64,000 bases of DNA, from NCBI RefSeq assembly GCF_002217395.1, contig NZ_MUHD01000006.1:62001-126000 (forward strand). The letters are read 5' to 3'. This DNA comes from Flavobacterium plurextorum. GTDB taxonomy: Bacteria > Bacteroidota > Bacteroidia > Flavobacteriales > Flavobacteriaceae. Below are positions 1 to 64,000 of this stretch, one piece after another. A model generated the notes under the pieces. It saw nothing but the letters and a program-made list of their open reading frames with translations. It did no database searches and had not been told where the DNA came from. Each line of letters starts with the position of its first letter. The first letter of the stretch is position 1. Made by a program: the position numbers and the translations under genes.

Positions 1-1163
1 TAAGATACAGGCTGGCTAATATCCCCGGCAAACAGCTTTATACTGGTCTCTACGACGGGCAACAGTCCTATAACTTTGACATAGAAAAAGAGCTTTATTT
101 GCATGGTCAGGGAGACGATGGGAAGACTGGCTATTTCAGATGGAACACAACCTCTGGCGAGAAGGCAATTGTATATAAAGATTCACATATCGATCAGCTG
201 GCTTATAGTTCACGTAAGGAATATCTGTACTACAGGGAACAGCGATTCGACCTTTCTCCTCGGGTAATGGTAAAGAAGAAAGAGTCTGATCCTGTTTGTG
301 TTTTTCAGAGCAATCCGCAGCAGAAGAATTATTTCTGGGGAAGCTCTGAATTGATCGAATATGAAAACAAAAAAGGGGTAAGATTGAAAGGGGTTCTACG
401 TTACCCCGCTAATTATGATGCCCTGAAAAAATATCCAATGATAGTACATATTTACCAAAGGCAAAATCAGGAGCAACATAAATACATTAATCCTTCATTA
501 TCTCTTGAAGATGCGGATAATGATGCCATTTGGACCACTCAAGGCTATTTTGTACTACGACCAGATATAATAACAGAGCCTGACTTTCTTGGTTATTCAG
601 CACTGGATTGTGTCAGTGCAGCTGTAAATAAGGTTCTAGAAAAGGGGCTTATAAAATCCAATAAGATTGGGCTTATTGGACACTCCTTCGGAGCTTATCA
701 GGCTAATTTCATAATCACCCAGACGAATCTTTTCGCGGCAGCCGTTTCAAGTGCGGGCAGCAGTGACCTGAACAGTTTTTATTTTACACTGGCCAAAAAT
801 TTTTATTTCCCTAATATGTTTCGATTCACCGACGGGCAGTGGAAAACTAGCAATACCCCCTTTGAGAAACCAGAAGTTTATCAACTAAATTCCCCAATCA
901 ATTATGCAGATAAAATCAATACACCGCTTTTGCTATGGAGCGGAAAAGAGGATTATAATGTAGACCCGCATCAGAGCATGGAGTTTTATTTTGCCCTTCG
1001 TCTTCTTGGCAAGAAATGCATTATGCTTCTGTATCCTGAAGAAGGCCACGGGATCTCAAAACCAATTAATCAAATCGATATGATAAACCGTGTTCAGCAG
1101 TGGTTTGCTTACTATCTCAAAGATGATTTATCGGCACAATGGATAACCGAAGGCGTGAAATAA
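1..1163 (+). CDS. S9 family (prolyl oligopeptidase-like) peptidase, C-terminal part
   Basis: The frame is open from the left edge of the window, so the gene begins outside it and only its last 387 codons are seen. The protein ends in an alpha/beta-hydrolase domain of the S9 type. The nucleophile motif GHSFGAY has its Ser codon at 684-686, the acid lies in SGKEDYNVD and the His in EEGHG, so the catalytic triad is complete. Such enzymes cleave peptides or acylaminoacyl bonds, usually in the periplasm in this phylum. The gene converges on a DUF6520 gene with a shared hairpin terminator between them. The family is clear; the substrate is unknown. Confidence 0.88.
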   Translation, partial: RYRLANIPGKQLYTGLYDGQQSYNFDIEKELYLHGQGDDGKTGYFRWNTTSGEKAIVYKDSHIDQLAYSSRKEYLYYREQRFDLSPRVMVKKKESDPVCVFQSNPQQKNYFWGSSELIEYENKKGVRLKGVLRYPANYDALKKYPMIVHIYQRQNQEQHKYINPSLSLEDADNDAIWTTQGYFVLRPDIITEPDFLGYSALDCVSAAVNKVLEKGLIKSNKIGLIGHSFGAYQANFIITQTNLFAAAVSSAGSSDLNSFYFTLAKNFYFPNMFRFTDGQWKTSNTPFEKPEVYQLNSPINYADKINTPLLLWSGKEDYNVDPHQSMEFYFALRLLGKKCIMLLYPEEGHGISKPINQIDMINRVQQWFAYYLKDDLSAQWITEGVK

Positions 1164-1184
1164 ATTTTAAAATAAACTAAAAAA

Positions 1185-1215
1185 GCAATGCAGTTCCGCT
1201 TCGGAACTGCATTGC
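1185..1215. terminator. Bidirectional intrinsic terminator between convergent genes
   Basis: A perfect 14-bp inverted repeat (GCAATGCAGTTCCG and its complement) with a 3-nt loop lies between the S9 peptidase stop and the convergent DUF6520 stop. A-rich sequence on the left and T-rich sequence on the right suit termination from both sides. Confidence 0.8.
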
Positions 1216-1237
1216 CATTTATTGAAACCTCAAACCG

Positions 1238-1510
1238 TTAGTTTGCTGGTCGAAACAATACTTCATTACAGTTCCCTTGGGCATTTTTACCAAATGCCTG
1301 TGGTCCTGTTGCGCCGTTTAAACGGCAGACTTGGTTTCCGCTCGTCTCACAATTCACCTGAATATCGCAGGCTCCCTGTGCATTGAGAATATATCCCATT
1401 TTTGGTACAAGGTTTTTTTCAGTACTCTGCATGGACATAGTAGCAAATGCTCCGGTAATTCCCAGCGCAATAACTGCTGCCGGCATTACATTTTTTAAGA
1501 AAGTTTTCAT
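1238..1510 (-). CDS. DUF6520 family small secreted Cys-containing protein
   Basis: This 90-aa protein has an N-terminal hydrophobic segment ending in an Ala-rich stretch that looks like a Sec signal peptide. The mature part carries four Cys (in ACDIQ, VNCET, VCRLN and NCNEV). This matches the DUF6520 family of Bacteroidetes, which has no known function. It lies 82 bp downstream of a MauE-type membrane protein gene on the same strand and opposite an S9 peptidase gene. Disulfide bonding assisted by the MauE protein is a plausible inference from this layout, not something the sequence proves. Confidence 0.75.
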   Translation of the reverse strand: MKTFLKNVMPAAVIALGITGAFATMSMQSTEKNLVPKMGYILNAQGACDIQVNCETSGNQVCRLNGATGPQAFGKNAQGNCNEVLFRPAN

Positions 1511-1592
1511 AATAATAAATATTAAATTAAAAACATGATCTACTTTTTTCTACAGGTGTTCGATCTGGCTTCCTGACATTGGCCAATGTATT

Positions 1593-3128
1593 TTAATGCT
1601 GCTTTTTCAATCCAGCATTTTTATTTCTTTTTTTTAATATATCTCTAAGCTTATAAACAGCCAGCTCATCACTCATCAAAGCATACAAATTAGTATCTGT
1701 AACTATAAAGGATTGAAGCTTTTTATCCTCAACATTGTAGATTGCAAAACTCAGCAAATAAGCTTTTTTATTCAGGTCATATACATCAATTATCGCAGCC
1801 TGTTTCCATAATTTCCTATCTTCAAAACGTCCTTGAATTTTGGAGTTTATAAAAAGCAGGTTTGCATTTACAGCAAGATTTGCATTTACGGTCATCGGAG
1901 GTGTTGCCATTCTTCTCTCTGTATTATCCTTGAAATAAGCTACCTTAATTTGAGCATGCGATATTGTATCAATAGTATGACCGCGGTATAATAAATTTAA
2001 GTTTTCATCTGCAACCATAAATTCATTTCTGTAATAATAGAGATAAATCATCCGTTTCATTTTTTCACTATAGGCAAGCATCCCGTCAGTATCAAAAACA
2101 CCATCTATCTGTTGTTGTAAAAGTGTGTCGTTATAGATAATCTTTGGTGATCTTTCGGTTTTAAAGGTGCTTAAAATGTGAGCAGCATTCTTACCATTAT
2201 TAGACCTGAATAATACAGAAGTATTATCCACAGGCTCTGCGATTGTAAAATAATGCAGACCTTTTATTTCGCTGATCACTTTCCAATTATTTGTCCTTCC
2301 CCAAAAAATACAGGGAACGGTTCCATCCATCAAATAAAAGTAAGATCCTCTAACTAAAATTTTGATCCTTTTAAATGCTATATCTTTTGGGTTAAAAGAG
2401 ATTTTAAATGTCTGTTTAGTCTGTAAACCAGAATCAAAAACAATAATATGCAGTGGATCTGTGTAATTCCCAAGATAAACCTGATTGCCTCTGCTTCCAG
2501 CAAAATAATACGAATTGAATTTCAGATTTACTGTTTTTTGCAACATAATCGGATGTTGTGGATACCTTCTGATAAACGGATTTTCATGTTGCATAATTTG
2601 TTCCGATGATAAAAACAAAACAACAACTGTTATGATACTAAGTGCAACTGAAACTATAGTTATTTTTATCCCCACAACCGGTCTTGCAAAGGATTCACTT
2701 TCTATGCGTATATTATGTTCTAACAGAAGAGCCAACAATCCTAACAGTACAAAAACAATATTAAAAATCAGATGTACATCCCAGCTCATTTTCTCCAATA
2801 TACCACCACAAGAACAAGGAACAAAAGAACTGTAATGGAGTACAATAAAAATATATGCCGTAAACATGGTCATAATACTTACTGAAGCAAGTAGCCCCCA
2901 GTTTCTAAATCTTTTAACAACCAGTAACAGTACAATCAATAATTCACTCAGCGGTACTATCCAGAAAATCCAGGAAGCAAAAGCGCTTAAAAGAGGAGAC
3001 TGTCCAAGTTGCAGATGGAAGTTCTCATAGTCGAGTAATTTGCTCACTGCTGCATATACAAATAGAAGTATATACAATAGACAAATTGCGTCCAGAATTA
3101 CACTCTTAATCTTTATATTCAGTTTCAT
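1593..3128 (-). CDS. MauE/DoxX-type redox-associated membrane protein with large C-terminal domain
   Basis: The 511-aa protein begins with a MauE-like membrane domain: about four helices within residues 10-137, with the typical PCSCGG motif (Cys105 and Cys107) followed by KMSWDVHLIFN. A fifth helix lies at about 150-172. The remaining 340 residues are probably extracytoplasmic and rich in short beta-strand-like segments, but I recognise no family there. MauE domains belong to the DoxX/VKOR-like group and support disulfide or quinone redox steps. The downstream gene encodes a four-Cys secreted peptide, a possible client. Confidence 0.72.
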   Translation of the reverse strand: MKLNIKIKSVILDAICLLYILLFVYAAVSKLLDYENFHLQLGQSPLLSAFASWIFWIVPLSELLIVLLLVVKRFRNWGLLASVSIMTMFTAYIFIVLHYSSFVPCSCGGILEKMSWDVHLIFNIVFVLLGLLALLLEHNIRIESESFARPVVGIKITIVSVALSIITVVVLFLSSEQIMQHENPFIRRYPQHPIMLQKTVNLKFNSYYFAGSRGNQVYLGNYTDPLHIIVFDSGLQTKQTFKISFNPKDIAFKRIKILVRGSYFYLMDGTVPCIFWGRTNNWKVISEIKGLHYFTIAEPVDNTSVLFRSNNGKNAAHILSTFKTERSPKIIYNDTLLQQQIDGVFDTDGMLAYSEKMKRMIYLYYYRNEFMVADENLNLLYRGHTIDTISHAQIKVAYFKDNTERRMATPPMTVNANLAVNANLLFINSKIQGRFEDRKLWKQAAIIDVYDLNKKAYLLSFAIYNVEDKKLQSFIVTDTNLYALMSDELAVYKLRDILKKRNKNAGLKKQH

Positions 3129-3354
3129 GTTTTCTATAGATTTAAGCTGATATAATTAATGAATACTAAATCGGTATCATTCATATGAAATTTTTATTCT
3201 AGTTTTAAGTTTTGCTGTTATTCACCTAATAAATCTTAACAACATAATTTAAATTTCCTTAAACCCTAAAAAATGAAAAGCATTTTAACTGTGATTCAAT
3301 TGTTTGGAGTTGGGGCGAAAACAAAATTACAACAGCTTGTTTTATAGTACGTTA

Positions 3355-3386
3355 TCAAAATCCGACATCAATTTGTCAAAATCCGA
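3355..3386. promoter_or_regulatory. Two direct repeats 21 bp apart in the 377-bp region upstream of the MauE-type gene
   Basis: The 11-mer TCAAAATCCGA occurs at 3355-3365 and 3376-3386, exactly 21 bp apart, i.e. about two helical turns. This fits a regulator binding direct repeats on one DNA face (AraC or LytTR type) and acting on the minus-strand gene that starts at 3128. The rest of 3129-3443 is AT-rich and shows no gene. Confidence 0.4.
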
Positions 3387-3443
3387 TATTTTAGTTAAAG
3401 TTTTAATAAAAACAGTGGTAAAATAAATTTGATAATAAAAAAG

Positions 3444-3476
3444 GGTTCAAATAAACAATAATTGTTTATTTGAACC
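3444..3476 (-). terminator. Intrinsic terminator of the small gene at 3506-3799
   Basis: Perfect 15-bp arms (GGTTCAAATAAACAA and its complement) enclose a 3-nt loop. Read on the minus strand, the hairpin is followed by a run of six T. It lies 29 bp beyond the stop of the minus-strand gene. Confidence 0.8.
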
Positions 3477-3505
3477 TCTCATGTTTTCGTGCTTTTTTTA
3501 ATCTG

Positions 3506-3799
3506 TTATGACTTTCCTGTCTCATTTAATGTGTTGAGCTTTTCACTAAGTTCTATAAGCCCTGCTTTTAGAAGACATTCCTCTCCAAACAGTTTTAAAT
3601 CCTGTAGATTATCTTCTGAAACACTTGTTAAGAGTATCGATGGTTTATCATCTCCTTTAGCTGCTAACCCACGTTGAATAACATGGTTTAATAACAACAC
3701 ATTTTTTCGTGAAATTTTCAAATCAATCTTCACTACATCATTCATGCTAGGGATACTAAGCACAGTATCAAAAACCTTGGCCACATCATTTGTTGTCAT
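3506..3799 (-). CDS. Hypothetical 97-aa protein
   Basis: I do not recognise this family. The protein is soluble, mixed charge, with no signal peptide or membrane segment; motifs such as KIDLKISRKNVLLLNHVIQRG and LLKAGLIELSEKLN suggest an alpha/beta then helical fold. The ATG at 3799 is preferred over an upstream in-frame GTG at 3808. It is a monocistronic unit: -7 box at 3834-3841, a 19-bp palindrome behind it and a strong terminator after it. It lies next to the mobilisation genes and could be element cargo or a regulator of them, but nothing shows this directly. Confidence 0.6.
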   Translation of the reverse strand: MTTNDVAKVFDTVLSIPSMNDVVKIDLKISRKNVLLLNHVIQRGLAAKGDDKPSILLTSVSEDNLQDLKLFGEECLLKAGLIELSEKLNTLNETGKS

Positions 3800-3833
3800 A
3801 ATCTTCACATTTTTAATTAATAATTTATTTATA

Positions 3834-3841
3834 CAAAGGTA
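3834..3841 (-). promoter_or_regulatory. Bacteroidetes -7 box (TACCTTTG) for the 97-aa gene
   Basis: On the minus strand the octamer fits TAnnTTTG and lies 35 bp upstream of the ATG at 3799. Confidence 0.55.
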
Positions 3842-3862
3842 TAAAGCTAGTCCTAAAATGTC

Positions 3863-3881
3863 ATGGACATAATATGTCCAT
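3863..3881. promoter_or_regulatory. 19-bp palindrome, probable operator
   Basis: ATGGACATA-A-TATGTCCAT is a perfect palindrome with 9-bp arms and one central base. It ends 21 bp upstream of the minus-strand -7 box at 3834-3841, so it covers the expected -33 region. A dimeric repressor bound there would block transcription of the 97-aa gene. Confidence 0.55.
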
Positions 3882-4314
3882 CATAGGTAAAATCCATTTC
3901 GCTTACTTAATTTTGTATCTGAAATATCAGGAAAGGGTAAAATGAGCAATCAAAAACCTTCTCTAAAACGGTCAGGATTTTGTTGTTTTAAAATTCATTT
4001 ATTGCTGTGAAAGAGCACGTTTTTCAATCTAAAATCCAGAGGATAATTTGACGTTATAGTTAACATTTTACATTAGTTCCGAATTATATGCAGTGTGCAC
4101 TTTCTTTGAGTTTTAAAAATAAAAGTCAAACAGATTTTATAAAAGGATATTTAACTTTAATGACTTAATGGATACAGTATTAAATTTCCGGAATACTACA
4201 ATTAATACATCACATAATATAAAAACAGTCTGTAAAAAGAGAAATTTAAGTTTTGAGTGTTTTAGAAATATTAGAATGTCTAAAGAACATCTTAAAGTAT
4301 CAGCAAGATTGCAA

Positions 4315-4390
4315 CGTTCCTGCAATCGGCCAGATGTCCGGTTGTTAAACAACCGATCTGTCTGCTCTACACTCGGAACTCGTGAGCAGT
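4315..4390 (+). other. Candidate oriT/regulatory region of the first mobilisation module
   Basis: The gene-free stretch 3882-4437 lies directly before the first mob gene, the usual place for oriT in Bacteroidetes elements. It contains a perfect 8-bp inverted repeat with a 1-base centre at 4339-4355 (CGGTTGTT/AACAACCG) and a second repeat CTGCTC/GAGCAG at 4362-4389. Short open frames across it have no protein-like character. The nick site cannot be read from sequence alone. Confidence 0.4.
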
Positions 4391-4437
4391 GAAACTACAA
4401 GGATAAAAAAAGAGTTTGATAACAATGAAAAAGAGAA

Positions 4438-4833
4438 ATGATGGAAAAAGAAAATTCAAACAGAACACGCATAGTCGGATTACGCTTTACACCCGAAGAG
4501 TATGTGAAAATTGAGCGCAAATGGAAAGCCAGTACTTCCCGTAAGCTAAGTGACTACATTCGCAGACACTTATTTGACAAGCCTGTTACAACTAAATTTC
4601 GTAATGAATCCCTTGACGAATTTATGCTAGAAATTATACGGCTTCGAGGGGAACTAAGTGCCATTGGAAACAACTTTAACCAGGCAGTAAAAAAGCTGCA
4701 TACACTGAATCAGATTCCGGAATTTAAAGTATGGATTATTAGCGCTGAACTAGATAAAAAAAACCTATTGGAGAAGGTTGAAGAAATCAAGCAATACATC
4801 CAGCAAATTTCGGTAAGATGGTTGCGATCATAA
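4438..4833 (+). CDS. Plasmid mobilisation relaxosome protein (MobC/MobA-like)
   Basis: The 131-aa basic protein has an N-terminal RTRIVGLRFTPEEYVKIERKWKAS segment typical of ribbon-helix-helix relaxosome proteins, followed by helical sequence with the conserved IGNNFNQAVKKLH motif of the MobC family. It would bind oriT and help the relaxase open the strands. Its end overlaps the relaxase start by 16 bp, so the two are translationally coupled. The next codon is also ATG, so the start could be 4441. Bacteroides nomenclature would call it MobA. Confidence 0.82.
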   Translation: MMEKENSNRTRIVGLRFTPEEYVKIERKWKASTSRKLSDYIRRHLFDKPVTTKFRNESLDEFMLEIIRLRGELSAIGNNFNQAVKKLHTLNQIPEFKVWIISAELDKKNLLEKVEEIKQYIQQISVRWLRS

Positions 4834-6122
4834 AAACCGGACATTCGATACACAGTATTTTTAACTACAACGAAAACAAAGTAAAACAAGGAGTAGCAGA
4901 ATGTATCGGCGAAGGAAATTATCCTTTGGATGCGGATAAAATGAGTGATACTATGAAACTAAACCGGTTTCTAAAACAAGCCGCTTTAAATGACAATGTA
5001 AAGCGTAGCAGCGTACATATATCGCTCAACTTTGATCCGTCTGAAAACTATTCAAAAGATAAACTGATGGAAGTCGCTAATTCATATATGGAAAAAATTG
5101 GTTTTGGACAGCAGCCTTATCTGGTATACCAGCATCACGATTCAGGACATCCTCACATTCACATTACCTCCATAAAAGTAAGAGCAGATGGAAGTAGAAT
5201 TAATATGCATAATATAGGCCGCAATCAATCTGAAACGGCAAGAAAAGAAATCGAAAAATCCTTTGGACTCGTCGTAGCTGAGGGACGTACAAAAAATCAG
5301 AATATCGAACTTCAGCCTATTTCAAAAGGCAAAGTCAGATACGGAAGAATCCAGTCCAAAAAAGCAATTTCAAATGTATTGTCTCAGGTTCTTTCGTCTT
5401 ATAAATTTGCTAGCCTTGCAGAGTTCAATGCCGTACTCAGACAATATAATGTTTTGGCTGACCGGGGCAATGAAAATTCAAGAATATTTAAAGCTAAAGG
5501 ATTAGTGTATCGCATACTTGATGAAAATGGAAAACCTATTGGAGTACCTATAAAGGCTAGTGACTTTTATTATAAACCAACTCTAAAGTTTTTAGAAGAA
5601 AAATTTAAAACCAATACTACCAATCAAATTTCAGATATCAGAAGGGTAAAAAATGCTATCGATATGGCTTTTTTAAGAACGAAAATATCACTTTCAGAAC
5701 TGGTCAAAATACTGGAAAAAGAGGGAATAAATACCGTTTTTAGAAAAAATACAGAAGGATTACTTTACGGAATTACCTATGTCGACCATACCACAAAATG
5801 TGTTTTTAACGGCAGTACACTGGGCAAACAATACAGTGCAAAAGCAATACAGGAACGTTGTACATCCATTAATCCAACCGAGCAAAAAAATCCAAATTTG
5901 ATTAGTACAAAATTACACGAAATCACATTTGAAACGTCGAAGTCGGAAATTATTGCAGGACTTTTTGGTGATGATTTTAGAGATAACAAATACATAGGTA
6001 CCGATAACATAATGAGGCAGCTATGGGATATGCTTACGCAATCTGAACAGACGTCTGCTTACCTTCCATACGAGCTTAGAAACAAAAAGAAAAAAAGACG
6101 AGGACAGTCTAATAATCGATAA
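4818..6122 (+). CDS. Relaxase/mobilisation nuclease (MobB-like)
   Basis: The 434-aa protein has the N-terminal relaxase domain of the MOBP-like group: a possible nucleophile Tyr near residue 19 (IFNYNENK), the conserved SVHISLNF strand, and the metal-binding histidine motif HHDSGHPHIHI near 105-115. It would nick oriT, bind the 5' end and carry the strand to the coupling protein. The C-terminal half (180-434) is less conserved and ends in a basic tail. It overlaps the accessory gene upstream and precedes the coupling-protein gene by 10 bp. Confidence 0.88.
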   Translation: MVAIIKTGHSIHSIFNYNENKVKQGVAECIGEGNYPLDADKMSDTMKLNRFLKQAALNDNVKRSSVHISLNFDPSENYSKDKLMEVANSYMEKIGFGQQPYLVYQHHDSGHPHIHITSIKVRADGSRINMHNIGRNQSETARKEIEKSFGLVVAEGRTKNQNIELQPISKGKVRYGRIQSKKAISNVLSQVLSSYKFASLAEFNAVLRQYNVLADRGNENSRIFKAKGLVYRILDENGKPIGVPIKASDFYYKPTLKFLEEKFKTNTTNQISDIRRVKNAIDMAFLRTKISLSELVKILEKEGINTVFRKNTEGLLYGITYVDHTTKCVFNGSTLGKQYSAKAIQERCTSINPTEQKNPNLISTKLHEITFETSKSEIIAGLFGDDFRDNKYIGTDNIMRQLWDMLTQSEQTSAYLPYELRNKKKKRRGQSNNR

Positions 6123-6132
6123 AATTTAAATT

Positions 6133-8121
6133 ATGGCTATGCAGACAGGAGAAAACGAACAGGCACTGAGAAAGATCTTGGATATGACAAGACTCATTAG
6201 TATTATTATTTTAGTAATCCATTTTTATTATTACTGCTACGCTGCCTTTCAGCAGTGGCATCTGGTCAGTGGGTTTAGTGATAAAATTATGGGAAATATT
6301 TACCAGACAGGATTGTTCAGTAATTTTCATAAATCTAAACTTTTTGCACTAGGATTTTTAATCATTTCCTTAATTGGTGCCAAAGGGCGAAAAGATGAAA
6401 AGCTGAATTACAAAACAGCTTTGGCTTACATCATAACTGGGATTCTTATTTACTTTATAAGTTGTCTTTCACTTTACCTGGAAATTGAACTAATGCTGGC
6501 AGCAATTGCTTACATGACTATAACTTCCATTGGATTTCTTCTGATGCTTACTGGTGGTACATTACTCTCGCGTATTATAAAAAACAGGCTCAACAGCAAA
6601 GATATTTTTAATAAAGAAAATGAAACTTTTCCTCAGGAAGAAAGACTTCTGGAAAATGAATATTCTATTAACCTGCCGGCTCGCTATCATTTAAAGGATA
6701 AGTTACGGGACAGCTGGATAAACATTATTAATCCCTTTAGAGGATTGCTTGTTTCAGGCACTCCTGGGGCAGGAAAATCCTATTTTGTCATACGTCATGT
6801 TATTACCCAGCACATCCGTAAAAAGTTCACCATGTTTGTCTATGATTTCAAGTTTGATGACCTGACTAGAATTGTCTACAATAATTGGCTTAAATACAAA
6901 CATCTTTATCCGAAATTACCACAGTTTTATGTTATTAATTTTGATGATCTGACCCGAAGCAACCGCTGTAATCCTTTAGAGCCTTCAGGTATGAGTGATA
7001 TTACCGATGCCTCAGAATCAGCTAGGACTATTTTGCTCGGACTCAACAGGGAATGGATCAAAAGACAGGGTGATTTTTTTGTGGAATCACCGATTAATTT
7101 TCTCTCTGCTATAATATGGTATTTACGAAAATACAAAGACGGCGAATTCTGTACGCTTCCCCATGTAATTGAGCTTATGCAAGTTGATTACGATGATCTT
7201 TTTACACTGCTCCGAACGGAAAAAGAAATAGAGGTGCTTATTAATCCTTTTGTCAATGCCTACCTAAATAATGTAATGGACCAATTGGAGGGGCAGATTG
7301 CTTCAGCAAAAATTGCCATGGCAAGGCTTTCCTCACCACAATTGTATTATGTTTTGTCCGGCAGCGATTTCACATTGGACATCAATAATCCAGACGATCC
7401 CAAGATCGTATGTATGGGTAATAATCCACAAAAAATACAGATATATGGAGCTGTATTGTCTCTTTATGTAAACCGATTGGTAAAGCAGGTAAACCAAAAA
7501 AATAAACAGAAAAGCAGTTTGATATTCGATGAATTTCCAACTATTTATCTCAATAATATGGATAGTCTAATTGCCACAGCCAGAAGTAATAAAGTAGCAA
7601 CTTGTTTGGGGATTCAGGATTTTAGCCAGTTGCGTAAAGATTATGGACGGGAACAGGCGGATGTGATTATGAATATTGTTGGGAACATAGTCAGCGGACA
7701 GGTTACAGGAGATACTGCCAAGCAATTATCAGAGCGTTTCGGAAAAATCATGCAGGACAGGGAAAGCCTTTCCATTAATAGTGGGGATACTTCTATTAGC
7801 CGGTCCAAACAATTAGAATCTGCAGTACCGCCGTCCAAAATTTCCGGACTTAGTTCGGGTGAATTTGTAGGTATGGTAGCGGATGATCCGGACTGTAAAA
7901 TTGAACTCAAAACATTTCATTCTGAAATAATAAATGACCATGAAGCCTTGAAAAAAGAACAGGATAATTACGTCGATATTCCTGTCATTCGAAAAGTCGA
8001 TAATTCGATGGTACAACGAAATTATCTGCAAATAAAAAAGGACATCAAGGATATCATTTATACTGAAAAGGAAAGATTATTAAATGATATTGAATTGAGC
8101 CATCTGGTAATTAAGAAATGA
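6133..8121 (+). CDS. TraG/TraD-type type IV coupling protein (Bacteroides MobC type)
   Basis: The 662-aa protein starts with four membrane segments (about 21-37, 70-84, 96-116 and 120-142), then a cytosolic ATPase domain with Walker A GTPGAGKS at 209-216 and Walker B LIFDEF near 463-468. This is the pump that feeds relaxase-bound DNA into a conjugation pore. No mating-pore (tra) genes are in the window, so they would lie elsewhere or be supplied in trans. Its stop overlaps the next start (ATGA). Confidence 0.88.
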   Translation: MAMQTGENEQALRKILDMTRLISIIILVIHFYYYCYAAFQQWHLVSGFSDKIMGNIYQTGLFSNFHKSKLFALGFLIISLIGAKGRKDEKLNYKTALAYIITGILIYFISCLSLYLEIELMLAAIAYMTITSIGFLLMLTGGTLLSRIIKNRLNSKDIFNKENETFPQEERLLENEYSINLPARYHLKDKLRDSWINIINPFRGLLVSGTPGAGKSYFVIRHVITQHIRKKFTMFVYDFKFDDLTRIVYNNWLKYKHLYPKLPQFYVINFDDLTRSNRCNPLEPSGMSDITDASESARTILLGLNREWIKRQGDFFVESPINFLSAIIWYLRKYKDGEFCTLPHVIELMQVDYDDLFTLLRTEKEIEVLINPFVNAYLNNVMDQLEGQIASAKIAMARLSSPQLYYVLSGSDFTLDINNPDDPKIVCMGNNPQKIQIYGAVLSLYVNRLVKQVNQKNKQKSSLIFDEFPTIYLNNMDSLIATARSNKVATCLGIQDFSQLRKDYGREQADVIMNIVGNIVSGQVTGDTAKQLSERFGKIMQDRESLSINSGDTSISRSKQLESAVPPSKISGLSSGEFVGMVADDPDCKIELKTFHSEIINDHEALKKEQDNYVDIPVIRKVDNSMVQRNYLQIKKDIKDIIYTEKERLLNDIELSHLVIKK

Positions 8122-9113
8122 TAATAAATAAAAACTTAAACTTAGAAATAATGATACAGGAAGAATTTACCGATATAATCCAATTAATAAAACAATCCAG
8201 ATCAAATGCTATTACAGCAGTTAACACTGAAATGATCAATCTGTACTGGAATATTGGACAGTACATCCACAATCGTATTGAAACCGAAGAATGGGGAAAA
8301 TCAGTTGTGAAAGAACTGGCCGATTTTCTGCAGAAAAGCGAACCGGATTTAAAGGGATTTTCGGATAAAAATCTTTGGAGAATGAAGCAGTTTTATCAGA
8401 CCTATAAAGCTTTTCCAAAACTCTCAGCACTGCTGAGAGAAATTAGCTGGACCAATAATCTCATTATTTTAAGCAGGACCAAGTCAATCGAAGAACAGGA
8501 ATTTTACCTGCGCCTTTCAAGTCAGGAGAAATTTAGTTCAAGGGAATTGGAAAGGCAGATAAACAGCGGAGTTTTTGAAAGAACAATGATTGGAAATTCA
8601 AAAGTCTCATCAGTGATGAGAGAATTACATCCCGATATCGCAAATACCTTTAAAGACAGCTACATCTTTGATTTTTTAAACCTTTCTGAATCCTACAGCG
8701 AGAGTGATTTACAAAAAGGTCTGATCAATCAGATGAAAAATTTTATTCTTGAATTAGGCAAAGATTTTTTATTTATAGGAGAAGAATATAAAGTTCAGGT
8801 TGGACATAGTGATTTTTATATTGATCTGGTATTTTATCATCGAGGGTTGCAATGTCTTGTTGCATTTGAGTTAAAATCAGATAAGTTTAAACCCGAACAT
8901 TTGGGGCAGTTAAATTTTTACTTAGAAGCTCTGGATAGAGATGTGAAAAAGCAAAACGAAAATCCAAGTATTGGTATTTTATTATGCAAAGACCAGGATC
9001 ACGCAGTTGTAGAATATGCTTTAAGCCGAAGTCTCTCTCCAACGATGGTTGCAGAATATAAAATTCAACTGCCGGACAAAAGACTATTAACACAAAAGCT
9101 GACCGATCTTTAA
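8118..9113 (+). CDS. YhcG/DUF1016-type PDDEXK nuclease family protein
   Basis: The N-terminal part (INLYWNIGQYIHNRIETEEWG, SDKNLWRMKQFY, LSWTN-like ISWTNN) matches the DUF1016 N domain. The C-terminal half holds a PDDEXK nuclease core: FYIDLVFYH, then FELKSDKF with the ExK motif. Some members of this superfamily act in recombination or phage restriction; the precise role of this one is unknown. Its start overlaps the coupling-protein stop by four bases, so it is co-translated with the mobilisation genes. An internal ATG at 8151 is an alternative start. Confidence 0.8.
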   Translation: MIINKNLNLEIMIQEEFTDIIQLIKQSRSNAITAVNTEMINLYWNIGQYIHNRIETEEWGKSVVKELADFLQKSEPDLKGFSDKNLWRMKQFYQTYKAFPKLSALLREISWTNNLIILSRTKSIEEQEFYLRLSSQEKFSSRELERQINSGVFERTMIGNSKVSSVMRELHPDIANTFKDSYIFDFLNLSESYSESDLQKGLINQMKNFILELGKDFLFIGEEYKVQVGHSDFYIDLVFYHRGLQCLVAFELKSDKFKPEHLGQLNFYLEALDRDVKKQNENPSIGILLCKDQDHAVVEYALSRSLSPTMVAEYKIQLPDKRLLTQKLTDL

Positions 9114-9142
9114 TTAATTTTTAAGAACCGTATTATAAACTA

Positions 9143-10228
9143 CTATAATTCAAACTCATAATACTCTCCCTCTGTAAGATAATGGACATCAAAATTCCAT
9201 TTTTCAAAAACACTTTCTTCATCGGATTTAAATATTCCACGCAGTATTTTATTGTCGTATGTAAAATAGAATTTATAGTGTGAGTTTATTGACCTATTTT
9301 TATTTCTTATTATCCTTGCCATTGATTCTTTAGTAGGTAAATAATCTTTGTTAATTCCATTAACACTCATTAAATAATTCTCGCAGTCAATAAGATCATA
9401 AAGTTCATTAGAATTATTTGCCTTACTTCCATGATGGGTTACTTTAACCAAATTACATTTAATTTTATTATTTTTAGAATACCCCATTGTTTTTAGACTC
9501 CTTACTATATCCGAAGGATGTGAATCTGCAAGCCACAAAATTTTCTTTCCTTCAAAAATAGTCAAGACACTAATACTACTGCCATTTTCAACAGATGTAT
9601 CTTCATCCCAAAAATCAAGATCAAAGTCGTCTAACCTGACATTATAGTCATATTCTTTGGGTTTCTTGGCCTCGCTGATTTCGCTAGATTCATTTTTTTG
9701 AAGTGGAACTATGGGTAAACGATACTTCTCCCGAAGTTTATTAATTTTTTCAACTGATGGTGTGAGCACCTTAAATTCCATACCAAAAATAAGGGGAAGG
9801 GTAATTTCAGATGTTATGTCAAAGTTTTTAATTTTTCCTTTCTGATTCAAATAATTATAGAGTTGGTCACCCTGATCAATACTTTTTATTTCACTGATTT
9901 TTTTTTCATCAGAAATGACTTTTAAAGCAGGATATATTCTCGGGGGGTTGTAATACCATTCTTCAACAATATCAGTAAATTCCCCTCTTTTAATTGTAGT
10001 AAGATATTTTATTACGCCTCCAATATGATCATCATGAATATGAGAAATGAGCCACATATCAATAATTTCTTTATTGGTAATTAGTTTTTCAATCTCTTTC
10101 GAGAGAATATGGTTAAAGGTTCGTTCATATCCAGAATCAATAAAAATATTATGATTTTGGTTATCATCTCCTTTGTAATTAATTCGTGAAGCATCTCCGC
10201 ACTCTGCTTGGTAAAAATATATTTTCAT
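9143..10228 (-). CDS. Metallo-beta-lactamase-fold hydrolase (ComEC-like), AVAST-type partner
   Basis: The protein carries the HxHxDH zinc motif as SHIHDDH (in the longer reading His68, His70, Asp72, His73) and downstream LWLADSH and VTHHGS, as in the ComEC/Rec2-like branch of the fold. There is no membrane part. It is the last gene of a six-gene minus-strand operon and directly follows a protease-STAND protein; this pairing resembles type I AVAST (Avs1) defence loci. The ATG at 10228 follows the upstream stop by one base; an ATG at 10243 overlapping that gene is the alternative. Confidence 0.82.
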   Translation of the reverse strand: MKIYFYQAECGDASRINYKGDDNQNHNIFIDSGYERTFNHILSKEIEKLITNKEIIDMWLISHIHDDHIGGVIKYLTTIKRGEFTDIVEEWYYNPPRIYPALKVISDEKKISEIKSIDQGDQLYNYLNQKGKIKNFDITSEITLPLIFGMEFKVLTPSVEKINKLREKYRLPIVPLQKNESSEISEAKKPKEYDYNVRLDDFDLDFWDEDTSVENGSSISVLTIFEGKKILWLADSHPSDIVRSLKTMGYSKNNKIKCNLVKVTHHGSKANNSNELYDLIDCENYLMSVNGINKDYLPTKESMARIIRNKNRSINSHYKFYFTYDNKILRGIFKSDEESVFEKWNFDVHYLTEGEYYEFEL

Positions 10229-10229
10229 T

Positions 10230-13200
10230 TTAGTCTCTTTCATACATTAGCATTTCTCCTTTAACGATCCCGTTTTCAAGTGAGAAAACACCGCATGGAA
10301 CTCCAAAATCATAATCCTGATTTCCTAAATCTGAAATTTTTTCTCCAAGTATAATCCAGATTATTTCCAGATTATGTTTAGTAAGAAATTCAACAAGTTT
10401 ATCTTTGCGAATCAGAACCCCTTTAGGATTGATGTTTGTCACAACTAAATCTCCACTTGAATCTATAAAATCTCCATCGTTGGATGCGTACTGCAATCCT
10501 AATCCTTCAAATAAAGTCTGACATGGAATGTTGTATTCAAAATTTGCATCAGATTTATCATTTTCCATGCTTCCTTTTGCTGATGTTGTAGCAACAATAA
10601 CTTTATAATCAGTGTCCCGAATAAATTCCCATTTAGTTTCTTGTCCTTCATCAAAATAAGCTGGCGACCAAAACTTTTCTCGATTGATTAAACGGCTTAT
10701 TGTACCATGATTTTCAGGCATCCAAAGTCCGAAAAAATTTTTATCCGACAAGTATGTTACGATTGCTCGTTTATCTTTCTTTTTTACCAAATATGCTTGA
10801 ATCAAATATTCTATATGTTTGTGGGGAGAAAAATATTTATCTTCTCCTAGGCTCTTGGGTTGTCTCCATCCAATATAATGCTCCAAATGTAACCACTCAA
10901 CATCCTCAGGATCTTTTTTGACAATGACATCCTTACCCATTGGCAAGTCTTCAATTTGGAATGCCCATATATTAGAAGGAACGTTCCAATGCGTGTATGT
11001 AGGTTCTCCCCACCACTTTTTCTCATTGTAAACAATCCCAAGGTCATCTTCTATATTATCCTCATTGATGTTTAAGCTTGTATAAGCAGGATCTATATTT
11101 CGGGTATAAAGCTGCCAGGCTCCGTTATAATAATTATGTTTTCTGGAATCCCATCTTTTTTTCATTTCATAATTATCCGCTATAATTGAAAGAATTTCAT
11201 AAAAAGCAATCCATTGGTATTTTTTGCCAATACGTTCAACTTTATTGTTATGGCGATTATTATAACTACCGGCTCCAGAGTCAAACTCACCATGTAAATC
11301 TTTTTTATAGCCTAGCTTAAATACTCGTTGCACAATCCAATATTTGATAGGAGCTGTAGAAAATAAAGACATGTTCCTATACTTTATTTTTATTTTAATT
11401 TGCATGTATGGTATTCCTATTCTATCTAACCATATTCTTTGTTCTGTAGCAAAAGTACCAAGGGCATTCTCTTGAAAATCTTCCAAAGATTTAATTTTTT
11501 CAGCTAATTCTTTTTCACTATCAGAAAATTCAGAAGTAAAATTTCTATCGCGTTTTTCACTATATAAAAAAATTAATTCGATGTTTTGTGAAATCAATTT
11601 AAGTATTTTTTTTTCACTTTTATTTAGCGATTTAGAGAAATTTTTCATTTCTTCATCAGCATTCTTTTTTAAAGGGGAAAATGAACTTAAAGCTGTATTC
11701 ACAATTTTATTACCGAAATCACCGCTTATCACTGAATGATAAATTTGATTAAAAGAATTCTTGTACTGGATTTTTTCAGTCTTCTTATTATACGGAATCT
11801 CATATTTTTGAATTTCTTTCTTGGTTGGGAAAAATGGAACATTACTCTGATAAGGCGGACGTACTAATGTCATATCAAAATTTAAGTTTGTTTTTCGATA
11901 AAAAGCATATTCACATATATTTCTTGCATAATCAAGGAGTAATATATTTCTGGGCGGTTTACCATTTTTAAAAATAGAAAAATAGGTATACTTTGCTATT
12001 TCTGAAATCGATTCCTTTTGCGTCGTCCGGAGAATACAGCCGTAAGCAACAGCATAAAGTCTTTCCAGTATATACATATCATTAGTTCGCCTAAATACTT
12101 TTAGCGTAGAAATTAATGCTTGCGGTTGATTCTCTAGAAGATTGACCATGGCCTTTGTTGTTTTATCGCGAAGTTCCACACAGGTACTTGCTAAAACCCA
12201 GGATAAGCTTTGAGCTGTAAGTCGTGCTGTTTCATAATCCAAATTTGGAGAAATATTTTTTGTCCAAGCCCAGTCAATTAAACGTCTAATAGGAAAAGCA
12301 CTTCCATAATCGTCATTACCTCCGAAAGCTAAAAGATATGATTGCCAGAAACTATCCCGTTCTGACATTGTATACTTTTTTAAACCATGGTGCAAGCGGT
12401 CACTATTTAATGGATGCCCAGGGATGGCGGTGAACTCTAGTAATTTATGAATCCAATCATCATTATCTACCAAAAAAACGGCACTTGATAACCAATCGTT
12501 TAATTTTTCAGAATTAATACTATCGATTGATCTCCACGTGAGACTTTTAAGAAAATAATTGCTTATCATGTGGGTATGGTTACGATAAGTGTCAAATTGT
12601 TTTTCTTCATCAATCATCCAGTTAAAAACTTCAAAAATCTCAATTTCATATTTTTCGGGGAGCAAAACTGCTATCGCCTCGATGATTCCATAATTATAGT
12701 ACTTATCAAATAGAATGGCAAGAGGAGTATTTTTTTCAAATGCTGTAACTATTTGTTCTTTTGATTTGTAAGGTTTTAATAATTCTTCCGCAATATAAAA
12801 ATCTCCAAATCTTTCATAGGCAAAATAGATTGTCTCTTCATGTTTATCTCTTACAGAGTTATAATTCATATTCTTTGTAAGAACATTTTCTTGGATTAAA
12901 TCATGTAATAAATTAGGAAACCTTGAAAATTCTTCATCAAAAAGCTCTACAGCTTCTTGTAAGAAGAGAATTCTTTTTCCTTTTTCAAAACACAGGGCAG
13001 CAATTTTGTTAATCGCTTCTCTAACAAGAGTTGTACGGTTAGCATATTCAATTTTTGATAGCAATTTGATATTTATTGATGTAATGTACATATCAAAGAC
13101 TTCTTTTATTCCATGAAATCCTAACGGAAAAGCTTTATCTGCAGACTCTTTTAGGCCAATACAGACTAGTTGCAGAAACAGAGGATTGGTAAATTCTGGA

Positions 13201-14942
13201 GCAAGAATTGGAAATGTTGGCTGTTTGAGCCCAAAGAAGTTACAAAATAATTTTAAGGCTTCATATTCATTACCTCTAAACCCCTCATGTGTTAAAAATG
13301 TTATTTCTTCGTTTTTACGAGTACTTTCCGGTATTACAAATTTAAAATAGGTTGAGCGTATTGTTAATACAAGCCCTATAAAAGGGTAGGTAGAAATTTC
13401 TTTTATAAATCCTGCAAGATTATCTGTCCATAAATCAGATGTTTTACTTTCGTTCACAGCATCAATAAGGATAAGAACTCGGGAATTTATCTGAGCCCCG
13501 ATATCATTAAGACTGGTCAAAAAATCTTTAAAACTGCATTGAAGATCAAGCTTTTCAAGAATATTCGCAGATATGCTTTTAGTACTAGTAAAATTCTGTC
13601 CCAGTAATAGAATTGTTGGGATATCTTTTTTTATCCTCTCATTTGCTACATCTCCCAATAAATGCGATTTACCACAACCAGCTTCACCTTTTATAATAAG
13701 AAAAGGATTGTTTGCAAGTCTGATATCGATATCATTCTCTAACCTTCCTAAAAAAGTATTATTATCCCTACGCATTTCCCACAGCCTTTCAATTTCAGCA
13801 CTATATGGTTCTCGATAATTGTATTCTTTTTTTATATTTTTTATTTCACTTTCTTTTTGTCTTCTAAGTTGATACAACTGATCTGTTTTGTCATTTGTTA
13901 GTTCATTAAATACATTGATTTCAATAAGAATCCATTCTGGGTCAAAGATTTTATCTGCTTTGAATTCAATGTCCGATAGCCATTGTTTAACTTTCTGACG
14001 AAATGCTACAAGTTTTTTTTCTATCTCGCCTACATGCTCATTTTCAAATAGAGTATGGTAACTTTTTTCACTGATCCAGTCGTCGAAAATTTTGAATGTT
14101 CTTGATTTGAAATTCTGATCTTTTGAAATGTCATTAAATTTCAGTGCTATAGGTAATCTGAAATTTAGTTTTTCATTAAATCTAGGACCTAGATTTTCAA
14201 TAGCTAATTCTACTTTTTGCTTGAAAAATGAGGGTATCAACCCTTGTCCTCCCATAAATGAAAATGTGATCGGTGGAAAATAACAGTTATTAAGAAGTTC
14301 ATTAAGAGTATCCAAATATTGACAATAAATGACTTTTCCCATATCCTCGGGTCTAAAACGAGTAAAAATCCCAAAAAGATATATTTCATCGTTTGCTTCT
14401 AGAAAAACTCCACTACCTGAAAAACCTTCTGTTGCCCATGAGTTATAATCTTCATGCAGCTGTAATTGAAATTTATGAACTTCCGTCATCTCTTGTTTCC
14501 AAGTCGGGAAAATCACATCTAATTCTTTACCCTGAGTAGCATTTGGAAATCCTTTAACAGCAAATTGATTAAAGGACTGCCTATGGTTTACACATAATAT
14601 TTTAGGTATTTGTCCTATATGGGATTCTAATTCACTCTTATCAAAAACAAGTACCGCAACATCTTTATCAGCTTCCTTAAAAACTAATCGGTTATCGATT
14701 ATTTTGGTTGTACTGTAATAAGAGTCATCTTTGGAATTATAAAAATCAATATTTATTTCTTCTAAAGGTTCTTGAAACCCATCTCCGTCTTGAAATAAGC
14801 AATGTGCAGAAGTAAAAATATAGACCAAGTCCTTTAAGTGGTCGTTATAATATACAATTCCTGATCCTATACAGTTACCAGTTACTCTATTTGTAAGTCT
14901 TATTGTAAGATTAGATATAATTTTATCGTCAGCATTTTTCAT
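10230..14942 (-). CDS. Trypsin-like protease fused to STAND NTPase (AVAST/Avs1-like)
   Basis: This 1570-aa protein begins with a trypsin-fold domain with an intact triad: His47 (TSAHC), Asp94 (DKDVAV) and Ser175 (GFSGSG). A linker of about 200 residues leads to a NACHT/STAND-like ATPase with Walker A GEAGCGKSH at 419-427 and Walker B VLILIDAVNE at 489-498. The remaining 1000 residues are helical, repeat-like and probably the sensor. There is no signal peptide, so it acts in the cytosol. In Avs-type defence such proteins recognise a phage protein and activate an effector; here protease and switch are one chain, with a metallo-hydrolase next door. The exact Avs type is inferred. Confidence 0.82.
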   Translation of the reverse strand: MKNADDKIISNLTIRLTNRVTGNCIGSGIVYYNDHLKDLVYIFTSAHCLFQDGDGFQEPLEEINIDFYNSKDDSYYSTTKIIDNRLVFKEADKDVAVLVFDKSELESHIGQIPKILCVNHRQSFNQFAVKGFPNATQGKELDVIFPTWKQEMTEVHKFQLQLHEDYNSWATEGFSGSGVFLEANDEIYLFGIFTRFRPEDMGKVIYCQYLDTLNELLNNCYFPPITFSFMGGQGLIPSFFKQKVELAIENLGPRFNEKLNFRLPIALKFNDISKDQNFKSRTFKIFDDWISEKSYHTLFENEHVGEIEKKLVAFRQKVKQWLSDIEFKADKIFDPEWILIEINVFNELTNDKTDQLYQLRRQKESEIKNIKKEYNYREPYSAEIERLWEMRRDNNTFLGRLENDIDIRLANNPFLIIKGEAGCGKSHLLGDVANERIKKDIPTILLLGQNFTSTKSISANILEKLDLQCSFKDFLTSLNDIGAQINSRVLILIDAVNESKTSDLWTDNLAGFIKEISTYPFIGLVLTIRSTYFKFVIPESTRKNEEITFLTHEGFRGNEYEALKLFCNFFGLKQPTFPILAPEFTNPLFLQLVCIGLKESADKAFPLGFHGIKEVFDMYITSINIKLLSKIEYANRTTLVREAINKIAALCFEKGKRILFLQEAVELFDEEFSRFPNLLHDLIQENVLTKNMNYNSVRDKHEETIYFAYERFGDFYIAEELLKPYKSKEQIVTAFEKNTPLAILFDKYYNYGIIEAIAVLLPEKYEIEIFEVFNWMIDEEKQFDTYRNHTHMISNYFLKSLTWRSIDSINSEKLNDWLSSAVFLVDNDDWIHKLLEFTAIPGHPLNSDRLHHGLKKYTMSERDSFWQSYLLAFGGNDDYGSAFPIRRLIDWAWTKNISPNLDYETARLTAQSLSWVLASTCVELRDKTTKAMVNLLENQPQALISTLKVFRRTNDMYILERLYAVAYGCILRTTQKESISEIAKYTYFSIFKNGKPPRNILLLDYARNICEYAFYRKTNLNFDMTLVRPPYQSNVPFFPTKKEIQKYEIPYNKKTEKIQYKNSFNQIYHSVISGDFGNKIVNTALSSFSPLKKNADEEMKNFSKSLNKSEKKILKLISQNIELIFLYSEKRDRNFTSEFSDSEKELAEKIKSLEDFQENALGTFATEQRIWLDRIGIPYMQIKIKIKYRNMSLFSTAPIKYWIVQRVFKLGYKKDLHGEFDSGAGSYNNRHNNKVERIGKKYQWIAFYEILSIIADNYEMKKRWDSRKHNYYNGAWQLYTRNIDPAYTSLNINEDNIEDDLGIVYNEKKWWGEPTYTHWNVPSNIWAFQIEDLPMGKDVIVKKDPEDVEWLHLEHYIGWRQPKSLGEDKYFSPHKHIEYLIQAYLVKKKDKRAIVTYLSDKNFFGLWMPENHGTISRLINREKFWSPAYFDEGQETKWEFIRDTDYKVIVATTSAKGSMENDKSDANFEYNIPCQTLFEGLGLQYASNDGDFIDSSGDLVVTNINPKGVLIRKDKLVEFLTKHNLEIIWIILGEKISDLGNQDYDFGVPCGVFSLENGIVKGEMLMYERD

Positions 14943-14997
14943 TCTTAATAAATCTTTTAAATTTTACTGTCACTCTTTTTATGAATAATAAAAATCA

Positions 14998-16098
14998 CTA
15001 TAAATCATGGACTTCAAGGCCATTTAAACCGTGTTCCAAAATCCCAAATAGTGTTTGAGAGTAAAATTGGGAAGTCCCCTCAATAAGTGCCAATTCGCTA
15101 ACATTTTGGTTAACATCCATTCTTATACTTGCCTGATGGTTAAAGCGATCGTTATAAGTTGCAAATTGTCTTAATTGCATTGGAAGTACATCAGTTCCTT
15201 TAAACAGTGTTTTTAAATGACCACAATAACCCACATCCAGATTAAAAGTTTTGACTGGTAAAACTACATTATGAAATGTTCCGGTGTGTTTTACTTTGTT
15301 TAAGTCAATATGGGTTGACGAATACTTAATACCATCAAGGTTTTCAGAAACCCATTGCAGTAAAAGTTGGGGTATAATATATTCTGGTTTAAATGTATCT
15401 TCTGAATTTTTAACTTTAATTGAACAGCAGGCCACTAAGGGCCAGGTTAAAACCTTATATAGAGAAGTATTTGCATCTGCTCTTAGGGTATTATTTTCTA
15501 AACAACTATTATATATATCTGTAGTTAAATCTAGTAGTAGTAAATCATGTTGATTAACTAATCTAATTGCTTGAATTGAATCGATATTTGGCCTGCGCAT
15601 GTCTTCCCAAGCAACATATATAGAATTTGCTGTGTAAAGAGATGGGAGCCCAGGAATACTAAATCTTTGTGATTTTACTATTCCACGTTTCTCAAATGGA
15701 ATATGAAATAATTCGTCTTTGCTAAGTGGATAATTTCCACTGGCAGTTCTAATACGGAAAAGATTATTTCCTGATGGTAGCCTTGAATTCTTATCGAGAT
15801 ATTCGGTTATATTTATGGCTTTCATTGTATTCCTGAAAGTTATATAAGCCTGAGCCGGTTTACCTTTATAAAAATTATCAATTGTCCTGAGGAGCCCGTT
15901 AATTAGAACTGCAATCTTTTTTTTATAATCACCTACATCTCGATAATTCAAATCAGGATGTGATGATAACATTTCTGAGTTATCTACTAAAGTTTTAAAA
16001 TCGGTTAATTTTGAAGCGATTGCATTTCTAAAACCTTCATTGTTATAATGAATTGGTACATTGGTGACAGGATCATTCAATAAGGATAATAATTCCAT
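14998..16098 (-). CDS. RES-like domain protein, putative NAD-targeting effector
   Basis: The 366-aa protein contains a block from about residue 110 to 175 that resembles the RES domain: LFRIRTA, then ELFHIPF, then QRFSIPGLPSLYTANS and VAWEDM. Characterised RES toxins (RES-Xre modules) degrade NAD+ and use conserved Arg, Tyr and Glu residues in this region. The protein is longer than a stand-alone RES toxin and has no Xre antitoxin gene beside it. It lies 12 bp after a STAND ATPase gene, which would make it the effector that the ATPase controls. The RES assignment is by eye and moderate. Confidence 0.58.
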   Translation of the reverse strand: MELLSLLNDPVTNVPIHYNNEGFRNAIASKLTDFKTLVDNSEMLSSHPDLNYRDVGDYKKKIAVLINGLLRTIDNFYKGKPAQAYITFRNTMKAINITEYLDKNSRLPSGNNLFRIRTASGNYPLSKDELFHIPFEKRGIVKSQRFSIPGLPSLYTANSIYVAWEDMRRPNIDSIQAIRLVNQHDLLLLDLTTDIYNSCLENNTLRADANTSLYKVLTWPLVACCSIKVKNSEDTFKPEYIIPQLLLQWVSENLDGIKYSSTHIDLNKVKHTGTFHNVVLPVKTFNLDVGYCGHLKTLFKGTDVLPMQLRQFATYNDRFNHQASIRMDVNQNVSELALIEGTSQFYSQTLFGILEHGLNGLEVHDL

Positions 16099-16110
16099 AA
16101 TAGTAAAATT

Positions 16111-19100
16111 TTATTTTTTTTGTAATGTAGCTAATCCCGAAACTTTACTTAAATCAAGAGAAAAATTATCAGCCTTATGGTTTTTATATTCTAAATCAGT
16201 ATAACCAAGAAGACCTGCAATGGTTTGAACAATAGGTTTACGTTTATTAGTGTCATCTCTAATTTTACTATGATAAAAATGTTCTTTTATGCCTATAATG
16301 GTATTTACATAGAAATACATTGAACCCTTACCATCAGAATTTTTTGACAGGTTACAATGTGTTTCAAATTCAGGGCTTATTATTATCATTTCAAGTATAG
16401 AATAATCTGCTTTTCCCATATGAACAGACTGTGAATGTTCTGTAAAAATTTTACTTTTTGCTGGAATTTCATTTTTTAAAATCTTTTCCATTTCTGGGTT
16501 ATGCGTTAAAAAAAAGATTCCACACCTTTTTTCTTTCATAGTGTCTTCATTAACAATTAGATCTGGTTTTTCATGAAGCAGCATTAATAAAGATAAAGCA
16601 AGTTTTTTGCATATAAGTTCATCCGAAATTACTTTAATTTCCAAATTAATTTTACCAGCTATACTTACCAATATTTGAAATTCCTCATCGATAGTTCTGC
16701 ATGATAGAAAAGGCAAACAATTCTCAAGTAGAGAGAAAATAAAATTTAAATCTTGATCTGATAATAGATCTTCAGATTGTTCTATTGCTAATCCGAAGAT
16801 ACTATATGAATATTTAGCTTTAAAACCGCTATCAATAATGATATTTAGGAATTCTTTAAAAAGTAACTTGCCCTTTCCTTTATTTTGCTTTTTACAAAAT
16901 TCAACAAAAGATAAAAATTGCTGAATTATATTATTGTGATTATCTGAATGAGAAAAATACTTTTGAAATAAAATTCTAAAATTCTCTACAACAGACTCAT
17001 CTGAGGAATCATTGCTTATTACCTCTTCAATACCATCAAAATCTTCATCAACAAATGCATCTTCGATTAATTTTGTAGTTAAAATATTGGCTTCTTTTTT
17101 TGCTCCGACAGATTTATACAGATTTATAGCTTTAGCTGTATTGCTTCTATAATTTTGGTTGTATTGTTTAATTTTAGCATAATAATTAGCACAATCTTCG
17201 TACGCCTGAGCCGCTTTGGTATTTTCTCCAAGTAATTCTAATATTTCTGCCTTTTCATTTAATGCATTAGCGATACCGTAATAATAATTTACTGCGGAAC
17301 ATGCGGTAAAAGATTTTTCAGCATATTCAAGACCAACTTCTAAATTTCCATCCGCTGCTTCAACACTCGCCAAAATCCAATAAACCCGGCCTTCATCTTT
17401 TTTGATATTATACTGAACTGTATAAACTAATGCCTCGTTATAAATCGCCTTGGCTCCTTCAATATTTTTCTCATCCCTTAAGATATTACCAAAATTAATT
17501 AAATTCAAAATTGCTCTGTCCTTCATCTCATATTTTTGACAAAGTTCTATTGCTTTTTTGCAATGCATTTTTGCTTTCTCAAATTTTTTCTTTTTTCGAT
17601 AAATTGATGTTAGTGCATTTAAAATGATTACTTCAATGGAGAATTCAGTATCGTCACCTTTTATAATTTCCAATAATTGTAAACCATATTTCTCTGCATC
17701 ATTATGATACGTATCATCATGAGCAAGACTTGAAACTAAATTAGCTAAACTGCTTATCATTCCTCTTCTGTCTCCAAGCTCTTCGAAAATTTCAAAAGCT
17801 TCCTTACTAACCATTGCGGCCTTTGTTGTTTCTGACATATCTACATAAATTTTGGCCAGAGTAACTAATAATGGAGCTTTTACTTCTTTATTTTCTTCTT
17901 TCAGATTAGAAAAAATTTTATCAGCCATTTCAGTTGCTTCAGAAATACATCCTTGTTCAACTAAATCAGCTGCTTTAAATATCAATGCAGCTGCTAGCAT
18001 TTTTTTATTTTTTACCTTTTCAAGATAAGAAATGGAATGATCTAATTCCGAACGTGATTCTGCCTTATTTCCAAGTAGATGATTTGCATGGCTTAAATGA
18101 TAGTATAAATATCCTTTCTCAATATTTTTCTTAACCTTACTAAGAGTTCTTTTTATAACTTTTACAGCAAAAAAAAGTTCTCCCCAATCTAGTAATCTTG
18201 GAAAAACATCAAACAAATATTTATCAACTTTTTCCGGAGCTAAGTCAATTAAGAGATAGGTTGCTTGAATTATTTCATCCTTGGATAAAAAGTAATCACC
18301 AAGTTTTATCAAATAATGTCCAAGTAGTCCTTTATCATTTATCTTATCTAAAACAAATTCTTTAAAGGTAGGATGAAAAATATGCAATGAACCATTTATA
18401 TTGGAGACCAATGTAGATAAATTTTCAATCACTTTAGAAAATTCCAGCGGTGATGCAAACGAAAGAACTTCTGATAATTGTAAACTATTTATACTAAAAT
18501 GAGGAGCTGAAATTAGTATTAAAATTTCTTGTTCAGATGTTTTTAAGTCGCTCCAAATTGCTTCTTGAAAAGCAATTAAACTTTCAGGCAATGAAGTAAT
18601 TTGGAAGTTAGTTAAGTAGAAGAGGTACAAAGGATTACCTTTCGATGCTTTTCGGATTTCATTGAATTCTAAAGCACCAACTATCTTGCCATGAGAGTTC
18701 AAAAAAGTTTTTATTTCCGAATCGATAAAAGCTTTGCACTCATAAGTTATTACACCCGCTTTTGAAAAAATATTTTTGTTTCGGGTTGCATATAAAAATT
18801 GATTATTGAATTTTTCCAGGGGTATAATTTTTGCTACAGTATCCGAAAGCTGCTCGCAATCATCAATTATTATCGTAGCGCTCGTTTTTTGTAAACTACT
18901 TTGAAGCCATTCAACGGCTTGATCAACATCAACCACTTCAAGCAAATCGTCATCGTTTAGCTGACGAATTTTATTTATTAAATACGAAAAGATACTTATG
19001 GGAGATTTATCTTTAACAGAAATATAGATGACATTTTCAAGGTTTTTTGCAAACTGATATAATATGGTTGTCTTACCCATACCGGGTTCTCCATAAAAGA

Positions 19101-19344
19101 TCAATTGATTATGTTCTTCTAAAACATCTTGAATTTTTGAAACCTTGTCTTTTCTCTCAATAAGTTTTTTTTTTGATAGTCCCTCGGACAATGCTTCAAA
19201 AAACGGTGTAGAATATAGTTCCTGAAGCTTCTCCTGTTTTTGCTTATTAAGAAGTTCAAGCATTTCAGGAGAATTATTTATATGCAAGCCTCCCGCTACA
19301 TTATATATAGTATGGGCACTCTGTAAGGGTATATCATTTTTCAT
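16111..19344 (-). CDS. STAND ATPase with tetratricopeptide-like repeats
   Basis: The 1077-aa protein has a short N-terminal segment (IYNVAGG), a P-loop ATPase of STAND type with Walker A GEPGMGKTT at 85-93 and Walker B ATIIIDDCE at 155-163, and a sensor-like YATRNK near 186. A winged-helix-like region follows (about 260-345), then many TPR-like helical pairs (about 380-740), and a C-terminal domain I do not recognise. No catalytic effector domain is visible, so signal output is likely through a partner; the RES-like protein encoded 12 bp downstream is the obvious one. It follows the 145-aa gene by 3 bp. Confidence 0.78.
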   Translation of the reverse strand: MKNDIPLQSAHTIYNVAGGLHINNSPEMLELLNKQKQEKLQELYSTPFFEALSEGLSKKKLIERKDKVSKIQDVLEEHNQLIFYGEPGMGKTTILYQFAKNLENVIYISVKDKSPISIFSYLINKIRQLNDDDLLEVVDVDQAVEWLQSSLQKTSATIIIDDCEQLSDTVAKIIPLEKFNNQFLYATRNKNIFSKAGVITYECKAFIDSEIKTFLNSHGKIVGALEFNEIRKASKGNPLYLFYLTNFQITSLPESLIAFQEAIWSDLKTSEQEILILISAPHFSINSLQLSEVLSFASPLEFSKVIENLSTLVSNINGSLHIFHPTFKEFVLDKINDKGLLGHYLIKLGDYFLSKDEIIQATYLLIDLAPEKVDKYLFDVFPRLLDWGELFFAVKVIKRTLSKVKKNIEKGYLYYHLSHANHLLGNKAESRSELDHSISYLEKVKNKKMLAAALIFKAADLVEQGCISEATEMADKIFSNLKEENKEVKAPLLVTLAKIYVDMSETTKAAMVSKEAFEIFEELGDRRGMISSLANLVSSLAHDDTYHNDAEKYGLQLLEIIKGDDTEFSIEVIILNALTSIYRKKKKFEKAKMHCKKAIELCQKYEMKDRAILNLINFGNILRDEKNIEGAKAIYNEALVYTVQYNIKKDEGRVYWILASVEAADGNLEVGLEYAEKSFTACSAVNYYYGIANALNEKAEILELLGENTKAAQAYEDCANYYAKIKQYNQNYRSNTAKAINLYKSVGAKKEANILTTKLIEDAFVDEDFDGIEEVISNDSSDESVVENFRILFQKYFSHSDNHNNIIQQFLSFVEFCKKQNKGKGKLLFKEFLNIIIDSGFKAKYSYSIFGLAIEQSEDLLSDQDLNFIFSLLENCLPFLSCRTIDEEFQILVSIAGKINLEIKVISDELICKKLALSLLMLLHEKPDLIVNEDTMKEKRCGIFFLTHNPEMEKILKNEIPAKSKIFTEHSQSVHMGKADYSILEMIIISPEFETHCNLSKNSDGKGSMYFYVNTIIGIKEHFYHSKIRDDTNKRKPIVQTIAGLLGYTDLEYKNHKADNFSLDLSKVSGLATLQKK

Positions 19345-19347
19345 AAA

Positions 19348-19785
19348 TTATTTCTGGTTGGGTTTATAATCTCCAGAGATATTTATAATATTTTTTTTAG
19401 CATTCTGAACTCCGATATTAAAGCCGTTAGTATTATTAAATTTCATTGTGGACACTTGTGTTAGGACAGATTCATTTTCTTTGATCCATTCTTTAATCTC
19501 CGAAAAGATATCTTCATTATATTTTTCCCCTGTTACTGATTCAAATACATCTTCAATGTCTCTCTGTGGTTTTGAAGTATTTACTGATTTTTGGCTGCAT
19601 ATAGTTTCTAAATAGGTATCAACCTCCGTCTCATTTTTAAAGAATTTCTTAATTCTTTCTTTTAAGGATGAAAAATCAATTGTGTTTTTTAAAACATCAT
19701 AAGTAGCACTGGCTATAACTTTAGTGGCAATATCAGCTTTATAGGCCAATACAAAAGCACTCACTGCTGAAAAAATTGTAAGCAT
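19348..19785 (-). CDS. Small hypothetical protein of the STAND/RES module
   Basis: The 145-aa protein is not from a family I can name. Its first 30 residues are hydrophobic and Ala-rich, the middle is charged and helical (SLKERIKKFFKNETEVD, EIKEWIKENES), and it ends in a distinctive tail, NGFNIGVQNAKKNIINISGD. That tail recalls the NVAGG segment at the N-terminus of the next protein, possibly a shared docking element. It is packed 4 bp after the 339-aa gene and 3 bp before the STAND gene, so it is very likely part of the same complex or pathway. Confidence 0.6.
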   Translation of the reverse strand: MLTIFSAVSAFVLAYKADIATKVIASATYDVLKNTIDFSSLKERIKKFFKNETEVDTYLETICSQKSVNTSKPQRDIEDVFESVTGEKYNEDIFSEIKEWIKENESVLTQVSTMKFNNTNGFNIGVQNAKKNIINISGDYKPNQK

Positions 19786-19789
19786 AGTT

Positions 19790-20809
19790 TTAAGGTTTAT
19801 TAAAATATTGTTCTAGTTCGTTTTTATCATTTTGGATTTGTTGTATAATTTTATCTTCCGTATAAAAATCATCATCAGGATAATAGCTGTCAAATGATTC
19901 AAACGTAAATAAAAGGTAATCTAAAATATTGTTTGGATATCCGTGACCTGAAAAATCAGAAGTAAGATCAGCATTTTGCCTTAGTCTTTCAAATATTGTC
20001 AAGTTACAAATAGCCTGAACTATTTGATCATTTTCATATTCTTTCTCTAATTTTTCTCTAATGATTTCAAGCCATTTATTTTTTAATCTATTCAAAGTCA
20101 ACGGAAGATATGACTTCATTTCTAAAAGTCTTCGTTCCCCAATTTCTTTTACTGGTACTTTTGGACGTTTTATCGTAGACTTTTTTACAAAATCAGATTG
20201 TTTTTTTACTGCGCGATATGAGACTAACATATGGTCTTCAGGAATATTATTTTCTTCAAAAAAGCTAAATTCTGTTTTAATAAAATGTTTTTTACTTTTT
20301 TTTATGATTTTTTCTTTCTCGACAATAACATATCCGATAGAAAATTGGTCTATATTATTTATATTATTTTTAAAAGTAAGGTAGTTTTTACTTAAAGTTG
20401 GAATCTCCTTGAATTGGGTACACATAATAGCAACCGGAGAAACTTTTTCTTTATGGCTTTTCGGAACCATACGATCAATAAATCTTTTTATATCAGGTGA
20501 AATTCCCATAGCATAACCACCTTCATTTGTTTCAATAAAATCCAAAGCTACAGCATCTCCATCTCCATTCGATTTATCAATCCAGTTTAATAATATATTA
20601 AAAAAGTCTTCAGCAGGTTTTTCATTTTCAAACATAAATGAAAGTGCTTCTGGCTTGATTAAATCCTTTTCACCCTTTGAAAACTCATAACTTAAACCGA
20701 TACATTTTGCTGCTTTAAATAAAACTGAGAATTCAGGATCACTAACTAACATTAAGTGAGGCCTCAATCCATAATCAAATCCAATTTTTGAAAAATCTAA
20801 TTTATTCAT
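19790..20809 (-). CDS. Hypothetical 339-aa protein, first gene of the defence operon
   Basis: I do not recognise this protein. It has no membrane segment or signal peptide; notable stretches are ALDFIETNEGGYAMGISPD, a Lys-rich centre (around IKKSKKHF and KKSTIKRPKVPVKE) and an acidic C-terminal end (YYPDDDFYTEDK). The ATG at 20809 is chosen because the longer reading from a TTG at 20842 would include the -7 box. It leads a run of six minus-strand genes with gaps of 3 to 55 bp and one short overlap. Confidence 0.62.
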   Translation of the reverse strand: MNKLDFSKIGFDYGLRPHLMLVSDPEFSVLFKAAKCIGLSYEFSKGEKDLIKPEALSFMFENEKPAEDFFNILLNWIDKSNGDGDAVALDFIETNEGGYAMGISPDIKRFIDRMVPKSHKEKVSPVAIMCTQFKEIPTLSKNYLTFKNNINNIDQFSIGYVIVEKEKIIKKSKKHFIKTEFSFFEENNIPEDHMLVSYRAVKKQSDFVKKSTIKRPKVPVKEIGERRLLEMKSYLPLTLNRLKNKWLEIIREKLEKEYENDQIVQAICNLTIFERLRQNADLTSDFSGHGYPNNILDYLLFTFESFDSYYPDDDFYTEDKIIQQIQNDKNELEQYFNKP

Positions 20810-20830
20810 CTTAATATTTTCGTTTAATAA

Positions 20831-20838
20831 CAAATATA
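20831..20838 (-). promoter_or_regulatory. -7 box (TATATTTG) of the six-gene defence operon
   Basis: On the minus strand the octamer fits TAnnTTTG and ends 21 bp before the ATG at 20809. Upstream sequence around 20863-20887 contains the palindrome GTTTAAAC and a repeated CGTTTAA, which could be regulatory. Confidence 0.5.
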
Positions 20839-21086
20839 ACAATATTTAGATTACATTTTTTTATCGTTTAAACAATAACGTTTAATTCACGAGAATTTTA
20901 AATATTATCTCCTTCAATATTCTGAATAGCTAAAAAGAATGTTTTTTGTCTTTCTGCAGCTAGAACTTCACTACCTAATTTAGTTTGTATAGTTATGTCT
21001 TACTTCTTTATTGAGTTATAGTAGATGCTTTCACTCGAAACGGACTAAAAGGGCAGCTAAGATAGTGGCTCAAGCATGCTGCGTGC

Positions 21087-21193
21087 GCATAATGGCGGCG
21101 CTTCCTTGCCACCCTTCGGGACTTATAGCACTTGCGCATCCTTAATCCACTGGCATCTTGCTTTCTTTTTTTCCGTTTTTTCTTTTGAAAACA
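21087..21193 (+). other. Conserved non-coding segment, copy 1
   Basis: This gene-free stretch before ssb contains GCATAATGGC, then GCCACCCTTCGGGACTTAT, then CTTTCTTTTTTT, GTTTTTTCTTTTG and A-rich sequence. The same blocks in the same order occur at 59427-59538 in the second mobile element, although the genes around them differ. The CCCTTCGGG core can form a small hairpin. The shared order suggests a functional element (oriT-, leading-strand- or RNA-related) of Bacteroidetes mobile DNA. The rest of 20843-21254 shows nothing else. Confidence 0.5.
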
Positions 21194-21254
21194 ATTTTTG
21201 TTAAGGCAGGATTAGAGAAAAAGTAAACAGTAGTAATCTTTAAAAATTAAAATT

Positions 21255-21641
21255 ATGGAAATCACAGGACGAGTAACAGGGGATGCGTCAGTTCAAAAAG
21301 TGAACAGCGAAAAACAAGTGGTCAATTTCAGTATTGCCATCAATGACACCTATAAGCCTAAAGGCAGTACCGAAGTAAAAGAAGTAACAACCTATATCAA
21401 TTGTTACTATTGGCTGAATGCTAAAACAGCACAGTGGCTTAAAAAAGGAACACTCGTACAGCTCTTTGGGCGCATTGGTTTGAATGTGTACAATAACAGC
21501 GAAGGTACAGCAGTGGGTACTTTGACCTTTCATACCAATAACATTAAAATTTTGGTTTTTCCTAAAAAAGAAGAAACAGCTAAAGCCAGTTCAACAGTAA
21601 AGGAAAAGAAAGCAAAAAAAGCACAGGATGTACCTTTTTAA
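21255..21641 (+). CDS. ssb: Single-stranded DNA-binding protein
   Basis: The 128-aa protein has an SSB-type OB fold over about residues 1-105 (MEITGRVTGDA, VVNFSIAIND, TTYINCYYW, LVQLFGRI) and a Lys-rich linker. It ends in QDVPF, like the C-terminal tip through which SSBs bind partner enzymes. SSBs of this type are usual on conjugative elements, where they protect transferred single strands. It heads a plus-strand cluster with DUF932 and PRTRC genes. Confidence 0.9.
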   Translation: MEITGRVTGDASVQKVNSEKQVVNFSIAINDTYKPKGSTEVKEVTTYINCYYWLNAKTAQWLKKGTLVQLFGRIGLNVYNNSEGTAVGTLTFHTNNIKILVFPKKEETAKASSTVKEKKAKKAQDVPF

Positions 21642-21672
21642 CAAATATAACAATAACTTAAAATTTAACATC

Positions 21673-22734
21673 ATGGCACATAATATAAATTACAACGAGC
21701 AGTCAGGAAAACACAGTTTTTTCAGCACTAAACAAACAGCATGGCACAATTTAGGACAGATCATTACCGATTATCCAACAAGCGCCGAAGCTATTTTACA
21801 CGCAGGTTTGGATTATGAAGTAGAAAAACGAAAGTTGTTTACACCTACTTCAGCCGAAATTATTTTGGATAATGAAAGCATTCACAATAAAATAGAAGTC
21901 CCGAATTATTTCAGTACGGTGCGCACCGATAATGATGCCGTACTTGGTGTGGTTGGTAAAGATTACCAGATTGTACAAAACAGGGATGCCTTTTCTTTTT
22001 TTGATAGTATCGTAGGCGGTGACGGTATCCTATACGAAACCGCAGGAGCACTCGGAAAAGGAGAACGCATTTTTATAACAGCAAAACTGCCCGATTATAT
22101 CAGGGTCGGTAATGATGACTTGATTGAAAAATATCTTTTCCTGACCACTTCCCATGACGGAAGCGGAAGCATAACTGCTGCATTCACGCCCATAAGAATA
22201 GTATGCAACAATACGCTGAATGCCGCTATGAACAACAAGACCAATACCGTTCGTATTCGTCATACTTCTAATGCTAAACAGCGTTTGGAACAGGCGCACA
22301 AAGTAATGGGCATATCCGATAGGCTCTCAGCGCAGATGGAATCCATTTTTAACCATTGGACAAAAATCCGAATCACGGACAATGAAGTTAAAAAACTAAT
22401 ACAGTCTGCCCTTGTTCCGAGCAAAGAAGTGCTTAAAACCATACAAGATGGTAAAGAGAATGAACTTTCAACTTGTTTTACCAATATGGTTGATAGTGCT
22501 TTCGAGTATGCTATGAACAACCCCACACAGCTTATGGAGACAACTAAAGGAACTGTCTTTGGTGCGTACAACGCCGTAACGGGCTACTTCCAGAATATGA
22601 GAAATTACAAAGATGAAGAAGCCAAATTAACCTCCCTTTTGATGGGTGGCACAGCGCAGATTCGCACACAATCGGCTTTTAATCTTTGTGTGGATTTTGT
22701 AAGTAAAGGTTCAGATGCTTTGATTCTGAATTAA
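21673..22734 (+). CDS. DUF932 domain protein (phage/plasmid-like)
   Basis: The 353-aa protein matches DUF932: GKHSFFSTKQTAWHNLG at the start, VGKDYQIVQNRDAFSFFD in the middle and TTSHDGSGSITAAFTPIRIVCNNTLN after it. Members occur on plasmids, phages and conjugative elements next to ssb; their role is not established. The ATG at 21673 is preferred to an upstream ATG at 21628 that would overlap ssb. A strong terminator follows directly after the stop. Confidence 0.85.
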   Translation: MAHNINYNEQSGKHSFFSTKQTAWHNLGQIITDYPTSAEAILHAGLDYEVEKRKLFTPTSAEIILDNESIHNKIEVPNYFSTVRTDNDAVLGVVGKDYQIVQNRDAFSFFDSIVGGDGILYETAGALGKGERIFITAKLPDYIRVGNDDLIEKYLFLTTSHDGSGSITAAFTPIRIVCNNTLNAAMNNKTNTVRIRHTSNAKQRLEQAHKVMGISDRLSAQMESIFNHWTKIRITDNEVKKLIQSALVPSKEVLKTIQDGKENELSTCFTNMVDSAFEYAMNNPTQLMETTKGTVFGAYNAVTGYFQNMRNYKDEEAKLTSLLMGGTAQIRTQSAFNLCVDFVSKGSDALILN

Positions 22735-22740
22735 CCAATC

Positions 22741-22765
22741 AGGAGAGGCAGAAACTGCCTCTCCT
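22741..22765 (+). terminator. Intrinsic terminator after the DUF932 gene
   Basis: Perfect 11-bp arms (AGGAGAGGCAG and its complement) with a 3-nt loop, followed by TTTT on the plus strand. The PRTRC genes downstream on the same strand would need read-through or their own promoter. Confidence 0.75.
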
Positions 22766-22781
22766 TTTAAACCCTGACAGC

Positions 22782-22985
22782 ATGATACAGATAGAAGATA
22801 AAAACGGAGAAAATGTAGAGGTTAACAATTTAAACCAAGCAATAAAGCAGGCAGATTATTTCAGAAATTTTTCCCATACCGATAAACTCTTTGAAAAGTT
22901 TGATAAGAAACGACAAGCCTATTGGCAGGATATGTATGAAAAACTTATAAAAATTAGCGATTTAGAGGTAAAAGAAACAAAATAG
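22782..22985 (+). CDS. Hypothetical 67-aa protein before the PRTRC genes
   Basis: A small, charged, soluble protein (EVNNLNQAIKQADYFRNF, KFDKKRQAYWQDMYEKL) with no family I can name. Its stop lies 7 bp before the PRTRC E start, so it probably belongs to that operon. The codon use and the single helical pattern suggest a real gene. Confidence 0.55.
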   Translation: MIQIEDKNGENVEVNNLNQAIKQADYFRNFSHTDKLFEKFDKKRQAYWQDMYEKLIKISDLEVKETK

Positions 22986-22992
22986 TAAAGCA

Positions 22993-23532
22993 ATGGAAAC
23001 CAATTTTTTTAAAGCAGTCCTTTCTTTGCAGGTAGCAGGGAATTGGAAAATAAACATAGCTCGGGAAGATACTGACAGGCTTATCGTATCGGTACTATTC
23101 TTTAACGATGCCATTGGCGATGATGCCCGTAAAAAAGTACCGCCTATTCTGCTTAAAGGTACGGCTGAGGAACTTGACAAAGGATTTTTTGAAGTGATTG
23201 CACAGCCTGTACAAGATACCGCACAGCTTTTTGCCAATATGGAGCAGTTCCTTAAAGAAAAAGAACAGGCAAAAGTGACCTCGCAGATGGAAAAAGACAA
23301 CATTCTGAAGATGGACAAAGAAAAATTCGAATTGCAGAAACAGTACGAATCTGCTATGAAAAAAGCAGAAGAACTTGAAACAGCAGGAAAGTTTAAAGAG
23401 GCATGGATGAAAGTCCCGTCTGCTGAACTTTATCCTGAGTATAAAGACATTATTCACACCCGCAAAGCAGAGCTTTCCGATAAATTCCCAATAGACCTTT
23501 TCAATGACCCTAATACAGAAGAGCCATGTTAA
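22993..23532 (+). CDS. PRTRC system protein E
   Basis: The 179-aa protein starts with the PRTRC-E signature (FFKAVLSLQVAG, LIVSVLFFNDAIGDDARKKVPPILLKGTAEELDKGFF) and continues in a long Lys/Glu-rich coiled-coil-like tail (about 85-150). PRTRC is a conserved gene set of plasmids and integrative elements with a ThiF-like enzyme and no known function. The stop overlaps the start of the protein C gene by 7 bp. Confidence 0.85.
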   Translation: METNFFKAVLSLQVAGNWKINIAREDTDRLIVSVLFFNDAIGDDARKKVPPILLKGTAEELDKGFFEVIAQPVQDTAQLFANMEQFLKEKEQAKVTSQMEKDNILKMDKEKFELQKQYESAMKKAEELETAGKFKEAWMKVPSAELYPEYKDIIHTRKAELSDKFPIDLFNDPNTEEPC

Positions 23533-23744
23533 CAGCCACCACCTTAGAACGCATATTTATTTTCAGGGATAAAGAAACAGAGATAAAACTCGCTGACCCA
23601 TCCCCGTCATTCAGTCCCGAAGCGGTATTGAACTTTTATGCCCAGACCTATCCAATATTGACAACCGCATCCATAGAGGGACCCGTTATAAATGATGATG
23701 CCGTGCAATACAAATTTGTATCACAGATTGGAACAAAAGGATAA
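23526..23744 (+). CDS. PRTRC system protein C
   Basis: The 72-aa protein matches the small PRTRC-C family (RIFIF, LADPSPSFSPEAVLNFYAQTYPILTTA, YKFVSQIGTKG). The size and beta-rich pattern suggest a ubiquitin-like or similar small fold, which would fit a ThiF partner in the same operon; that is inference. It overlaps protein E and is followed after 3 bp by a 58-aa gene. Confidence 0.82.
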   Translation: MLTATTLERIFIFRDKETEIKLADPSPSFSPEAVLNFYAQTYPILTTASIEGPVINDDAVQYKFVSQIGTKG

Positions 23745-23747
23745 ACC

Positions 23748-23924
23748 ATGAAAACGATAACGATAACAGGCAGTATCAAACTGCCCAAAAATAAAAAGTT
23801 ATGCAGACTATACAGACAGTTAGGGACATGGGCAGAAAACGCAGACAGGCTTCCCGATGCACAGGAAGTAAAAAACAACCCGAACAGTTCCGCTCCACTC
23901 GACCTTTTGCCGATGGTTTTTTAA
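23748..23924 (+). CDS. Small 58-aa protein inside the PRTRC cluster
   Basis: A short open frame begins 3 bp after the PRTRC C stop and encodes MKTITITGSIKLPKNKK followed by CRLYRQLGTWAENADRLPD. Its tight spacing and sensible composition support a real gene. It overlaps, in another frame, an upstream extension of the next open frame, which is why that extension is judged non-coding. Family unknown. Confidence 0.55.
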   Translation: MKTITITGSIKLPKNKKLCRLYRQLGTWAENADRLPDAQEVKNNPNSSAPLDLLPMVF

Positions 23925-23950
23925 GACATTCCTTTCTGCCGGTATTCGAA

Positions 23951-24892
23951 ATGGGTAAAAAAGTACCAAAGCCAAATCAGGTGGAAAAAGATTTTTTGAG
24001 TTCGCTTGCTGTTCTTTCCAGACTGTATGGTTTTAAAGTTTTGGACACCACAGGCAAATCCTATCCCTATAATATACTCTTGGCACATTCAGATGCGCAG
24101 AAACAGCTTAACGGTTTGGGTCGCGATATTGAATTGTCAATTATACAGGAAAATGATGGGAGTGTAAAATTAGCAACCAAACATATTTATAATACTTGCA
24201 ATACGCTGTACTATATTCCTGTACTGCCCCTGTACAGGCTGTTACAGGACAGCAGACAAAAACCAACCGCAGAATTACTGCTGTCTGTTTTTGCTTATCT
24301 CTACCATATTGCAGGGATTCCCTATTACAGGGAAGACAGCAGTTGTCTGTATTATCATTATGAATGCATGGAAGAATGGCTCATTGATGAGTTGGAGGAT
24401 GAAGAGTGCCAAGGTGGAACTAGTATGATTTCAGAATTAAACACGGCTTCTTATTATGGAGATGTGATGCACCGCAAAATGTACAATACCTATCATTTGA
24501 GTGTTTTTGAAAAACGTATCGGCAATTATAAATGCAATAACCGTTTCGAAAAAGAATGTCTGAGCGTTGCCAAACAGGCATTGGCACTAATGCTCGAATA
24601 TCCTTCAGGTACAATTTTTCAAAATACATCGAATCGGGAATTTGAAAGTGAGGAAGGGATTATAAGGGCAGAACAGTATATTTCTTTTATCGCAGATACC
24701 GATGGAGTACTTTATGAAAATATCGCACGGGTAATCAATGATGAATTTAATGAATGCTCCGAAATAGAAGAACCTACACTCCTGCAGATTTATGATACCC
24801 AAAACGAATTAACACCTAAAGCACTTGATTTTGAATACAGGCTCTTTCCGCTTCTAAATGATTTATGCACCCTTTTAAACAATATGCCATGA
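23951..24892 (+). CDS. PRTRC-cluster protein (position of protein F)
   Basis: The protein (313 aa from the ATG at 23951) is soluble and mostly helical, with segments such as LLSVFAYLYHIAGIPYY and VAKQALALMLEYPSG. I do not recognise a catalytic motif. It lies between PRTRC C and PRTRC B, where other PRTRC loci carry a protein called F. The frame stays open upstream to 23801, but that part overlaps the 58-aa gene and looks non-coding. Its stop overlaps the next start (ATGA). Confidence 0.65.
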   Translation: MGKKVPKPNQVEKDFLSSLAVLSRLYGFKVLDTTGKSYPYNILLAHSDAQKQLNGLGRDIELSIIQENDGSVKLATKHIYNTCNTLYYIPVLPLYRLLQDSRQKPTAELLLSVFAYLYHIAGIPYYREDSSCLYYHYECMEEWLIDELEDEECQGGTSMISELNTASYYGDVMHRKMYNTYHLSVFEKRIGNYKCNNRFEKECLSVAKQALALMLEYPSGTIFQNTSNREFESEEGIIRAEQYISFIADTDGVLYENIARVINDEFNECSEIEEPTLLQIYDTQNELTPKALDFEYRLFPLLNDLCTLLNNMP

Positions 24893-25605
24893 GAGATATA
24901 ACCCAAAAATTCGGAAGCCTATACAATCCTGTAAAAGCCTTTGTAGTCTATCAGAAAAATTCCGCTGAAAAATCCATTTATGTGGAAGCGTATGACATGG
25001 ATAAAAATGGCTGTCCCATAAACGCCCATCCCTTAAACCTTAAAGAAAGTACACAGCTCGCCAGTGCCCTTGATACGTCAGACGAACTCACACGTAAATT
25101 TCTAAAACCATCAGGACTGTTACCTAAAAATGTACTGCATCTCAATCCTGACCATAACGGTTCTGCTATTTGGTTCACGCCTGCCCAAAAAGTCAGTTTG
25201 TTTTTTGTGGAAAGTTTAGGGATAAAAAACGGCGATGCATTCGTACCGCCTTTGCTGTGGAAAGCTTCTAAAAGCACCCTTTATATTTATGCAATGGATA
25301 CCGAAACGCAGATAAACGAACAGACTAATTTATATCATGCACCCTTTTTTAATGTATACACCGATGGCAGGGTCTGTATGGGAACGGTATCAGTTAACAT
25401 AAAGCCCAACTGCCATTTGGAAGAGTTTATGTCACTTTGGGAGCAGTATTTTTTTAACAGCTATTTCAGTCACCTCATTGGAAATAAAAGTCCTGTAAAA
25501 GGAAACATTATTCAGCTTTGGCAAAAACTTATGGGTAGCGATAAACCGTTTCCGATAAAATCATTACTCAAAAATGATTTAACAATTAAAAATATACTAT
25601 CATGA
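24889..25605 (+). CDS. PRTRC system protein B
   Basis: The 238-aa protein fits PRTRC-B (KAFVVYQKN, FLKPSGLLPKNVLHLN, VSLFFVESLGIKNGDAFVPPLLWKA, GRVCMGTVSVN). The ATG at 24889 overlaps the upstream stop by four bases and is preferred to an in-frame start at 24865. Its own stop overlaps the ThiF-type gene by four bases, so the three genes are translationally coupled. Confidence 0.84.
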   Translation: MRDITQKFGSLYNPVKAFVVYQKNSAEKSIYVEAYDMDKNGCPINAHPLNLKESTQLASALDTSDELTRKFLKPSGLLPKNVLHLNPDHNGSAIWFTPAQKVSLFFVESLGIKNGDAFVPPLLWKASKSTLYIYAMDTETQINEQTNLYHAPFFNVYTDGRVCMGTVSVNIKPNCHLEEFMSLWEQYFFNSYFSHLIGNKSPVKGNIIQLWQKLMGSDKPFPIKSLLKNDLTIKNILS

Positions 25606-26405
25606 ACACACAAAAAACAATACATTATACGCACAATTACCTTATAAATCCAACCAATCCCATAACAGTAAACCTGATTGGCGCAGGAGGAACAGGAAGC
25701 AGGATGCTGACAGAACTCGCAAGAATGAACCACAGCCTTATTGCTTTAGGTCATACAGGATTGCAGGTCAATTTATTTGATGATGATGTAGTCACTAATG
25801 CCAATCAGGGACGCCAGCTTTTTGCTGATACTGAGGTCGGACTTCCTAAAGCCGTAGCACTCATCAACCGCACCAACCGTTTTTTCGGAACGAATTGGAA
25901 AGCCGTAACAGAGCAGTTCTCAACAAAGAATCTGAAATCCCTGCCCAATCGTGGCAGGGCAAACCTCTATGTAAGTTGTGTGGATACCGTATCGGCACGT
26001 TTTGATATTGCAGATTTCCTGCTGAATTGTAATGTAAACAGCGATTTTGAACGTACCAAATCCCTATATTGGCTTGATCTCGGCAATGCTCAAAATACGG
26101 GACAGGCGATACTTTCTACCATCAGCGAAATTCAACAGCCTGATTCCAAACTATACAGGACTGTGCCGAGTCTTCCGATGGTAACTGATGAATTTAAGGA
26201 ATTACTGCAAGCGCAGAGCGATAACAATGAGCCGAGCTGTTCCCTTGCCGAGGCACTCGAAAAACAGGATTTGTTTATAAATGCCACACTTTCCAGTATG
26301 GGAGCATCACTTTTATGGAAGTTGTTTCGTGAAGGAATGACTGGTCATAGAGGATTTTTTCTGAATCTGGGAAGTTTTAAAACAGAACCAATAATGGTGG
26401 GCTGA
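25602..26405 (+). CDS. PRTRC system ThiF family protein
   Basis: The 267-aa protein is an E1-like (ThiF/MoeB) adenylating enzyme: nucleotide-binding GAGGTGS at 27-33, LFDDDVVTNANQGRQLF as the substrate loop, and YVSCVDTV carrying a Cys near the usual position. Such enzymes adenylate the C-terminus of ubiquitin-like proteins or peptides. In the PRTRC set the partner is not known. It is the last gene of the cluster and is followed by strong hairpins. Confidence 0.86.
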   Translation: MNTQKTIHYTHNYLINPTNPITVNLIGAGGTGSRMLTELARMNHSLIALGHTGLQVNLFDDDVVTNANQGRQLFADTEVGLPKAVALINRTNRFFGTNWKAVTEQFSTKNLKSLPNRGRANLYVSCVDTVSARFDIADFLLNCNVNSDFERTKSLYWLDLGNAQNTGQAILSTISEIQQPDSKLYRTVPSLPMVTDEFKELLQAQSDNNEPSCSLAEALEKQDLFINATLSSMGASLLWKLFREGMTGHRGFFLNLGSFKTEPIMVG

Positions 26406-26412
26406 TGCCCGC

Positions 26413-26455
26413 CGCCCCGCAATTGAGCTTCCTACGGGCGGGCAATTGCGGGGCG
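26413..26455 (+). terminator. GC-rich hairpin after the PRTRC operon
   Basis: Perfect 13-bp arms (CGCCCCGCAATTG and its complement) enclose a 17-nt loop, 7 bp after the ThiF stop. There is no T run after it, so it may be a Rho-assisted terminator, an mRNA 3' end stabiliser or a structural DNA element. Confidence 0.5.
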
Positions 26456-26470
26456 CTTTAAAACGGAACA

Positions 26471-26523
26471 ACATCGTTAGTTATATTGCTCATTACCTAA
26501 TCGCAATATAACTAACGATGTTT
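26471..26523. repeat. Perfect 20-bp inverted repeat, 13-nt loop
   Basis: Arms at 26471-26490 and 26504-26523 are exact complements (AACATCGTTAGTTATATTGC). No T run follows. It sits just past the PRTRC operon at the border of a gene-free stretch, so it may be a terminator, an element boundary or a protein-binding site. Its GTTAG-type edges are not a convincing integron attC core. Confidence 0.6.
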
Positions 26524-27441
26524 GTGTTTTAGTATTTTATTTTTAAACACTTTCGATAATTGATAAACCACTCTATAAGTTAAATAACAATTAGTGCAAA
26601 AATCGTTACCATTAACCATCTAATATCAAAATCAATTAACCACTGAAATTGGGTTTAAAATAGATAGCAAATTTAGAACTTCGTCCTTAAACAATTCATG
26701 CAAATTAAATAATAATAAACACTTTACAACATAATTACAATCATATTTCAGATGCTCTTTCTACACTAAAATTATATGATCAATCTACTCCGAACCTCTT
26801 GCTAACTGTAGTCAAAAAAATGGTTTGTTTATCATTTTTTTTATTAAGATTGTCAAGCCTCTTATTATTTTACTTGTTGACATTATTAGTTTGTGGCAAA
26901 ATCTTGGAACAGTGATTATTTTAAAAATAGACATTAGTATTTACAGGAGTTACAGTATTTAGGTTCGAAAATGTATTAAACCTCATAAAAATAATTCACA
27001 AATTGGTTAAAAGGGCACTCTACAAAAATGTTAAATCGAAGCATTTAGCATTTTTGTATAACTTTGTTCTACATTCTATAAGTTTTAACCTGTATTAAAA
27101 ATGATTTTGATATTCTTTGAGGCTACTACTCAGGATTTAAACCATTGTTAGATAAATACAAGCACGGCTTCCAAATACTTGTTAATAAAATTTTAAGACA
27201 AATTAACTTTACTAGAAAATAATGATTGCTTCAAAAATATTTTAAACACTTTAAGAAAAATATTTACGTAGTATATGCATTTGAAATTGTATTAAATATT
27301 TGACTTACAATAATTTAACAAAAAATTATAAAGAATTTTAAATATATTGTATATCTATAGTTTATAGCGATTTTATAAATACTTGCAAATATTTCAAAAT
27401 CTAATTTTTAGTAAAAGTAAAAGTCCTTAAAATTAACGCTG
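26524..27441. other. Gene-free AT-rich stretch
   Basis: About 0.9 kb without a credible open frame or RNA gene. It is strongly AT-rich and separates the PRTRC module from the metal island. I see no insertion-sequence ends or recognisable gene remnants. Confidence 0.5.
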
Positions 27442-27467
27442 ATTATTTTAGCAATTGCTTAAATAAT
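27442..27467. promoter_or_regulatory. Probable ArsR-type operator
   Basis: Two 13-bp arms meet without a spacer (ATTATTTTAGCAA/TTGCTTAAATAAT) and differ from a perfect palindrome at one pair. The site ends 10 bp before the -7 box at 27477-27484 and so covers the -33 region. This is the expected place for autorepression by the ArsR-type regulator encoded directly downstream. Confidence 0.6.
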
Positions 27468-27476
27468 TAAATAATG

Positions 27477-27484
27477 TATATTTG
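27477..27484 (+). promoter_or_regulatory. -7 box (TATATTTG) of the arsR-merTP operon
   Basis: The octamer fits TAnnTTTG and ends 5 bp before the ATG at 27489, implying a leaderless or nearly leaderless transcript. It also shows that the upstream in-frame ATG at 27474 is not the start. Confidence 0.6.
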
Positions 27485-27488
27485 CATC

Positions 27489-27863
27489 ATGGACAATAGT
27501 ACTTGTATACGACAAAAAGCAGATATTAAGCAAATAAACAGCTGTAAAAATAGAGTATCTGAACTCAATGATTCTTTTGAGCATTTATCAAATGGAATTG
27601 AATTAGCGGGTAATAATGTTAGGCTAAAAATTCTCTTCTTACTTTATGAAGAAAAAAGATTATGTGTTTGTGATATAAGTGATATTCTGGATATGAGTAT
27701 TTCTTCAATATCTCAACATCTACGAAAATTAAAGGACAGAAAACTTATTGAAACTAAAAGAGAGGCACAAACAATTTTCTATTCCTTGACTGTGGAATAC
27801 ACAAAAATTCTGCAGCCATTTTTTAAAATACTTGAAGAAAATAAAATTTTAGAAGCGATATGA
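27489..27863 (+). CDS. ArsR/SmtB family metal-sensing repressor
   Basis: The 124-aa protein is a winged-helix repressor: RLKILFLLYEEKRLCVCDISDIL followed by MSISSISQHLRKLKDRKLIETKREAQTIFYSL. The CVC pair in the DNA-recognition region and the Cys near the N-terminus match the alpha3N metal site of CadC/CmtR-type sensors of thiophilic ions (Cd, Pb, Hg). It likely represses its own operon through the palindrome at 27442-27467. The stop overlaps the merTP start by four bases. Confidence 0.88.
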   Translation: MDNSTCIRQKADIKQINSCKNRVSELNDSFEHLSNGIELAGNNVRLKILFLLYEEKRLCVCDISDILDMSISSISQHLRKLKDRKLIETKREAQTIFYSLTVEYTKILQPFFKILEENKILEAI

Positions 27864-28459
27864 AAACAGTTAACAAACTAATTGGAGCTGGATTTTTCAC
27901 TGCAATTGCAGCATCCTTGTGTTGTATAACTCCTGTTTTGGTCCTGATTGCCGGAACAGGCGGACTAGCTTCAACTTTTTCCCGGCTTGAACCTGTCAGA
28001 CCTTATTTTATCATTTTTACCATTTTAATTATTGGCTTTGCATGGTATCAAAAGTTAAAACCTAAAACGCAAACTAATTGTGAATGCGATGCTAAGGAAA
28101 AACCAAAATTCACTCATTCCAAAATGTTTCTAGGTATAATTACTGTATTTGTAATTGTTATGTTGGCCTTTCCTTACTATTCATACATTTTCTATCCAAA
28201 AATAGAAAAGCAAATCATAGTAGCAAACAAAGCCAGAATCCAAAAAGTGGAATTTTCAATTAGTGGGATGACTTGTGCAAGCTGTGAGCAACACGTAAAT
28301 CACGAAGTGAATAAATTGATTGGAATAATAACTTCAAATACCGCTTATGTTACTGGAAAAGCGATTGTAGAATTTGATAACTCCAAAACCGATATTACTG
28401 AAATTGAAAAAGCAATTAATTCAACAGGATATTCTGTGACTAACAAAAAAATAAAATGA
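27860..28459 (+). CDS. merTP: Mercuric transport protein MerTP (MerT-MerP fusion)
   Basis: The 199-aa protein joins a MerT-type membrane part to a MerP-type domain. The first helix carries the Cys pair of MerT (AASLCCITP), and a third helix lies near 92-110. The C-terminal 65 residues are a heavy-metal-associated domain with GMTCASC. It would carry a thiophilic metal ion, classically Hg(II), across the inner membrane. No mercuric reductase gene is in the window, so detoxification would depend on other genes or the metal is a different one. Confidence 0.85.
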   Translation: MKTVNKLIGAGFFTAIAASLCCITPVLVLIAGTGGLASTFSRLEPVRPYFIIFTILIIGFAWYQKLKPKTQTNCECDAKEKPKFTHSKMFLGIITVFVIVMLAFPYYSYIFYPKIEKQIIVANKARIQKVEFSISGMTCASCEQHVNHEVNKLIGIITSNTAYVTGKAIVEFDNSKTDITEIEKAINSTGYSVTNKKIK

Positions 28460-28662
28460 AAATCATATTACAATCAATAATTACCTGCCCAAACTGTACA
28501 CACAAGAAAGAAGAAACAATGCCTATTGATGCCTGCCAGTTTTTTTATGAATGTGAAAATTGCAAACAGGTTCTTAAACCAAATCAAGGCGACTGCTGTG
28601 TATACTGTAGTTTTGGAAGTGTTGCTTGTCCGCCTATTCAGCAGGACAAAAAATGCTGCTAA
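28456..28662 (+). CDS. GDCCVYC-motif small Cys-rich protein
   Basis: The 68-aa protein has ten Cys: TCPNC near the start, ECENC in the middle, then the family signature GDCCVYCSFG with VACPPIQ, and a terminal CC. Members of this family are found next to merT genes in Bacteroidetes and other bacteria and may hold or hand over metal. It overlaps merTP by four bases and closes the operon. Confidence 0.8.
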   Translation: MKIILQSIITCPNCTHKKEETMPIDACQFFYECENCKQVLKPNQGDCCVYCSFGSVACPPIQQDKKCC

Positions 28663-28853
28663 CTGATAAAATAAACATACTCTTCTGCTGCTATAAAGCT
28701 GTTTTAAAATAAGACGAGCTTTTTTTAATCACAAAAGCTATAAAAAAATGAAGCATTGCTTTTTTATAATTCATAAAAGATAGTTGATAAAATCATTTAA
28801 AGAAACTTCTAATGAAATAAGTTTATCGTAAATATTATCTATAAATTCGCAAA

Positions 28854-29177
28854 GTGAAAATATTTGCAACAATATTATCGTTTATTGTACTGTTTCTTTC
28901 AACGGTACCGTGCTCTGCATATGCTAAACACTCAGAATGCAGTGTAGAGAAAAATTGTGAAAAGAATTCACATGATTGTGGCAATGATTGTAATGGAAAG
29001 TGCTCTCCGTTTTATTCCTGTGGAAGTTGTGCTGGCTTTACAATAAATTTTAATTACATAATCGTTAATGAAAAATTAGAATTTAGTTCTGATCAAATGG
29101 TGCAGGTATTGTCATATGATAAATTTGTTGACTCTTCTTTTACCTGTAAAATTTGGCAGCCTCCAAAAAACGCTTAA
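28854..29177 (+). CDS. DUF6660-like small secreted protein
   Basis: The 107-aa protein has a signal peptide (residues 1-24), a Cys/His-rich centre (ECSVEKNCEKNSHDCGNDC, CSPFYSCGSC) and a conserved C-terminal WQPP. It belongs with the two homologues at 34624 and 38661 in this window. It starts with GTG at 28854. The TonB-dependent receptor gene follows after 73 bp, and the Cys/His content suggests periplasmic metal binding. Confidence 0.7.
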   Translation: MKIFATILSFIVLFLSTVPCSAYAKHSECSVEKNCEKNSHDCGNDCNGKCSPFYSCGSCAGFTINFNYIIVNEKLEFSSDQMVQVLSYDKFVDSSFTCKIWQPPKNA

Positions 29178-29250
29178 TACAATACACTTTTGTCTTGTTT
29201 GATTTAGATCATTCAAGCATATTATGTTTATTAATTATTAAGAAAATTAA

Positions 29251-31422
29251 ATGTTTAAATATATTTTACTGATTGTGGCAATAGCAACTATTGGCACTGC
29301 ACAAGCACAGAATAAAATCAAATTCCATCTAAAAGATTATACCAGTAATGAACCAATAAAAGGTGCATTGGCAAAAATTGAAGAAACTAATTCAGTTTTT
29401 ACATCAGATAATGATGGAAATATCATTATTGAAAATCTTCAAAATGGAGATTACACATTATCTGTAGAAGGTTATGCTCCAAACAAAACGCTTTTTAAAG
29501 CACCTTCAGCTGTCAATTTTATAGAAATAACATTGCAGAGCAAGGACCAAGAAGCTGAAGAAATGAAAGAAATAATAGTTACTTCAACCAGAGGAACCAG
29601 AACAATCAGCAATATTCCGACAAGAGTTGAATTTATAGCAGGAGAAGAACTGGAAGAAAAAGCAAATATGAAGCCGGGGGATATCCGTATGATGCTTAAT
29701 GAAAGTACCGGAATCCAGACCCAGCAGACTTCAGCTACTTCAGGAAATTCTTCCATTAGGATTCAGGGATTGGACGGTAGATACACCCAGATTCTAAAAG
29801 ACGGCTTTCCAGTTTATTCAGGTGCTTCAAGCGGACTGGGATTGCTGCAGACTCCTCCATTAGATTTAAAACAGGTTGAAATAATTAAAGGTTCTGCCTC
29901 TACCCTTTATGGAGGCGGAGCAATTGCAGGTTTGGTTAATCTTGTATCTAAAACCCCAACTGAAGAAAGAGAATTGCGGTTTCTAATTAATGGGACTTCT
30001 GCCCTTGGTTTGAATATTAATGGTTTTTATTCACAGCAGTTTGATAAAATTGGATTGACTGTTTTTGCATCTCATGATCGAAACGCTCCTTATGACCCTG
30101 CTGACATACAGCTTACCGCTATTCCGAAATTCGAACGTTTTAATTTTAATCCAAAGCTTTTTGTCAATTTTAATGAAAATACTAAACTAAATTTTGGTAT
30201 CAATACCGTTTTTGAAAATCGTATCGGCGGGAATATTGACTATATCAAAGACGAAAGTAAGTATCCTGACAGTTATTTCGAAAAAAATAAAACGCAGAGA
30301 ATAAGCACTCAGTTTACCCTTACTCATAAATTTAATGAACAGGAATCTATCACGATTAAAAACAGTTTTAATAATTTCAGCCGTATTATAACTATTCCTG
30401 ATTATATTTTTGACGGTCTGCAGAACAGTACCTTTTCTGAAATCAGCTATTCTAAAAATGGAGAAATTGCAGAATGGGTCGCCGGTGGAAATTTATATAC
30501 TGACAAGTTTACTGAAAACAGTCAGACAGCTTTTCCATTAAGAAACTATAATCAGATAACTTATGGCGCTTTTGTTCAGAATACCATCAAAGCTAAAGAA
30601 TGGCTGGATATCGAGACTGGTCTTCGAGGTGATTATGTTGTTGATTATGGATTCTCATTTTTACCTAGAATCTCAGCCTTATTTAAAATAAATCCTAAAC
30701 TTACTTCTCGGCTTGGCGGGGGTTTAGGCTACAAAACACCGACTATTTTTACCGAAGAAAGCGAGCGTATTCAATATCAAAATGTACTTCCTATCAGTAG
30801 TGATTTCAATAAACTTGAAAAAAGTTACGGTGTTAACTTTGATGTAAACTATAAAACTAAAATTACCGAAGATATTTCATTATCATTGAATCAATTATTC
30901 TTTTATACCAATGTCGATAATCCGCTGATATTAACTTCGCTTCCTAATGACATTTATCAGTTTGTAAATGTTGATGGATATTTAGATACCAAAGGAACCG
31001 AAACAAATGTTAAATTAGGATATAAAGATTTCAAACTATTTGTAGGTTATACCTACACTGATGCGTCTATAGTTAGTAACGGAACAAAATCTGAAAATCC
31101 TCTAACTGCTAAACACAGACTCAATAATGTTTTAATGTATGAAGTGGAAGATAAGTGGAAAGCCGGATTAGAGGCCTATTATTACAGTGCTCAAAAATTA
31201 AATGACGGCACAACAGGCAAAGAATACTGGATTTTTGGTTTTATGGTCGAAAAACTTTGGGAGAATTTTTCAGTGTTCGCTAATTTCGAAAATTTTACTG
31301 ATACCAGACAAACCAAATTTGGAACTATTTATACCGGAACTATTTCAAACCCTGTCTTTAAAGACATTTATGCTCCTCTTGATGGATTTGTAGTAAATGC
31401 CGGCATTAAAATTAAAATATAA
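29251..31422 (+). CDS. TonB-dependent outer-membrane receptor
   Basis: The 723-aa protein has a signal peptide (cleavage after AQA, about residue 19), a carboxypeptidase-regulatory-like domain (about 22-95), a plug domain (IIVTSTRGTRTISNIPTRVEFI, then SSIRIQGLDGRYTQILKDGFPVYSG, VEIIKGSASTLYGGGAIAGLVNL) and a beta-barrel ending in an aromatic-poor strand. It imports a substrate across the outer membrane using TonB energy. The preceding DUF6660 peptide and the nearby metal genes point to a metal chelate, but the substrate cannot be read off. Confidence 0.88.
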   Translation: MFKYILLIVAIATIGTAQAQNKIKFHLKDYTSNEPIKGALAKIEETNSVFTSDNDGNIIIENLQNGDYTLSVEGYAPNKTLFKAPSAVNFIEITLQSKDQEAEEMKEIIVTSTRGTRTISNIPTRVEFIAGEELEEKANMKPGDIRMMLNESTGIQTQQTSATSGNSSIRIQGLDGRYTQILKDGFPVYSGASSGLGLLQTPPLDLKQVEIIKGSASTLYGGGAIAGLVNLVSKTPTEERELRFLINGTSALGLNINGFYSQQFDKIGLTVFASHDRNAPYDPADIQLTAIPKFERFNFNPKLFVNFNENTKLNFGINTVFENRIGGNIDYIKDESKYPDSYFEKNKTQRISTQFTLTHKFNEQESITIKNSFNNFSRIITIPDYIFDGLQNSTFSEISYSKNGEIAEWVAGGNLYTDKFTENSQTAFPLRNYNQITYGAFVQNTIKAKEWLDIETGLRGDYVVDYGFSFLPRISALFKINPKLTSRLGGGLGYKTPTIFTEESERIQYQNVLPISSDFNKLEKSYGVNFDVNYKTKITEDISLSLNQLFFYTNVDNPLILTSLPNDIYQFVNVDGYLDTKGTETNVKLGYKDFKLFVGYTYTDASIVSNGTKSENPLTAKHRLNNVLMYEVEDKWKAGLEAYYYSAQKLNDGTTGKEYWIFGFMVEKLWENFSVFANFENFTDTRQTKFGTIYTGTISNPVFKDIYAPLDGFVVNAGIKIKI

Positions 31423-31442
31423 TTCCAGCAAATAAAAACAAG

Positions 31443-31468
31443 AGCCTGCCGGATAATTTCTGCAGGCT
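31443..31468. terminator. Terminator between convergent receptor and porin genes
   Basis: Arms AGCCTGC/GCAGGCT around a 12-nt loop are followed by TTTATTGTTT. It lies between the receptor stop and the convergent porin stop. Confidence 0.65.
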
Positions 31469-31475
31469 TTATTGT

Positions 31476-32708
31476 TTAAAAATAAGTAGAAATTCCCAAG
31501 TTAAATCCATCGGTGACAGCGGGTGGATTAGAAAAAATATCTCTTTGTTTTAGATAACGGTAATTAAGGCGGATCACCGTTTGAGAGGTTGGTCTAAAAC
31601 TAACAGCCGGCATTATACTCCATAAATCTTCTCCAATATTGCCACCTGTTTCTTCAAATTTTCCCACATTCCAGTCTACATATTCTAATCTGCAGGCAAT
31701 ATTTACAGTTGCTTTTTCCCAGCCCAGAATTGTTTTTGTCAAGATGGGCTGTACAATATCTATAAAGCCTCCCTTTTGTTTATTTCCGAATTGTTGAGAA
31801 TAAGTTTCGGGAACATCAACATAAATCCAGGCAAATTCTGTTGTGATAAAGGTTTTGACTTTTGGCAGTGTAGTGTTAAAATCCAGGGCGAAAACAGCTA
31901 CACGTCTTTTTTTGTCAATAACAATTCCATCATCCTTAAATTTGTTATAAATCCCACCCATATATGAAATTCCAAGTTCACCTATTTTATTATTTCTAAG
32001 GGCTATTTTTCCGGTAAATAAAGGTTCGCCGCTATTTATTTCTTCAAATCTTTCAGGGTTATTTTTTGCTGCTGGCAAGAAAGTTTTATTTTCAGTATTT
32101 TCAATTATAGAATTATCAAAACTTCCTGATAAATAAGCTTCATATCCAAACATCCAATTTTTTGTATATTTTTTCCCAAAAAGTCCCACTCCGGCATTAC
32201 TAAATGTAGCGGGTAACATTTGAGTTGATGAAATTGGCCGATCGGTAAATTCCCATTTAGGACCGTCATGGTTTTGATTAAAAGAACCAATAGGATTCAA
32301 TATTATTCCCGCCCTTAGATTTACCAAAGGATCAAATTCAATGTCTACAGATGCAAATTCAATTGCAATTTCTTGTCCTCCTTCTTCAAATTCAATTTCA
32401 CTTAAAAATTTCACTCTTTTACTAATGGCTGATGACATGAAAATAGATAATCTTCTGGCTTGAAATTGATGACCTTCTGATACTCCATCTGTGGTTAGTT
32501 TTTGCCAGTTCATTTCAACATACCCTCCAATAGAAATTGGTGTTTTGTTTATATTCAATGTTGGTCTATTGTAAAGAGCATCCATGTTTAAGATGCTTTT
32601 TACTGTATCTTTTGGTATTCTTTTTAATAAACCAGGATCGATCTGTGCAGAACAATTTATATAAGATAAAAAAGTGAGCGTTAGCAATAATGTTAGTTTC
32701 GATCTCAT
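31476..32708 (-). CDS. Outer-membrane porin (phosphate-selective-porin type)
   Basis: The 410-aa protein has a signal peptide (cleavage near residue 21) and a 16-strand-like porin pattern of the OprO/OprP group: SIGGYVEMNWQKL, HQFQARRLSIFMSS, FLSEIEFEEGG, NLRAGIILNPIGSFN, ending in FNLGISTYF with the terminal Phe of outer-membrane proteins. It is the last gene of a three-gene unit and overlaps the Rieske gene by four bases (ATGA). The substrate is unknown. Confidence 0.75.
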   Translation of the reverse strand: MRSKLTLLLTLTFLSYINCSAQIDPGLLKRIPKDTVKSILNMDALYNRPTLNINKTPISIGGYVEMNWQKLTTDGVSEGHQFQARRLSIFMSSAISKRVKFLSEIEFEEGGQEIAIEFASVDIEFDPLVNLRAGIILNPIGSFNQNHDGPKWEFTDRPISSTQMLPATFSNAGVGLFGKKYTKNWMFGYEAYLSGSFDNSIIENTENKTFLPAAKNNPERFEEINSGEPLFTGKIALRNNKIGELGISYMGGIYNKFKDDGIVIDKKRRVAVFALDFNTTLPKVKTFITTEFAWIYVDVPETYSQQFGNKQKGGFIDIVQPILTKTILGWEKATVNIACRLEYVDWNVGKFEETGGNIGEDLWSIMPAVSFRPTSQTVIRLNYRYLKQRDIFSNPPAVTDGFNLGISTYF

Positions 32709-33145
32709 TTTAAAGATATTATTAAAATATTATTATCTATCGTTACAGGAAATCTTCTCAGGTCAGTATTTGCAGGGCCACTCTCCAGATTTCCACGGTT
32801 ACTGAATTCACTTCCGTGCGCAGGGCATTGCAGTTTATCTCCAAACACCTGCAATTCGGCGCCCTGATGCGTACATAACATAAACATGGCGCAATAATCC
32901 TCTGCATTAAATCTATATACACAAATAGGAGCTTTTAATATTTCATTTTGAATGATAATATACTTTTTGAATTCTGTTTTTGTTCCAGTTTGAATTATGA
33001 AATCAGAAACAGGAACTAAAAGATCGGACTCTTTTATCTCTCGTGAAATAATCTGTGAAGAAGAACAGCTTTGCAATAAAGTTGCTCCGGTAATTGTTGC
33101 CAAACAGCCGAAACCGCATGTTTTTAAAAATTGTTTTCTATCCAT
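32705..33145 (-). CDS. Rieske [2Fe-2S] lipoprotein
   Basis: The 146-aa protein carries the two Rieske cluster motifs CTHQGAEL and CPAHGSEF, which bind the Fe-S centre with two Cys and two His. The N-terminus has a signal with a lipobox (LLQSC), so it is probably a membrane-anchored periplasmic electron carrier. It follows the di-haem gene by 2 bp and overlaps the porin gene. A link in an electron chain with the di-haem protein is likely. Confidence 0.88.
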   Translation of the reverse strand: MDRKQFLKTCGFGCLATITGATLLQSCSSSQIISREIKESDLLVPVSDFIIQTGTKTEFKKYIIIQNEILKAPICVYRFNAEDYCAMFMLCTHQGAELQVFGDKLQCPAHGSEFSNRGNLESGPANTDLRRFPVTIDNNILIISLK

Positions 33146-33147
33146 TA

Positions 33148-34353
33148 TTATAATGATTTTATAAATTTCAGTAAAGCCTCTTTATCGTCTTTAGAAAGTT
33201 TCTCAAATGAATTTCTGCTTTGTTCCCCCTCACCGCCATGTAATAGTATGGCTTGTTCAATAGTTTTTGCACGGCCATCATGCATCAGGAATAAGTTTCC
33301 GCCTTGAGAATTTTCCGAAAGGCCAATACCCCAAAGCGGCGGGGTTCTCCATTCGAATGTTTTGGCACTTCCCTCTGTGTAACCATCATCTAATGCGCTT
33401 CCCATATCATGCAAAAGCAAATCAGTATATGGAGCAAAGGTTTTATAGGAGAGTGGTCCTATACGGGAATAACCTGTTTTCAGTTCTGATTTATGGCAGC
33501 CTGTACAGTTTATTTGGTTAAAAATATTTTTACCGCGAATAACAGCAGCATCATTTTGATTCCGCTGGATAGGAGCTTTTAAGGTATTCAAGTAAAAAAC
33601 AACATCATTGACTTTTGCAGTTGAAATCTCTGGGTCAATTTCTACATTAGAATAATGATCAATGGGGTTAAACAAAGAGGTAATTCCCATATCCTGGCTA
33701 TAGGCATTAACAGTTTGGTGTAATAAATCAAATGCAGACGCTTTTTTGCCATACCGGCCAATATATTTACCATTTTGGGTTATTGCATTGGAAGTTGGAA
33801 TTGAATAATCAGGAATAGTAATCCAGTTTACAGTACCTGAAATACCATCACCATTACTATCGTCCGGATCTGTCATCTGAATCAGATCAGTATCAGAAAC
33901 ATATTGTAAAAAACCCAAGCCTGTAAATGCAGGGGGGGTAAATTTAGAGAATGTTGCCCCAGCTGGGATTTGTTCCGGTAAGTAACCTGGTAAAGCTCTG
34001 TTTTGAAGTTGTGGACCTCCTTGATTTAAAAATTGATTTCCTGTCTCATCAATTTGTCCAAAACGGGTAAGTGTTGTAAATAAATGCCCTTTTCCGTCTC
34101 CCGCATGGCAATTGATACAGCTCGTCCCAACAAATGTTGGTCCCAGACCTGTTTCCCGGGTAAAAACTTCGTTTACTGCTACATCACCTCTTAAGAATTG
34201 TGCAGATTCAGAATTAGACAAACCATCAATCGGTCCATCTAATAATTCATCATCAGAGGGTATTTCAACATAGCTTGCATCGCAAGAAAATAGGAAAAAA
34301 CAAATGATTATCAACAAAAAAGATTTGTTTAAAAAAACATTTAAATAATTCAT
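33148..34353 (-). CDS. Di-haem c-type cytochrome lipoprotein (DUF1111/thiol oxidoreductase-like)
   Basis: The protein (401 aa from 34353) has a lipoprotein signal (FFLFSC) and two haem-binding motifs, CINCH near the N-terminus and CTGCH near residue 288. Segments such as LWGIGLSENSQGGNLFLMHDGRAKTIEQAILLHGGE fit the di-haem oxidoreductase (DUF1111) family. The ATG at 34353 is preferred because the longer TTG start at 34371 lies within the -7 box. It leads the di-haem/Rieske/porin operon. Confidence 0.82.
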   Translation of the reverse strand: MNYLNVFLNKSFLLIIICFFLFSCDASYVEIPSDDELLDGPIDGLSNSESAQFLRGDVAVNEVFTRETGLGPTFVGTSCINCHAGDGKGHLFTTLTRFGQIDETGNQFLNQGGPQLQNRALPGYLPEQIPAGATFSKFTPPAFTGLGFLQYVSDTDLIQMTDPDDSNGDGISGTVNWITIPDYSIPTSNAITQNGKYIGRYGKKASAFDLLHQTVNAYSQDMGITSLFNPIDHYSNVEIDPEISTAKVNDVVFYLNTLKAPIQRNQNDAAVIRGKNIFNQINCTGCHKSELKTGYSRIGPLSYKTFAPYTDLLLHDMGSALDDGYTEGSAKTFEWRTPPLWGIGLSENSQGGNLFLMHDGRAKTIEQAILLHGGEGEQSRNSFEKLSKDDKEALLKFIKSL

Positions 34354-34368
34354 GATTTTATTTTTAGG

Positions 34369-34376
34369 CAAAGCTA
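34369..34376 (-). promoter_or_regulatory. -7 box (TAGCTTTG) of the di-haem operon
   Basis: On the minus strand the octamer fits TAnnTTTG and ends 15 bp before the ATG at 34353. It decides against the upstream TTG start. Confidence 0.55.
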
Positions 34377-34623
34377 AAAAAATATTTAGAAATACAAATT
34401 TTTATCCCTAAAATATTTTAAGACACAATATTTTTTACATTTTATAAATAATAAAAGTTAATGATAAACACACAATGAATAAGATAAAAACAAAAAACAA
34501 TTACTGCATAAAACTCTATTTGCTAATCTTATTTACCTGCTATAATAAAAAGGATTATGTACTGTTTTAATATTCATCTCAAATAATAACTATGGATTAA
34601 AAAAAAAACTTATTTTTACAGCC

Positions 34624-34947
34624 TTGAAACTTACAAATACCATATTATCAATTATCTTGCTAATACTTTCGTGTATGCCCTGTGCAGATATGAAAGTAGC
34701 TTCATCGCATACTAGAACGGAATTCGGTTCTAACCATGATGATGATCATTCTCATAACAACAAGCGCGATTTATGTTCACCATTTTGTATTTGCAGCTGT
34801 TGCGGCTTGCAAATGGTAAGTTTGTCACAAACCTTTATTGACTTTCCAATACCTTTTAAAGGAATTAAAATACAATTACCTACCTATAAATCGATTTTTG
34901 CTTCCAATTTCTTCGGAAGTATTTGGCAGCCTCCTCAATTAGTGTAA
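34624..34947 (+). CDS. DUF6660-like small secreted protein, paralogue A
   Basis: The 107-aa protein starts with TTG and has a signal peptide (LSIILLILSCMPCADMKV), a His-rich segment (HDDDHSHNNKR), CSPFCICSCC and a C-terminal IWQPP. It is nearly the same as paralogue B at 38661, including DNA around it. In this copy the next gene is only a decayed pump start (35054-35195), so it is an orphan. Periplasmic metal binding is likely from the Cys/His content. Confidence 0.72.
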   Translation: MKLTNTILSIILLILSCMPCADMKVASSHTRTEFGSNHDDDHSHNNKRDLCSPFCICSCCGLQMVSLSQTFIDFPIPFKGIKIQLPTYKSIFASNFFGSIWQPPQLV

Positions 34948-35053
34948 TAAAGTCCGTCCTGACACTTCGGGATTCGGGTTAGATTGTGACTGCTCACAAA
35001 TAAAAGCAAAACTACTTTTGCTGATTTTTAATTCATTATAATATTTTCAACCT

Positions 35054-35195
35054 TTAGCAAAATGTAATCTTCAGCTTTAGGAACAAGCTTATATGTTTAT
35101 TTGCTTTAATTCTATTAGCTTTTGGCGGCTATTGCATAAACAATTCTCACTTTATTTATTGCCTTTTACCATATGGAGGCAAAATCATTGTGTGA
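35054..35195 (+). pseudogene. Decayed start of a CzcA-type pump gene
   Basis: The DNA after paralogue A follows that after paralogue B: both contain TTCATTATAATATTTTCAA, and the next bases align with the first 25-30 codons of the intact pump gene at 39089. One frame still reads RNKLICLFALILLAFGGY, close to the intact KNKFIILLFTLVLIAWGSY, and then runs into a stop. The rest of 34948-35434 shows no gene. This is a pump gene truncated by duplication, deletion or insertion. Confidence 0.55.
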
Positions 35196-35434
35196 GTACT
35201 TACAATTTCTTTTAAGCTATTGAATAGCAGTTTGGTTATTATTAATTTTTAAATAATTGTAAAATCATAAATCTTGAAAATTTTAATGATAATATCCTTT
35301 GTTTCTGTGACTTCAAATAAAATGTATTTCAAATAATCAAAAATATACTTTTCAAAACTTCCCTACACTAAGAGATAAAATAGTAAAAGAAGGAAACTTT
35401 GAAAGGTTTAATTTAAATAATTCTATTGTAAATT

Positions 35435-37396
35435 ATGTTCTATAAAATTAATATATCACCGCGTTACAATTTACTTTTTGCATTTTTGTACTGGTTTCTT
35501 ACATTCTCGTTCATTTTGCGTCTAGTACTCATTATTTGGCAGTACGACGAAGTTTCTTTTAATTTGTTTGTAATTATTCGAACACTGTTAACTGGATTGT
35601 TTTTTGACATAGGTACTATAAGCTATGTCTTAATTCCTTCACTACTCTATTACTTTATCTTTCCTAATAAATGGATTGGATCATGGCTTGATAAAACCTT
35701 AGTTTGGTTTTTCACTTCTCTAATAATTTTTATATTAGTTTTTACTTTTTTTGCTGAAATTACCTTTTGGGACGAATTCAAAACAAGGTTTAACTTTATC
35801 GCTGTAGATTATTTAATTTACACTCACGAAGTAGTTGCTAACATACAAGAATCATATCCGTTACCAATGCTTGTTTCTGGCGTTTTAATGATCACTTCAA
35901 TCATACTTTTTGTTTTTTATAAAAAAAATATTATCAAAAACACATTTCATTCCAAAGTAAGTATTAAAGACAGAATCATTACGTTATCGACTGGAACTGC
36001 AATAACATTATTTTTTACATTTTTCATCACAAACGAACAAGCAGAATGGTCTAAAAACCGATATAATTCTGAAATTTCAAAATCAGGAATTTATTCATTT
36101 TTCGCAGCTTTCAGAAACAATCAAATGGTGTACAATGAATTCTATACTGCTATAAATGACAAAATAATTTTTGATGTTATTAGAGGTAAACTAGGCGATA
36201 AAAGCAGCAAATTCCAATCGGAAGGATTATCTATTTATAGAACAATAACAGATACAACCAACAAAGAGCCAAGTAAGAAGAATGTAGTTTTTATTCTGGC
36301 AGAAAGTTTCAGTGGAAGTTTTATGAAAGAGTTTGGTAATACACAAAATATAACACCATTTTTAGACAGTTTAGCGCAAAAAAGTATCTTCTTCGAAAAT
36401 TTATACGCTACAGGAACAAGAACAGTTCGTGGTATGGAAGCGGTGACGCTTTGTATTCCGCCAACCCCGGGGCAAAGTATTGTCAAACGTCCAGAAAATC
36501 AAAACTTATATACCATTTCAAATGTCTTTAAAAGAAAAGGATATAACGCTAATTTCTTTTATGGAGGCGACGGATATTTTGATAATATGAACGCCTATTT
36601 TGGCGGAAATGGTTTTACCATCTACGATCGCGGACGTGGTAGTATATTGAGCGACAAAATTAAGACAATCCGAAATAACATCAATGATGATGAAGTAACT
36701 TTTGAAAATGCTTGGGGAATTTGTGATCAGGACATCTATTCTAAAATGATTAGAGTGGCTGATGAACATCACAAGAACGATAAACCATTTTTCAATTTTG
36801 TAATGACAACTTCTAACCACAGACCATTTACCTATCCGAACAATACTATAGATATTCCATCGGGAACTGGTCGTGAAGGTGCTGTGAAATATACTGATTA
36901 TGCGATAAAAAAAATGTTTGAGAAGGCTAAAAAGAAACCTTGGTTCAAAAATACTGTTTTTATAATCATTGCCGATCATTGTGCCAGCAGTGCTGGTAAA
37001 GACGAAATAGATGTTGCCAATTATCACATTCCGGCATTTATAGTAAATTTTCCAGAAGAACTAAATCAAAAAGTGAATAAACAATGTTCTCAAATAGACT
37101 TTTTTCCAACTTTTTTTGCAATGATGAATTGGAGCTATGAAAGCAACTTCTTCGGTAAAAACGTATTGGAATCAAATTTTGAAGAGCGAGCCTTGGTAGG
37201 AACATATAGAAAATTAGCCTTAATGAAAAAAGATAAAGTAATGATTTTATCCGATCAAAAAAAGCAGACTTTTTATACATGGAATAAAACTGATAATAGT
37301 TTAAAGCCATTACCAATGAATAAATCTTTTCTTAATGAAACAATTTCATGGTATCAAACTGCCGATTATTTATTCACCAATAAACTCTTAAAGTAA
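35435..37396 (+). CDS. LTA synthase family membrane sulfatase/phosphoglycerol transferase
   Basis: The 653-aa protein has about five membrane helices in the first 230 residues, then an extracytoplasmic alkaline-phosphatase-like domain. That domain includes VFILAESFSGSFMKEFG, YATGTRTVRGMEA with the likely nucleophile Thr, FFYGGDGYFDNMNAYFGG, and IIADHCASSAG for metal binding. Enzymes of this family move phospho-headgroups between lipids, glycans or polymers on the outer face of the inner membrane. It overlaps the lipid-kinase gene by one base. Confidence 0.86.
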   Translation: MFYKINISPRYNLLFAFLYWFLTFSFILRLVLIIWQYDEVSFNLFVIIRTLLTGLFFDIGTISYVLIPSLLYYFIFPNKWIGSWLDKTLVWFFTSLIIFILVFTFFAEITFWDEFKTRFNFIAVDYLIYTHEVVANIQESYPLPMLVSGVLMITSIILFVFYKKNIIKNTFHSKVSIKDRIITLSTGTAITLFFTFFITNEQAEWSKNRYNSEISKSGIYSFFAAFRNNQMVYNEFYTAINDKIIFDVIRGKLGDKSSKFQSEGLSIYRTITDTTNKEPSKKNVVFILAESFSGSFMKEFGNTQNITPFLDSLAQKSIFFENLYATGTRTVRGMEAVTLCIPPTPGQSIVKRPENQNLYTISNVFKRKGYNANFFYGGDGYFDNMNAYFGGNGFTIYDRGRGSILSDKIKTIRNNINDDEVTFENAWGICDQDIYSKMIRVADEHHKNDKPFFNFVMTTSNHRPFTYPNNTIDIPSGTGREGAVKYTDYAIKKMFEKAKKKPWFKNTVFIIIADHCASSAGKDEIDVANYHIPAFIVNFPEELNQKVNKQCSQIDFFPTFFAMMNWSYESNFFGKNVLESNFEERALVGTYRKLALMKKDKVMILSDQKKQTFYTWNKTDNSLKPLPMNKSFLNETISWYQTADYLFTNKLLK

Positions 37397-38277
37397 TGAT
37401 ATACATTCATTTTATTGTCAATCCAATATCAGGCAGTGGAAAACACAATTTTGCCAAAACCGAATTAGAAAAATTTTTTCCAAAGAGCATTTATAAGATT
37501 GAAGTTGATTATTCAAATTATAAAAAACACGCTATAGTACTTACCCAAAAGGCAATTACCAAAAAACCCCACTATGTTGTAGCCTGTGGTGGGGATGGTA
37601 CTATAAACGAAGTAGCGTCTTGTTTGATCAATACTGAAATTAAGTTGGGAATCATTCCAGTTGGTTCTGGAAATGGTCTGGCTTCAAATCTAAGTATTTC
37701 AAGATCATTAGAAAAAGCAACAGAAATAATACGTAAGGGTAAAACAAAATTTATTGATGTTGGAAAAATAAACGAACATTATTTTTTCAGCAATGTTGGT
37801 GTTGGAATTGATGCATTAATCATAAAGAAATATGAGAGATATAATAAGAGAACTTTGATTTCTTATGTTCGGGCTACAATAGCATCAAGCATTGATTTTA
37901 AACCCATTCAAGCGACACTATCATTTAACGGTAAAATTATCGGTACAAATGCCTTTATGCTTTTTATTTCTAATTCTAATCAAATGGGATATGGAATGAC
38001 CCTTACACCTAATGCAGATTTAAATGACGGTTTTTTAGACTTAGTAATTGTTCCAAAACTAAGTTTTTTGGATAAGCTAACCTTCGGTGTGTGTGTACTA
38101 ACAAATACAATTGAGAAATTCAAAAAAGCAAAACACATATTAATCGAAAAGATAAACATAGAAATGCCAAAGAAAATTTTCTTGGACACACAAATTGACG
38201 GCGAATTACACAACTTAAAAACCAATAAAATTGAAATAGCAATAATAAAAAATGGTTTAGAGGTTCTGATACATTAG
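37396..38277 (+). CDS. Diacylglycerol/lipid kinase family protein (YegS-like)
   Basis: The 293-aa protein has the N-terminal NPISGSGK motif, the nucleotide-binding GGDGTINEV at 65-73 and GIIPVGSGNGLA, which define the DAGK catalytic family. It would phosphorylate diacylglycerol or a related lipid. Diacylglycerol is the by-product of phosphoglycerol transfer, so the coupled upstream LTA-synthase-type gene gives a natural source; that link is inference. Confidence 0.88.
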   Translation: MIYIHFIVNPISGSGKHNFAKTELEKFFPKSIYKIEVDYSNYKKHAIVLTQKAITKKPHYVVACGGDGTINEVASCLINTEIKLGIIPVGSGNGLASNLSISRSLEKATEIIRKGKTKFIDVGKINEHYFFSNVGVGIDALIIKKYERYNKRTLISYVRATIASSIDFKPIQATLSFNGKIIGTNAFMLFISNSNQMGYGMTLTPNADLNDGFLDLVIVPKLSFLDKLTFGVCVLTNTIEKFKKAKHILIEKINIEMPKKIFLDTQIDGELHNLKTNKIEIAIIKNGLEVLIH

Positions 38278-38443
38278 CTTTAAATGAATCAGAAATTAAT
38301 TAACATTTAGGTATTTGCCGGGTTAATTTCGATTGTTGCTAAAGCCTATAAAATTTCGCATTTGAAGCTATGGATAAAGAAAACAATTCTGCTAAAATCA
38401 ATCCCTATATTTCTTGGATTTTAAATTAATTACGCATTGCAAT

Positions 38444-38623
38444 ATGGTAAAACAAAGAACAAAAAAACAGAACAAACCAAAATTTCAACCAAAAACTAAA
38501 TCTAAAAAGCCAATCACAGCGTACGCAGTGATTCGTATTATAATTATAATTTTAGTTTGCTTAATTTTGATATTAGGGATAGTGGCAAAGTTTATTCACT
38601 ATTTTAAGAATCATTGGAATTAA
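38444..38623 (+). CDS. Small single-pass membrane protein
   Basis: The 59-aa protein from the ATG at 38444 has a very Lys-rich N-terminus (MVKQRTKKQNKPKFQPK) and one hydrophobic segment at about 27-49. I do not recognise a family. It lies between the lipid-kinase gene and a DUF6660 gene on the same strand. A tiny open frame before it (about 38370-38429) looks like debris. Confidence 0.4.
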   Translation: MVKQRTKKQNKPKFQPKTKSKKPITAYAVIRIIIIILVCLILILGIVAKFIHYFKNHWN

Positions 38624-38660
38624 TTAGTTACAATAAATAAAAATTATTACTTTTACTGTC

Positions 38661-38987
38661 TTGAAATTATCAATCTACATATTATCAATTCTTTTGCTAA
38701 TACTTTCTTGTATGCCTTGTGCAGATATGAAAGTGGATAGTTCTGCATATGGTAAAACAGCATTGGCTTCTAACCATGAAAAGCATTCTAAAGATACAGC
38801 ACATGATTTATGTTCTCCGTTTTGTGTTTGCAATTGTTGTGGTTCACAAATGACAACTTTTTTACAATCTATAATTATTGACTTTCCAATACCTTCTAAT
38901 GGTATTAAAACGCAATTACCTACATACAAATCAATTTTTACTTCCAATTTCTTCGGAAGTATTTGGCAACCGCCTCAAATAGCATAA
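38661..38987 (+). CDS. DUF6660-like small secreted protein, paralogue B
   Basis: The 108-aa protein starts with TTG and matches paralogue A at 34624 along its length: signal peptide with SCMPCADMKV, CSPFCVCNCC, then IDFPIPSNGIKTQLPTYKSI and a C-terminal IWQPP. It precedes the CzcA-CzcC fusion gene by about 100 bp with a hairpin between. A periplasmic metal carrier or sensor for the pump is a reasonable inference. Confidence 0.74.
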   Translation: MKLSIYILSILLLILSCMPCADMKVDSSAYGKTALASNHEKHSKDTAHDLCSPFCVCNCCGSQMTTFLQSIIIDFPIPSNGIKTQLPTYKSIFTSNFFGSIWQPPQIA

Positions 38988-38992
38988 TGATG

Positions 38993-39012
38993 CCCCGCCT
39001 TCTTTGGCGGGG
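38993..39012 (+). terminator. Hairpin between DUF6660 and the pump gene
   Basis: Arms CCCCGCC/GGCGGGG with a 6-nt loop lie just after the DUF6660 stop; only TT follows. It may be a weak terminator that lowers pump expression relative to the small protein. The matching place after paralogue A keeps a degraded version. Confidence 0.5.
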
Positions 39013-39088
39013 TTAGAATCTTGTGATTTTTTCACAAATAATAGCAGATAATTTATTTGCTAATTTCTAATTCATTATAATATTTTCA

Positions 39089-42000
39089 ATGTTAGACAAA
39101 ATCATACAATTTAGTATAAAGAACAAGTTCATTATACTCCTATTTACCCTTGTGCTTATAGCTTGGGGGAGTTATTCTCTTAAAAATTTACCTCTGGATG
39201 CTCTGCCGGATGTAACCAATAATCAAGTACAAATTATTACATCAGCACCGACATTAGCAAGTCAGGAAGTGGAGCAATTAATTACCTATCCTCTTGAACA
39301 ATCTGTAAAAACGATTCCCAAAGTAATTGAATTGCGAAGTATTTCTCGTTTCGGATTATCGGTAGTAACCGTAGTTTTTAAAGATGATGTAGATATTTAT
39401 TGGGCCAGAGAACAAGTTTCACAACGGTTAAAAGTAGCCGAAGAAAACATACCGGCATATGCAGGAAAACCAGATTTAGGTCCAATTTCTACGGGCTTGG
39501 GTGAAATTTACCAATATGATGTTTACGCCAAAAAAGGCTATGAGAACAAATACGATGCAGTAAAATTGCGAACCATTCAGGATTGGATTATCATTCCCCA
39601 ATTACAGGGAGTTGAAGGCGTAGCCGAAGTCAGTACGTGGGGTGGAAAATTAAAACAATATGAAATAGCAGTAAATCCAAATACCTTAAATAGTCTGGGA
39701 GTAACCATCACAGAAATATTTGATGCTTTAGAACAAAACAACCAAAATACGGGTGGTGCTTACATTGAAAAAGACCAATATGCTTATTTTATTCGTGGTG
39801 TTGGTATGGCAACTGGCATCAAAGATTTGGAGAAAGTAGTAGTCAAAAACAGAAATGGTTCACCGGTTTTAGTACGTGATGTAGCAGAAGTAAGAGAAGG
39901 AATTTCCTTGCGTTATGGAGCTTCTACCAAAGACGGTAAAGGTGAAATTGTTTGTGGTATGGCTCTTATGCTAAAAGGTGAAAATTCAAAAGCCGTAACC
40001 GAAAGGGTAAAAGAAAGAATGGTTCAGATTAACAAAAGCCTGCCCGAGGGAGTTGTTGCTGAAGCCTTTATTGATAGAAGTAAATTAGTAGATAATGCAA
40101 TTGGAACGGTAACTAAAAATCTACTTGAAGGAGCATTAATCGTAATTTTTGTACTTATTTTATTTCTGGGAAATCTTCGTGCAGGATTAATCGTTGCTTC
40201 GGTAATTCCGCTTTCAATGTTGGTTGCAGTTATACTTATGAATGCTTTTGGGGTCAGCGGAAATCTGATGAGTTTGGGAGCAATCGATTTTGGAATTATT
40301 GTCGATGGTGCAGTCATAATTGTAGAAGCCACAATGCATCATTTGCAGAAACTCAAAAGAAAGAAAGATTTAACCCAATCTGAAATGGATGAAGAAGTAT
40401 ATCAATCGGCTTCAAAAATTAGAAATAGTGCTGCTTTTGGGGAAATAATTATTCTGATTGTGTATTTACCCATTCTGGCATTGGTAGGGACAGAAGGTAA
40501 AATGTTTAGACCTATGGCAATGACAGTTGGTTTTGCCGTAATTGGAGCCTTTATTCTTTCTTTGACATACGTACCAATGATGAGTGCGATGTTCCTATCC
40601 AAAAATACGGAACACAAATCTAATTTCAGTGACCGTATGATGGCTTGGTTAGAAGGTATATATACCCCATTTCTTGAAAAAGCATTGCATTTCAAAAAAA
40701 TCGTTTTGGCAATCTCATTAGGATTATTTGTATTGGCAATCGTAATTTTTCAAAATATGGGTGGCGAGTTTATTCCAACAATTGAAGAAGGAGATATTGC
40801 AATCAATGCTACTATTATGACAGGAAGCTCGCTTTCGCAAATGGTCAAAACAACAACAGAATACGAAAAAATTCTAAAAACAAAATTTCCGGAAATAAAA
40901 ACTATAGTTACTAAAATTGGGAGTGGTGAAATTCCAACCGACCCAATGCCTATTGAAAGTGGAGATATGATTATTGTGCTGAAAGATAAAAGTGAATGGA
41001 CTGGCGATTATAAAAACTGGGAAGATTTAGCCAATGCAATGAAGTCAGCAATGGAAGCCATTCCAGGTGCTAATATAGAAGTCTCTCAACCCATCCAAAT
41101 GCGTTTTAACGAATTAATGACAGGAAGCCGAAGTGATATTGCCATTAAAATATTTGGTGATGATTTAGAAACTTTAGGTAACAAAGCTACCGAGTTAATA
41201 AGCAAAATCAATAAAATTGAAGGTGTTGGCGATTTAAAAGCAGATAAAGTAACGGGGTTACCTCAAATTACTGTAAAATACGATTATAATAAAATTGCAT
41301 TATACGGTTTGAATATTACTGATATCAATCAAATTATACGTTCCTCATTTGCAGGGGAAAGTGCCGGCAAAATCTATGAAGAAAGTAAACGATTTGATGT
41401 AGTAGTAAGAATGAACGCTAACAATAGAAGTGATATTACTGATGTAAGTAACCTTTTTATTCCTTTACCTAACGGACAACAAGTGCCGCTTTCACAAGTA
41501 GCAACGGTTTCTTATGAACAAGGTCCTGTTCAGGTTTCTCGTGAAAATGGTAAACGCAGAATTACTGTTGGATTAAATGTACGTGGTCGGGACATTAAAA
41601 GTGTTGTCGAAGAAATTCAGCAAAAACTAGATAAGGATTTTAAACTTCCCGCAGGTTATTACGTTACGTATGGAGGACAGTTTGAAAATTTAATCGAAGC
41701 TACTAAAAGACTTTCCATAGCAGTGCCAATTGCATTAGGATTAATAATGGTTCTTTTGTTTTTTACTTTCAATAGTATGAAGCAGGCGGGATTAATATTT
41801 ACAGCTATTCCGTTATCAGCCATTGGTGGTATTTTTGCGCTGTGGATGAGGGGAATGCCTTTTAGTATTTCGGCAGGAATTGGATTTATAGCCTTATTTG
41901 GAATTGCAGTATTGAATGGAATTGTATTAATTTCCTATTTCAACCAGCTTAAAACTGAGGGAATAACAGATCCATTGCAAAGGGTTCTAATAGGTACAAA

Positions 42001-43408
42001 AACAAGATTACGACCAGTTTTAATGACAGCTGCGGTAGCTTCTTTAGGTTTTATGCCAATGGCATTATCAACAAGCGGCGGAGCAGAAGTTCAAAAACCA
42101 TTGGCAACTGTGGTTATCGGTGGATTATTTTCAGCTACATTATTGACATTGATTGTTTTACCAATACTTTATTTGTTGTTTGAAAAAGGAATTAAAAGAA
42201 GAAAAAAAATCAAAACACCAATCATTACCCTAATTATTCTATTGATAAGCAGTTTTTCTTTTGCTCAAAATAGTCAGCCTATTTCACTTCAAAAAGCAAT
42301 AGAAATGGCAAAAACAAACAACATTGATTTGAAAATTGCCGATAAGGAAATTGAAAAACAAACTGTTCTGAAAAAGACAGCATTTCAGGCAGATCCTTTG
42401 CAGGTACAATACCAGGGTGGACAATTTAATAGTAAGTATTATGACAGCAATGTTTCGGTGCAGCAGTATTTCCCAATAGGAAGAATTACAAAAGCCAATC
42501 GCCAATTACAGGAAGAATTGGTAAAGCTAGCCGAAAAACGAAAAGCATTATCCGAATATGAAATTGAAAAAGCGGTATCAATCGCCTACTACCAATATTT
42601 GTACGGTGTTTCTATTCAAAAGCTAAATGCAGATTTATTAGCCATTTATTCAAAATTCCTGAAAAATGCAGAACTTCGTTTTGAAACCGGTGAAAGTGGG
42701 AAAATTGAAGTAATTAGTGCTAAAGCAAAATCTAAAGAAATTGAAACACAACAGGCACAACTCGAATTTGATTTGGCGATTTATCAAAAGCAATTACAGT
42801 TTTTTATTCAAACCGAGGACAATGTTGTGCCAGACAGCGCAACGCCAATGCAGTTTTCAATACTATTGGATGAAAACCAATCTAAAGCAGCAACTTTAGT
42901 AAGTGATTATTACACCCAACAAATTTCAGTGTATCAAAAAGAAGCCAATACGTTTAAAGCAATGCGAACTCCAAAACTAGGATTGGGTTATTTTGCACAA
43001 ACGATTGATACCAAATCTTATTTTCAAGGATTTACCGCTGGCCTGCAAATTCCGCTATTCGGTGGCGTATATTCGGCAAAAGCGAAAGCATCAGCCATTA
43101 GTATTTCCCAATCCCAATTAGAATTAGACAAAAATAAATTGGCTTTGAAATTAAAAATGCAGGAATTAAAAAATGATTTCGAAAAACAACAAAAAGCATT
43201 AGAATATTATCAAAAGGAAGGCTTGCAATATGCAGAACAGATTATTGCAACAGCGCAAAAAAGTTATGCTAGTGGCGATATGAGTTATTGGTCCTATATC
43301 AGTTTTTTGAATCAGGCTATCGATATCAAAAAGCAAAATGCCGAAGCAACTAACGCCTACAATCAAAGTGCTATTCAATTGCAATTCCCATCCATTTCTA
43401 ACAACTAA
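39089..43408 (+). CDS. CzcA/CusA-type RND metal efflux pump fused to a TolC-like channel
   Basis: The 1439-aa protein joins two normally separate parts. Residues 1 to about 1040 are a heavy-metal RND pump with 12 membrane helices; helix 4 has IDFGIIVDGAVIIVE, with the acidic residues typical of metal-pumping members. A hydrophobic stretch at about 1044-1060 ends in SFSFAQ like a signal peptide. From about 1062 it is a TolC/CzcC-type outer-membrane factor (ISLQKAIEMAKTNNIDLKIADKEIEKQ). With the adaptor gene 11 bp downstream it would span both membranes and export divalent or monovalent metal ions. The metal is not fixed by the sequence. Confidence 0.88.
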   Translation: MLDKIIQFSIKNKFIILLFTLVLIAWGSYSLKNLPLDALPDVTNNQVQIITSAPTLASQEVEQLITYPLEQSVKTIPKVIELRSISRFGLSVVTVVFKDDVDIYWAREQVSQRLKVAEENIPAYAGKPDLGPISTGLGEIYQYDVYAKKGYENKYDAVKLRTIQDWIIIPQLQGVEGVAEVSTWGGKLKQYEIAVNPNTLNSLGVTITEIFDALEQNNQNTGGAYIEKDQYAYFIRGVGMATGIKDLEKVVVKNRNGSPVLVRDVAEVREGISLRYGASTKDGKGEIVCGMALMLKGENSKAVTERVKERMVQINKSLPEGVVAEAFIDRSKLVDNAIGTVTKNLLEGALIVIFVLILFLGNLRAGLIVASVIPLSMLVAVILMNAFGVSGNLMSLGAIDFGIIVDGAVIIVEATMHHLQKLKRKKDLTQSEMDEEVYQSASKIRNSAAFGEIIILIVYLPILALVGTEGKMFRPMAMTVGFAVIGAFILSLTYVPMMSAMFLSKNTEHKSNFSDRMMAWLEGIYTPFLEKALHFKKIVLAISLGLFVLAIVIFQNMGGEFIPTIEEGDIAINATIMTGSSLSQMVKTTTEYEKILKTKFPEIKTIVTKIGSGEIPTDPMPIESGDMIIVLKDKSEWTGDYKNWEDLANAMKSAMEAIPGANIEVSQPIQMRFNELMTGSRSDIAIKIFGDDLETLGNKATELISKINKIEGVGDLKADKVTGLPQITVKYDYNKIALYGLNITDINQIIRSSFAGESAGKIYEESKRFDVVVRMNANNRSDITDVSNLFIPLPNGQQVPLSQVATVSYEQGPVQVSRENGKRRITVGLNVRGRDIKSVVEEIQQKLDKDFKLPAGYYVTYGGQFENLIEATKRLSIAVPIALGLIMVLLFFTFNSMKQAGLIFTAIPLSAIGGIFALWMRGMPFSISAGIGFIALFGIAVLNGIVLISYFNQLKTEGITDPLQRVLIGTKTRLRPVLMTAAVASLGFMPMALSTSGGAEVQKPLATVVIGGLFSATLLTLIVLPILYLLFEKGIKRRKKIKTPIITLIILLISSFSFAQNSQPISLQKAIEMAKTNNIDLKIADKEIEKQTVLKKTAFQADPLQVQYQGGQFNSKYYDSNVSVQQYFPIGRITKANRQLQEELVKLAEKRKALSEYEIEKAVSIAYYQYLYGVSIQKLNADLLAIYSKFLKNAELRFETGESGKIEVISAKAKSKEIETQQAQLEFDLAIYQKQLQFFIQTEDNVVPDSATPMQFSILLDENQSKAATLVSDYYTQQISVYQKEANTFKAMRTPKLGLGYFAQTIDTKSYFQGFTAGLQIPLFGGVYSAKAKASAISISQSQLELDKNKLALKLKMQELKNDFEKQQKALEYYQKEGLQYAEQIIATAQKSYASGDMSYWSYISFLNQAIDIKKQNAEATNAYNQSAIQLQFPSISNN

Positions 43409-43419
43409 TAATTTCTACA

Positions 43420-44688
43420 ATGAAAAATATAAAGATAAATACAATTTCAAATATCAAGATTAAAACAACACTCTTACTTATTACCTCTTGCATCTTACTT
43501 CTTACTTCCTGTGGAGAAAAGAAAACCGAAGAAGCCGCTCACGAAGAAGAAAAATCAGAAAATGAAGTAGCGTTGACTGCTATGCAGTTCAAAACAGTTG
43601 GTGTAGAAACTGGTTCTGTAGAAAATAGAAATTTGAATTTAGTAATAAAAGCCAATGGATACACTACAGTTCCTCCACAAAATATGGCAAATGTTTCTAC
43701 TTTAATTGGTGGAACTGTCAAAGATATTTTAGTTCTTGAAGGTACTTATGTAAACAAAGGAAAAGTATTGGCAACTATTCAGAACTTGGAAGTGGTTGAA
43801 ATGCAGGAAAATTATAATTCGGCTGTTGCTAATATTGAATACCTGCAATTAGAATACAATCGTCAGAAAACATTAAGCGACGAAGATGTAAATCCTAGAA
43901 AATTACTACAGGAAGTAAAAGCAAAATTAGCAATTGAAAAAGCAAGAGCTAAAGCATCAAAAGATAAACTGCAGGCTTTGAATATGAATACAAAAGGATC
44001 AAGTCTGGTACCAATAGTTTCTCCAATATCAGGTTATGTGGGGAAAATTAGTATTGCCAAAGGAGCATTTGCTGAAACAGGAATTACACTTTTTGAAGTA
44101 GTTGATAATAGTCAGATGCATTTGGATTTGAATGTCTATGAAAAAGATTTAGGATCTATTTCTGTAGGACAAACGATAGACTTTATTTTAACAAACCAAG
44201 GGAACAAATCTATTAAAGGAAAAATATTTGGTATCAATAAATCATTTTCAAACGAAAGTAAAACTGTAGCGGTTCACGCCAAAATTAATCCGGCTGATTC
44301 AAAAGATTTGATTTCCGGAATGTATGTTTCTGCCAATATCAATATTAAAAATGCAACTGTTCCAGCTTTACCCAAAGATGCTGTTGTAAAAAATGGAGAT
44401 AAATATTTTGTGTATATCCAAGAAGAACACGAAGAAAAAACCACAGCTAAAAAAGCAGAAGCTCACGAACACAAAGAAGGCGAGGCTCATGCAGAGGAAG
44501 CTTCTGGAGAGGAAGAAGGACACAATGAAATTCATTTTAAAGCAATTGAAGTTGTACCAGGAACTACGGATTTAGGTTATACCGAAGTGAAATTTGTGGA
44601 AAAAATTCCTGCCGATGCAAAAATTGTAATCAAAGGTGCTTTCTATTTACTATCTGCAACTAAAGGCGGAGGAGAACACGAACATTAA
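43420..44688 (+). CDS. RND efflux periplasmic adaptor (CzcB/CusB-like)
   Basis: The 422-aa protein has a lipoprotein signal (ILLLTSC), a HlyD-type core (VSTLIGGTVKDILVLEGTYVNKGKVLATI, then SPISGYVGKISIAKGAFAETG, then a beta-barrel) and a His/Glu-rich insertion near the end (HEHKEGEAHAEE, EEGHNEIHF). It links pump to channel and may bind metal through the His-rich part. It follows the CzcA-CzcC gene by 11 bp. Confidence 0.88.
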   Translation: MKNIKINTISNIKIKTTLLLITSCILLLTSCGEKKTEEAAHEEEKSENEVALTAMQFKTVGVETGSVENRNLNLVIKANGYTTVPPQNMANVSTLIGGTVKDILVLEGTYVNKGKVLATIQNLEVVEMQENYNSAVANIEYLQLEYNRQKTLSDEDVNPRKLLQEVKAKLAIEKARAKASKDKLQALNMNTKGSSLVPIVSPISGYVGKISIAKGAFAETGITLFEVVDNSQMHLDLNVYEKDLGSISVGQTIDFILTNQGNKSIKGKIFGINKSFSNESKTVAVHAKINPADSKDLISGMYVSANINIKNATVPALPKDAVVKNGDKYFVYIQEEHEEKTTAKKAEAHEHKEGEAHAEEASGEEEGHNEIHFKAIEVVPGTTDLGYTEVKFVEKIPADAKIVIKGAFYLLSATKGGGEHEH

Positions 44689-44804
44689 TTAGTGAAATAA
44701 AAACAAACCCCATTGTAAAAATGTTTTTTCAATAGGAAACCGAAATGAATACAGTTTGTTAGGTTTTAGCATTTTAAATTTGGGGTTTTGTAAAACAAAA
44801 TAGT

Positions 44805-45137
44805 ATGATTTCATTTGTGAAAACCATAGTCTATTTTATACTTGCAGGTTTATGTGAAATTGGCGGGGGGTATCTTGTATAGCTTTGGCTAAAAGAAGAA
44901 AAATCCGTTTGGTACGGTGTTACAGGAGCAATAATTCTTGCTTTATATGGATATGTAATGACTTTGCAAACTGCCTCTTTTGGAAAATCTTATGTTTTCT
45001 ATGGTGTGATTTTCATTGTTATGGCATTAATATGGGCATTGAAGATTGATAATTTTAAACCAGACAAATACGATTTGATAGGTTCGGCTATTATAATTAT
45101 TGGTATAGCTGTTATTCTATTTATTGCAAGAAAATAA
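44805..45137 (+). pseudogene. ynfA: YnfA family membrane protein gene with in-frame amber stop
   Basis: The frame reads as a full YnfA-type four-helix protein of 110 residues (LAGLCEIGGGYLV, LWLKEEKSVWYG, ALYGYVMTLQTASFGKSYV, PDKYDLIGSAII). It is broken by a TAG at 44880-44882, where the family normally has Trp (TGG). A single base change would explain it. The frame stays open on both sides, so the loss is recent or the stop is a sequencing error. Proteins of this family are presumed small transporters. Confidence 0.85.
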
Positions 45138-45258
45138 AAATAAAATAATATAACACTTATATCAATACAATGCCGACAAAAATATATTAACACTCGAAGA
45201 AAAAATAAATAATTAATTTAACCAGTTTTAATTAAAACAACATTTTAAACGTAGAACA

Positions 45259-45972
45259 ATGAAAAAGTTAACTAAAAAAATAATTATTTTATGCACAATG
45301 ATAGGTTTTTGTATAAATGCAAATGCACACTCGTATTGGCTTGAAGTAAAAGGCAATGGCAAAGTAAATGATACAGCCACGGTATATTTATATTTTGGTG
45401 AATTTGAAAAAGGATTGAGAGAAAGCAAAGAACATTTCTTTAAAAATATGGAATCGTTTACTGCCTATTATTTGGACTCAAAGGGAATAAAAAAAGATTT
45501 GATTTTGCAAAAAGACAGTAATTGTTACAAAGCAAGTTTTTTTCCAACTAGCGATGGAATTTACACTATAATGATGAAAGAAAATTCAAGAGCAGTTCAA
45601 GATTGGACAAAACACGGCATGGGAATTATCAGACCTTTTGAAAATTTAAAAGTAAATTATAATGTTGGAAAGGTGAAAAATTCACAACTCGCAAATTTTG
45701 ACACAAGCAAAATAGATATTGTTGTTAAAAAAGAAAAGTACCAATTAGTTCTCGATAATATAGAATTTGCGAATAAATCAATATCAATTACTAATGATAA
45801 AGGTGAACCGGAGGAAGTAAAAACAGATAAAAATGGTTTTTTTACTATACCAAATTCAAAAGGTATGTTCATTATAGATGTAGAATATAAAGATGGTATT
45901 AAAGGTGAATACAACAGTAAACCCTTTGATAACAGCAGGTATAAATATGCATTAACATTATATATATACTAA
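45259..45972 (+). CDS. DUF4198-type periplasmic protein
   Basis: The 237-aa protein has a signal peptide (residues 1-23, cleavage before HSYWLEV) and the DUF4198 pattern: AHSYWLEVKGNGKVNDTATVYLYFGEFEKG, then two beta-rich domains, the second starting near NKSISITNDKGEP. Family members occur with metal uptake or export genes and are thought to bind metals or help transport in the periplasm. The His at the mature N-terminus is typical. Confidence 0.75.
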   Translation: MKKLTKKIIILCTMIGFCINANAHSYWLEVKGNGKVNDTATVYLYFGEFEKGLRESKEHFFKNMESFTAYYLDSKGIKKDLILQKDSNCYKASFFPTSDGIYTIMMKENSRAVQDWTKHGMGIIRPFENLKVNYNVGKVKNSQLANFDTSKIDIVVKKEKYQLVLDNIEFANKSISITNDKGEPEEVKTDKNGFFTIPNSKGMFIIDVEYKDGIKGEYNSKPFDNSRYKYALTLYIY

Positions 45973-46158
45973 ACAATTTACTGATTCTGTTTAACATGAA
46001 AAAAAATAACTGTTATAAAGCATCAATACAAATACGATGCAAACAGCAAACAGGTTTGCTGGTAAATTTAAGTAAAACTTAAACATAAAATTAGTATCGC
46101 AGACGACAATAAAGCAATAGAGATTTAAAAATTTAATAAACTAATAGAAAGTAAATTT

Positions 46159-46626
46159 ATGGATATAAATGCCGAATTAATTATCATATCTAAACTGATT
46201 ATTTCTTTTTTGTTAGGAGCTTTTATTGGTTTAGACAGAGAAAAGCATGGTCATGATGCCGGAATAAGAACCTATGCAGCAGTTTGTATTGGCGCAACCT
46301 TGTTTACAGCAATCACAGCCCACTTAGTAAATAATCCAGCGGATACTTCAAGAGTAATTGCAAATATTGTAACTGGTGTTGGTTTTCTTGGTGCAGGAAT
46401 TATTTATCGTAATTCTAGAGCAGGAACATCGCACGGCTTAACAACTGCAGCAACAGTTTGGTGTACTTCAGCAGTTGGCGTTGCTATAGGATTGAATATG
46501 TTTATTATAGCAGTAATTGGCTCTGGTACATTGTACTTTTTACTTTCATTACACCATTTTAAATGGTATATTAAATGGAAAGAAAAAATGATTAAAAAAC
46601 ATGGAGAAGAGCACGAGAATGAATAA
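46159..46626 (+). CDS. MgtC/SapB family membrane protein
   Basis: The 155-aa protein has the MgtC membrane domain: FLLGAFIGLDREKHGHDAGIRTYAAVCIGATLF, then VTGVGFLGAGIIYRN and GLTTAATVWCTSAVGVAIG. It lacks the C-terminal soluble domain of long MgtC proteins. Members are linked with Mg2+ limitation and membrane ATPase control. It lies 187 bp after the DUF4198 gene, on the same strand. Confidence 0.86.
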   Translation: MDINAELIIISKLIISFLLGAFIGLDREKHGHDAGIRTYAAVCIGATLFTAITAHLVNNPADTSRVIANIVTGVGFLGAGIIYRNSRAGTSHGLTTAATVWCTSAVGVAIGLNMFIIAVIGSGTLYFLLSLHHFKWYIKWKEKMIKKHGEEHENE

Positions 46627-46715
46627 TAAATAAAGTTAGAAGAAAATATAGCATCAACTGGGAATGAATTCAACAAATCTATAAAGATTTTATTTCCCAT
46701 ATAATTAATCTACTT

Positions 46716-47609
46716 ATGCTGATAAAAAATAATTATAAAGCCACTCTGTTTTTTCTCAAAGGACTCAAATGGCAAATTGTATTGATAATATCCTATGCAA
46801 TAATTGCAAGCTTATTTGATCATAGTTCTGTTGGAGTTTTAATAAATATCCCCATCACTATTTCAACTGTTATAGCCACAATGATATCATTATTATTGGC
46901 ATTCAGAATTGCTCAATCTTATGATCGGTGGTGGGAAGCCAGAAAAGTATGGGGCGAAATTGTTAATGATTCCAGAACTTTGGTTAGGCAGATAATGCTG
47001 TTTATTCCTAATAATGAAGAGCGGAAATCTGATATTAAAATATATGCAGATAGACAAATAATATGGTGCTACACGCTTTCAGAATCTTTGAGAGGACAAA
47101 AATCTTCTCATAAAGTACAGCAGTATTTAACGCAAAATAATTTACAAGCCGATAATATCCCGCTGCTTTTACTGCAAAAACATTCCGAAAACCTGCATTT
47201 TATCACAGAAAAATATGCTTTAAATTCAAATCTGCAGGTGCAGGTATATACAACATTGGCTAGATTGACGGACGCTATGGGTAAGTGCGAAAGAATTAAA
47301 AATACAGTTTTTCCAAGAAACTACAGCTATTTGATACATTGCCTGATTTACTTATTTGTGACCTTATTGCCTTTTGGGCTAAGCGAAATAGATATTGTTA
47401 CTGAAATTTTGTTAACCGCCTTAATTCCTTTAATGTTTATAGCATTTGAAAAAACAGCTATAATAATGCAGGATCCATTTGAGAATATACCTACTGATAT
47501 TCCTATGACCACAATTTGCAATACCATAGAAAATAATATCAATCAAATTATAGGGGAAGTAAATTATCAAAAAGAAAGTGTGCGATTCGATAACTATTAT
47601 AAAAATTAA
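46716..47609 (+). CDS. Bestrophin-like family anion/ion channel protein
   Basis: The 297-aa protein has four membrane regions and the bestrophin signature LAFRIAQSYDRWWEARKVWGEIVNDSRTLVRQ. The PFENIPTDIPMTTICNTIE segment near the C-terminus is also typical of the bacterial branch. Family members form pentameric channels. It lies between MgtC and DUF1345 genes in a run of membrane proteins probably concerned with ion balance. Confidence 0.85.
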   Translation: MLIKNNYKATLFFLKGLKWQIVLIISYAIIASLFDHSSVGVLINIPITISTVIATMISLLLAFRIAQSYDRWWEARKVWGEIVNDSRTLVRQIMLFIPNNEERKSDIKIYADRQIIWCYTLSESLRGQKSSHKVQQYLTQNNLQADNIPLLLLQKHSENLHFITEKYALNSNLQVQVYTTLARLTDAMGKCERIKNTVFPRNYSYLIHCLIYLFVTLLPFGLSEIDIVTEILLTALIPLMFIAFEKTAIIMQDPFENIPTDIPMTTICNTIENNINQIIGEVNYQKESVRFDNYYKN

Positions 47610-47896
47610 AATTAGAGCAAATGAAAACTATAAAAATAGGATTTGACACTCAGTTCAATGTTGTAATACACTTTAAAAAGGGCTCAAAAAATGTAAGAGA
47701 TTTTTTTTTGACTGTTTTTAAATAATTGAGGTACGCTTTTATGGCTTCAGGTTTGGTTGATCTGATAAATAATTTTAGAAAAATTAAAAATGAATATGTT
47801 TTGAAAGTATTTTGATCGATTTTGCAGTAATTATAATAGTAGTTTTTTATTTGCTTTTTTAATATTCCTTTTATAGGAATGATAATTTAATTTAAT

Positions 47897-48574
47897 ATGA
47901 AAAATAAAATAAAACAAAACTGGATTGAAAAAATTTCCGGCGTTATTAGATTAATTATTTCGATACTATTTTCATTAATTGTATATTTAGTGCTGCTGTC
48001 TTTTAAGATTGATAACCAAAGTAGAATTATATTAAGTTGGGATACTTTTTGTATCACTAGTTTGTTTTTTTGCTGGATACTTTTTTTCTCAACCAATGAA
48101 AATGAATTATGTCAGATTGTTGCTAAACAAGACGAAAATCTCAAAACTATTTTTAGTATAGTGGTTATTGCTGTTGTATTAAGTCTTTTTGGAACTTTAT
48201 CACTTATTGATCAGACTTCTGACATACCGGAAAGCAAACTGTTTCATTCTATTATATCCTTATCACCAGTAGTATTTTCTTGGTTGCTTTTACATACCAC
48301 TTTCACAATTCGTTATGCCCATTTCTACCACGATCACAACGAGCTCAACACCGGTTCTAGCATTGGTGGAATCAAATTTCCGGGTAAGTCAAAACCTGAT
48401 TATGTAGATTTTGCTTACTTTTCTTTTGTAATTGGTATGACTTTTCAAGTATCAGACGTTGTAATAACTTCAAAAACTATTAGAAGATTTGCTTTAATGC
48501 ATAGCCTAATATCATTTCTATTTAACACAATTATAGTAGCACTCACGATAAGTGCAATTTCTAATTTAAAATAA
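47897..48574 (+). CDS. DUF1345 family membrane protein
   Basis: The 225-aa protein has about six membrane helices and the DUF1345 pattern (SWDTFCITSLFFCWILFF, FSWLLLHTTFTIRYAHFYH, and KPDYVDFAYFSFVIGMTFQVSDVVITSKTIRRFALMHSLISF). The function of the family is unknown. It precedes the metal P-type ATPase by 20 bp on the same strand. Confidence 0.82.
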   Translation: MKNKIKQNWIEKISGVIRLIISILFSLIVYLVLLSFKIDNQSRIILSWDTFCITSLFFCWILFFSTNENELCQIVAKQDENLKTIFSIVVIAVVLSLFGTLSLIDQTSDIPESKLFHSIISLSPVVFSWLLLHTTFTIRYAHFYHDHNELNTGSSIGGIKFPGKSKPDYVDFAYFSFVIGMTFQVSDVVITSKTIRRFALMHSLISFLFNTIIVALTISAISNLK

Positions 48575-48594
48575 CAAATTTAAAAAATCAAATT

Positions 48595-50703
48595 ATGAAA
48601 AATACAGACTCAAATCATATACACAAATATGATGCAAAAGGCAAACAAATTTGCTGTACACAAGAAGAAAAAATAAATCATTTGGCAGACAAAAAAAACA
48701 AAGCCAAAACTAAAGAAGACAGTTGCTGTGCCGATGAAAAACCAGTAAAAGCGACACACAACAATAACGATGGTCACGACCACGATGCACACAGCCACGA
48801 TAAACATTCTGATGATGACGGTCACGACCACTCTAATACTGACCAAACGACGTTTCAAATGTTTTTACCATCTTTAATAAGCTTTACTTTATTACTAATT
48901 GCAATTGGTTTTGATAATTACTTTACTCAATCTTGGTTCACTGGCTGGGTAAGACTTGGATGGTATATTGTAGCTTACATTCCAGTAGGTTTTCCTGTAA
49001 TTAAAGAAGCTTTTGAAAGCATTCGTAAAGGCGATATTTTTTCAGAGTTTTTGTTAATGAGTATTGCAACCATTGGAGCCTTTATTATTGCAGAATATCC
49101 AGAAGGTGTGGCAGTAATGTTATTTTATGCAGTTGGTGAAGTATTTCAAACACTTGCAGTACAAAGGGCGAAAATGAACATTAAATTATTATTGGATCAA
49201 AGACCAGATACAGCTACGGTAATTGAAGGTGCAAACACTATTTCTAAAAAGGCATCCGAAATAACTATTGGAGAGATTATCCAACTGCGCCCTGGAGAAA
49301 AAGTAGCTCTTGATGGAAAATTACTTTCAGACACTGCTTCATTGAATACAGCTGCTTTAACAGGGGAAAGTAAACCCGACACGAAACAAAAAGGAGAAAC
49401 AATTCTTGCAGGAATGATTAATCTAAATACTGTTGTTCAAGTTGAAGTCACTACAGCCTACACAGATAGTAAATTATCCAAAATTCTTGAAATGGTTCAG
49501 GAAGCTACAGCTAAAAAGGCACCAACCGAATTATTTATTAGAAAATTTGCTAAAATATACACACCTATTGTAGTGTTTTTAGCAATTGCAATTTGTTTAC
49601 TTCCAATGCTTTTTGTAGATAATTATGTATTTAAAGACTGGTTGTACAGAGCATTAGTTTTCTTGGTAATTTCTTGTCCTTGTGCTTTGGTAATTTCAAT
49701 TCCATTAGGGTATTTTGGAGGAATTGGTGCAGCGAGTAAAAATGGAATATTGTTTAAGGGTTCTAGTTTTCTCGACATAATGGCAGCTATTCAAGTGGTA
49801 GTTATGGATAAAACAGGAACATTGACCAAAGGTGTTTTCAAAGTTCAAAAAGTGGTACCTGTGGATATTGCAGAAGGTGATTTAGTAAAGTATACATCAG
49901 CACTCGAAACCAAATCAACACATCCTGTCGGAACAGCTATTATAGAATATGCCCAAGGTTCTGAAAAAAATGTAAGCGTTACTGATGTAGAAGAAATTGC
50001 AGGACACGGATTAAAAGGAAAAGTCGATGGAAACGAAATCTTGGCAGGAAATGTAAAATTGATGAAGAAATTCAATATCAGTTATGATGCTGAAATTGAG
50101 AATACACCCTTTACAATAATCGTTATTGCTATCAATCAAAAATATTCCGGCTACTTTTTAATTGCTGACGAAATCAAGGAAGATGCAAAAGAAGCTATTG
50201 AAAGTTTGCATAAAATAAATGTAAAAACAGTAATGCTATCCGGAGATAAACAAGCTGTTGTTGATGCTGTTGCAAAAGAATTAAATATTGATCAGGCTTA
50301 CGGTGATTTGTTGCCTGAAAACAAAGTCGAAAAAGTTGAAGAATTAAAATCTCAAAACCTAAAAATTGCTTTTGTCGGCGATGGCGTAAATGATGCCCCA
50401 GTAGTAGCTTTAGCAGATGCAGGAATTGCAATGGGTGGTTTAGGTAGTGACGCCACTATTGAAACGGCAGATATTGTAATTCAAAATGACCAGCCATATA
50501 AAATATACACAGCTATAAACATTGGTAAAAAGACCAAACAAATTGTTTATCAAAATATTGGTTTAGCATTTGCCGTAAAAGCAGTCGTTTTAATTCTGGG
50601 AGCTGGTGGTTTAGCGACAATGTGGGAAGCTGTTTTTGCCGATGTCGGTGTGGCTATGCTAGCTATTTTGAATGCAATTAGAATACAACGAATGAAGTTT
50701 TAA
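48595..50703 (+). CDS. Heavy-metal P-type ATPase (Zn/Cd type)
   Basis: The 702-aa protein is a P1B-type ATPase with SCPCALV in a membrane helix (CPC at 361-363), the phosphorylation site DKTGT at 405, a TGES-type loop (LTGESKP), and GDGVNDAP near 595. The N-terminus has no classical GMTCxxC domain; it has CC pairs and a His/Asp-rich stretch of HDH repeats (about 57-82), common in Zn/Cd exporters of this phylum. It would pump Zn2+, Cd2+ or Pb2+ out of the cytosol and act in series with the RND pump. Confidence 0.9.
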   Translation: MKNTDSNHIHKYDAKGKQICCTQEEKINHLADKKNKAKTKEDSCCADEKPVKATHNNNDGHDHDAHSHDKHSDDDGHDHSNTDQTTFQMFLPSLISFTLLLIAIGFDNYFTQSWFTGWVRLGWYIVAYIPVGFPVIKEAFESIRKGDIFSEFLLMSIATIGAFIIAEYPEGVAVMLFYAVGEVFQTLAVQRAKMNIKLLLDQRPDTATVIEGANTISKKASEITIGEIIQLRPGEKVALDGKLLSDTASLNTAALTGESKPDTKQKGETILAGMINLNTVVQVEVTTAYTDSKLSKILEMVQEATAKKAPTELFIRKFAKIYTPIVVFLAIAICLLPMLFVDNYVFKDWLYRALVFLVISCPCALVISIPLGYFGGIGAASKNGILFKGSSFLDIMAAIQVVVMDKTGTLTKGVFKVQKVVPVDIAEGDLVKYTSALETKSTHPVGTAIIEYAQGSEKNVSVTDVEEIAGHGLKGKVDGNEILAGNVKLMKKFNISYDAEIENTPFTIIVIAINQKYSGYFLIADEIKEDAKEAIESLHKINVKTVMLSGDKQAVVDAVAKELNIDQAYGDLLPENKVEKVEELKSQNLKIAFVGDGVNDAPVVALADAGIAMGGLGSDATIETADIVIQNDQPYKIYTAINIGKKTKQIVYQNIGLAFAVKAVVLILGAGGLATMWEAVFADVGVAMLAILNAIRIQRMKF

Positions 50704-50716
50704 TTAATATAAAGTG

Positions 50717-50749
50717 AAAAGCCTGTTTATCTAAAATAAACAGGCTTTT
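50717..50749. terminator. Intrinsic terminator after the P-type ATPase gene
   Basis: Perfect 14-bp arms (AAAAGCCTGTTTAT and its complement) with a 5-nt loop end in a T run. It lies between the plus-strand ATPase gene and the convergent copper operon and can serve both strands. Confidence 0.85.
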
Positions 50750-50838
50750 TAAATATTACACTCTAATTTCAGATTTGATAAAATCCTATAATGTCTGCTT
50801 TCAAAATGTGCACTAAAGGTCTTTTAATTGATATATCT

Positions 50839-51855
50839 TTAATTCACTATAAATTCAATATCGCTTAAGGTCTTCATAAAAGAAATAAGATCAATCTTTT
50901 CTTCTTCGGTTAACGGAATTCTTTCCCCGTTATTTTTAAAAATCGGATCAAGATTATCTGATTCTAAGACACCATTATCAAAATAATCCAAAACTGATCT
51001 TAAATTAGCAAACTGACCGAAGCTTCCATAAGGAGCAGTATATTCAATATTTCTCAAAGTAGGAACACGAAAACTCATAAAATCAGAAACAATTCCCGTA
51101 ACTCTGCCGCGACCTGCTTCATTTGTATTGGTATTTAAAGGAAAACCAATATTTCTAAAACTCTGATCAGTAAACAATTCTCCCGAATGACAGCTTGCAC
51201 ATTTCTGCTGAAAGGTTTTATAACCTTCCAATTCACTTTCTGTAAAAGCTGTTTCTTTTCGGTTTACTTTATCGTATTTGCTGTTTGCCGAAATTAAAGT
51301 GTATTCAAATTGGGCAATACTCTGGAAAATTCTTTCGGGCGTAATGTTTTCATCTCCAAAAGCTTTTCTGAATAAATCCTTGTAAACCGAATCGTCTTTG
51401 ATTTTGCCAATAACTTCCAAAATAGAAGAATCCATTTCTTCGTGCGTAATAATAGGAACCAAAGGCTGATTTTCCAATTGCAATTTACTGCCGTCCCAAT
51501 TGTAAAACTTCATAAAAGCCAAATTCTGAATCGACGGCGTATTTCGAAGTCCAATTCTGCCAGAAATTCCAACAGCTTGAGATTTTTGGTCTGTAAAAGC
51601 ATTGGCCTGAATATGACAGCTCGAACACGAAATAGTATTGTCTGCACTGAATTTCTTTTCAGAAAAAAGCTTTTCTCCCAATTCCACGCCATATTTTGTT
51701 GGTTTGTTTTGGCTCACAAAAGCATTTAGCTCCGGAAATCCAGACGGAATTTGCAGCTCGACTTCAGGATTATCAATAGAAATCATATCTGATTCATCAT
51801 TATTACAAGATATCAGCACTATTAAAATCGATAAGAAACCAATTATTTTTTTCAT
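50839..51855 (-). CDS. Di-haem cytochrome c peroxidase family protein, MbnH-like
   Basis: The 338-aa protein has a lipoprotein signal (VLISC) and two haem c motifs, CSSCH near residue 77 and CASCH near 215, in a CcpA/MauG fold (LGEKLFSEKKFSADNTISCSSCH, GLRNTPSIQNLAF, GSFGQFANLRSVLDYFDNG). The gene directly upstream encodes an MbnP-type protein. In known pairs the di-haem enzyme MbnH oxidises a Trp of MbnP to kynurenine and creates a copper site. That pairing is the basis for calling this MbnH-like rather than a plain peroxidase. Confidence 0.82.
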   Translation of the reverse strand: MKKIIGFLSILIVLISCNNDESDMISIDNPEVELQIPSGFPELNAFVSQNKPTKYGVELGEKLFSEKKFSADNTISCSSCHIQANAFTDQKSQAVGISGRIGLRNTPSIQNLAFMKFYNWDGSKLQLENQPLVPIITHEEMDSSILEVIGKIKDDSVYKDLFRKAFGDENITPERIFQSIAQFEYTLISANSKYDKVNRKETAFTESELEGYKTFQQKCASCHSGELFTDQSFRNIGFPLNTNTNEAGRGRVTGIVSDFMSFRVPTLRNIEYTAPYGSFGQFANLRSVLDYFDNGVLESDNLDPIFKNNGERIPLTEEEKIDLISFMKTLSDIEFIVN

Positions 51856-51872
51856 TCTAAATGAATTTAAAA

Positions 51873-51908
51873 CAGAACTGTCTGTCTTTTAAAATTCAGA
51901 CAGTTCTG
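51873..51908 (-). promoter_or_regulatory. Intercistronic hairpin between the MbnP- and MbnH-like genes
   Basis: Perfect 12-bp arms (CAGAACTGTCTG and its complement) with a 12-nt loop, followed on the minus strand by TTTT. It may act as a partial terminator or RNA stabiliser that makes the MbnP protein more abundant than its modifying enzyme. Confidence 0.6.
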
Positions 51909-51918
51909 CAATATGAAT

Positions 51919-52785
51919 TTAGTTTTCGACGCTTGTAACCGAAAACATTCCTGTAATATCACTTGATCCGTTTCCGCCCAAATTATCTACAAATTTTACC
52001 ATTTGAGCTGCAGTATGAACATTTGGCGTAGCATTGTCATTCATTCCTGTTCCAGTTGAAAGCGTAATTGTGTTTATTTTTCCGCTTAACAATTTATCGA
52101 AATCTGCTTTAATTTTAATTTTTGGCGCTTTGCTTCCCACAACTGCATTTGCAGTAAGATTTAAGGTTACATCTCTGTAAGCATTTACACCTTGTGTGTA
52201 GTTTGGAGAAGTTCCTTCAACCGTGCTTCCTGTATGGATAGACATTGCTTTATTATCGGTCGCATAAAAACCTTCAATCTTTGTAAAACGGTAACCGCTT
52301 CCCCATTCCCACATCATTTGCGTATCATTTGCTCCTGCTGCTGCATAAAAATTAGGAAATCGTACTTGATCTAATGTATTTTGCTCTGGTTTAATCCCTA
52401 AACCAAATTTAATTTGCTTGAAAGTTGCAGATGGAACGTTGCTTAAAACATAACTCAATGAAGCAGTTTTTGCCTGATCGATTACTGTTGCGCCTTTATC
52501 CAAATCGTTTACATTGTATGGAACTTCATCTCCGTTATCTTTCACAAGACGAATATTGCTGATGACATACTTCAATTCCGAAAAATGATGCACTTGTCCT
52601 GCTGCCGATGTATTTGCTGTAGCAGAAGTTGAAGCCGCATTTCCTAAAACAATTGTTGTACTCTTGAAAGTGTTATTGAATTCCAATGTTAAATTGTTTG
52701 CTGCTGGATTGTCATCATCGCTTGAACAAGATACTAATGCCAAAGAGGCAATCGATACTAAAAGGTATTTTTTTAAATTTTGCAT
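51919..52785 (-). CDS. MbnP family copper-binding lipoprotein
   Basis: The 288-aa protein has a lipoprotein signal (LALVSCSS) and the MbnP pattern: HHFSELKYVISNIRLVKDNG near the start and MMWEWGSGYRFTKIEG in the middle. In studied MbnP proteins a Trp in this region is converted to kynurenine by MbnH, giving tight Cu(I) binding in the periplasm; the WEW segment here is the candidate site. It precedes the MbnH-like gene in the operon. Confidence 0.85.
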   Translation of the reverse strand: MQNLKKYLLVSIASLALVSCSSDDDNPAANNLTLEFNNTFKSTTIVLGNAASTSATANTSAAGQVHHFSELKYVISNIRLVKDNGDEVPYNVNDLDKGATVIDQAKTASLSYVLSNVPSATFKQIKFGLGIKPEQNTLDQVRFPNFYAAAGANDTQMMWEWGSGYRFTKIEGFYATDNKAMSIHTGSTVEGTSPNYTQGVNAYRDVTLNLTANAVVGSKAPKIKIKADFDKLLSGKINTITLSTGTGMNDNATPNVHTAAQMVKFVDNLGGNGSSDITGMFSVTSVEN

Positions 52786-52809
52786 TTTTTTAAAATTTTG
52801 TATTTCTAT

Positions 52810-53199
52810 TTAAGATTTAAACCGAGGTACTACATCATAAATAGGCGGCGGTACAAAAATTTCCAGACAGGGTTCTAACAAGCCCAATTCTTTATAAATG
52901 GTTGTTTTACTAGATTTTATCAATTTTAAAATAGGAACTTTAAATTCAATATTCCAAATCTGGACCATATCGATTTTCTTGCCAATACTGGTCAATTCCA
53001 AATCGGTAGCATCTGATTTTTCAAGCTCTTTCTTCAAATGACATTTACCGTGACATTGGAGTTTCGGCTGGGCTTTGTTGACACAAAATTCCTGTTCAAT
53101 ACTTTGCTGATTGAGTTTAAAGTGCACAATAATCAATGCCTGCTGGAAAGAAACCAGCAGAAACAGCATTGTCATGGTGATACTAAAAACTTTTCTCAT
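52810..53199 (-). CDS. Small secreted Cys-containing protein (FKLNQ family)
   Basis: The 129-aa protein has a hydrophobic N-terminus and the pattern FKLNQQSIEQEFCVNK followed by CHGKCHLKKEL. The protein at 56424-56795 has the same arrangement, so both belong to one unnamed family. The C-x-G-x-C motif and its place between copper receptor and MbnP genes suggest copper binding or delivery. The gene starts 5 bp after the receptor stop. Confidence 0.65.
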   Translation of the reverse strand: MRKVFSITMTMLFLLVSFQQALIIVHFKLNQQSIEQEFCVNKAQPKLQCHGKCHLKKELEKSDATDLELTSIGKKIDMVQIWNIEFKVPILKLIKSSKTTIYKELGLLEPCLEIFVPPPIYDVVPRFKS

Positions 53200-53204
53200 T
53201 TTTA

Positions 53205-55184
53205 TTAGAAATTGAATTTTAAAGAAGTAAAAATATTACGTCCCATTCTCGGAATATTTCCCCAATCGGCATAAGTACTGTAATATTCGTTTAACAAATT
53301 TTCTGCCCCAACCTGAACCACGGTTTTTACCTGATTGATTTTGAATGAATAATTGGCCGAAAGATTCCAGATAACATAAGCTCCTGTTAAGTCTTCTCCA
53401 TATTCTGGACTATAATTAATCTGCTCAAAATCTCCATTGACAGAAGTCTGGATTCCGAAATTTTTATGCATAAAATGAAGTGAAGTCAAATAACTCAACG
53501 GACGAATAAAAGGCAGATTACCACCGTTATTGTCCATCCCGCGTGCGTAGGTTAAACTTCCGTTCCAATGCAAATGTTCCAAAATATCATAACTCGCATT
53601 CATAGACATATTCAAAAGCGTTGCATAATCTAAAGAAGTATATCCTTTTACCCCAACCGATTGATAATTCATCGGACTTCCCATACTTAAAATTCTTCCA
53701 ATGATATAATTCTCAATGTAGAAATAATTGATTTTTCCCTGAATACTTAATCTTTCGTTTTTAAAACCTGCGCTTGCATTTCCTTCATACGAAATTTCAT
53801 TTTTCAAATCAGGATTTCCAATGTAGTCATACCGGTCAAAACTATTGTAAATGTAATATCCGTAACCTTCAGAAACAGAAGGTGCTCTATGTCCGTAACC
53901 TGTTCCAACAGAAAAGTTAAAATGATCAATATCAAGATTGTAACCTGCGTGTAAACTTGGTAAAAATCTTGTTTTTTCCTGCGGTGCTCCGGGATGAAAA
54001 ATCCAGTTGAATTCAACATATTTAGAGTAATTGTAATTTACGCCCAAAGATCCACCCAAATTCACCTGACTTTTCTCTGAAAGATCCCACGAATTATTCA
54101 TCGAAAGTCCCACATAACGTGTTGTTACCCAAGGCCAGCTGTAAGCAAACATCGTTCTTTTGCTTCTATCCTGAGGGTACATTCTCATTTCGGCAATAGA
54201 CAAATTATCATAAGCATTCAATTGTATTTCAGATGAATAACTGTTCTTTTTCAAATTAGCTTTAGAAACCAAACCATACGTTGTACTCCAGCCCGGCATA
54301 TCCATATGAACCAGGTTTTCAGGGCGGGTTGTATCATCCATATAATGTTCGATGGCATTGAAATAGATTTTTGAGTCAATTACTTTTACCAATCCATCTT
54401 CAAATAGTTGTTTATAAGAAGCTGATGTAATTAAGGCACGGGAAAGCGATAAATCCATTGGTAGCGCTGGATATCCAACATCTTTTGCCATATCAAAAAT
54501 AGCATCTAATCGTACCGATGATAAATCAGTTGTTTTATAAGCAAAACCTAATGATGTATTAAACTTTTTGTATTGTGAATGTTTTACTTCATCATCATTT
54601 CCGTCATAATAATCATCTGCTTTTCGGTACGAAATACTTCCTTCTGCAACAAATTTTTTACCAGAATATGCTACATTTCCAAGATTAAAAAACTGTTTAT
54701 TATTAAACTCAAATCCGCTTTGGTACGCTCCGTTCCATTTCTTGGCAAGACCAAACGGAGTGCTTTTTCTTTTTAAATCGATACTTCCTGCAATTGTTGA
54801 ACCGTGAAGGCTTCCTTCCTGCCCGGATTTTATATCAATTGTCGAAAGGTTATTACTCTCCACATATGAAGTTATCGGATCCATTTTATCAGTACACGCG
54901 CCAAAAACATGCATTCCGTCAATCGTAACCGTTGAACGTTCTGTGCTCATGTTGTTTAATAATGGTTCCCAGGCATAAGCTCCGCGTTTTATAAAGCTTA
55001 TATTATCAGACGATGATAGAAATTCATCTACAGAAACTGCCATTTTCATTTCGGTTTCAATCTTCTTTTTTACTGCGTTTTTTACTTTTACTTCTTCAAG
55101 ATTTTTTATGCTATCATGATGTGCGTGCGTGTTTTGAGCCGTTACAGACATTCCCAGAAAAAGTAACATTAATATATATTTCAT
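53205..55184 (-). CDS. TonB-dependent copper receptor, OprC/NosA-like
   Basis: The 659-aa protein from the ATG at 55184 has a signal peptide (cleavage after VTAQ, residue 17), a plug domain with IDGMHVFGACTDKMDPITSY and a beta-barrel ending in FTSLKFNF. Cys97 and Met101 form a CxxxM motif and His280 and Met282 an HxM motif; in Pseudomonas OprC such a CxxxM-HxM set binds copper. It therefore probably imports copper. It follows a copper-type lipoprotein gene by 4 bp and leads into the MbnP/MbnH genes. Confidence 0.85.
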   Translation of the reverse strand: MKYILMLLFLGMSVTAQNTHAHHDSIKNLEEVKVKNAVKKKIETEMKMAVSVDEFLSSSDNISFIKRGAYAWEPLLNNMSTERSTVTIDGMHVFGACTDKMDPITSYVESNNLSTIDIKSGQEGSLHGSTIAGSIDLKRKSTPFGLAKKWNGAYQSGFEFNNKQFFNLGNVAYSGKKFVAEGSISYRKADDYYDGNDDEVKHSQYKKFNTSLGFAYKTTDLSSVRLDAIFDMAKDVGYPALPMDLSLSRALITSASYKQLFEDGLVKVIDSKIYFNAIEHYMDDTTRPENLVHMDMPGWSTTYGLVSKANLKKNSYSSEIQLNAYDNLSIAEMRMYPQDRSKRTMFAYSWPWVTTRYVGLSMNNSWDLSEKSQVNLGGSLGVNYNYSKYVEFNWIFHPGAPQEKTRFLPSLHAGYNLDIDHFNFSVGTGYGHRAPSVSEGYGYYIYNSFDRYDYIGNPDLKNEISYEGNASAGFKNERLSIQGKINYFYIENYIIGRILSMGSPMNYQSVGVKGYTSLDYATLLNMSMNASYDILEHLHWNGSLTYARGMDNNGGNLPFIRPLSYLTSLHFMHKNFGIQTSVNGDFEQINYSPEYGEDLTGAYVIWNLSANYSFKINQVKTVVQVGAENLLNEYYSTYADWGNIPRMGRNIFTSLKFNF

Positions 55185-55188
55185 GTTT

Positions 55189-56112
55189 TTAGAATAAGGT
55201 ATCAATATAAAGCTCACTTTTCACGCCTTCAACTCCTGGCGTAAAATCTGTTGGAACTACAGTTCCTTTTATGATGAGCCCATTTTGATTCATCATGATT
55301 AAATTTAAGGTCCAGTTTCCTGTCATGGTATAATTGACAACTCCGTGATACAAACCATCGTTTTGCTGTGTTAAATCCTGATTATTTGGCGAAGAATGGT
55401 TACCCATTGAAGGTTCAGGCATTCTTGGATCTAGTTTTAAAGTATATCCGCTTACTTCTGAATACGAAAACTGAGCAGGATTTGGAAAAGCTCCGGCAGG
55501 AGTTGTTGGTTTGTTGTATTTGTAGATACCCGCTGTTAATTTGTTTTCAGAAACGGTTGGTTTTTGAGGCGAAACCAATGCAATGACGTATTGTTCGTTG
55601 TCTTTTCCTGTAAAGGCTGTCATATTAAGGTTTTTATTGCTTTGTTTGGCAACCGAAATATCTTTATTAACCTCAATCTTCTGATTGTCTGCGGTAAAAC
55701 TCACATATAATTTCCAACTGTTTCCTTCAGCTGTTTCGCTTGTAAATACAGAATAACCCACAAAATATTTATTTGCATTATCATATTCCGGATTGTACTC
55801 ATGCGGACAAGAAGTGTGGCTTCCATCAGAATTACTCAGAATTGGCAAAAAAGTTACCGCTGTCGTATTTACACTTTGATTGGTTTGTGTATTGACGACT
55901 TTTAAATGAAGCTCATTATAACCTTTATAAAATCTTCCGTTTAAAGCTTCGACACTTATTTTATAGTTGCCGTTTGTTAACGAAACAGCTTCTTTAAACT
56001 CATAATATTCAGGAATTTCAGCATCAATTTCGGCTTGATAATCTGTTTTATCAATGGTACAGGAAGTAATCACACCTAATAGTGCAATTACTAAAATTTT
56101 AAAAGATTTCAT
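55189..56112 (-). CDS. Lipoprotein with YtkA/FixH-like domain
   Basis: The protein (307 aa from 56112) has a lipoprotein signal (GVITSC) and two similar beta-rich halves. Each resembles the YtkA/FixH-type fold: SLTNGNYKISVEALNGRFYKGYNELHLKV, and later YHGVVNYTMTGNWTLNLIMMNQNG. Segments with His, Met and Cys (SHTSCPHEYN, RMPEPSMGNH) suit copper binding. The ATG at 56112 is chosen because the longer TTG start lies upstream of the -7 box. It is the first gene of the copper operon. Confidence 0.72.
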   Translation of the reverse strand: MKSFKILVIALLGVITSCTIDKTDYQAEIDAEIPEYYEFKEAVSLTNGNYKISVEALNGRFYKGYNELHLKVVNTQTNQSVNTTAVTFLPILSNSDGSHTSCPHEYNPEYDNANKYFVGYSVFTSETAEGNSWKLYVSFTADNQKIEVNKDISVAKQSNKNLNMTAFTGKDNEQYVIALVSPQKPTVSENKLTAGIYKYNKPTTPAGAFPNPAQFSYSEVSGYTLKLDPRMPEPSMGNHSSPNNQDLTQQNDGLYHGVVNYTMTGNWTLNLIMMNQNGLIIKGTVVPTDFTPGVEGVKSELYIDTLF

Positions 56113-56148
56113 TAGTAATGAAGGTATAAAACTGTTTAAAATGCAGCA

Positions 56149-56156
56149 CAAAGCTA
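56149..56156 (-). promoter_or_regulatory. -7 box (TAGCTTTG) of the copper operon
   Basis: On the minus strand the octamer fits TAnnTTTG and ends 36 bp before the ATG at 56112, leaving a short leader. The operon would cover five genes down to 50839. Confidence 0.55.
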
Positions 56157-56423
56157 TTAGGTTCAAAAACCAAAGTGCCGTGAAATTTAAATGGGTGTTT
56201 TTAACTGAAAAATATCTTAAAATACATCTTCAATTAGGTAAGGAATAAAATCAATTGTTTATTGTTTTAAAAAATAGGTCCAGACAGAAAACAGAAATCT
56301 ATTGGATAAACCTGAGTTTTCGGAATGCATCACATCATAGCGATATAAAAATGCATCATACCTTTTTTGCATCATAAAATAATGCCGTCAAATTTTTAAA
56401 CCGAAAAATTGATTTTTGAAAAA

Positions 56424-56795
56424 TTAGACCAGCGGGGGGTGAAATGTAAGATTAGAAGCCTTGATAGGTTTCTTTTCCAATAAAATAGAAGTATTCTCTT
56501 TTGACTCCATAACCGAAATCAAACTGAAATTAACTTCAGCAGTATTTTGAATATAGACAATCTCTAATTTATCTTTTAGACTGTCCTGCATTTTTCTTTC
56601 GTTATCAGAATATTTTTTGATACTTTTTTGAAGCTCGCATCGACCATTACATTTATTAAAAGCGACTTTACGTTGTACACAAATAGTTTTTGCTATTTCC
56701 TGCTGATTTAATTTAAATGAAGCATATACAAACAGGCTGCCTAAAGATGGCATTAAAATTAAAATGGAAAGTGCTATTATGATTAAGCTTTTCAA
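56424..56795 (-). CDS. Small secreted Cys-containing protein (FKLNQ family), second copy
   Basis: The 123-aa protein has a hydrophobic N-terminus, FKLNQQEIAKTICVQRK and CNGRCELQKSIKK, and ends in FHPPLV. It shares order and spacing of the Cys motifs with the protein at 52810-53199 and probably has the same job, likely metal binding at the cell envelope. It has its own -7 box and stands about 310 bp before the copper operon. Confidence 0.65.
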   Translation of the reverse strand: MKSLIIIALSILILMPSLGSLFVYASFKLNQQEIAKTICVQRKVAFNKCNGRCELQKSIKKYSDNERKMQDSLKDKLEIVYIQNTAEVNFSLISVMESKENTSILLEKKPIKASNLTFHPPLV

Positions 56796-56820
56796 AAGTT
56801 TTTTTTAATGGTAATTTCTG

Positions 56821-56828
56821 CAAAAATA
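56821..56828 (-). promoter_or_regulatory. -7 box (TATTTTTG) of the second FKLNQ-family gene
   Basis: On the minus strand the octamer fits TAnnTTTG and ends 25 bp before the ATG at 56795. Confidence 0.5.
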
Positions 56829-57057
56829 GATCATTTTTAAATTAATTTTATTAATATTTTAATTTTTTTAAATTAATATTATCTAAGTATGATTAAAATA
56901 AAAAGGTGTCTAAAATTACTAGTTTACACAGATATCGTTATCTTTACATTGTAATGATTTAATATGCTGAAAGTTAAGTGACCCTATTGGTGACCCCAAA
57001 CTTGAATAATATATTACAGCCTTTGTATTTACTAGGATTTTTATAAAGTCGGAGGAA

Positions 57058-57071
57058 CCTCTTTCTCCGCT
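57058..57071 (+). repeat. Partial tRNA-Ser 3' end, probable attachment-site remnant
   Basis: The 14-mer CCTCTTTCTCCGCT repeats exactly the 3' end of the tRNA-Ser gene at 57212 (57285-57298). It is followed by its own terminator hairpin. A copied tRNA 3' end is the usual footprint of an element that integrated into a tRNA gene. Confidence 0.6.
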
Positions 57072-57078
57072 AAACTTT

Positions 57079-57106
57079 AAAACCCTTAACTTACGTTAAG
57101 GGTTTT
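57079..57106 (+). terminator. Intrinsic terminator behind the tRNA-Ser fragment
   Basis: Perfect 12-bp arms (AAAACCCTTAAC and its complement) with a 4-nt loop and then C plus a run of T on the plus strand. With no gene before it, it is probably the original terminator of a tRNA gene whose body was displaced. Confidence 0.75.
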
Positions 57107-57151
57107 CTTTTTTTATAGCATTTTTTTTCGCAAATAGTTTCAAAAAAATTT

Positions 57152-58810
57152 TCACAATTCAAAAAACACCTTATCTTTGCACTCGCAATCAGAAAACGAT
57201 AGCAACATACTGGAGAAATGGCAGAGCGGTCGAATGCGGCAGTCTTGAAAACTGTTGACTGTAACAGGTCCGGGGGTTCGAATCCCTCTTTCTCCGCTGA
57301 GAGGGTCTTCATCAAGAAGACCCTCTTTTTTTTCATAAATTAGCAATCCTTTTTCTTTCATTTTCAAATGGTTATGCGACACCAAACCGAGCATTGTGGG
57401 TGTTCGATAAATCCCATTTTCATAGTACAGATTGCTGTCGAACACCATATTTACAAATTCTCTCTTTTGGAGGGTGTCGGAAGTAGTATATACGTGTCGC
57501 ATATCCGTTAAAAGGTTAAGGTTGTCTTCCAAGATACCGAAAGCCTTGCTTTTGTCGTTGCTTAACCTTTCAATAGCTCCTTTGAGGTTCAGTATCTCAT
57601 TGTTGTATATCGAATACCAACGGTCATAGGTGTCCTTGTTTATTTCGTTCTTTATCCATTTTTCCTCAACCGAAAACAGCTTTTCCTCGACTTCCTGTAA
57701 TTGGTTTCTCTTTTCGATGACCTTTTTACGGTTGTTTTCCATTTCCAAATCGAGAGAGCTTTTCGTTACTGTCCTAATCTTCCTTACCCTTGTACTCGGC
57801 AGGCTCATCAGTTCACAGGCTTCTAAAAATTGGTTATGGGCTTTTATCGCACTTATATTGTTGTGCTTAGAGTACCTGCACTTGTAGTAATAGAAATATT
57901 TACCCGATTTGCCCCTTGACGGTGCGCCAGACAGCGGATTTCCGCAATGGCACTTCAATACCCCACGCAAAGGGATTTCGTCATCAATAACCGTTCTTGT
58001 CTTTTCGGGGCGTTTCATTTTCTCCTGTACCATCATCCAAGTGGTCTTGTCAACGATAGGTTCGTGAATACCGTCAAACAGACCGCCCGCATAGTCCTTG
58101 TAGGCTTCCACTTTCAGCAAACCTGCATAGGTCGGATTTTTAAGTACACGCTCGATAGCCATATTGCCCTTTGTCGGAAAGCCCAACCTTTGGGCTTGCT
58201 CCTTTATCAGATAGAGCGGTGTATCCCGCAGATATGAATCGTAAATAAAGCGGACTATCTTGGCTTCTGTTTCCTCGATGACCAACCGCCGTTCCTTGCG
58301 TTCTCCCTCTTTCCTGTACCCGAACGGTGCGTTCTTGTAAACATATCTTCCTTCTTTGGCTTTTGCGGTATAGATACCGCCCTTGACCTTGATACTGCGG
58401 TTGATATTGTCCTCTTCGGCAAGCAAAAGTTGTAACCCTGCACGGAAGAAACTGCCAGGTGTGTCATAATCAAAGGTAATGCCCTCTGTCACGCTTACGA
58501 CCTGTATGCTGTACTTCTGTTGCAGGAGCTTGACCATGCTCATCGCTTCCCCCGCATCACGGCTGAAACGGTCGAGTTGGTCAACCAATAGGTAATCGAC
58601 CGTCCTGTGGTGTGTGGTTATGAACTCCCTTAGTTTGATAAAATCGGGGCGGTCGAATGTCCGTGCGCTCTTGCCCCTGTCGATAAAGGTATCGACCAGT
58701 TCGACATCGTTGAACTTCAGCCATTGGTCGGTATAAAGCTCCTGTCTTTCTATTGAACCGTTACTTTGTCCGAGTTGACTGAAACGTAGGTATCTTATCG
58801 CTCTTTTCAT
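57152..58810 (-). CDS. Large serine recombinase (site-specific integrase)
   Basis: The 552-aa reading has an N-terminal resolvase domain with the catalytic Ser11 (RYLRFSQ), a recombinase domain (about 165-290, [10 protein letters not shown] and [21 protein letters not shown]), a zinc ribbon ([11 protein letters not shown], later YYYKC) and a coiled coil (about 355-425). Large serine recombinases integrate and excise mobile elements at short att sites. The last 60 residues or so come from the opposite strand of the tRNA terminator and tRNA gene ([10 protein letters not shown] is antisense tRNA). The native C-terminus therefore probably ended near IYEKK, and the insertion point lies about 57330. 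Confidence 0.85.
57172..57179 (+). promoter_or_regulatory. -7 box (TATCTTTG) of tRNA-Ser
   Basis: The octamer fits TAnnTTTG exactly and ends 32 bp before the tRNA 5' end. Confidence 0.65.
57212..57296 (+). tRNA. tRNA-Ser (anticodon UGA)
   Basis: The 85-nt sequence folds as a class II tRNA. The acceptor stem is GGAGAAA/TTTCTCC with G as discriminator. The anticodon stem GCAGT/ACTGT has loop CTTGAAA, giving anticodon UGA, and there is a long variable arm. The T loop is GGGGGTTCGAATCCC. CCA is not encoded. It has its own -7 box and terminator. The complementary strand is read through by the serine recombinase frame. Confidence 0.95.
57300..57326 (+). terminator. Intrinsic terminator of tRNA-Ser
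   Basis: Perfect 11-bp arms (AGAGGGTCTTC and its complement) with a 5-nt loop and a run of at least eight T on the plus strand, starting a few bases after the tRNA. Confidence 0.88.
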
Positions 58811-58955
58811 AGTATTCCCTTAACGTTGCTGACACAATAATTTCGATTATTAAATCTACAAATTTTTCTTCTTTCTCACGCTCCCTTTGCTCGTTAATTT
58901 CTAAAATGGTCTTGTCGATTTCGGGAGTTCCCTGTTTTTTCTCTTTTTTTTTCAT
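58761..58955 (-). CDS. Small charged protein upstream of the recombinase
   Basis: The 64-aa protein is very Lys/Glu-rich with a long helix ([30 protein letters not shown]). The ATG at 58955 has a good Shine-Dalgarno (AGGAGG), rare in this window, which decides the start over an upstream frame extension. It overlaps the recombinase start by 50 bp, so the two are coupled. It may be a recombination accessory or regulator; the family is unknown to me. Confidence 0.6.
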   Translation of the reverse strand: MKKKEKKQGTPEIDKTILEINEQREREKEEKFVDLIIEIIVSATLREYYEKSDKIPTFQSTRTK

Positions 58956-58981
58956 CGCTGTTCCTCCTTTATGTTCGTAAA

Positions 58982-59010
58982 AAACTGAAGCTGACAATCA
59001 GCTTCAGTTT
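58982..59010 (-). terminator. Terminator-like hairpin in the recombinase leader
   Basis: Perfect 13-bp arms (AAACTGAAGCTGA and its complement) with a 3-nt loop. Read on the minus strand, T residues follow directly, and then the AGGAGG site of the small gene 58761-58955. A terminator placed just before a gene suggests attenuation. Confidence 0.65.
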
Positions 59011-59098
59011 GAAATTACTTCTAAAGGGTGTTCGACTTTCCAATGTTGCAGTCAGAGGTCGTATTTGGCGTTCAGTTGCCGAATAGGTGCACAAAAAA

Positions 59099-59131
59099 AC
59101 CTTTGTTTTGGATTGCTCCGTAAACAAAGGT
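59099..59131 (-). terminator. Second terminator-like hairpin in the recombinase leader
   Basis: Arms ACCTTTGTTT/AAACAAAGGT with a 13-nt loop. On the minus strand the right arm runs straight into seven or more T. It lies about 90 bp upstream of the first hairpin, in the same direction. Confidence 0.55.
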
Positions 59132-59426
59132 CTCACTTTACAAATGACCTTTAGGGCTGTTGGCTGTCAGTTGCTTTGTTGTTCTGCAAAGTTCCAATTT
59201 TTGTCAATCCTTTTCAGAAATTGCCATAGCACCAACTTTAGCTTTCGGGTATTATAATTCAAATCCGTTCCCAAGATAGGACATAAAGAAATGCCTTATT
59301 TACCATTGTCATTATGTTGCAGTATTTGACGGTCAAAGGCATTATAAAACCATTTCCCAAAAAAGAACAAAAAGGTAGCAAAGATAAAGCGGACAGCCAC
59401 CGCACCCGCCCGACCAAAAGACTACG

Positions 59427-59538
59427 GCATAATGGCTTCGCCACCCTTCGGGACTTATTCCGTTTCCTTTTGGTCTTTCCGCCTGTCCGCCTTGTTTGAA
59501 TGGCTTTCTTTTTTTTCTGTTTTTTTCTTTTGGAAAAT
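59427..59538 (+). other. Conserved non-coding segment, copy 2
   Basis: This stretch repeats the block order of 21087-21193: GCATAATGGC, GCCACCCTTCGGGACTTAT, then CTTTCTTTTTTTTCTG, TTTTTTCTTTTGG and A-rich sequence. It lies in the gene-free region 58956-60072 of the second element. Besides this and the hairpins listed nearby, that region has a repeated ATTTGGCGTTCAGT motif at about 59064 and 59772 but no gene I can support. Confidence 0.5.
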
Positions 59539-59953
59539 TATTTAGGAGGGAGTGACTTACTGACATCCGACACCGTTCCGCTATGAAATAACGGCTCAAC
59601 AAAAATCATCAGCCTGCCTGCGAGCCGTCAAACTATCGGGCTTGCATTCTTGCGAGCATGATAGCAGGAATGCAGGAGCATCAGCATTGCGGATAGCCAT
59701 CAATCATTCCCGATTGGCAGACTGATTGACTTCCTGCCGGCAATCTACTACAATTTTTCTTATACGATTGGTAGCATTTGGCGTTCAGTGGCAGTATTTG
59801 TCCGAGTGCCGAAAGCGGATTACTCCTTTATTTTGTAAAGGAATAACGGAATAGGTTTAGCTTCTCAAAATCAAAGTATTTACGGACAATATGAAAACAG
59901 TTTCGGATTGCTTTTTTTCGGCTGACTCCAATCCGTTCCGCAGGACGGATTTT

Positions 59954-60040
59954 CTGAACTCCTGTTCAGAGCAAGTTATCTCTTGAGGTCCTCGAAATAA
60001 ATTTCGGCACCTCAAAAGCACTTGTCCGCCAGCTGGCGGA
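59954..60040 (+). other. Candidate oriT of the second mobilisation module
   Basis: Three structures lie just before the second mob operon. They are CTGAAC/GTTCAG at 59954-59969; a stem-loop at 59983-60015 with outer arms TTGAGGT/ACCTCAA and inner arms CGAAAT/ATTTCG; and a perfect 16-bp palindrome TCCGCCAGCTGGCGGA at 60025-60040. Such a row of inverted repeats upstream of a relaxosome gene is the usual build of oriT. The nick site is not identified. Confidence 0.5.
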
Positions 60041-60072
60041 GAGCTGAAAACCGCTCCGAAGTCGCAGTTTCG

Positions 60073-60531
60073 ATGAACATTAAAATGGATTTGATTATGG
60101 AAGAAATGAACAGAAAACAGATTAAAAAGATAGGTAGAAAACCAAAGATTGACCCTGCGGTTCATCGGTATTCCTTTAACCTGAACGATGAAGATAATGC
60201 CAAATTCCTTGCCCTTTTCGACCAATCGGGAATGAACGTAATGGCACATTTCATTACGGCTTGTATCTTTCAAAAGACGGTAAAGACCGTAAAAATTGAT
60301 ATGAATGCGGTAGAATACCACGCAGGATTGACCAATTTTTTCGGACAGTTCAGAGGGATAGCCACCAATTACAATCAGATTGTAAAGCTGTTGAACACGC
60401 ACTTTTCGGAGAAAAAAGCATTGGCATACCTCTACAAATTGGAAAAACAGACCACAGAAATGAAAGAGTTATTGCTCAAAGTTTTAGTCCTTACCGATGA
60501 ATTTGAAAAGAAATACCTAAACAAAGAGTAA
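60073..60531 (+). CDS. Mobilisation relaxosome protein (MobA/MobC-like), second module
   Basis: The protein (152 aa from 60073) is basic, with a DNA-binding N-terminus (KKIGRKPKIDPAVHRYSFNLNDEDNAKFLALFDQSG) and the NYNQIVKLLN motif of the MobC family near the centre. It has the same role as the protein at 4438 but only distant similarity. Starts at 60073, 60085 or 60097 are possible; the longer frame from 60022 would run through the candidate oriT and is unlikely. It precedes the relaxase by 4 bp. Confidence 0.8.
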   Translation: MNIKMDLIMEEMNRKQIKKIGRKPKIDPAVHRYSFNLNDEDNAKFLALFDQSGMNVMAHFITACIFQKTVKTVKIDMNAVEYHAGLTNFFGQFRGIATNYNQIVKLLNTHFSEKKALAYLYKLEKQTTEMKELLLKVLVLTDEFEKKYLNKE

Positions 60532-60535
60532 GAAA

Positions 60536-61825
60536 ATGATTGCAAAAATCGGAAAGGGAAGCAATATGTACGGAGCGATTTTGTACAATCAGCAGAAAGT
60601 GGAAACGGAAAACGGAGCGGTTCTGTTGCTGAACAAGATACCCGACACGATGAACGGCAAATATTCCGTCCAATATTTCAACAAGTGTTTTGAGCCGTAT
60701 TTGTCCGCAAATATCCGAACGGAAAAGACGGTACGGCATATTTCATTGAACCCCGATCCGAAAGACAAGGTAAGTGATGAACAGTTTACCGAAATGGCAC
60801 AGGAATATATGGAGCGTATGGGCTACGGCAATCAGCCGTATATCGTATTCAAACATACGGACATTGACCGAACGCATATACACATTGTTTCGACCTGCGT
60901 GGGCATTGACGGCAGGAAAATCCCCGATGATTACGACCACCCACGTTCAATGGCTATCTGTCGTGATTTGGAAACGAAATACAACCTGCACAAAGCCACC
61001 GAGCAAGAGCAGAAACAAGCCGATAAGATTTTCAAAAAGGTAGAACAACAGAAAGACGATATTAAAAGCCAAATCGCTTCGGTGGTTCGGCATCTGCCGA
61101 AATATTACCAATACACAAGTCTCGGAGCATACAACGCTTTGCTTTCGTTCTTTAATATCACGGCAGAGGAAATAAAGGGCGAGCGGAACGGAGAGCCTGT
61201 ACACGGATTGATATATTTCGCTTTGGACGACAAGGGAGAAAAGGCAAGCAATCCGTTTAAAGCGTCTTTGTTTGGCAAGCACGCAGGAGTAAACGGATTA
61301 CAACGGCACTTTGAACAGTCGAAAGAGAAAATCAAAACCAATCCTGCGAGGTCTGTTCTCAAAAATACGGTGGAGCTGGCCATTCATACCACAGACAACG
61401 AAAAGGAATTTAAAAAGCAACTTGCCGAACAGAATATTCAGACAGTTGTCCGTAGGAACGACAACGGACGGATTTACGGTATCACGTTTATTGACAATGG
61501 TAGCCGTACTGTTTGGAATGGCTCGCAGTTAGACAGAAACCTGTCTGCCAATCTGTTTAACGATTGGTGGAACAATGGTAACAAACCCGAATTGAAAATA
61601 CAGGACAGTCCTGTTTCCAATACGAACACAATAAACCACCAACCGACAAAAGACCTTTTCGAATTTATCACACAGGAACATTCGCAGAGTTCTGATTTGG
61701 GATTGTTCAGTCTGTTGCCCCAAGTACAGAGCGAGGACTACGAGGAAGAACAGTTTGCCAAACGAATGAAGAAAACAAGACAAAAAAATAATAGAGATTA
61801 TCCTTATTTTCAAAACAAGTTTTAG
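60536..61825 (+). CDS. Relaxase/mobilisation nuclease (MobB-like), second module
   Basis: The 429-aa protein shows the relaxase pattern: MIAKIGKGSNMYGAILYNQQKV at the start with a candidate nucleophile Tyr, RHISLNPDPKD, and the metal-binding motif HTDIDRTHIHI near 110-120. It is related to the relaxase at 4818 but clearly different in sequence and more GC-rich. No coupling protein follows, so this element is probably mobilisable with help from another conjugative element. Confidence 0.87.
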   Translation: MIAKIGKGSNMYGAILYNQQKVETENGAVLLLNKIPDTMNGKYSVQYFNKCFEPYLSANIRTEKTVRHISLNPDPKDKVSDEQFTEMAQEYMERMGYGNQPYIVFKHTDIDRTHIHIVSTCVGIDGRKIPDDYDHPRSMAICRDLETKYNLHKATEQEQKQADKIFKKVEQQKDDIKSQIASVVRHLPKYYQYTSLGAYNALLSFFNITAEEIKGERNGEPVHGLIYFALDDKGEKASNPFKASLFGKHAGVNGLQRHFEQSKEKIKTNPARSVLKNTVELAIHTTDNEKEFKKQLAEQNIQTVVRRNDNGRIYGITFIDNGSRTVWNGSQLDRNLSANLFNDWWNNGNKPELKIQDSPVSNTNTINHQPTKDLFEFITQEHSQSSDLGLFSLLPQVQSEDYEEEQFAKRMKKTRQKNNRDYPYFQNKF

Positions 61826-61832
61826 AATTACT

Positions 61833-61840
61833 TACCTTTG
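61833..61840 (+). promoter_or_regulatory. -7 box (TACCTTTG) of catB
   Basis: The octamer fits TAnnTTTG. It lies directly after the relaxase stop and 110 bp before the catB start, leaving a structured leader. Confidence 0.55.
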
Positions 61841-61844
61841 TTGT

Positions 61845-61915
61845 ATGAAAAAATCAGATTAGCATATTTTTAGGAACATATAATCTCTGTCAAGGCAATA
61901 GATGTTGCCCTGACA
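61845..61915 (+). promoter_or_regulatory. catB leader: short peptide frame and hairpin
   Basis: A five-codon frame MKKSD (61845-61862) is followed by a hairpin with 11-bp arms at 61888-61898 and 61905-61915 (one mismatch, loop of 6). A short leader peptide plus hairpin before a resistance gene resembles drug-inducible attenuation of cat and erm genes. There is no T run, so control would be on translation. Confidence 0.4.
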
Positions 61916-61950
61916 TTCTATTGAATTATTTAATAATAAATGCTAAAAAG

Positions 61951-62580
61951 ATGAATTTTTTCTATAGCCCATTTAAGGGCAAAATAATTAAAGACCATAT
62001 TACAAACCCCAATATCACAGCTGGGAAATATTCCTACTATTCCGGTTATTATCATGGACATTCTTTTGATGACTGCGCTCGCTATTTATTTCCAGATAGA
62101 GATGACGTTGATAAATTGGTCATAGGTTCATTCTGTTCCATAGGTAGCGGTGCAAGTTTTATAATGGCGGGCAATCAAGGGCATCGACATAATTGGATAT
62201 CCAGTTTTCCCTTTTTTTATATGCCGGAGATTGAAGCATTCAATAAAGCAATTAACGGATTTGAAAACGCGAGCGATACAGTTGTCGGTAATGATGTTTG
62301 GATAGGGAGCGAGGCAATGATTATGTCAGGAGTGAAAATCGGTGACGGGGCGGTAATCGGTAGTCGGTCATTAGTCACCAAAGATGTTGCCCCTTACACT
62401 ATTGTCGGCGGAAACCCGGCAAAACTGATAAAAAAAAGGTTTTCGGACGAAGAGATTCAGATCCTGTTAGATATCAAGTGGTGGGATTGGGATGAAGACA
62501 TATTGACCGAAGCGATACCTTTAATTTGTTCAGGCAACGTACAGTCTCTTTTCGATTTTTACAACCAAGTTGTAAAATAA
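61951..62580 (+). CDS. catB: Type B chloramphenicol O-acetyltransferase (CatB)
   Basis: The 209-aa protein is a hexapeptide-repeat (left-handed beta-helix) xenobiotic acetyltransferase. The N-terminus ([21 protein letters not shown]-like [22 protein letters not shown]) and [23 protein letters not shown] with the catalytic His are hallmark CatB sequences. [24 protein letters not shown] gives the hexapeptide repeats. It transfers acetyl from acetyl-CoA to chloramphenicol and inactivates it. The ATG at 61951 matches the family start; an upstream frame from 61921 is not needed. Confidence 0.92.
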
Positions 62581-62625
62581 AGAGAGATTTCCCTTATTGT
62601 TTTTGACTTATATGTAGAAACCGTG

Positions 62626-62659
62626 AAAAGCCTTTCAGTTTTATTGCTGAAAGGCTTTT
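62626..62659 (+). terminator. Intrinsic terminator of catB
   Basis: Perfect 13-bp arms (AAAAGCCTTTCAG and its complement) with an 8-nt loop and a run of T on the plus strand. Confidence 0.85.
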
Positions 62660-62668
62660 TTTAATGTA

Positions 62669-62727
62669 GAATTTGAAAAGGAGTATTTGAATAAAGAAAT
62701 GATTACAAAAATCAAAAAGAGAGAAGT
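62669..62727 (+). pseudogene. Remnant of a mobA-mobB junction
   Basis: The DNA encodes EFEKEYLNKE and then MITKIKK. The intact junction at about 60502-60560 encodes EFEKKYLNKE, a stop, and then MIAKIGK. Order and spacing match and the DNA is similar over about 50 bp. It is a leftover of a second, related mobilisation module between catB and tetR and marks a recombination joint. Confidence 0.6.
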
Positions 62728-62746
62728 AGAGCAAAGTTTTTAAAAT

Positions 62747-62766
62747 TATCTACCTATTAGTAGATA
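62747..62766. promoter_or_regulatory. Palindromic operator upstream of tetR
   Basis: TATCTAC-CTATTA-GTAGATA has perfect 7-bp arms around 6 bases and ends 8 bp before the -7 box at 62775-62782. This is the expected operator of the TetR-type regulator that follows. Confidence 0.6.
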
Positions 62767-62774
62767 GAAACTTA

Positions 62775-62782
62775 TATCTTTG
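62775..62782 (+). promoter_or_regulatory. -7 box (TATCTTTG) of the tetR-fabF unit
   Basis: The octamer fits TAnnTTTG and ends 4 bp before the ATG at 62787, so the transcript would be leaderless. Confidence 0.55.
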
Positions 62783-62786
62783 CTTT

Positions 62787-63341
62787 ATGGAAACAAAAGA
62801 AAAAATAGTAACCGAAGCCATAACATTTATCACGACAAGAGGGACAAATGCTTTTAGTTACAAGGATATATCTAAAGAAATTGGCATTAAAACTTCTTCC
62901 ATCCATTATTATTTTCCGACGAAAAATGATTTGATTGTAGCTGTTTTAGAACATGTTATTCAAAAAAATTAAGAAGACAGAAAACGAAACAATTACAGCA
63001 ATATGAAATTGGCTTTAAAAGGTTATATAGATGAACATATTTTAATAAGAGAGCAAAATAAAGTCTCAATAATTGCTGCATTAGCGGCAGATATAAACAC
63101 TTTAGAGCCTCAAATCAAAGCGATATTAAACAACTATATAGAAGAAGAGATAGATTACTTAGCATACATTCTGAATAAAGGAGAAGAAGAAAACTTATTC
63201 GTTTATAAAGCAACTCCACGTATTCAGGCTTTAATGATATTGACAAATTTATTGGCTATTTCAAGAATATCGATGATAACGAAGGAAATATATTTTGAAG
63301 ACGTAGCCCGACAAATAATAATTGACATAGAGAAAAAATAA
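62787..63341 (+). pseudogene. TetR/AcrR family regulator broken by an in-frame stop
   Basis: The first 61 codons encode the TetR helix-turn-helix (AFSYKDISKEIGIKTSSIHYYFPTKNDLIVAVLEHVI). A TAA at 62970-62972 stops it, but the same frame then continues to a normal end at 63341 with a ligand-binding-domain-like part (LALKGYIDEHILIREQNK to DVARQIIIDIEKK). No frameshift is needed, so one base change removed the gene. The last base overlaps the fabF start by one. Loss of the repressor would leave fabF constitutively on. Confidence 0.8.
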
Positions 63342-64000
63342 TGAAAAGAGTAGTAGTTACAGGGCTTGGAGCATTAACGCCCATTGGAAATAATGTACAC
63401 GATTTTTGGCAGTCGCTTTTAACAGGCGTTAACGGAACTAACCCCATTACCAAATTTGACACATCAAAATTCAAAACAAAATTTGCTTGCGAACTCAAAG
63501 GCTTTGACCCATTAAACCATATTGAAAAAGCAGAAGCAAGAAAATACGATTTGTTTACACAGTATGCTTTAATTTCCGTTGAAGAAGCAGTTAAAAATGC
63601 CAACATCAATTTTGAAACGCTGAACAAAAACCGTATTGGCGTTATTTGGGGGTCGGGAAATGGTGGTATCGGCACATTTCAACAGCAGGTAACTGAATTT
63701 GCGCAAGGGGACGGAACACCACGTTTTAGCCCTTTCTTCATCCCGAAGATGATAGTCGATATTGCTTCGGGGATCATCTCGATAAAATACGGGCTTCGGG
63801 GCATAAATTTTACAACTGTTTCAGCTTGTGCAACTTCCAATACCGCAATCATTGATGCCTTTAATTATATCCGTTGGGGCAAAGCAGATATGATAATAAC
63901 AGGCGGTTCGGAAGCGCCTATCAACGAAAGTGCCGTTGGTGGTTTCAATGCGTCAAAAGCATTGTCAACCTTAAATGAAAATCCGCAAATGGCATCACGT
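63341..64000 (+). CDS. fabF: Beta-ketoacyl-ACP synthase II (FabF-type), N-terminal part
   Basis: The window holds the first 220 residues of a FabF-type condensing enzyme: MKRVVVTGLGALTPIGNN, GVIWGSGNGGIGTF, and VSACATSN with the catalytic Cys163 at the usual place, followed by GGSEAPINESAVGGFNA. These enzymes elongate acyl-ACP in fatty acid synthesis. It is coupled to a (broken) tetR gene in a mobile, resistance-bearing segment, so it may be an extra, inhibitor-insensitive copy; that is inference. The rest lies beyond the window. Confidence 0.88.
   Translation, partial: MKRVVVTGLGALTPIGNNVHDFWQSLLTGVNGTNPITKFDTSKFKTKFACELKGFDPLNHIEKAEARKYDLFTQYALISVEEAVKNANINFETLNKNRIGVIWGSGNGGIGTFQQQVTEFAQGDGTPRFSPFFIPKMIVDIASGIISIKYGLRGINFTTVSACATSNTAIIDAFNYIRWGKADMIITGGSEAPINESAVGGFNASKALSTLNENPQMASR

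Follow-up and report, generated by a model that had tools for sequence, protein, structure and literature searches.

To our knowledge, hardly anything is known of how Bacteroidota acquire copper and gauge its supply. A locus of Flavobacterium plurextorum brings these two questions together. It lies in the window (the 64,000-nt stretch of DNA that was analyzed), where genes of copper-acquisition type stand next to small genes for peptides with a cysteine motif, here called Cys peptides. Does this operon serve copper capture, and do the Cys peptides take part in the capture or control it? An earlier sequence-only reading proposed a complete copper capture line without a methanobactin, composed of a receptor, an MbnP-type protein, a di-haem enzyme, a YtkA-like lipoprotein, and a Cys peptide. 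All five genes are found where that reading put them, on the minus strand, in an operon with the following order:

56424..56795, minus strand: Cys peptide A, 123 aa with a TTG start, carrying an N-terminal hydrophobic segment, CNGRC, and FHPP followed by LV and the stop codon
55189..56112, minus strand: YtkA-like lipoprotein (PF13115, 26.4 bits versus a cut-off of 25.9); the start is ATG 56112, and the upstream TTG was not used
53205..55184, minus strand: OprC-like TonB-dependent receptor with CxxxM (97-101) and HxM (280-282), matching OprC (6fok)
52810..53199, minus strand: Cys peptide B, 129 aa, carrying CHGKC and a C-terminal VPPP followed by 10 further residues
51919..52785, minus strand: MbnP-family lipoprotein (PF20243, 120.4 bits versus a cut-off of 27) with WEW (159-161) and His184
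50839..51855, minus strand: MbnH-like di-haem protein (PF03150, CCP_MauG, 166 bits) with two CxxCH motifs and Phe instead of the axial-position Tyr

Cys peptide A, the head of the operon, was absent from the earlier gene list, and the relation between the two Cys peptides had likewise gone unremarked. The YtkA label of the lipoprotein is marginal by the score given above; the gene itself is present.

The set of lipoprotein, receptor, MbnP, and MbnH genes occurs in all of the best 80 of 558 named loci, a comparison that reports gene order rather than adjacency and in which some loci share genomes with other loci compared. Among these 80, the conserved order spans Flavobacterium, Sphingobacterium, Chryseobacterium, Winogradskyella, Maribacter, and Myroides. 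Because the loci were located via the patterns ACTDKMD or [HR]MDMPGW, the CxxxM motif among them is partly selected. Genes of relatives are our own ORF calls from the earliest start codon, and their starts and gaps may be off. Of these best 80 loci, 34 have Cys peptide B between the receptor and MbnP genes (one copy, at L284, is truncated); it was not found in the remaining 46.

Counted from the ATG at 55184, both copper motifs of the receptor occupy the residues named in the sequence-only reading. A phmmer alignment with 6fok places CTDKM on CPNRM (143-147) of OprC and HYM on HIM (323-325), and all 20 aligned receptors keep the four copper ligands unchanged. The match to 6fok has an E value of 1.6e-11 with the single sequence and 2.4e-31 with a profile, and no family besides OprC was found among solved structures within the thresholds used. 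The window receptor shares the CxxxM-HxM site of the OprC/NosA copper receptors (PMC8610252) in register; in contrast, it scores far below the curated cut-off of TIGR01778 (TonB-copper, OprC; 81.5 bits versus 472), and its partner genes differ. An OprC-like receptor with this motif has already been reported from Bizionia argentinensis, another member of the Bacteroidota (PMC11213822, available portion).

The MbnP-type protein with WEW also withstands closer comparison, in that WEW aligns with WNW of 7l6g (E 0.0032), and Trp159 and His184 are invariant in 30 of 30 aligned MbnP sequences. The MbnP proteins of the window's clade lack the IHxxD histidine and the HVHN tail, which are both present in most other aligned MbnPs, and the window protein scores 58.7 bits against TIGR04052 (WxW MbnP), below the cut-off of 140. 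Next to it lies the di-haem protein, as claimed. Its top profile and fold match is 6e1c, a "MauG-like protein associated with microbial copper homeostasis," and its TIGR04039 (MbnH) score of 200 bits falls below the cut-off of 363. The axial position of the second haem, set by the 6e1c profile alignment and by 3o5c and 2c1u, holds Tyr in 6e1c versus Phe in the window protein. In the 78 readable cases among the best 80 of 558 named loci, this residue is F in 53, L in 22, M in 2, and unclear in one.

Because the di-haem clade lacks the axial Tyr and MbnP lacks the histidines of its relatives, kynurenine formation is unproven. The oxidation chemistry could nevertheless still take place, since Trp and one His are conserved in MbnP. 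The pairing of a WxW protein with a di-haem partner is that of MbnP/MbnH, CorA/CorB, and MopE, and such pairs occur far outside methanobactin makers (PMC3621798, PMC3912023, as far as the available sections of these papers go). The window pair differs from those systems in its scores under both TIGR models, the missing axial Tyr, and the lost histidines. The genome, a 65-contig draft with 99.9% completeness, gave no match to MbnB (PF05114), in keeping with the proposed absence of a methanobactin. Of the "complete" capture line, the copper operon, the OprC-like site, the WxW motif, and the di-haem partner stand; completeness for Trp oxidation appears doubtful from the residues present, and the Cys peptide is better placed elsewhere, as argued below. 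These comparisons support a role for the operon in copper capture, and the operon probably draws copper into the cell.

Cys peptides A and B are members of an unnamed Bacteroidota family, with representatives in 152 of 395 genomes from this phylum. The set used comprises 119 of 120 members, after a member cut by a contig end (L198) was dropped and one without CxGxC (L204) was kept; the latter is the sole exception to the motif, which is present in 118/119. A Pro-Pro within the last 12 residues is found in 118/119 members versus 6/348 size-matched control genes. The distance from CxGxC to this Pro-Pro is 67.4 residues (sd 2.2), and the stretch before the cysteines varies with an sd of 10. Most members (114/119) are shorter than 150 aa, and 112/118 have an N-terminal hydrophobic segment as judged by hydropathy only. 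The ends form a series of HPP, PPP, KPP, RPP, QPP, and EPP. R[AG]PP (RAPP or RGPP) is absent from all 119 members, none of which has an Arg where RAPP carries its own. Weak Pfam and NCBIfam matches (TGF_beta, DUF6769, NadA, and others, each in at most 3/119 members) look like chance and do not assign the peptides to a named family. DUF2946 (PF11162) was found in 0/149 genomes and is absent among the matches listed, which cover 25 of the 39 Pfam families that match any of the 119 members.

Codon differences are distributed unevenly along Cys peptide A. Pairwise comparison of 22 Flavobacterium-clade sequences, in which the pairs are not independent, gives 421 synonymous and 0 replacing differences in CxGxC and 319 and 0 in xxPP, versus 2879 and 3169 in the middle of the peptide. 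Peptide B shows the same pattern. A structure model of B has a confident helix at residues 2-29 of the N-terminus and a poorly ordered remainder (pTM 0.30).

The gene after a Cys peptide lies on the same strand in 118/118 cases, and the gene before it in 69/116. Separate searches of 149 genomes show a Cys peptide at most 3.5 kb upstream and on the same strand for 63/63 OprC-like receptors of at least 60 bits and for 0/17 below 60 bits, counting one row per receptor and leaving out 16 later fragments of counted receptors as well as two low-scoring rows (36 and 20 bits) whose coordinates show no peptide near. MbnP genes have a Cys peptide in 24 of the 35 best matches and in 1 of 44 others. Two truncated rows, one of a peptide and one of an MbnP, are excluded from the receptor-peptide and MbnP count. 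Elsewhere in the phylum, Cys peptides head pairs of a TonB receptor and PepSY_TM (both genes were checked in L151 and L135). The gap after a Cys peptide has a median of 84.5 nt in the family versus 49 nt in control pairs. In the window, the next ATG follows peptide A after 311 nt; peptide B begins 5 nt past the receptor stop and lies 24 nt ahead of mbnP. The TTG start of peptide A is found in 20/20 loci including the window.

Two candidate transcription signals flank the operon:

56821..56828, minus strand: Bacteroidota-type -7 promoter box TATTTTTG, 25 nt upstream of the peptide A start
50717..50749, minus strand: terminator-like hairpin of 15 pairs (consensus scan only), between the di-haem gene and a convergent ATPase gene

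The box corresponds to TAnnTTTG, which we take to be the Bacteroidota-type -7 consensus. It precedes peptide A in 19/20 loci including the window, and two more loci could not be placed. Across the family, TAnnTTTG occurs within 200 nt upstream of the Cys peptide in 77/119 members (18.6 in shuffles) and in 4/113 gaps after the peptide. An [AG]TCA[CT] element that could be a regulator site lies 18-32 nt above the box in 32/77 cases versus 1/77 in a control slice. A separate promoter for the lipoprotein, in the gap behind peptide A, was rejected, as TAGCTTTG in this gap of the window is not kept among the relatives listed. The long gap after peptide A diverges within the genus, which argues against a conserved RNA there, and a consensus scan of this gap found no terminator-like sites. 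A CutF-like RNA stem-loop was likewise set aside after five windows were compared with 118 control genes: the four reaching past the stop show no difference. Only the 70 nt leading up to the Cys peptide stop show slightly stronger folding (mean z -0.61 versus -0.31 in the 118 control genes).

We consider it fairly probable that this copper-acquisition operon is controlled from within by two nascent-chain copper sensors. Each Cys peptide would be translated first, its N-terminal helix inserting in the membrane or the Sec channel, and translation would slow or halt at the C-terminal xPP. The three cysteines could bind copper. At low copper, ribosome pausing would permit expression of the following genes, and copper bound to the cysteines would lift the pause and turn these genes off. 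The off-with-copper sign rests on the CruR precedent and on the genes' role in uptake. Peptide A would govern the lipoprotein and receptor, and peptide B would govern MbnP and MbnH. The receptor would import ionic copper, MbnP would hold it or hand it on, and the MbnH-like protein is a candidate oxidant of Trp159 or Trp161. Chain lengths serve to place the cysteines at arrest; the ∼67-residue spacing would put them close to where the Sec channel opens into the periplasm, and thus the sensed copper pool may be periplasmic. That each Cys peptide directly precedes a copper module supports the sensor reading, as do the near-universal CxGxC and Pro-Pro with their fixed spacing, the promoter box ahead of the peptides rather than behind them, and the synonymous-only codon changes in the motifs. 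The absence of RAPP and RGPP, the lack of a stem-loop signal, the short distance from peptide B to mbnP, the frequent lack of peptide B, the one member without CxGxC, and the MbnP genes without a peptide count against it.

Other readings of the operon must be weighed against nascent-chain sensing. If the Cys peptides were membrane-anchored copper chaperones or buffers, mature proteins of the capture line with a structural Pro-Pro end, then the conserved three-Cys motif, the N-terminal hydrophobic segment, and the adjoining copper-type genes would be expected. However, the middle and tail drift while the spacing and the last PP stay fixed, little ordered structure follows the first helix in the model of B, the directly following gene is always co-directional, and one operon holds two copies. 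This alternative is therefore unlikely. Regulation is a likelier role for a Cys peptide than membership of the capture line, given the co-directional next genes, the purely synonymous changes in the motif codons, and the fixed spacing.

Less probable again is an operon under an ordinary promoter regulator, in which the peptides have no regulatory role. The promoter box upstream of the peptides, the [AG]TCA[CT] element above it, and the ordinary folding of the RNA past the stop would suit this explanation, but it leaves the exclusively synonymous differences in CxGxC and xxPP, and the retention of the peptide across the phylum, unaccounted for. It would be more surprising still if the receptor imported haem or iron and the operon were an iron or peroxide system. 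TIGR01786 (haem/transferrin receptor, NCBIfam) does score the receptor at 100.7 bits, above TIGR01778, with both far under their cut-offs. However, the solved sequences that match at E 1e-10 or better are six in number and all OprC, the copper ligands are invariant, and the neighbor belongs to the MbnP family. The available text of a paper on a Flavobacterium haem receptor does not mention copper (PMC9331221).

The closest precedent for nascent-chain sensing is CruR of Bordetella pertussis (PMC9426467, available sections), likewise a small exported protein with a Cys motif at a fixed distance from a C-terminal Pro-Pro. Both CruR and the Cys peptides precede copper-type TonB receptors, PepSY_TM, OprC-type, or MbnPH-like genes, and the pairs of TonB receptor and PepSY_TM have the layout of cruR-bfrG(crtA)-bp2921. 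In contrast, CruR has CXXC, RAPP, and DUF2946, and its Cys-to-PP spacing is 47 as reckoned from the same source. A change of Arg139-Ala140 abolished expression in that system. The long gap after cruR has a counterpart behind peptide A but not behind peptide B, which is internal in its operon, unlike the operon-heading cruR.

Peptides A and B also pass the filters that the available part of the CutF-like survey describes (PMC9973294): a length below 150 aa, a PP no more than 15 residues from the C-terminus, an N-terminal export-type segment (here by hydropathy only), and a co-directional gene within 1000 nt. Since list D of that survey is 19% Bacteroidota, it probably includes the Cys peptide family. 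The portion of its text at hand does not describe the family, its spacing, or Bacteroidota OprC-MbnPH operons. For CutF of Rhodobacter capsulatus, the same report has copper raising the target through a stem-loop, of which the Cys peptides show no signal.

A broader proposal, possible but short of probable in our estimation, is that Bacteroidota own phylum-wide copper-sensing arrest peptides, unrelated to DUF2946 and without RAPP, that read periplasmic copper via the Sec channel thanks to their fixed spacing; in Flavobacterium, two in series would gauge receptor uptake and MbnP-MbnH separately. A survey of RAPP/RGPP upstream peptides finds them missing ahead of copper-factor genes in Bacteroidota, although it describes its TonB-related class as general among Gram-negatives (PMC12992588, available portion). 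Peptides of a family with different XPP ends would close this gap, and the six kinds of end would offer a natural series for arrest studies. The MbnH variant would provide a test of the axial Tyr requirement in Trp oxidation. If the sensor reading is true, a receptor with the OprC site is a likely copper importer, and many small "hypothetical" genes would turn out to encode copper sensors, making them markers of copper operons throughout the phylum.

The copper operon of Flavobacterium plurextorum lies on the minus strand. Its genes are listed in reading order, followed by the features around them.

56795-56424, minus strand, Cys peptide A (first)
ATG 56112, stop 55189, minus strand, YtkA-like lipoprotein (second)
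55184-53205, minus strand, OprC-like receptor (third)
53199-52810, minus strand, Cys peptide B (fourth)
52785-51919, minus strand, MbnP (fifth)
51855-50839, minus strand, di-haem protein (sixth)
48595-50703, plus strand, heavy-metal P-type ATPase (Zn/Cd-type, His-rich N-terminus), converging on the end of the copper operon
57152-58810, minus strand, serine recombinase ORF, continuing across the tRNA-Ser gene
57212-57297, plus strand, tRNA-Ser, overlapped by the recombinase ORF
60536-61825, plus strand, MobA/VirD2-type relaxase, near the recombinase and tRNA-Ser

A mobile element in or beside the tRNA-Ser gene seems to adjoin the operon. The sequence-only reading had described CxxxM (97-101) and HxM (280-282) copper motifs in the receptor and a WEW site in MbnP, and its motifs and residue numbers are correct. 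Among the best 80 of 558 loci found through ACTDKMD or [HR]MDMPGW, the order lipoprotein, receptor, MbnP, MbnH on one strand occurs in all 80. Peptide A precedes the lipoprotein in 76 of these best 80, the other four ending at a contig edge there, and in 34 the receptor and MbnP genes are separated by peptide B. Six loci of the same genus, which overlap partly with the best 80, have the complete six-gene form with short gaps. In Flavobacterium fluviatile (locus L284, 7988-8200), peptide B is shortened, apparently via a frame change.

Of 149 genomes of its family, 90 have a homologue of peptide B; a profile search across the phylum found one in 152 of 395 genomes. An iterated profile over 121 sources collected 120 Cys-peptide proteins. 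CxGxC is present in 118 of the 119 complete members and PP stands near the end of all 119. This PP falls inside the last 12 residues in 118 of 119 members, and two or three residues follow it in 85 of the 119. The corresponding counts for PP in the last 12 residues are 6 of 348 among size-matched genes and 9 of 1249 when genes of any size at the same loci are taken. CxGxC and PP are on average 67.4 residues apart (sd 2.2, range 63-73; 118 members). The sole invariant alignment columns are C39, C49, C53, P118 and P119 (numbering of B), at a mean column identity of 19%, and neither RAPP nor RGPP occurs in any of the 119. Among the best 80 of 558 loci, 118 of 122 peptides carry PP inside the last 12 residues; three have it a little farther from the end, and the remaining peptide is truncated. 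A structure model of B predicts a membrane-type helix and otherwise little order.

Codon comparisons, in which pairs are not independent of each other, gave 421 pairwise differences in CxGxC and 319 in xxPP among 22 Flavobacterium-clade A sequences, and 260 and 169, respectively, among 17 B sequences, all synonymous. The middle of the peptide, by contrast, varies freely: there, synonymous versus replacing pairwise differences number 2879 versus 3169 for A and 1884 versus 2978 for B.

The gene after a Cys peptide is co-directional in 118 of 118 cases. By profile it encodes an OprC-type receptor (38), a lipoprotein (25), MbnP (22), a Cys peptide (1) or another protein (32); these genes are our own ORF calls from the earliest start codon, and starts and gaps may be off. 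Pfam matches for seven of the 32 others were TonB receptors (three), Phenol_MetA_deg over the cut-off (two) and cytochrome bd subunit I (one), with one lacking any match over the cut-off. Of 11 genes placed behind an 'other' gene of 700-800 aa, 9 start with a similar WxWKWH-type stretch. Three following genes were tested (two of WxWKWH type and that of locus L135), and all three are PepSY_TM. Cys peptide, TonB receptor and PepSY_TM correspond to the layout of Bordetella pertussis cruR-bfrG-bp2921 (PMC9426467, in part).

When matches from separate searches of the identical 149 genomes were combined, a peptide lay upstream of all 36 receptors that score above 390 bits, all 27 at 60-390 bits and none of 17 weaker than 60 bits. 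For MbnP in the 149 family genomes, a Cys peptide lies upstream of 24 of the 35 best matches versus 1 of the 44 others. The lower-scoring MbnP group makes up approximately half of the MbnP-family matches in the family's genomes.

Several other arrangements were observed. The F. plurextorum genome has two further Cys-peptide operons (L103, C23; L119, C12), one with a lipoprotein and a 43% identical OprC-like receptor and one with MbnP and MbnH. In L136, L154 and L189, two Cys peptides upstream of MbnP and MbnH flank a lipoprotein-like protein of ∼145 aa. Many Cys peptide-MbnP-MbnH operons (L101, L104, L112 and others) have a gene of about 315-350 aa directly after or slightly overlapping mbnH; three of these tested gave no Pfam match. 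Cys peptides also lead a Met-rich 340-aa protein with RPDGHAPIxVMGDH near its start (L099, L131, L142 and others), which carries Phenol_MetA_deg in the two tested and is perhaps an outer-membrane copper protein.

The window receptor shares 97% identity with its counterpart in F. quisquiliarum EA-12, the closest among the best 80 of 558 loci. In a single-sequence search of solved structures, OprC was the sole match within an E limit of 0.001 (best 1.6e-11), with CTDKM aligning on Cys143-Met147 and HYM on His323-Met325, whose residues are named copper ligands (PMC8610252, in part). These four residues are invariant in 20 of 20 aligned receptors, and a 20-sequence profile matches OprC at E 2.4e-31 over most of the chain. 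Because its TIGR01778 score is far under the cut-off, the receptor is, judged by sequence, OprC-like in its site and not a curated OprC member. In Bacteroidota, this motif is already published for a receptor of Bizionia argentinensis (PMC11213822, in part).

The MbnP assignment is firm (Pfam). All 30 aligned proteins share Trp159 and His184, and Trp161 is nearly invariant; WxW is present in all MbnPs of the best 80 of 558 loci. WxW and the His align, in a weak match (E 0.0032), with 7l6g, whose deposited title is 'Metallo-mystery pair system four-Cys motif protein'. The eight OprC-linked proteins in the MbnP alignment (A3) have neither the IHxxD histidine nor the HVHN tail that most others there have.

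The structure nearest to the di-haem protein is 6e1c. The di-haem alignment (A4) is free of gaps from LRN up to the next VLD stretch. In this part, the twelve sequences that fall outside the OprC-linked clade read PYMHDG and carry a Tyr that aligns to Tyr of 6e1c and to Met of cytochrome c peroxidases 3o5c and 2c1u, a Met that is the axial haem ligand. Within the OprC-linked clade, the eight sequences read PYGSFG, with Phe (six) or Leu (two) at this position and Tyr one place earlier. Among the best 80 of 558, 78 sequences were readable, with the pair YF in 53, YL in 22, YM in 2 and VL in 1. Since this clade lacks the Tyr and mostly has Phe or Leu there, Trp oxidation cannot be assumed by analogy with MbnH and would need its own proof. 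A search of the F. plurextorum genome detected no MbnB, and MbnP-MbnH pairs outside methanobactin makers have long been known (PMC3621798, in part).

The promoter-type box TAnnTTTG occurs within 200 nt ahead of the peptide in 77 of 119 cases (18.6 expected from shuffling); of 113 gaps following the peptide, 4 contain it. Because the box precedes the peptide and is scarce beyond it, the genes that follow seem to rely on transcripts starting at the peptide. Ahead of peptide A the box is kept in 19 of 20 loci, and A has a TTG start after it in 20 of 20, window included. In 32 of 77 cases the element [AG]TCA[CT] lies 18-32 nt upstream of the box, versus 1 of 77 in a control slice. It may be a regulator site, in which case transcriptional control may act as well. 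In 29 of the 77 promoters (e.g., L190, L194, L157 and L120), the first base of the box lies 12-13 nt ahead of the start codon (16 ATG, 12 GTG, 1 TTG), and these transcripts therefore seem almost leaderless.

CruR is a CXXC...RAPP upstream ORF whose arrest holds the operon on without copper; copper relieves the arrest, leading to Rho-dependent termination (PMC9426467, in part). Arrest of CruR in vitro has been reported (PMC12992588, in part), and CutF is a related design of opposite sign with a stem-loop (PMC9973294, in part). The Bacteroidota family has the general design in common with these, whereas profile comparisons show no relation in sequence. RAPP/RGPP peptides ahead of copper-factor genes are reported to be absent in Bacteroidota, while the TonB-related class of that survey is said to occur in Gram-negatives generally (PMC12992588, in part). 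A survey assigned 19% of 5,334 CutF-like proteins to Bacteroidota and peptides A and B pass its filters, so the family was probably already swept up in it; the available part of that paper (PMC9973294) holds no description of the family. Among the matches listed in open-access literature (MbnP/MbnH and Bacteroidota, CutF and Bacteroidota, copper arrest peptides), the family is undescribed.

RNA beyond the peptide stop codon has no more structure than that after control genes, and the F. plurextorum genome encodes Rho (rho). Because the neighboring genes look like uptake genes, the Cys peptides would act with the sign of CruR, turning these genes off with copper. Their longer CxGxC-PP spacing, set against the chain length that spans ribosome plus channel, suggests that the cysteines would have reached the periplasmic side at the moment of arrest.
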